Positions 1-21,581 of a stretch of DNA of 21,581 nt are shown in pieces. Below the pieces are notes generated by a model, which saw only the letters and a program-made list of their open reading frames with translations, had not been told where the DNA came from and did not search any database. This stretch comes from a virus. Position 1 is the first letter of the stretch. Each line of letters opens with the position of its first letter. The stretch spans positions 1 to 21,581 of the IMG/VR virus record IMGVR_UViG_3300030101_001383; one strand, given 5' to 3'. The position numbers were made by a program, and so were the translations under genes.

Positions 1-1
1 T

Positions 2-55
2 CATGGAATCCTAAGACCTGAGTGTGCAGCTACAATCAAGTTATCTGCTTCTTAA
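2..55 (+). CDS. Major capsid protein, 3' end only (T7 gp10-like)
   Basis: Only the last 17 codons and the TAA stop are inside the window, because the gene starts upstream. The visible end reads HGILRPECAATIKLSAS. A G-(I/V)-L-R-P-E-x-A segment just before the C-terminus is typical of T7-like major capsid proteins; T7 gp10A ends in a similar way. The position directly before a terminator and tail tubular protein A is where the capsid gene lies in T7. The call rests on a very short segment plus context. Confidence 0.7.
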   Translation, partial: HGILRPECAATIKLSAS

Positions 56-62
56 TTTACAT

Positions 63-93
63 AAAGGGTACTCAGTAATGGGTACTCTTTTTC
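63..93 (+). terminator. Rho-independent terminator after the capsid gene
   Basis: A 9-bp stem pairs AAAGGGTAC (63-71) with GTACTCTTT (82-90), with one G-U wobble, a 10-nt loop and a run of T ending in TTTTTC. It lies 8 nt after the capsid stop. T7 places its T-phi terminator between genes 10 and 11, so both structure and position match. It is probably a partial terminator that lowers expression of the tail and core genes relative to capsid. Confidence 0.75.
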
Positions 94-112
94 TTACTAC
101 TTGGAGATTATT

Positions 113-184
113 ATGGCTTACGGAAAGATGAAGAAGAAAAAGAAAAAGATGAAAGGAAGAGACTCACTAAAAATTAAATACTAA
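113..184 (+). CDS. Tiny Lys-rich peptide (23 aa) between capsid and gp11
   Basis: The ORF encodes 23 residues, starting MAYGKMKKKKKKMKGR and ending in IKY. Ten of the 23 residues are Lys. A GGAG ribosome binding site (103-106) lies 6 nt before the ATG, better than at most genes here. Its TAA ends 2 nt before the gp11 start, which suggests translational coupling. Such a basic peptide could bind DNA or RNA or act as a small head-associated protein, but I do not recognise a characterised family. Its function is unknown. Confidence 0.6.
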   Translation: MAYGKMKKKKKKMKGRDSLKIKY

Positions 185-186
185 TC

Positions 187-795
187 ATGTCTGTAGCTGC
201 AACCACTGAACTGGAAAGCATCAACATTATGTTGGCTGCCATAGGAGAAGCTCCTATCAACAGTCTTACAGGTACACTTCCTGTTGATGCTCGTCTAGCA
301 CAGTCAACTCTTACTGAAGTGAACAAAGAAGTTCAATCAGAAGGTTGGTCTTTTAATACAGAAATAGATGTCACTCTTACAAGAGATGGATCTAATCATG
401 TAGCCCTTTCTTCCGATGTTTTAAGGGTTGATCCTAATATTCATCAACACACAACTATTGATGCAATACAACGTGGCCTTAAGCTATATGACAGGTTAAA
501 TAATAAGTTTGAATTTGATGAAGATCTTATCTGCACTGTGGTCTATTTCAGAACCTTTGATGAGATACCAGAACCTGCAAGAAGGTATATAACAATAAAA
601 GCTGCTCGTATCTTTGTTGATAGATTAGTCAGTGATGATGGCCTAAGAACATATACACAACAGGACGAGACAAGAGCTAGAGCTATACTGATGGAAACAG
701 ACTTAGCTAATGGAGATCATAATGTTCTTAGAGGAGATCCTTCATTAACAAGTGTCTTTGATACCTACTCACCTTCCAGAGCTTTAATTAGATAA
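187..795 (+). CDS. Tail tubular protein A (T7 gp11-like)
   Basis: This 202-aa protein matches the T7 gp11 family, which forms the gatekeeper ring of the tail between portal and nozzle (T7 gp11 is 196 aa). The N-terminus (residues 8-60) carries the family pattern: ES-I-N-MLAAIGEAPINSL, then an A-R-L-A-Q-S-TL--V--EVQSEGWSFNTE segment. A middle RYITIKAARIFVDR helix and a charged EDETRARA-like helix follow, as in other marine podoviral versions. It starts 2 nt after the small Lys-rich ORF and ends 2 nt before gp12, so it belongs to the late structural operon. Length and order are normal. Confidence 0.93.
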   Translation: MSVAATTELESINIMLAAIGEAPINSLTGTLPVDARLAQSTLTEVNKEVQSEGWSFNTEIDVTLTRDGSNHVALSSDVLRVDPNIHQHTTIDAIQRGLKLYDRLNNKFEFDEDLICTVVYFRTFDEIPEPARRYITIKAARIFVDRLVSDDGLRTYTQQDETRARAILMETDLANGDHNVLRGDPSLTSVFDTYSPSRALIR

Positions 796-797
796 CA

Positions 798-3473
798 ATG
801 GGTTTAATTTCCAAGTCTATACCTACTTTGTTAAGAGGTATATCACAAGCTTCAGATGCTACCAAACAACCTGATCATGCTGATATACAAGACAATGCTG
901 ATAGCAACCCTGTCCTTGGTCTTACAAAGAGGTCTGGTCTTGAATATGTAGCTAATATTTCTAATACAACACTAGGTAATGTTCATGTACAAACTATCAA
1001 TAGAGATGTAGATCAAAGATTTATTTCTGTATTCAGTAATGGCAATGTAAGAGTTTTTGAATTAGATGGAACGGAAAGAACAGTACAAAAACCTGATGGT
1101 ACAACATATCTAAATACAACAACTCCTAGAAGTGATATAAAAACTGTTACGGTTGCAGACTTCACCTTTGTTGTTAATAAGACTGTTACCACTGCAATGA
1201 ATAGCAGTGACTTATCACCTGGTAATATCACACAGGCAGTAATCTTTGTAAGTCAAGTATCAGATAAGACCACTTATTCAGTAACAGTTGATGGGGTGAC
1301 AGTCTCTGACAGTACATCTTCTGACTCTACTCTCAGCACTACACAGGTAGCTACAGATTTAAGAACAGGTCTTGCTGCTGGTTTAACAGGTTTTACTTTG
1401 CAACAAAATGGTCCTGTTGTTCATATAAAGAAAACAGATGGATCTAACTTTTCTATTGATGGTAATGACACACAGGGTAATCAGGATCTTGTGGTAGTAA
1501 AAGATAGTATCCAGAGGTTCTCTGATCTTCCAACTGTCTCTCCTCATGGTTATGTAGTAGAGGTAAAAGGAGATGATACTACAGACTTTGATAATTATTA
1601 CGTTAGATTTGTTGCTAATAACAGCACAGTAGATGGCACGTTGGAAGAAGGGCAGTGGGAGGAATGTGCTGAAAGTGGTATTGAATTTAAGTTTGATTAC
1701 GACACAATGCCACATATTCTTATAAGACAAAGTGATGGTGATTTTAGATTTGCAAGAGTTGATGGTGATACTTATACAGACTTAAATACTGCTGGAACTT
1801 ATAGCCAATCAGGTACAACAGTTACTGTAACCTCTGCTAATCATGGATTATCCAGTAGTGATTCAGTACAGTTTGATTTCACCTCTGGTAATGCTGTTGA
1901 TGGTACTTTTACTGTTACAGTTACAAATGCAAATACGTTTACGTTTACAGCAGCAGGTTCTCTTACTACAAGTGGTAATGTAGCTTTTGGTAAAGTTAAT
2001 AATTCTACCTTGCCTAAGTGGGGAGAAAAAACTGTAGGTGATCTTGTATCAAATCCAAACCCTTCTTTTATTGGTAAGAAGATCAATAATATATTTTTCT
2101 ATAGAAGCAGATTAGGAGTATTAGCTGACGATAACGTAATACTTACAACGGTATCTGAGTTCTTTCAGTTCTTTAGAGAGACAGTTTTAACTGTTGTTGA
2201 TAGTGATCCTATAGACGTAGCAGCTTCACATACAAAAGTATCTATCTTGAAGCATGCTGTACCGATGGCAGAACAGTTAATACTATTTTCTGATCAGACA
2301 CAGTTTGTTCTTACCTCCTCATCTGTTCTTACTCTTACCCCTAAGACAGCAACAGTTGTTGTTGCAACAGAATTTGAGAGTAGCGATGCTGCTTCCCCTG
2401 TAAGTTCTGGTAATAGTATTTATTATTTAACGAATAAAGGTGAGTTTGCTGGTGTCAGAGAATATGTAACACAGGAAGATTTAACAATAAGAGATGCAGC
2501 TAATATTACTGTTCATGTTCCTAGATTAATACCAGTAAATATATTTAAGCTAGCAGTCTCAACCAGTGAAGATGTTCTTGTTCTATTAGGTACTGATAAT
2601 CCAAATAAGTTATATATCAACAGATGGTTATTTGGTAATCAATCACAGAAGATTCTTAACTCATGGTCTACTTATACGATAGATAGTAATAGAACCATAC
2701 TGAATGTAGATTTTATTGGTACTGATTTATTTGTAGTCGTACAAGAAGCTAATGGTACAAGCATAGAGAAGATACCATTTGAAGCGGATTCTAAAGAAGC
2801 TAATGCTACATTTAAGTTCTGCTTAGATCATAAGGTTACAGAAGCTTCTACTGGTGTTTCAGTCGCTTATAACTCTTCTACTGATGTGACTACCTTTACT
2901 GTTCCTTATAGATTAAGAGCAAGTATGAATGTGGTTGGTAGATACTTAGCTAGTGGAGAGACAAGCACTTTTGTTGATACTCAGGGTAATACTAAAACAC
3001 TAAAACCAGGACAGCTTGTAGCTACAACAAACTCTACTAATGGTTCAACAGCTACGATTACTGCTAATGGTGATTATCGCAATAGTAAATTTATTATTGG
3101 TGAACCATACGAAATGCACTATAGATTTAGTCAGAGAAGACTAATGCAATCAGCACAAGGTAGAGATGAGATACTAAGTGGCAGATTGCAACTACATCAT
3201 TTCTACATTAAGTTTGAAGATACTGGATTCTTTAAAGTTGAGGTCACACCAGAGAACAGAGATACATCTACCCATAAATTCACTGGTCGTTTTCTTGGTT
3301 CTACTTCCTCTACCTTGGGAGATATTAATTTAGAGTCAGGTACATTTAAAGTGCCAATAATGAGCAGAGCAGATAGAGTGGATATAGATGTAAAGAATGA
3401 CACATTCTTACCAACACAACTAGCCAGTGCTGAATATGAAGCTATGTTTCATATGAGGTCAAGACGTATTTAA
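798..3473 (+). CDS. Tail tubular protein B, nozzle (T7 gp12-like)
   Basis: The 891-aa product corresponds to T7 gp12 (794 aa), the hexameric nozzle at the tail tip through which DNA leaves. The N-terminus MGLISKSIPTLLRGISQASD and the following N-A-D--P-LGLTKRSGLEYV stretch are hallmarks of the family. Residues about 330-398 (around nt 1790-1990) form an extra Thr/Val-rich beta module with NHGLSS, a repeated FTVTVT-like strand and an A-G-S-L-T-T-S-G-N end. It looks like an inserted Ig- or adhesin-like domain and accounts for part of the additional length. The C-terminal 200 residues return to the conserved nozzle pattern (Y-M-H-Y-R-FSQRRLMQS). The stop overlaps the next start as TAATG. Confidence 0.93.
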   Translation: MGLISKSIPTLLRGISQASDATKQPDHADIQDNADSNPVLGLTKRSGLEYVANISNTTLGNVHVQTINRDVDQRFISVFSNGNVRVFELDGTERTVQKPDGTTYLNTTTPRSDIKTVTVADFTFVVNKTVTTAMNSSDLSPGNITQAVIFVSQVSDKTTYSVTVDGVTVSDSTSSDSTLSTTQVATDLRTGLAAGLTGFTLQQNGPVVHIKKTDGSNFSIDGNDTQGNQDLVVVKDSIQRFSDLPTVSPHGYVVEVKGDDTTDFDNYYVRFVANNSTVDGTLEEGQWEECAESGIEFKFDYDTMPHILIRQSDGDFRFARVDGDTYTDLNTAGTYSQSGTTVTVTSANHGLSSSDSVQFDFTSGNAVDGTFTVTVTNANTFTFTAAGSLTTSGNVAFGKVNNSTLPKWGEKTVGDLVSNPNPSFIGKKINNIFFYRSRLGVLADDNVILTTVSEFFQFFRETVLTVVDSDPIDVAASHTKVSILKHAVPMAEQLILFSDQTQFVLTSSSVLTLTPKTATVVVATEFESSDAASPVSSGNSIYYLTNKGEFAGVREYVTQEDLTIRDAANITVHVPRLIPVNIFKLAVSTSEDVLVLLGTDNPNKLYINRWLFGNQSQKILNSWSTYTIDSNRTILNVDFIGTDLFVVVQEANGTSIEKIPFEADSKEANATFKFCLDHKVTEASTGVSVAYNSSTDVTTFTVPYRLRASMNVVGRYLASGETSTFVDTQGNTKTLKPGQLVATTNSTNGSTATITANGDYRNSKFIIGEPYEMHYRFSQRRLMQSAQGRDEILSGRLQLHHFYIKFEDTGFFKVEVTPENRDTSTHKFTGRFLGSTSSTLGDINLESGTFKVPIMSRADRVDIDVKNDTFLPTQLASAEYEAMFHMRSRRI

Positions 3474-3925
3474 TGGGTTATTTAAGAAAAGCAAATTTAA
3501 AAGATCTTAATCATGTATGTGAAAACATGAGAGAAATGGATCGGTTGGAAGCTGTATATCAAACAGGACAAGAACCAGCCGATGCTTTACGTCTAACGTA
3601 TTTAGCAGGTGAACAGGTCTTAACAATAGCTGGTGATAATGATCAACCTATGGGGTTATGTGGTGTTATTAGTGATGGTTGTATATGGATGATATGTACT
3701 GATGAATTATTTACTAATAAAAAATATAAAATACAACTTATAAGAAAAGGTCGAGAATGGGTTGACAACCTGTTGAAATCTTACAAAGTCTTATATAATT
3801 TTGTATATGCAGAGAATCATTCTGCAATTAAATGGTTAAAAGCATTGGGATTTACTTTTGTGAATTATTATGAAAAGTATGGGGATCAAGAAAAACCATT
3901 CTACGAATTTCTGAGGATTGCTTAA
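3473..3925 (+). CDS. Internal virion protein A-like, GNAT-fold relative (T7 gp13)
   Basis: The 150-aa product resembles T7 gp13 (138 aa), a virion-assembly protein that sits before gp14 in T7. The best match is the C-terminal half: LYNFVYAENHSAIKWLKALGF, then F-NYYEKYGD, compared with T7 LWNYVWVGNTSHIRFLKTIGA. The pattern N-x-x-A-I-x-x-L-x-x-L-G-F is also that of GNAT acyltransferases, so the fold is acetyltransferase-like; whether it has activity cannot be told. It overlaps gp12 by one base (TAATG) and abuts gp14 with no gap. Confidence 0.82.
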   Translation: MGYLRKANLKDLNHVCENMREMDRLEAVYQTGQEPADALRLTYLAGEQVLTIAGDNDQPMGLCGVISDGCIWMICTDELFTNKKYKIQLIRKGREWVDNLLKSYKVLYNFVYAENHSAIKWLKALGFTFVNYYEKYGDQEKPFYEFLRIA

Positions 3926-4447
3926 ATGTGTTCACCTCTTGTAGCTGTTAGTGCAGGTTTAAGTTTATTTAGTGGTCTAGCTTTAAGATCAGCTAAACAA
4001 GAGCAAGCTAGGCAAACATATCAAAATGCAGTTACAGCAAGCCAATCAGTAGATGAATCTTTTGCCAATCAACAATCAACTTTAGGTAGCAGGTTAAAAG
4101 AAGAACAGGCTTCAGCCGCACAGAAAAGATTAGCAAAATCTATAAAGGGTTTGGAAGCCAAAGGAGCTTTAAAAACAAGACCAGGAATTGCTGGTAATTT
4201 AGTAGCCTTACTTGATAACAATATTGATAGACAAACAGCTAATTCAAGAGAATCAATTAATCAATCTCTTGAATCATTCACTAGACAATACAGAAGAAAT
4301 GTACAAGGTTTAGAAATACAAAGAGATAGCAAACGAAATAGATTACAAGATAGTGTTACTCAAGCTTATAATCAGATACCAAGCTTAAGTTCTATTATTC
4401 TTGGTACAGCCACCCAGGGACTGTCTCAATACGCATCTTTAGCATGA
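3926..4447 (+). CDS. Internal virion protein B (T7 gp14-like)
   Basis: This 173-aa protein follows gp13 and precedes a gp15-like gene, as T7 gp14 (196 aa) does. In T7, gp14 is ejected at infection and forms the outer-membrane part of the trans-envelope channel. The N-terminus (CSPLVAVSAGLSLFSGLAL) is a short hydrophobic Gly/Ser-rich segment. A long polar Gln/Ser/Arg-rich helical region follows (residues 22-150), then a hydrophobic tail (IPSLSSIILGTATQGL). This is the usual layout for cyanopodoviral gp14. Its TGA overlaps the next ATG (ATGA at 4444), so translation is probably coupled. Confidence 0.85.
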   Translation: MCSPLVAVSAGLSLFSGLALRSAKQEQARQTYQNAVTASQSVDESFANQQSTLGSRLKEEQASAAQKRLAKSIKGLEAKGALKTRPGIAGNLVALLDNNIDRQTANSRESINQSLESFTRQYRRNVQGLEIQRDSKRNRLQDSVTQAYNQIPSLSSIILGTATQGLSQYASLA

Positions 4448-7047
4448 CTAACAGTTATCAAAGCACCGCCTTTCAACCCTTTGCAGATCCTAGTCCTTTT
4501 GCAAATGAAAAATACACTCCAAGAGTACAGCCTAAAAGTGGTATTGAATCTTTAGCTGAAACACTTGTTGCTATAAATCCTAATATTCAAAAGTTTATTG
4601 GTGAAAGAATAGAAGATCAAAAAGAAAAAGACAAAAGGAAAGCAACAAAAGATAGGATTCAATTTGAACTTGATAAAGGTTCCGTAGCTAAAGCTTCTAA
4701 TAAAATTAGAAAAACAGAAGGTAATGATACTGCAAGAAAAGTTATTGGTGGCAGTAGGGCTTATAGAAAACAATATGAAAAGGTTGGAGTACAACTAGAA
4801 GCTTTAAAACTTGGCAATAGATTAGAAAATGATTTTGATACTTTTAAAGTTGATACAGGAAAAGTAGATTCAAATGGTCAACCGATTACCAAATTTTTAA
4901 GAGAATTTGAAAGCAATTCACCAGAAGTTTTAAATTGGAGAAGTGACAAGTTAAATAGTGCAATTCAAGCCTTAGAAGATAGAGGTGTTGATCCTGACGC
5001 TATAGATGAATTTTTTATTCCAACCATACAAAAACAACTATTTGAAATTGATGATTACGCTACAGAGCAGAATCAAGAATTTAAATACTCCCAACTACAA
5101 AGTGAAATACCTTCTTTAATGGACGAAGTCTCACAGCTTGTTGGTAAAGGTAAAGATGAACAAGCAGGTATTGTATTAACTGAATTTTTAAACAACCTTT
5201 ATAATGCAGGTATAACTGGTGATGATGCTAATAAAACATACACAATGATAGTCAAAGCTGCTTTTGATAAATCTCGATTACTTGTAGACCCAAACGATGA
5301 TTTAAAATTAGCAATAGCAGATACTTTTGCCGATCGTATATTAAAAGCTGTTCCTTACGGTAATAGCGATTTAAGAAGCCATTCAAGTTACTTAGATGAA
5401 GCAGCAGATTTTCACGAAAAATACGACAAAATACTTTTAGCTAAATTACAAAATCCAGAAAAAATTAATAATGCAAAAAACAAAGCCAAAGTAAAACAAG
5501 GATGGCAATCAATTAATAATATGAAACGTGGAGAAAATGAAACAATAGAGGATTTTAATTTGAAAAGAAAAAATAAATATAACGAGATTTTAAACAACCC
5601 AGAATTTAGTTCTAAGGAAGTACAGGATTATGCTCAGTCTTTAGGAGAATCAGATAATACAGAACTTATAAATATAGAAATACCAGCACTGAAGAACAAA
5701 ATAAGAAAAGGTGCTTTTGATGGTTTTGATGACATTTTAGAACAAGAAATAGCAATACTGGAAAATAATCATGCAACTATGGATGATGAAGCTATAGAGG
5801 CTTTTGAAAAATTAAAAACCTTTGCAGCAACCTCAAAAGGTTTAGCAGAAGATATTGATAAAAGTCTAAGAAATATCATGACTGAAATTGATAGAAATTT
5901 AGGAACAAAAGATGGATTTTTAACAGGAGGTGCGCCAAAAGATTTTGCAAAATCAACAAGAATTAGATTTGAGATGCAAACACAACTAACCGAGTACTAT
6001 CAGGATTTTATAGAAAAAAAAGGAAGAAGACCTAATAGTTTGGAAAGACAAAATATTGAAAGACAATACTTTTTGCAAATGGCAGCTAGAGAAAACATTG
6101 GCGATATTACTCAAGACTTCGCTGACAAGATGTTTAAACCTGCTGTATTAGATGAAGAAGGTAATATTAAGAGTGGTTATTTAAATCCATTTTTAAAAGA
6201 AGAAAATCTAACGCCTCCAGATAACACTGGTGGTGGAGAATTAACAGGTGGTACAGGCAGTGATGCTGGTCAATATATGGAACCAGGTATGTTTGATAAC
6301 TCTGGACGCAGAGGAGCAGGTCCTGGTGGTGGAATGAATCTTAATACAGAAACAAATAGAACTTATACTGTTAAATCAGGAGATACCCTCGAAACTATTG
6401 CAAATCAATTTGGTGTTGAACTTGATGACCTCGTAACAGTTAATAAAATAAAAGATCGTAATTTTATTAGAGAAGGTCAACCATTAACCATACCTGAACC
6501 ACGACCTAAATTTATAGATAAATATAGAGATAAACCAGTACCTGACTTTGGTGGATTAGGAAAGCTAATTATTAGTGGTGAGTCTGCAGGTCATGGTATT
6601 TACAATGCCTTTAATCGTGGTGGTACAGATACAGCAGGCAAGATGGATATAACCAGTAAAACAATCGCTGAAATGAAAAAGATGCAAGCTGATGGTACTG
6701 TTTCTGCTGTAGGTGCTTATCAATTTACTGAAGGTGTTTTAGAAGAAGCTAGACAAGTAGCAGGTATTGCTGAGGATGCAATAATGACACCTGCTGTACA
6801 AGATAGATTATTCTGGGCAATGCTGACTGGTGGTAAAAAACGTCCAGATCTAACAGCTTATTTACTAGGAGAAAGTGATGATTTGGATGCAGCACATGAA
6901 GACTTGGCTCTTGAATTTGCTGTAATACAAGGTCCAGATGGAAAAGGAAGGTATGATAAAGACAAGTCTGGAAACCTTGCCAGAATAAAACCAGATTTAG
7001 TCAGGAAAGCCTTGATTAAAGCTCGTGAAGAAATCTCTAAATTATAA
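4444..7047 (+). CDS. Internal core protein (gp15-like) with LysM and C-terminal lysozyme-like domain
   Basis: The 867-aa product occupies the gp15 slot (T7 gp15 is 747 aa), an ejected core protein forming the periplasmic channel. Residues 1 to about 590 are highly charged and helical (E/K/D/N-rich), like gp15. A Gly-rich linker (about 590-638) leads to a LysM peptidoglycan-binding domain at about 640-684 (TYTVKSGDTLETIANQFGVE, ending GQPLTIPEP). A lysozyme- or transglycosylase-like domain follows from about 701: G-K-L-I-I-S-G-E-S-A-G-H with Glu713 as candidate catalytic acid, and later AVGAYQFT (755-762). In T7 the transglycosylase is at the N-terminus of gp16, so the wall-degrading activity seems to sit in the neighbouring protein here. 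The 2-nt gap to gp16 fits one operon. Confidence 0.85.
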   Translation: MTNSYQSTAFQPFADPSPFANEKYTPRVQPKSGIESLAETLVAINPNIQKFIGERIEDQKEKDKRKATKDRIQFELDKGSVAKASNKIRKTEGNDTARKVIGGSRAYRKQYEKVGVQLEALKLGNRLENDFDTFKVDTGKVDSNGQPITKFLREFESNSPEVLNWRSDKLNSAIQALEDRGVDPDAIDEFFIPTIQKQLFEIDDYATEQNQEFKYSQLQSEIPSLMDEVSQLVGKGKDEQAGIVLTEFLNNLYNAGITGDDANKTYTMIVKAAFDKSRLLVDPNDDLKLAIADTFADRILKAVPYGNSDLRSHSSYLDEAADFHEKYDKILLAKLQNPEKINNAKNKAKVKQGWQSINNMKRGENETIEDFNLKRKNKYNEILNNPEFSSKEVQDYAQSLGESDNTELINIEIPALKNKIRKGAFDGFDDILEQEIAILENNHATMDDEAIEAFEKLKTFAATSKGLAEDIDKSLRNIMTEIDRNLGTKDGFLTGGAPKDFAKSTRIRFEMQTQLTEYYQDFIEKKGRRPNSLERQNIERQYFLQMAARENIGDITQDFADKMFKPAVLDEEGNIKSGYLNPFLKEENLTPPDNTGGGELTGGTGSDAGQYMEPGMFDNSGRRGAGPGGGMNLNTETNRTYTVKSGDTLETIANQFGVELDDLVTVNKIKDRNFIREGQPLTIPEPRPKFIDKYRDKPVPDFGGLGKLIISGESAGHGIYNAFNRGGTDTAGKMDITSKTIAEMKKMQADGTVSAVGAYQFTEGVLEEARQVAGIAEDAIMTPAVQDRLFWAMLTGGKKRPDLTAYLLGESDDLDAAHEDLALEFAVIQGPDGKGRYDKDKSGNLARIKPDLVRKALIKAREEISKL

Positions 7048-7049
7048 AG

Positions 7050-10000
7050 ATGACAGATTCTAATCTTTCCCCAGAAAACGAAAAACTTAAAAATACTGGT
7101 ATAAGAGATATACCAAGAGTTTTAAGAGAGAAGTTATTTGAACAGTCTGGTGCTGTAATGTTTCCAGAACAAATTACACCAGATGTTGTAAAGAAATCAC
7201 AGAAATCACAAGAACAGTTATTTGAAGCCAAAACAGAAGAAGACCAAAGGTTCTTTAGAGCAATGGGTGCTGGTCTTTTAGATATACCAAATGAAATAAA
7301 AAATATTAGTGATTGGGCTATGGGTAATCCATACGACCCTGATCAACTTATAAATTTAAAAGCTGCTGGTGTGGAAAAAGATGGTGATAAAGATGATGCT
7401 TTTTATAATTTAATAAAATTTTCTACTGGTTTTTTATTACCTTACGGAGGGTTTACAAAAGGACTTACAAAAGCAGGTAAAGCAGTACAAGGTATAAAAG
7501 GTATAAAAGCAATTAAGAATGTTAAGTATGCAGATAAAGTAGCTACTGGTGCAAAGTGGTTTACAGCAGGTGCAGCAGCAGACTTTGTTGGTATTGATGC
7601 TTATGATGAAAACTTATTTAATTTTATGATGGGTGTTGAAAATCCCATAATTAATAACGGATTTGTAAAACCTTTCTTTGAATATTTAGCAGCACCAGAA
7701 AGACCAAGTGAGGGTGATCCTTCTAACTTTGGTGAAGCAAAATTAAAGCAGTTATATTCTGGTGCAGTCTTTGGTGAGTTGATTGGTGGAGGCTTTGTTG
7801 TCGGTTCAAAATTAGCACCTAAGGCAGGTAGAGCTTTAGCCGAAGGAGCAGAACAGGCAGTAGATGCTGTTACTGGTGGGCCTAAAATTTTAAACCAAAA
7901 CCAAATGCGTGATCGAACTATCAAGTTATTTAAAGATATAAAAAAAGATCCAACCAGAAGAAATTATTTTCTTAGCCAAAAGAAAAGAATAGATAATGCA
8001 AATCTAGTTGGTAGTGAAGAATTTTCTGATGAGTTTAAAGAAGTATTAGATAATGTTCCTGATCTAAATGAAACTGTTGGTAGTGCTGGTGGTACAAAGC
8101 CACCTAGGAAACCCCCTGCTGGTAGTGGAGCAGGTGCTGACATACCTGATGATGGATTACCTTTACTAAAATCAAAACCAAATCCTAACGTTTGGGGTGT
8201 TGAGGGAGATCCAGATGTTTTAAAGATTACAAGTGATATGTGGGAAGCTACAGGTAAAGCTCTCAATAGAGTTACCATACCTGATGACTTCTCTGTAGAA
8301 GCTGCTTCTGCAATGGGTTATGACTATCTTCTACCTGCTGTAACAAAACTTGCTAAGTTAATAAGTCCTAACGCTCCTGAAAAACACATGAGGGTTTTAT
8401 ACCTTGGAGCAATAAAAGAGAACAAACGATTAGCTACAGAGATAAGTAAATCAATGACTTCTATAGAAGAAGCCTTTCTTCTTGGTCAAAAAGTACCTGA
8501 TGAATTACTTACTAAATGGTCTGGTGATGTAATTGATCTCATACGTCTTACAGGTCCAGCAAAAACAATAAGTTCTGAAACAGCAGGTACTGTAAGAATA
8601 AATCAACTTATAGATGCAGAACCTAAAAACTTAGCTAAAACTTCAGTCGATGAAGAGGTAGGTACAAGACCTTTTGGTGCGCCTGGTGGTCAAACAATGG
8701 CTGACAGAGTAAAACAAGAAAAGTTTAGACCTACAACAAAACAGTTAGTAGAAAAAGCAAAAAAAGAAATTACTGAAAAGAAAGCTGTACCAACAAAAGA
8801 AGAATTAATTGAAGGTCTTAAAGGTTATATAGAAGGTAATGATGTTGATGGTTTATTAGGTATTACAAGAAAAGTTCTTGCTATGCAAGGTGATGGTAAG
8901 AGATTAAGTAAGCTTGTTGATGGAATGACTTTAAAGGATCGAGCAGGTAGAGGTCTTCGTATTACTAATGAGTTGTTTATCAACAGTCTTCTTACTGCAC
9001 CAGAAACACATGTTGTAAATATAGTTGGTTCATTGATGAATGTTGCTCTTGGTCCATTAGATCTTGCGGCAGGTGCACCCATAATGGAAACTGAAATGAA
9101 AGCTAGAGCAGTAAGGGAATTAGTAAAAATATTAAATTCCACTGGTGAAAATCTTAAGGCAGCAGGCAAGGCTTTATGGCTTGATAAAAACATTCTTGAT
9201 GAAAGAAGAATGTTTGGACAGGATCAGTACGAAAGATATGCACTTCGTATGGCAGGTGATAATTATTTTGCAAAAACAGTAAATTTATTTGGTCATGGTT
9301 TTAGAATACCTGGTCGTTTTATGATGGCTGGTGATGAATTTGTAAAACAAGCTGCTTTTCGTTCTCACCTATGGGGTGAATTTTCTGAGCAGGCAACTAA
9401 AAGAGGACTGAAAGGAAAAAGTTGGGGTATCTATGTAAGAAGTAATTTCGATGAGGTTATAGATATAGTCAACAAACAAAGCATTAGAGAAGGAACAGAT
9501 GAGTATATTCTTGATGCTTATACAAGAGCATTAGATTACGCAGCAGATAGAACCTTTACAGAAGAATTAGGGAAAGGTTTTTTTATGAATGGAATGGGAT
9601 CTAAAAGAACTAAAGAAATAGCAAATATTTTAAAATCTTCTCCACTTAAACCAATAGTTCCATTTGTCACAACACCAATAAATATAGGTAAACACGTTTT
9701 ACGAAGAACTCCTATGACAGGAATGATACCTGGTAACCCTTTTCCTATTCAGCTTCCAGGTTTGTCACCAAAATTTAACATGTCTTTTGGAAGAATACTC
9801 AAGGAACATAATGACAGACTGATGAGTGATGATCTTGCCACTGCTTACAGGGCTAATGGAGAAGCTACTGTCGGTGGTGCTATATGGGCTTACTTTATAA
9901 CTTTGGCTGCTGCTAGACATGATCCAGAAGCCGAATTAGCTCTTATCGGTGGTGGTCATCATAATAGATGGTTAAGGGAAGGGGAAAAAAGAACAGATGA

Positions 10001-11249
10001 ATTACCTTACAGTTGGAGAGTTTTACAAAAAGATGAAAATGGATCAATTATAAGAGGTGATAATGGTCTTCCTAATTATGAATATATAGATCTACTTTCT
10101 CGAATGGAACCTATTGGCTCACTCTATATGATTGCAGGTGATATGGAATACTGTAATGATTTTATGGCGGATGAAGACTATAAAAATGCTGCTCAATGTC
10201 ATACTGCTTTGCTCTCAAGAAACTTAAACAATAAATATATGATTCAGAATCTTGCACAAGCTATTGATTTAACAAGTGATGTAGGAGCTTTAAGAAGATT
10301 TTATCAAGTTCCAGCTAACTATATAACAAGCATTACTAACTACCCTGCTTCTATGCTTCGAAGTATTAAAAGAGCTAGAGGTGAAGAATGGTATGACGAA
10401 ATGACACAAAGAATGTACAAAGGCAGATTTCCTAAACGTAAAACAAAATTTACTAAAGGTGATTTACAGCCACAAGTCGAAAGGCAAGCTGATAAAGGTC
10501 AATACTCAGACGCTGAGAACATTGCAGGTTATGAGTTTGAAGGTAATGATTTAGGTAGTTTGATGAATGAAAATAACCCATTTCAAGATTTAAATACTTT
10601 TGGCTTAGTGTTAATGAGAAATTATCAAGATACATTACAAGGTTTTAGTGCTGATCTTGCTCCTATAAAAAGCATGACTACAGGTAAATTAGCAGAATAC
10701 CCAGAAGGATTATTTGGTATTAACTTTGGGAATCCATTCAAATACAGAAAAGAAAATGATAATCCTCAAGATGAATATCTAAGAAGAATACAATTTAAAT
10801 TAGTACCTCCAAGTGATGTAATACCATTTGGTAAAAGAGGTTTTGTTGGTGTAAACTTAACCACCCCAGAATATAACGATCTTAAGAGACTTATTCCCGA
10901 CATACCTCTTAACCCTCGCACAGGAAAATTTGATACTAAAAACGGTATTAGATTTCCAGAAGCTTTGTTAGAACTTTCAAGAAGAAAGAAAAATATAGAA
11001 ATGCTTAAACTTATTGAAAGTGATACCTCTGGTTCTATAGACGCACAAGCCACTTTAAAAAAGAAACAGTTATTTTTAAAAGAATTACAAAGTGAAGCAA
11101 GAAAAATTTACAGTGCATATAAAGAAGCAGCAGTTGAATATTACAAAGAGAATTTATTAGATGAAGATAAGAAGACTATGGCAGAAAATGAGCTTAGAAG
11201 AGGTACTAACGATATACTAAAAACATTGGAAGGCATTAATCTTAATTAA
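7050..11249 (+). CDS. Large internal virion protein (T7 gp16-like)
   Basis: This 1399-aa protein is about the length of T7 gp16 (1318 aa) and sits directly between the gp15-like and fibre genes. By analogy it is the core protein ejected first, crossing the inner membrane and pulling in DNA. I see no lytic transglycosylase motif at its N-terminus, unlike T7. A Gly/Ala-rich hydrophobic stretch lies at about 125-190, a Pro/Gly-rich linker at about 346-370, and a conserved hydrophobic segment at about 631-678 (LLTAPETHVVNIVGSLMNVA). A region rich in Pro, Gly and hydrophobic residues near SPLKPIVPFVTTPINIGKHV is typical of marine podoviral core proteins. The C-terminal 150 residues are charged and helical. 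Assignment rests on size, order and general character. Confidence 0.82.
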   Translation: MTDSNLSPENEKLKNTGIRDIPRVLREKLFEQSGAVMFPEQITPDVVKKSQKSQEQLFEAKTEEDQRFFRAMGAGLLDIPNEIKNISDWAMGNPYDPDQLINLKAAGVEKDGDKDDAFYNLIKFSTGFLLPYGGFTKGLTKAGKAVQGIKGIKAIKNVKYADKVATGAKWFTAGAAADFVGIDAYDENLFNFMMGVENPIINNGFVKPFFEYLAAPERPSEGDPSNFGEAKLKQLYSGAVFGELIGGGFVVGSKLAPKAGRALAEGAEQAVDAVTGGPKILNQNQMRDRTIKLFKDIKKDPTRRNYFLSQKKRIDNANLVGSEEFSDEFKEVLDNVPDLNETVGSAGGTKPPRKPPAGSGAGADIPDDGLPLLKSKPNPNVWGVEGDPDVLKITSDMWEATGKALNRVTIPDDFSVEAASAMGYDYLLPAVTKLAKLISPNAPEKHMRVLYLGAIKENKRLATEISKSMTSIEEAFLLGQKVPDELLTKWSGDVIDLIRLTGPAKTISSETAGTVRINQLIDAEPKNLAKTSVDEEVGTRPFGAPGGQTMADRVKQEKFRPTTKQLVEKAKKEITEKKAVPTKEELIEGLKGYIEGNDVDGLLGITRKVLAMQGDGKRLSKLVDGMTLKDRAGRGLRITNELFINSLLTAPETHVVNIVGSLMNVALGPLDLAAGAPIMETEMKARAVRELVKILNSTGENLKAAGKALWLDKNILDERRMFGQDQYERYALRMAGDNYFAKTVNLFGHGFRIPGRFMMAGDEFVKQAAFRSHLWGEFSEQATKRGLKGKSWGIYVRSNFDEVIDIVNKQSIREGTDEYILDAYTRALDYAADRTFTEELGKGFFMNGMGSKRTKEIANILKSSPLKPIVPFVTTPINIGKHVLRRTPMTGMIPGNPFPIQLPGLSPKFNMSFGRILKEHNDRLMSDDLATAYRANGEATVGGAIWAYFITLAAARHDPEAELALIGGGHHNRWLREGEKRTDELPYSWRVLQKDENGSIIRGDNGLPNYEYIDLLSRMEPIGSLYMIAGDMEYCNDFMADEDYKNAAQCHTALLSRNLNNKYMIQNLAQAIDLTSDVGALRRFYQVPANYITSITNYPASMLRSIKRARGEEWYDEMTQRMYKGRFPKRKTKFTKGDLQPQVERQADKGQYSDAENIAGYEFEGNDLGSLMNENNPFQDLNTFGLVLMRNYQDTLQGFSADLAPIKSMTTGKLAEYPEGLFGINFGNPFKYRKENDNPQDEYLRRIQFKLVPPSDVIPFGKRGFVGVNLTTPEYNDLKRLIPDIPLNPRTGKFDTKNGIRFPEALLELSRRKKNIEMLKLIESDTSGSIDAQATLKKKQLFLKELQSEARKIYSAYKEAAVEYYKENLLDEDKKTMAENELRRGTNDILKTLEGINLN

Positions 11250-11251
11250 CT

Positions 11252-14200
11252 ATGGCTACTAACACTGCTGCATCTTTTACAAACCATACTGGTAATGGTA
11301 CTGCTGGTCCTTTCAGTATCTCCTTCTCCTATCTATCAGAAGCTGAAGTTGATGTTACGGTTGGTGGGGTCTTAAAAACCATAATCACTCATTACACATT
11401 TACTAGTGCTACACAGATAACATTTACCAGTGGTAATGAACCTGGTAATGGTGTTGCTATTAAATTTCAAAGAGATACCAATATAACTGCTAAAAAGGTA
11501 GATTTTAATGATGGTAGCGTTCTTACAGAATCAGATCTTGATACACAAAATGATCAGGTCTTATTTGCTCAACAGGAGATTTTAGATAAGTTAAGCGGTA
11601 TTGAAGAGAACGCTACAGCAGATCAGACAGATGCAGAGATAAGAACTGCTGTAGGTAATGCAACTGATAGTAATGTCTTTACCGATGCTGATCATAGTAA
11701 ATTAAATGCCATAGAAGCTTCTGCCACTGCCGATCAAACTAACGCAGAAATTAAAACAGCATATGAAGCAAACAGTGATACCAATGCTTTCACCGATGCA
11801 GAAAAAACAAAGCTATCAGGTATTGAAACATCAGCTACCGCAGATCAATCAGACAGTGAAATCAAAACAGCCTATGAAAGTAACAGTGATACCAACGCAT
11901 TTACTGATGCTGAGAAAACAAAACTATCAGGTATAGCTACTGGTGCTGAAGTAAACGTACAGTCCGACTTTAATGCTACTTCTGGTGATGCTGTAATTCT
12001 AAACAAACCAACAATACCTAGTTCTATAAATGACCTGTCAGATGTTAATACTTCTGGTGTGGCTAATGGAAAAATTCTTAAGTATGATTCTTCAACTTCT
12101 AAATTTATAATTGCAGATGATGATAATACAGGAGGAGGTGGAGGAGGTGGTTCTAGTACTTTTGTTGGCTTAAGTGATACTCCTGTAGCTTTTTCTGGTT
12201 CTGGTGGTAAAACTGTAAAGGTAAACGCTGCTGGTAACGCTCTTGAGTTTGTTACTGTATCTACTGATGTTGTTGACGATAGTTCACCACAACTTGCAGC
12301 AAACCTTGATGTTCAAACACATGAGATAACAACAAGCACTACTAACGGTAATCTAAAACTAAATCCTAATGGTACAGGTGTTGTTGAAATAAAAGGTGAT
12401 GGTACTTCTAGTGGTACAACAGGTGCAATACAGCTTAACTGCTCAAACAATAATCATGGTGTAAAAATACAGTCTCCACCACATTCTGCTGGTGCGACTT
12501 ATACTTTAACTCTTCCTAATAATGATGGTGATGCAGGTCAATTCTTAAAAACTGATGGTAGTGGTGTATTAAGTTTTGATTCTGTAGCAGCCCCTCAAGC
12601 TTTAACTGCTCCAAATGGTCAAACTAGAATATTAGTTGATAACACAGATATAAATATAGGTTTTGCACCTTTAAAATTTGATACTGACCCGAATAACACA
12701 TTCAATATTAAAATTCAAGGGCCAACTACATTAACTAAAAACAGTTCATTTACATTACCTGAAGATGGGTCTAACGGACAATTCTTAAAAACAAATGGTA
12801 GTGGTGTATTAAGTTTTGGAAATGTTGATGACGATAAAATTAGTGAAGGTAATACAGAAGCAGAAGTAGTTGATACTGGTTCTGATGGACACTTTAAAGT
12901 CACTACAGAAGGTACTGAAAAGTTTAGAGTCGCAGCAAATGGTAATGTCGGAATCGGTTCAAATTCACCATCAGAACTGTTACAGGTTTATGATGCGTCT
13001 GGTAATCCAACAATAAATGTAAGAGCTAATAATCAAAACACTGCTTCATTAAAACTTGAAAATGATGATGGTGATTGGACTATATCTTCTGGAACTTCTA
13101 GTTATCCTTTAAATTTTGCTGTTGGTGGCAGTAACAAATTAACAATACTAAATGATGGAAAAGTCGGTATTGGAGATACAACACCATCTACAGAGTTAGA
13201 AGTAAACGGAACAGTTACAGCAACATCTTATGCAGGCAATGGATCAGCCTTGACAGGTATTGCATCTGCTAATCGTAATCTAATAATTAACGGAGCATAT
13301 ACAATAAATCAAAGAGGAGTAACAGGAAATGGTTCATCTGGCTATCAAGTAGTTGATAGGTGGACAATGAGTGCTGGTGGATTAAATAATGCTATGCACC
13401 AATATCAAGTTGATATAACTGCTGGAGATTTACCTTATACAAAAGGATTTAGAAAAATGTATAGGTTAACAAATGATGGTCAAAATGCAGATGCAAATGA
13501 TTTTATACAAGCAGTTCAACATATAGAAGCACAAAATGTAGCAACAAGTGGCTGGAACTACGTTTCAAGTTCCAGTAACATAACTCTTTCTTTTTATGTA
13601 AGAGCAAGTGTAACACAAACTTATCATGGTTATTTACAAACACTTGATGGAACAAATAAAACAAATTCTTTTTCTTTTGCTTTAACGGCTAATGATTGGA
13701 CAAAAGTAACAAAAACTTTTTCTGGCAATTCTGGGATAACTATAAATAATGATAATGGTGCAGGATTAACAGTTCATTTTACTCCTTTTATGGGTACAGA
13801 CTTTACAGCGAGTAGTGTTACTGATGGTGCATGGCAAACTTATGCTTCAGGTGCAAGAACAAAAGATCAAGTTGGTAATTGGATGACTACAGCTTATTCA
13901 ACATTTGAAATTACAGGAGTTCAACTAGAAGTAGGCAGCGTGGCAACAGATTTTGAGCATAGGTCATTCGGTCAGGAGCTTGCTTTATGTCAGAGGTATT
14001 TTTATCAATTGTCTAAACAAGGTAGCACTTCTGAAGTTTCAAACGCTCCTATAGGACTTGGTAATTATGATAATAGTAGTAATTTTCAAGCAATTATTCC
14101 TTTTCCTGTAACGATGAGAAATAACCCAAGTCTTATATCAAGTGATACAGCAAACGGTTTTTATGTAAGAAGAGAAGGTAGTGCAGATTTTGTCGATAAT

Positions 14201-14335
14201 TTCACTTTGTCTTACTCTACAAAAAATTGTGCCAGAATTTTTAATAATACTGATGTATCTGGCTCTGCTGGTGTTGCTGGTAATATACTACAAGAAACTG
14301 GCGATTCAAATCTTGCCTTTAATGCGGAGCTTTAA
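11252..14335 (+). CDS. Tail fibre protein with T7 gp17-type N-terminus
   Basis: The 1027-aa fibre starts with a T7 gp17-like attachment domain (residues 1 to about 115: SFTNHTGNGTAGPFSISFSY, then V-I-KFQR-T). Three copies of a 37-residue repeat follow (123-159, 160-196, 197-233) with the core ATADQ(T/S)-EI-TAYE-NSDTNAFTDAEKTKLSGI, a widespread fibre-shaft module. A Gly7 hinge is at 294-300, and two GQFLKT-GSGVLSF blocks and a GNVGIG / GKVGIGD pair mark further shaft elements. From residue 674 (NRNLIINGAYTINQRG) to about 919 (FEHRSFGQELALCQRY) lies a beta-sandwich, carbohydrate-binding-like module common in phage tip proteins. The last 100 residues are probably the receptor-binding tip. It should bind host surface glycans. 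Confidence 0.9.
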   Translation: MATNTAASFTNHTGNGTAGPFSISFSYLSEAEVDVTVGGVLKTIITHYTFTSATQITFTSGNEPGNGVAIKFQRDTNITAKKVDFNDGSVLTESDLDTQNDQVLFAQQEILDKLSGIEENATADQTDAEIRTAVGNATDSNVFTDADHSKLNAIEASATADQTNAEIKTAYEANSDTNAFTDAEKTKLSGIETSATADQSDSEIKTAYESNSDTNAFTDAEKTKLSGIATGAEVNVQSDFNATSGDAVILNKPTIPSSINDLSDVNTSGVANGKILKYDSSTSKFIIADDDNTGGGGGGGSSTFVGLSDTPVAFSGSGGKTVKVNAAGNALEFVTVSTDVVDDSSPQLAANLDVQTHEITTSTTNGNLKLNPNGTGVVEIKGDGTSSGTTGAIQLNCSNNNHGVKIQSPPHSAGATYTLTLPNNDGDAGQFLKTDGSGVLSFDSVAAPQALTAPNGQTRILVDNTDINIGFAPLKFDTDPNNTFNIKIQGPTTLTKNSSFTLPEDGSNGQFLKTNGSGVLSFGNVDDDKISEGNTEAEVVDTGSDGHFKVTTEGTEKFRVAANGNVGIGSNSPSELLQVYDASGNPTINVRANNQNTASLKLENDDGDWTISSGTSSYPLNFAVGGSNKLTILNDGKVGIGDTTPSTELEVNGTVTATSYAGNGSALTGIASANRNLIINGAYTINQRGVTGNGSSGYQVVDRWTMSAGGLNNAMHQYQVDITAGDLPYTKGFRKMYRLTNDGQNADANDFIQAVQHIEAQNVATSGWNYVSSSSNITLSFYVRASVTQTYHGYLQTLDGTNKTNSFSFALTANDWTKVTKTFSGNSGITINNDNGAGLTVHFTPFMGTDFTASSVTDGAWQTYASGARTKDQVGNWMTTAYSTFEITGVQLEVGSVATDFEHRSFGQELALCQRYFYQLSKQGSTSEVSNAPIGLGNYDNSSNFQAIIPFPVTMRNNPSLISSDTANGFYVRREGSADFVDNFTLSYSTKNCARIFNNTDVSGSAGVAGNILQETGDSNLAFNAEL

Positions 14336-14337
14336 CT

Positions 14338-14523
14338 ATGGCTAAATATAAAAAAATTGATGACACTTTTAATGGAAAAACTATAACTGTTTCAATTTTA
14401 AAAAAAGAAGATATACCTGCAAATACAAGAATAACCATTCCTTTAGACGAAGCAAACACCGATTATCAAGAATATCTTGAGTGGAAAGCTATAGACGGTA
14501 ACGAACCCGAAGCTGCTGATTAA
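14338..14523 (+). CDS. Small fibre-associated protein (possible fibre chaperone), 61 aa
   Basis: This gene starts 2 nt after the tail fibre stop, so it is very likely cotranslated with it. The end of the protein reads DEANTDYQEYLEWKAIDGNE, then PEAAD. The pattern N-x-DYQ-(E/Q)-(Y/F)-L-x-W---GN-PEPAD is common at the C-terminus of small proteins encoded just after phage fibre genes, some of which assist fibre assembly. The family link is from memory; the exact role is an inference from position. Confidence 0.65.
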   Translation: MAKYKKIDDTFNGKTITVSILKKEDIPANTRITIPLDEANTDYQEYLEWKAIDGNEPEAAD

Positions 14524-14559
14524 TTAACCTTCTCTTGCATCTGCCTAGTCATAAGGCTC

Positions 14560-14862
14560 ATGGTGACGTACAAGGGTGATAGACCTATAATTAGCAGTAA
14601 TGTAGCGAATGTCATTACTGACATAGCTCTAATTATTGCAAGTTTTATCATGTTTAACAAAGTCGCTAATGTCCTAAGTATAGTTTCCTTCGTTATGGTG
14701 GCAAGTATGAGTGGAGGTGCATACTTCGGTTATAGATATGTAACCTCAGAACAATTTAAAAGTAGAGTTATGAGTCAGATAATGAAAGAAGTACAAACAA
14801 TATTACCAGGACAAATTAATAAGAAATTACCCTCAGTTACAGGTAAGTCACTACCTTTCTAG
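14560..14862 (+). CDS. Small membrane protein, two predicted helices (holin-like candidate)
   Basis: The 100-aa product has two adjacent hydrophobic segments, about 17-33 and 37-59, with a short polar turn (N-K) between them. A basic tail that ends GKSLPF follows. T7 has its holin (17.5) just after the fibre gene, so size, topology and position make a holin possible, but no holin motif is visible. I recall similar small proteins in marine cyanophages annotated only as hypothetical. An AAGG lies 3 nt before the ATG, closer than usual. The stop overlaps the next GTG start as TAGTG. Confidence 0.7.
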   Translation: MVTYKGDRPIISSNVANVITDIALIIASFIMFNKVANVLSIVSFVMVASMSGGAYFGYRYVTSEQFKSRVMSQIMKEVQTILPGQINKKLPSVTGKSLPF

Positions 14863-15491
14863 TGGAAATCAGAGAGATAGGTATTCCAGAAATTGTTATA
14901 CCTGATGTATATATTCCACAAGTAATCTTACCGTCATTTGATGTACTTAATGTAGAAACTATCGGTTGTAAATATTATCATCGGGATACTAAAAATACAG
15001 GTAATAGAAACTTACTCATAGATGACCCTAATGGAGTAGTTAGTAACTGTCCATATCCATCTTTTATACCGATGAATTATCAGGCAGATCAACTTATAAT
15101 TACAGAAACAGCAGCACCTGTAGAAGAAGAACCTGCAAAATTACCAGAAGGTAAGCCACCCAAAGCAGAGATACCAAAAGATAAAAAAGATGAACCTATA
15201 GTTCCCCCCTGTCCTGATAAGAATGATCGCAGAATTGGTGAATATACTTCAGAAGCTCGTACTGAAAGGGTAAAATCATATAAAAGAGGTTCTGATGGCA
15301 TTGAATGTATCGCAGAATACGAACAAGTCACGTTCGTTGATTCCTTTCTACCTTCTCCTAGTGCTGCTCTTAACGTGGCTGCCATTAGCCTTATTGCTGC
15401 ATCATCACCTCTCTTATTAGGACTGATCAAAAGCGGTAGTAAAACACTCTTTAAAAAGATATTAGGTAAAAAGAAATCTACTTCTGATTAA
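14862..15491 (+). CDS. Pro-rich protein with C-terminal membrane anchor, 209 aa
   Basis: The start is GTG, overlapping the previous TAG by one base. Residues 7-24 hold a repeating I-P-x-x-x-I-P pattern (IPEIVIPDVYIPQVILP) that suggests a beta-solenoid-like or extended strand. Four Cys (36, 63, 117, 149) bracket a middle region, and residues 86-117 are rich in Pro, Glu and Lys. One hydrophobic helix (about 169-189) is followed by a strongly basic tail (KKILGKKKS), which would place that tail in the cytoplasm. I recall relatives in marine cyanophages without known function. It is probably translated with the preceding membrane protein. Its last 14 bp overlap, tail to tail, the end of the leftward gene. 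Confidence 0.7.
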   Translation: MEIREIGIPEIVIPDVYIPQVILPSFDVLNVETIGCKYYHRDTKNTGNRNLLIDDPNGVVSNCPYPSFIPMNYQADQLIITETAAPVEEEPAKLPEGKPPKAEIPKDKKDEPIVPPCPDKNDRRIGEYTSEARTERVKSYKRGSDGIECIAEYEQVTFVDSFLPSPSAALNVAAISLIAASSPLLLGLIKSGSKTLFKKILGKKKSTSD

Positions 15492-16191
15492 TCTCATGCT
15501 TATGTGGTATGACCTGTCCTGGTGGTACTGTAACCTTTATCCCTTCACAAATGGTTGCATACTGTCCTACGAACTGAACACCAAGCTTGGATTGCTCACC
15601 ACAGACCTTCAGACGAAACAGAGCAAGCTCTAACTCCATCTTCTTATGCAATAGCTCCTGATTCTTTATATTGACCTCTGTGGCCTTTAAACATAAGTCA
15701 GGTGCTTTACCTAACGGAATACTGATCTGTGCTGAAATCCCATAATTCAAGTTGTAGTTATCTTTTTCAAATCTTGGAGTTTCCTGCACATACTTTATAG
15801 CTCCAGTATCTTCGTCATATATATTTTGTCTAGTTACAGTTTCTTTTGGCCTATTAAATGACCAAGCATCTGTTACATAAGGAGTAATTGTAAGGCTAGG
15901 TGAAGAACAAACAATACCTTGTGACATACGAAACTGAGGAGTTGATTGAGGTGCAATCATCGTTGCGTTATTGTTCACTGTACCCTGTGCATTTGAGCTA
16001 GGACTTGCAACTGTTGTATTAGCCAAAACCCTTGCAGGGCAAAGGATTAGAGCTATTGCCCAAAGGTAGCTTCTACGGTTACGGTGGTTGTTGTATTTAT
16101 TGTTCTGTTGATTGTTGTTATTGTGTCTAATCCTGGTGAGATTATCGTTTCCTGTAAACTGAACGGAGATCCTTCTGTTACTATCTGCCAT
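15478..16191 (-). CDS. Secreted or outer-membrane-type protein, 237 aa from the first ATG; start uncertain
   Basis: From the ATG at 16191 the product has 237 residues. The first 43 are polar and rich in Asn and Arg, and lie entirely over the end of the upstream gene in another frame. A typical secretion signal only begins near residue 43 (LWAIALILCPARVLA, cleavage likely before N58). The mature part has four Cys and strand-like segments (SSPSLTITPYV, NYGISAQISIPLG), then a helical stretch (about 167-195) with LELALFRLKVCGE. The strand-then-helix pattern recalls cyanobacterial and cyanophage envelope proteins, from memory only. No in-frame ATG, GTG or TTG lies between residue 2 and the signal. 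Either the ATG is used and gives an unusually long n-region, or a non-standard start near 16065-16056 is used. Confidence 0.68.
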   Translation of the reverse strand: MADSNRRISVQFTGNDNLTRIRHNNNNQQNNKYNNHRNRRSYLWAIALILCPARVLANTTVASPSSNAQGTVNNNATMIAPQSTPQFRMSQGIVCSSPSLTITPYVTDAWSFNRPKETVTRQNIYDEDTGAIKYVQETPRFEKDNYNLNYGISAQISIPLGKAPDLCLKATEVNIKNQELLHKKMELELALFRLKVCGEQSKLGVQFVGQYATICEGIKVTVPPGQVIPHKHEINQK

Positions 16192-16490
16192 CTAGGAACA
16201 CTCTCCAAAGTAGGACTTGTAAACGAGAAGTTGACGTTATTAATTGTTTGAGTTGCGTCTGATTGTGGTGTCGGGTTGATATAACCATTTTCATCATTGC
16301 TTTTTATATTATTCCCACTCGCAGAATATGTATAACCTGTACGGTATTGATGGCTTGTGATCGTTTCATTAATAATACTCTGGGATGTAGAATTAGTGGT
16401 TTGACTACCAGTACGAAAGGTAGGCACAACAGGGTTTGCAAGGGTTCTTGCTGGTATTAATATTATTATTAGCAAAAACCATTTAGTCAA
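16053..16490 (-). CDS. Secreted protein with signal peptide, paralogue of its upstream neighbour, 145 aa
   Basis: The product begins with a clear signal peptide, MTKWFLLIIILIPARTLA, with cleavage likely before NPVV. The start is TTG at 16490, overlapping the end of the upstream gene by 8 nt; the only nearby ATG (16482) is in another frame. The mature part is Ser/Thr/Asn-rich. It shares an ordered set of blocks with the upstream 171-aa protein: YTYSASGNNI against TYSLSGNNI, EGSPFSLQETI against AGSAFSLTESV, and a Thr/Val C-terminal strand (TTTTVTV against TTVTITI). The two are therefore diverged tandem duplicates. Function unknown; export to the periplasm or cell surface is likely. Confidence 0.7.
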   Translation of the reverse strand: MTKWFLLIIILIPARTLANPVVPTFRTGSQTTNSTSQSIINETITSHQYRTGYTYSASGNNIKSNDENGYINPTPQSDATQTINNVNFSFTSPTLESVPRWQIVTEGSPFSLQETIISPGLDTITTINRTINTTTTVTVEATFGQ

Positions 16491-16998
16491 TGGTGATCGT
16501 TACAGTTGTTTGTCCAATACAGCTAGTACCACTACCCCCTGCTGTGCAAGTATGCACTCCGCTACTTAAACTCGTCATGCCGAGATTTGATGCGGTACCT
16601 CCGCTTCCCACTGTGGTTTGTCCAGATAAATGAGGTAAAGCAGAAATTCCTGACGATGGTGTTATCGCAGATGGTGTTGCATCACCTATAGTTACTGATT
16701 CTGTCAAACTAAATGCTGACCCTGCACTTGTAATTGCCTTGTCAGTTTGAATCAAAGCTGGAACGCCAGCAGTTAACGATCCAACATTTAATCCACCGAT
16801 AGCTCCAGAGGTTGTAGATCCTCCAGATGTCACGCTAGGAGTAATATTATTACCTGATAATGAATAAGTAGTTCCAAGTTTATTTGTAACGCTATAAGGC
16901 ATATCTACAGTAATCTGTGCAGATGTTGTGAACTTCTGTGTTATATCAGCAAAAGTTGCTGTTGGTAGTAATAAAAGCAGTGGTAAAAACTTCTTCAT
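16483..16998 (-). CDS. Secreted low-complexity protein with signal peptide, 171 aa
   Basis: A classic signal peptide, MKKFLPLLLLLPTATFA, should be cleaved before DITQ. The mature protein (about 154 aa) is very rich in Gly, Ser, Thr and Ala, with only two Cys (CTAGGSGTSC near the end) that could form a disulfide. It has beta-rich low-complexity character and shares motifs with the following 145-aa protein. The ATG overlaps the stop of the upstream gene by 4 nt (ATGA), so the leftward genes are translationally coupled. I cannot assign a function; a surface or envelope role is plausible. Confidence 0.75.
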   Translation of the reverse strand: MKKFLPLLLLLPTATFADITQKFTTSAQITVDMPYSVTNKLGTTYSLSGNNITPSVTSGGSTTSGAIGGLNVGSLTAGVPALIQTDKAITSAGSAFSLTESVTIGDATPSAITPSSGISALPHLSGQTTVGSGGTASNLGMTSLSSGVHTCTAGGSGTSCIGQTTVTITID

Positions 16999-17381
16999 TT
17001 TCTTGTGTTGTCTGGGTCGACTATTAATTTTATAGGTGTATCTATTCTAACTAACTGTGTACTACCTAACACTTCCTGTAATTCAGCTTTCACTGTCTTA
17101 CCATTCTTACCTTTCTCACCACCTTTCTGTGTAATACTAGCTCCAAAAGAACTTGCAAGCCCTACGAAGACCGAAGCGATAAAGGTCGGATCTATCTTCT
17201 GCTGCGGTATTCCTAGTTTTGATAAATCCAAGTATGAAAGGCTTAACATCGCAGTAGCCCAAGTCAACAAAATTAATCGAACAGCCAGTGATACAAATTC
17301 AAACTGTTCCTCTCTATCAGGTACTGCTTGCTGTAACTTGAACCATACACTTTTTTTCTGTTCCTTTGGTTGTTCTGCCAT
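16995..17381 (-). CDS. Two-helix membrane protein heading the leftward operon, 128 aa
   Basis: This is the first gene of the leftward cluster. It has a charged N-terminus, two hydrophobic segments at about 29-49 (FVSLAVRLILLTWATAMLSL) and 67-84 (FIASVFVGLASSFGASI), then a basic Gly/Lys-rich stretch (QKGGEKGKNGK) and a C-terminal cytoplasmic-looking domain of about 30 residues. Small size with two segments fits a holin or holin-like protein, but this is not diagnostic. No Shine-Dalgarno is visible before the ATG. A terminator-like hairpin ends about 20 nt upstream of it. Confidence 0.7.
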   Translation of the reverse strand: MAEQPKEQKKSVWFKLQQAVPDREEQFEFVSLAVRLILLTWATAMLSLSYLDLSKLGIPQQKIDPTFIASVFVGLASSFGASITQKGGEKGKNGKTVKAELQEVLGSTQLVRIDTPIKLIVDPDNTRK

Positions 17382-17398
17382 AGCGTTTTATTAAAAGA

Positions 17399-17449
17399 AA
17401 AGCCCTTTATGGGGAATAGGGCTTATTGACTTGTGTGAGGAGTCAAGCC
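17399..17449 (-). promoter_or_regulatory. Leader with two competing hairpins (attenuator-like), leftward
   Basis: Read leftward, the first possible hairpin pairs AGTCAAGCC (17441-17449) with GGCTT...GACT (17420-17431, three bases bulged). The second pairs AAGCCCT (17400-17406) with AGGGCTT (17418-17424) and is followed on the minus strand by TTTTCTTTT, like an intrinsic terminator. Both need bases 17420-17424, so they exclude each other. This is the shape of an antiterminator/terminator pair just ahead of the leftward operon. The alternative is a plain terminator for leftward transcripts coming from beyond 17460. Confidence 0.45.
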
Positions 17450-17461
17450 AAAATTAGCAAA

Positions 17462-17490
17462 TATATACATAATTGGAAAGTATATAACAA
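17462..17490 (-). promoter_or_regulatory. Possible sigma70-type promoter for the leftward operon
   Basis: On the minus strand, TTGTTA (17490-17485) is followed after 17 bp by TATATA (17467-17462) in a very AT-rich stretch. Transcription would start near 17455 and run through the two-hairpin leader into the four-gene cluster. The match to the consensus is moderate and the region is low in complexity. Confidence 0.35.
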
Positions 17491-17496
17491 AACCCT

Positions 17497-17658
17497 ATGC
17501 TCACAATTCTAAAACCAATCCTCTTCACGTTTCTCAGATCCAAGGCAATAAGACAACTTGCTTTAGATCTTGTTCGTGCGTGTGTAGAAAAAACTGATAA
17601 TGATGTTGATGATAAATTATGCGATATGTTGGAGCAGGCATTATTCCCAGGTAAATGA
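17497..17658 (+). CDS. Small conserved-looking protein, 53 aa
   Basis: This short ORF reads MLTILKPILFTFLRSKAIRQ, continues LALDLVRACVEKTDNDVDDK and ends LCDMLEQALFPGK. It has an N-terminal amphipathic or weakly hydrophobic helix followed by acidic residues. Its TGA overlaps the next ATG as ATGA (17655-17658), the coupling seen throughout this phage, which supports it being real. I recall similar short proteins (LKPIL--FL-SKA, TDN-VDD) in marine phages near terminase or lysis genes, with no proven role. Confidence 0.65.
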   Translation: MLTILKPILFTFLRSKAIRQLALDLVRACVEKTDNDVDDKLCDMLEQALFPGK

Positions 17659-17984
17659 ACCACAAAGAATTTTTTGATGTTCTCGTTGGAAACCCACCAG
17701 CCGAAGTAGAACTTGAAATTGAAATCAGAAAAAGAGAAATCAGAGACATGCCCAGTGCTGTTGTAAAAGAAATTTGTCTTGAACTGATAAAAGAAAATAG
17801 ACTACAAGATTTTCTTATAATGGCTTCTATTGAACGCATCTCAGATATAAATGAAAAACTTATACGCTATGAAATATCAGAACATCACAGAACAAAAAAC
17901 CTTGCATCAACCAAGAAGAAAAAGTTTAAGACTAAAAAGACCTTACTCGACAGATTTAAGACTATGCTGAGCGTGTTCAGATGA
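17655..17984 (+). CDS. Hypothetical phage protein, 109 aa
   Basis: The product starts MNHKEFFDVLVGNPPAEVEL and contains EIEIRKREIRDMP, a charged helical region, and a Lys-rich C-terminus (TKKKKFKTKK). A middle helix (EICLELIKENRLQDFLIMASIERI) could be a coiled coil. The start is coupled to the preceding 53-aa gene (ATGA). Comparable small proteins occur, as far as I remember, in marine cyanophages. The last 42 bp overlap, antisense, the end of the leftward gene at 17943. Confidence 0.65.
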   Translation: MNHKEFFDVLVGNPPAEVELEIEIRKREIRDMPSAVVKEICLELIKENRLQDFLIMASIERISDINEKLIRYEISEHHRTKNLASTKKKKFKTKKTLLDRFKTMLSVFR

Positions 17985-18167
17985 CCTTCTATCGTCCCAT
18001 TTTACTTTGTAATAATATTGACTAGCACCAACCTTATTTGTCTTTGCAAAAGCTTCTAAGACTGTTCCTTCGTATCGTTTATATTTACCTCCTGTGTATC
18101 CAATCGTATGGTTTCTTACAACACGATCATCAACTTGAAATCTTTGTCCTACTGCTTTGATAGGCAT
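17943..18167 (-). CDS. Small SH3/KOW-like basic protein, 74 aa
   Basis: The product from the ATG at 18167 starts MPIKAVGQRFQVDDRVVRNH. It then has a Gly/Lys/Tyr segment (IGYTGGKYKRYEGTVLEAF), a K-V-K-W-D strand (YYYKVKWDD) and a C-terminal HAQHSLK. Alternating short strands with Gly turns and aromatic residues resemble an SH3-like barrel, often used for nucleic-acid or protein binding. A TTG at 18182 would add five residues, but ATG is preferred. The gene is lone and leftward, and divergent from the small terminase with a 44-bp gap. The call is from composition and pattern only. Confidence 0.62.
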   Translation of the reverse strand: MPIKAVGQRFQVDDRVVRNHTIGYTGGKYKRYEGTVLEAFAKTNKVGASQYYYKVKWDDRRSSEHAQHSLKSVE

Positions 18168-18170
18168 AAT

Positions 18171-18198
18171 TTTATAAAACAAGGTATATTAGTTTCAA
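18171..18198 (-). promoter_or_regulatory. Candidate promoter for the leftward 74-aa gene
   Basis: On the minus strand, TTGAAA (18198-18193) and TATAAA (18176-18171) are 16 bp apart, each matching 5 of 6 consensus bases. The -10 lies only 3 bases before the ATG at 18167, so the transcript would start at or just inside the start codon. That counts against it unless the mRNA is essentially leaderless. Confidence 0.3.
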
Positions 18199-18211
18199 GA
18201 ACATTTTAACT

Positions 18212-18439
18212 ATGGAAAAAGCAAATAAATTAGAATTATTAGAACACCTTCATACAGTTCTTATACAAGAATTGTTAGACAAGGTAAAAAGTGGAGATGC
18301 AAAACCTGGTGATCTGAACGTAGCAAGACAACTTCTCAAGGATAATGGTATTGAATGTATTCCAACAGAGAAGAGTCCGATGGAAGATCTTATGTCAAAC
18401 CTTCCAGACCTTGATGTGATACCCGCTTTAGAAAGATAG
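18212..18439 (+). CDS. Terminase small subunit (T7 gp18-like)
   Basis: The 75-aa protein is close in size to T7 gp18 (89 aa) and begins MEKANKLELLEHLHTVLIQE; T7 gp18 also begins MEK with a LEMLDTAM-type helix. It continues KVKSGDAKPGDLNVARQLLK and ends in an acidic tail (PMEDLMSNLPDLDVIPALER). It would bind DNA ends and regulate the large terminase during packaging. The order, shortly before the large terminase, supports this. One extra gene, the methyltransferase, lies between the two terminase subunits. Confidence 0.85.
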   Translation: MEKANKLELLEHLHTVLIQELLDKVKSGDAKPGDLNVARQLLKDNGIECIPTEKSPMEDLMSNLPDLDVIPALER

Positions 18440-18442
18440 CCT

Positions 18443-19339
18443 ATGAAACTTTTAGATACCTTTGCAGGTATCGGTGGCTTTTCCTACGCTGCTGAAAAAC
18501 TTGTAGGTGGTTTTGAAACAACTCAGTTTATAGAAATCAACCCTTACTGCCAAAAAGTTCTTAACAAACACTGGTCACACGTTCCTATCCATGACGACAT
18601 CACAACATTCACAGCTAAATCTGGAGAGTTTGACATCATTACTGGAGGATTCCCCTGCCAAGATATATCAGTTGCAGGTTTACAGAAAGGCATCACAAAA
18701 GAAACCAGATCAGGTTTGTTTTACGAACTCATCAGAATCATACGCATGGTACGACCCAGATACGTTGTCTTGGAGAACGTGGCAGCAATCCTTAATAGAG
18801 GGTTGGACATCGTTCTCAGGGAATTTTACGAAGCAGGGTATGATGCAGAATGGGCAGTTATATCAGCAAGTTCTTTGGGAGCCTGTCATCAGAGAAGCAG
18901 ATGGTGGCTCGTTGCCTACCCCAACAACAATGGATCATCTTCCTCAGAGAAGTGTGGATTCAATGGTGAAACAAGTGACAGAACACAGGAAGGGCAGAAC
19001 CAATCTTGCCAATCTCAGAGAAGCAGTAAATCCAGAAACAGTACAACTATTCAACAAATTACAGAGCTTACCTATCCCAACAGCAAGAGACTACAAGGAC
19101 TCAGGGGAGAATATGAACTACAAGAAAGCAGCAGAGAAAGGACGTTTACCTGGCGTAACAGTGGAATCACGCTCAACCCAAACTGGAAAGGATACAAATC
19201 TAAACCCACACTTTGTCGAGGAGATGATGGGCTATCCAATCGGGTGGACAGACTTAAAGCATTAGGTAACTCTGTTGTACCACAGGTAGCTGCTATCCCT
19301 TTACAACGAGTAAAAGATCTTTATGCAACCGCTTCCTGA
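18443..19339 (+). CDS. DNA (cytosine-5) methyltransferase
   Basis: The 298-aa product has the ordered motifs of C5 methyltransferases. Motif I is FAGIGG (7-12), which binds S-adenosylmethionine; motif IV is GGFPCQD (68-74) with catalytic Cys72; motif VI is ENV (111-113); motif VIII is QRSRWW (150-155); motif X is GNSVVPQV (275-282). The target-recognition region (about 156-265) is polar and Ser/Asn/Gln-rich, with YPN repeats typical of phage versions. No restriction enzyme is next to it, so it is an orphan, probably protecting phage DNA from host cleavage. It starts 3 nt after small terminase and overlaps the large terminase start by 17 bp. A second reading frame inside it is unusually protein-like. 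Confidence 0.93.
   Translation: MKLLDTFAGIGGFSYAAEKLVGGFETTQFIEINPYCQKVLNKHWSHVPIHDDITTFTAKSGEFDIITGGFPCQDISVAGLQKGITKETRSGLFYELIRIIRMVRPRYVVLENVAAILNRGLDIVLREFYEAGYDAEWAVISASSLGACHQRSRWWLVAYPNNNGSSSSEKCGFNGETSDRTQEGQNQSCQSQRSSKSRNSTTIQQITELTYPNSKRLQGLRGEYELQESSRERTFTWRNSGITLNPNWKGYKSKPTLCRGDDGLSNRVDRLKALGNSVVPQVAAIPLQRVKDLYATAS
18591..19265 (+). CDS. Nested +1-frame ORF in the methyltransferase (224 aa, possible dual coding)
   Basis: This frame is open for 224 codons entirely inside the methyltransferase gene. The translation is not random-looking. It contains SLLEDSPAKIYQLQV, then YDPDTLSWRTWQQSLIEGW and SFSGNFTKQGMMQNGQLYQ, two (L)P-(T/I)-PT-D blocks (SLPTPTTMD, LPIPTARDYKDSG), and a C-terminal LNPHFVEEMMGYPIGWTDLK. 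I recall a broad set of phage and bacterial hypothetical proteins with W-R-T-(S/W)-Q, GM-(R/Q)NG, LPTPTA-D and FVEWMMGFPIGWT-L patterns near cytosine methyltransferases. Each block lies over a conserved methyltransferase motif, so part of the conservation could be inherited from that frame. No ribosome binding site is evident at 18591. Expression is unproven. Confidence 0.45.
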   Translation: MTTSQHSQLNLESLTSLLEDSPAKIYQLQVYRKASQKKPDQVCFTNSSESYAWYDPDTLSWRTWQQSLIEGWTSFSGNFTKQGMMQNGQLYQQVLWEPVIREADGGSLPTPTTMDHLPQRSVDSMVKQVTEHRKGRTNLANLREAVNPETVQLFNKLQSLPIPTARDYKDSGENMNYKKAAEKGRLPGVTVESRSTQTGKDTNLNPHFVEEMMGYPIGWTDLKH

Positions 19340-21044
19340 GAAACTACAAGACTTTAGATACTTTCTAATCATAACGTGGCGGCATTTAAACCTACCAGAC
19401 CCCACACCAGTTCAATTAGACATAGCTGAGTATTTACAGTATGGACCTCGTAGAAAGATCATACAGGCCTTTAGAGGCGTAGGTAAGAGTTGGATAACTT
19501 CTACCTATGTTGTGTGGAAACTACGGATGAATCCACAGCTAAAGTTTCTTGTTGTCTCTGCAAGTAAAGATAGAGCAGATAACTTCAGTACTTTCACCAT
19601 GCGTCTTATAAACGAGATGCCAATATTAGCTCCACTACGTCCAGAAGACGCTCAAAGAAACTCTAAAATTAGTTTTGATGTTGGCCCTGCTCAAGCTGAT
19701 CATGCCCCTTCTGTTAAGTCTCAGGGTGTCTTAGGACAGATGGCTGGTAGTAGAGCAGATGAAGTGATTGCTGATGATGTGGAAGTACCAAATAATAGCT
19801 TTACTCAACCGATGAGAGACAAGTTAAGTGAAGCTGTTAAAGAATTTGATGCCATACTGAAACCTAACGGTAAAATTACCTTCCTAGGTACTCCACAAAC
19901 AGAACAATCTTTATATCTAACACTAGAAGAGCGTGGATATACAACACGCATATGGACTGCACGTTATCCAGAACTTAAAAACAATTACGGAGATAGACTT
20001 GCTCCTAAGTTAGCTCAGAGGCTATCAGAAGAGCTTGTAAAGCCTAAAGATCCTGTTGACCCTGATAGGTTTTCATCAATAGATCTCATGGAACGTGAAG
20101 CGTCCTATGGACGTTCTGGGTTCTCTCTACAGTTCATGTTAGATACCTCTCTATCAGACCAGGATAGATACCCTCTCAAACTATCAGATCTCATCATCAG
20201 TAGTGTTAACCCTGATCATGCACCAGAAAAGGTGATATGGTCATCATCACCTGAATACGTCATCAAAGAATTACCCTGTGTAGGCTTTAATGGAGACCAC
20301 TTCTACAGACCTGCACAGCAATTCGGTGATTGGATTGAATATACAGGTTCTGTTATGTTCATTGACCCCTCTGGTAAAGGTAGAGATGCCACAGGATACG
20401 CTGTAGTCAAAATGTTAAACGGTAATCTATATGTCCCAGACGCTGGTGGTCTTAACGGTGGTTACAGTGACGCTGTATTAACAACATTATCTAAAATAGC
20501 TAAGACAAATAAAGTAAACACAATCCTTGTTGAGTCAAACATGGGTGGTGGTATGTTTGCAGAACTGTTAAAACCCTTTCTTCTTCGCTATCACCCCTGT
20601 GAAGTACAAGACGTACGTAATACAAAGACTAAAGAATTACGCATAATAGATACCCTTGAACCTGTTATGAACTCTCACAGGCTTATATTTGACCGTAAGG
20701 TAGTAGAAAAAGACTATAGATCCAACCCTAACGAAGCACCAGAAAGAAAATTAAAACTTCAACTCTTCTATCAGATGTCTCGCATAACTAAACATAGAGG
20801 TTCTTTAGTACACGATGATATTTTAGACGCTCTATCAGGGGCAGTTGCCTACTGGACTGAGTACATGAACCAGGATGAAGACAGAAACATTAAATCTCGT
20901 AAAGATGAACTCCTAAGAGTTCACTTAGATAACTGGGGGTCCTACCTAAACAACACCGTCACTCAAACTGCACTGGGTATGTCCCCCACTCAGATAAGTA
21001 ATTCTAATGGTTCCTCTGATGGATTCATTAATAATTCTTATTAG
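19323..21044 (+). CDS. Terminase large subunit (T7 gp19-like)
   Basis: The 573-aa product matches T7 gp19 (586 aa), the ATPase and nuclease motor that packages DNA and cuts the concatemer. Walker A is at 48-57 (QAFRGVGKSW), compared with T7 IQAFRGIAKS. Walker B is VIADDVE (148-154) and the coupling motif is TFLGTPQT (186-193). The RNase-H-like nuclease domain shows MFIDPSGKGRDATG (345-358) with Asp348, LVESNMGGG (402-410) with Glu404, and HDDILDAL (497-504) with Asp499 or Asp502 as metal ligands. All key acids are present. It overlaps the methyltransferase by 17 bp. It is the last gene before the gene-free end region. Confidence 0.96.
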   Translation: MQPLPEKLQDFRYFLIITWRHLNLPDPTPVQLDIAEYLQYGPRRKIIQAFRGVGKSWITSTYVVWKLRMNPQLKFLVVSASKDRADNFSTFTMRLINEMPILAPLRPEDAQRNSKISFDVGPAQADHAPSVKSQGVLGQMAGSRADEVIADDVEVPNNSFTQPMRDKLSEAVKEFDAILKPNGKITFLGTPQTEQSLYLTLEERGYTTRIWTARYPELKNNYGDRLAPKLAQRLSEELVKPKDPVDPDRFSSIDLMEREASYGRSGFSLQFMLDTSLSDQDRYPLKLSDLIISSVNPDHAPEKVIWSSSPEYVIKELPCVGFNGDHFYRPAQQFGDWIEYTGSVMFIDPSGKGRDATGYAVVKMLNGNLYVPDAGGLNGGYSDAVLTTLSKIAKTNKVNTILVESNMGGGMFAELLKPFLLRYHPCEVQDVRNTKTKELRIIDTLEPVMNSHRLIFDRKVVEKDYRSNPNEAPERKLKLQLFYQMSRITKHRGSLVHDDILDALSGAVAYWTEYMNQDEDRNIKSRKDELLRVHLDNWGSYLNNTVTQTALGMSPTQISNSNGSSDGFINNSY

Positions 21045-21074
21045 GTCGTACTTGTAGATAAATACCTCTTGAAA

Positions 21075-21094
21075 GGGGGGGATTATAGGGGGGG
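21075..21094 (+). repeat. Two G7 tracts 13 bp apart, possible G-quadruplex
   Basis: Bases 21075-21081 and 21088-21094 are each seven G, separated by ATTATA. Each tract can supply two GGG runs, giving an arrangement GGG-G-GGG-ATTATA-GGG-G-GGG that could fold as an intramolecular quadruplex. They begin 30 nt after the terminase stop in an AT-rich genome. Confidence 0.7.
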
Positions 21095-21146
21095 ATAGCG
21101 ACCATAAGTTAGGAAATAAGACTACATCAGCAGATGATAGTACCTA

Positions 21147-21168
21147 TTAGTAGGGAATAAGTAGGGAA
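21147..21168 (+). repeat. Tandem GTAGGGAA repeat; related copy at 21521
   Basis: GTAGGGAA occurs at 21150-21157 and 21161-21168, 11 bp apart. The longer form TTAGTAGGGAATAAG (21147-21161) recurs at 21521-21535 with one mismatch (TTAGTAGGGATTAAG). The distant copies lie near both ends of the gene-free region. Confidence 0.6.
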
Positions 21169-21206
21169 CTAGACTGACAACCCACAGCATCATATAAAAT
21201 AATTAA

Positions 21207-21254
21207 TATAAGATCCCTATAAGACAATTCTGGGCAGTCTATAGGGATCTTATA
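21207..21254. repeat. Long inverted repeat (18 bp stem, one bulge)
   Basis: Left arm 21207-21225 (TATAAGATCCCTATAAGAC) pairs with right arm 21237-21254 (GTCTATAGGGATCTTATA), with a single bulged A and an 11-nt loop (AATTCTGGGCA). The + strand has no T-run after it; the minus strand is followed by T-rich TTAATTATTTTATA. It could be a terminator, mostly for leftward transcripts, or a cruciform used at the packaging or concatemer junction. Confidence 0.7.
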
Positions 21255-21364
21255 GATACTCTTATAGTTATCTTATAGTCAACTATTAGATAACTATTAG
21301 ATGTCTATTAGTTAACTACTAAATACCTATTAGTTAGCTATTAGGTACTAATAGGTACTGATAG
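21249..21364. repeat. Helically phased heptamer array (CTTATAG / CTATTAG)
   Basis: Heptamers start at 21249, 21261, 21272 (CTTATAG), then 21283, 21294, 21305 (CTATTAG), 21316 (CTACTAA), 21327, 21338 (CTATTAG), 21348 (CTAATAG) and 21358 (CTGATAG). Spacing is 12, then seven times 11, then 10 and 10 bp. Spacing of one DNA turn puts all copies on one face of the helix. T7 also has arrays of a 7-mer near its terminal repeats, so a packaging or end-processing role is possible. Confidence 0.75.
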
Positions 21365-21380
21365 ATTGGCTAAAAGGTTT

Positions 21381-21409
21381 TTGACAAAAAAATTTGAAGG
21401 GTTTACATA
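21381..21409 (+). promoter_or_regulatory. Possible host sigma70 promoter pointing right
   Basis: A perfect TTGACA (21381-21386) is followed after 17 bp by TACATA (21404-21409), within an A-rich spacer. The -10 is weak. A palindrome ACATAT-N6-ATATGT (21405-21422) overlaps the -10 and could be an operator. If the window continues across the genome junction, this would suit an early-gene promoter. Confidence 0.4.
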
Positions 21410-21499
21410 TATACGCATATGTCGTTTTTACCCCTATACATAGACTTTTTTCTGTAGATTTTGTAGTTAGTCTTTGTAAATAGTTGATATAATTGACTT

Positions 21500-21524
21500 C
21501 TTACTGGACTTATAATCCAGTTAG
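21500..21524. repeat. Hairpin resembling a tRNA anticodon arm
   Basis: ACTGGA (21503-21508) pairs with TCCAGT (21516-21521) around a 7-nt loop CTTATAA. Two more pairs lie beyond a T-T mismatch. A 5-bp stem with a C-T-N3-A-A loop looks like an anticodon arm, but no matching D or T arms are seen, so no tRNA is called. It could be a short tRNA-derived attachment remnant or just a hairpin. Confidence 0.35.
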
Positions 21525-21581
21525 TAGGGATTAAGGGTCTAATTGTTACAAAGTGTTAAGATTTTCTTATTTCATTTTATC

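Follow-up and report, generated by a model that had tools for sequence, protein, structure and literature searches.

An SRR-type short-repeat array beside the inferred terminal repeat of a T7-like marine phage

Gene setting of the right genome end

The window analysed here is the whole stretch of 21,581 nt of IMG/VR record IMGVR_UViG_3300030101_001383 (positions 1–21,581). It covers the right-hand half of the genome of a T7-like phage and encodes tail proteins, internal virion proteins, the small terminase subunit TerS, a C5 methyltransferase, and the large terminase subunit TerL. The T7 gp18-type terS (18212–18439, plus strand) was recognised by PF11123 (E 3e-18) and phrog_891, and the T7 gp19-type terL (19323–21044, plus strand), the final gene 5' of the array described below, by PHROG 38 and Pfam PF22530. 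The nearest TerL of a cultured phage is that of Prochlorococcus phage P-SCSP2 (78%). Among eight IMG/VR relatives, a T7-like RNA polymerase was found in seven (G001–G004, G006, G007, and G018), and the search for a family-A DNA polymerase detected it in none of the eight. MPP-C cyanopodoviruses are likewise reported to lack a family-A DNA polymerase (PMC9860041). The phage is a T7-like (Autographiviridae) marine phage, and its host is probably a picocyanobacterium, as suggested by P-SCSP2 being the closest cultured TerL source and by the polymerase gene pattern resembling that of MPP-C cyanopodoviruses.

The gap between terS and terL (18440–19322 in the window) is a variable cassette: some relatives share the C5 methyltransferase found there in the window, and others have different content or just 3 bases. 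The cassette varies independently of the array. Directly 3' of terL lies a G-tract element, GGGGGGG-ATTATA-GGGGGGG (21075–21094, plus strand), which is present in nearly all relatives, occurs as G7-ATAAA-G7 in some, and reads ACACTATAGGAGA in P-SCSP2. This element occupies the position of the T7 promoter phiOR, a likeness of position alone, and may be a promoter or a G-rich structure. Scans with promoter and terminator consensus sequences revealed nothing exceeding chance, and a scan against Rfam gave no match. Further downstream, the inverted repeat that the original prediction placed before the array is real, with arms at 21207–21225 and 21237–21254 and a TCTGGG loop conserved in relatives. 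The first array unit overlaps the right arm of this hairpin, and the same arm contains CTATAGG 11 bp 5' of that unit.

The heptamer array in the window and its relatives

The array (21249–21376, plus strand) is composed of CYWWWAG heptamers 10–12 bp apart, with a mean spacing of about 10.9 bp. All eleven heptamers originally proposed, with spacings of about 11 bp, were recovered at their positions (starts at 21249, 21261, 21272, 21283, 21294, 21305, 21316, 21327, 21338, 21348, and 21358) and lie far above chance, and a twelfth, CTAAAAG at 21370, extends the chain. Ten of the twelve units fit the CYWWWAG class exactly, while CTGATAG at 21358 deviates by one base and CTACTAA at 21316 by two. The longest chain of CTNNWAR motifs at 10–12 bp steps in the window has 12 members; the maximum in first-order Markov sequences was 3, both in 2000 sequences for the last 981 bp and in 60 for the whole window. 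Self-match of the 21249–21364 stretch was 0.60 at lag 11, 0.56 at lag 22, and 0.53 at lag 33, against a Markov background at lag 11 of 0.38 +/- 0.03 with a maximum of 0.55 in 20,000 sequences. Every one of the 20 most periodic 116-bp stretches in the whole window overlaps the array.

The conservation of this pattern was analysed in 80 loci with a close TerL, using the stretch from the hairpin loop to the following conserved box and assuming no motif. Of the 34 distinct regions that bear an array and were long enough to test, 28 had their best lag at 11 and the others at 12 or 10, and the mean match in array-bearing relatives was 0.52 at lag 11 versus 0.22–0.33 at lags 5–10 and 12–15. Unit fitting in 38 distinct regions (about 40 relatives) yielded 284 units, 5–14 per array, with the consensus C-[T/C]-W-W-W-A-G followed by W-T-A-N and with spacings of 10, 11, 12, and 13 bp in 55, 153, 33, and 3 cases, respectively. 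The comparison with related phages that had been proposed as a check thus shows the 11-bp spacing to be kept in about 40 relatives, although their sequences have drifted. Many of the relatives' contigs continue through TTTTATC/GATG into a second, left array and then the first gene. This left array, located beyond the terminal repeat, was identified in 29 of the 35 array-bearing relatives that were parsed, where it comprises 2–5 CTAATAG-type units spaced 11 bp apart; it is known from relatives only, as the window stops short of its position. A palindrome, AGTACTAG...CTAGTACT, is found at the left junction (in L039, some 500 bases 3' of terL, and in L061 and L063); it encloses the CTAATAG units in relatives with arrays and almost nothing in those without.

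Shuffling the order of the units lowers the similarity between neighbours, in the linker (0.494 observed v 0.401 shuffled) as well as in the core (0.748 v 0.700), with 0 of 1000 shuffles reaching the observed values. This likeness of adjacent units fits local duplication and lends support to the suggestion that the array grew in this way. Linker identity drops with unit distance from 0.49 to about 0.3, and core identity holds at 0.63–0.75, a figure inflated by the selection of units by their core. A functionless, neutral satellite could also have arisen if an 11-bp unit spread in tandem from the hairpin arm, as the copy number range of 0 to 14 and the likeness of adjacent units would suggest. 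We consider this improbable, since the heptamer consensus stays constant across phages while the linkers drift (with the same inflation of the core figure), the arrays tend to occur or be missing on both sides together, and the same location is used in T7, T3, HTVC011P, and CRP-125.

The near-palindromic appearance of the units raises the question of whether the array acts as a folded element, in which hairpins formed in a DNA strand or a crossing transcript would serve hairpin-primed concatemer processing or termination. The 21205–21378 region indeed folds far better than its shuffled versions (z -7.1 as DNA and -7.9 as RNA), a true hairpin sits immediately 5' of the array, and a hairpin end has been proposed for T7 concatemer processing (Chung et al. 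1990, as cited in PMC4925675). However, the left array of T7 does not fold (z +2.1), array-less relatives keep the true hairpin alone, and the commonest units lack palindromic symmetry, CTTATAG having T at both position 3 and position 5: these positions are T/T in 162 units and A/A in 50, versus A/T in 35 and T/A in 21. The folded element is accordingly judged an unlikely explanation. The bases at positions 3 and 5 likewise do not support a palindromic site for a dimeric protein.

The putative terminal repeat border and the comparison with T7

Right after the array, a box at about 21388–21405 (plus strand), AAAAATTTGAAGGGTTTA, aligns with the sequence immediately 5' of the right terminal repeat in T7, T3, phiYeO3-12, and gh-1 (box AAAAATCTGAATGGGTA, ending at the border; ATAAAAATCTGAGTGACTA in T7 and ACAAAAATCTGAATGGGTA in T3), as well as with P-SCSP2 and CRP-171. 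When the T3 box is compared with the whole T7 genome, the T7 box matches best (14/17). The window contains one match to the border box at up to 3 mismatches, with 0.6 expected by chance; the argument therefore draws on where the box lies and on its alignment across many relatives, and not on this single match. This match to T7-type boxes places the putative left edge of a terminal repeat at 21405/21406. The right edge, TTTT/ATC or TTTTATC/ (the contig end), is suggested by the comparison of ...CCCT/ATCTGTT in T7 and T3 with ...TTTT/ATCGATG in the window and relatives, and by four assemblies (the window, L023, L077, and L006), each of which stops or is broken no more than 5 bases away from it, the break in L006 being an internal one of its stored contig. 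The right terminal repeat would therefore extend on the plus strand from 21406 to 21578–21581, about 173–176 bp. Inferred repeats of relatives fall into length classes near 172 and 237 bp; those of T7 and T3 have 160 and 231 bp. The array would thus adjoin the terminal repeat, in line with the genome-end location originally proposed for it.

Within the inferred repeat there is a small hairpin, TTACTGGACTTATAATCCAGTTAG (21501–21524), which shows paired changes in L063 (CTAGA/TCTAG); L061 has another hairpin in its stead. A tRNA scan prompted by this hairpin found none.

The short-repeat regions SRL and SRR of T7 were reportedly named and first described by Dunn and Studier in 1983, and to our knowledge no function has been established for them. 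We re-read these arrays in V01146. In the left array, 12 sites at 175–332, mostly 13 bp apart, differ from CCTAAAG by at most one base, and the lag-13 signal is strong (p 0.0003); the right array has about 11 looser sites at about 39607–39759, mostly 11–15 bp apart with gaps, and a weaker signal at lag 12 (p 0.008). As in the window family, about a dozen imperfect C[C/T]WWWAG heptamers are regularly spaced on both sides of the terminal repeat, and the right array follows the last genes and precedes the right terminal repeat, with the border box in common. The order in T7 is gene 19, phiOR, SRR, border box, terminal repeat, ATCTGTT, and SRL. A concatemer of the window family would read, in a matching order, terL, G-tract element, hairpin, first array, border box, terminal repeat and, from relatives, ATCGATG, left array (CTAATAG, 11 bp), and first gene. 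Because arrays flank the terminal repeat in the same layout, the array of the window is very probably a short-repeat array of the SRR/SRL type in a new lineage. The two systems differ in the consensus and spacing (CCTAAAG at 13 bp in T7, CTTATAG/CTATTAG at 11 bp in the window), in the hairpin immediately 5' of the window array, and in the short left array of the relatives (2–5 units). The likeness is one of place, motif class, and regularity of spacing, and the differing unit motif and spacing leave common descent of the arrays themselves undemonstrated.

Similar arrays were found in some other phages. The right ends of T3 and phiYeO3-12 carry CCTAAAG-type heptamers at 12–13 bp immediately 5' of the border box, as in the window, but with fewer, interrupted units; post-terL heptamers are enriched in T3 (16 vs 1.8 expected), and the T3 array alone has no significant lag. 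Pelagiphage HTVC011P and roseophages CRP-125 and CRP-171 have fewer CTATTAG/CTTTAAG-type heptamers, 10–14 bp apart, directly 3' of terL. Post-terL heptamers are enriched in these three phages and ProddE, and marginally in HTVC119P, but not in HTVC019P, HTVC025P, HTVC031P, HTVC120P, HTVC200P, RHEph01, LUZ100, BB8, P-SCSP2, and Syn5, so the feature is widespread but patchy. The genome ends of P-SSP7, which were mapped experimentally (PMC3350473), show neither a comparable array nor the border box.

The spacing comparison bears on the original view that the heptamers are phased along one face of DNA. With 10–12 bp in the window and 13 bp in T7, T3, and phiYeO3-12, such phasing does not hold as a general principle; at 10.5 bp per turn, the drift over the window array amounts to about half a turn, which together with the 13-bp spacing in T7 makes the argument weak. 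Of the first interpretation, the genome-end location, the fit to a packaging role, and growth by duplication are retained.

Array-less relatives and the possible role of the arrays

Both arrays are missing from a sister lineage (22 TerL rows), which retains the hairpin, the box, the boundaries, and the TTTTATCG edge. In all 16 of its parsed loci, the right array and the left pair are missing, and just 44–46 bases separate the hairpin loop from the box. The TerS proteins of this lineage are 83–87% identical to that of the window. The retention of the hairpin, the box, and a nearly identical TerS without both arrays indicates that the array is probably auxiliary, and it suggests that TerS (gp18), whose binding to the array had been put forward for testing, would not strictly need it. 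On the TerL tree, whose root is not fixed, array presence and absence require two state changes; the co-occurrence of left and right arrays rests on only one or two evolutionary events.

Two candidate partners of the array were rejected. Covariation of TerS with array presence was not supported, as no column of the TerS alignment, judged by eye, splits array-bearing from array-less phages. The cytosine methyltransferase beside terL is present and absent in both groups. The structure prediction for TerS is of low confidence (pLDDT 59).

Regular iterons near a genome end might instead be an origin-like set bound by a replication initiator. The presence of promoter phiOR in the corresponding region of T7 and the absence of a detected family-A DNA polymerase in the relatives (0/8), as in MPP-C cyanopodoviruses (PMC9860041), speak for this possibility. 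Nevertheless, T7, with a DNA polymerase of its own, likewise has arrays to the left and right of its terminal repeat, the sister lineage has no arrays, and no initiator gene linked to the arrays was found, which makes an iteron set rather improbable.

The best overall explanation, to which we assign a probability of roughly 0.6, is that the locus represents the SRR-type array of a T7-like phage serving the maturation/terminase complex as a DNA platform. The T7-like RNA polymerase in seven of eight relatives speaks for it, and the array-less sister lineage with its similar TerS, like the T7-like phages in which post-terL heptamers are not enriched, speaks against it. The arrays in the same place in T7 and T3 and the genome-end position fit the packaging or maturation part of the original prediction. 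The mechanism itself, a multi-site platform proposed by analogy, is given slightly less than an even chance. The repeats on both sides of the terminal repeat would be regularly spaced contact sites for a concatemer-maturing complex, consisting of a T7-like RNA polymerase halted at the junction together with TerS and TerL, and these contacts would help to hold or wrap DNA beside the cut sites. Since the sister lineage lives without arrays, they would improve efficiency or accuracy without being essential. The analogy draws on T3/T7, in which gp18 and gp19 are engaged by the RNA polymerase–lysozyme complex when it pauses at the concatemer junction (PMC3276506), with the class II terminator ATCTGTT located at this junction (PMC11617373), and on SPP1, in which TerS sites flank the cut site and DNA wrapping by TerS has been proposed (PMC4856287). 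SPP1 pac (pacL-pacC-pacR) and lambda cosB similarly place a cut site beside several TerS contact sites, but they serve pac/cos packaging with different TerS proteins and offer an analogy only. It is a more speculative and rather doubtful extension that T7-like phages share the heptamer arrays flanking the terminal repeat as a platform for recognition or DNA wrapping, with the spacing tuned by lineage (10–13 bp) and both arrays missing together in the marine sister lineage.

A known but unexplained feature of T7 gains a new example in marine phages far from T7. The array lengths of 0 to 14 units and the spacings of 10 to 13 bp provide a comparative set for probing repeat function, and the shared border box and arrays offer a sequence rule for locating genome ends in metagenomic T7-like phages. 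If the platform reading is true, the SRL and SRR repeats of T7 would gain a role in concatemer maturation.
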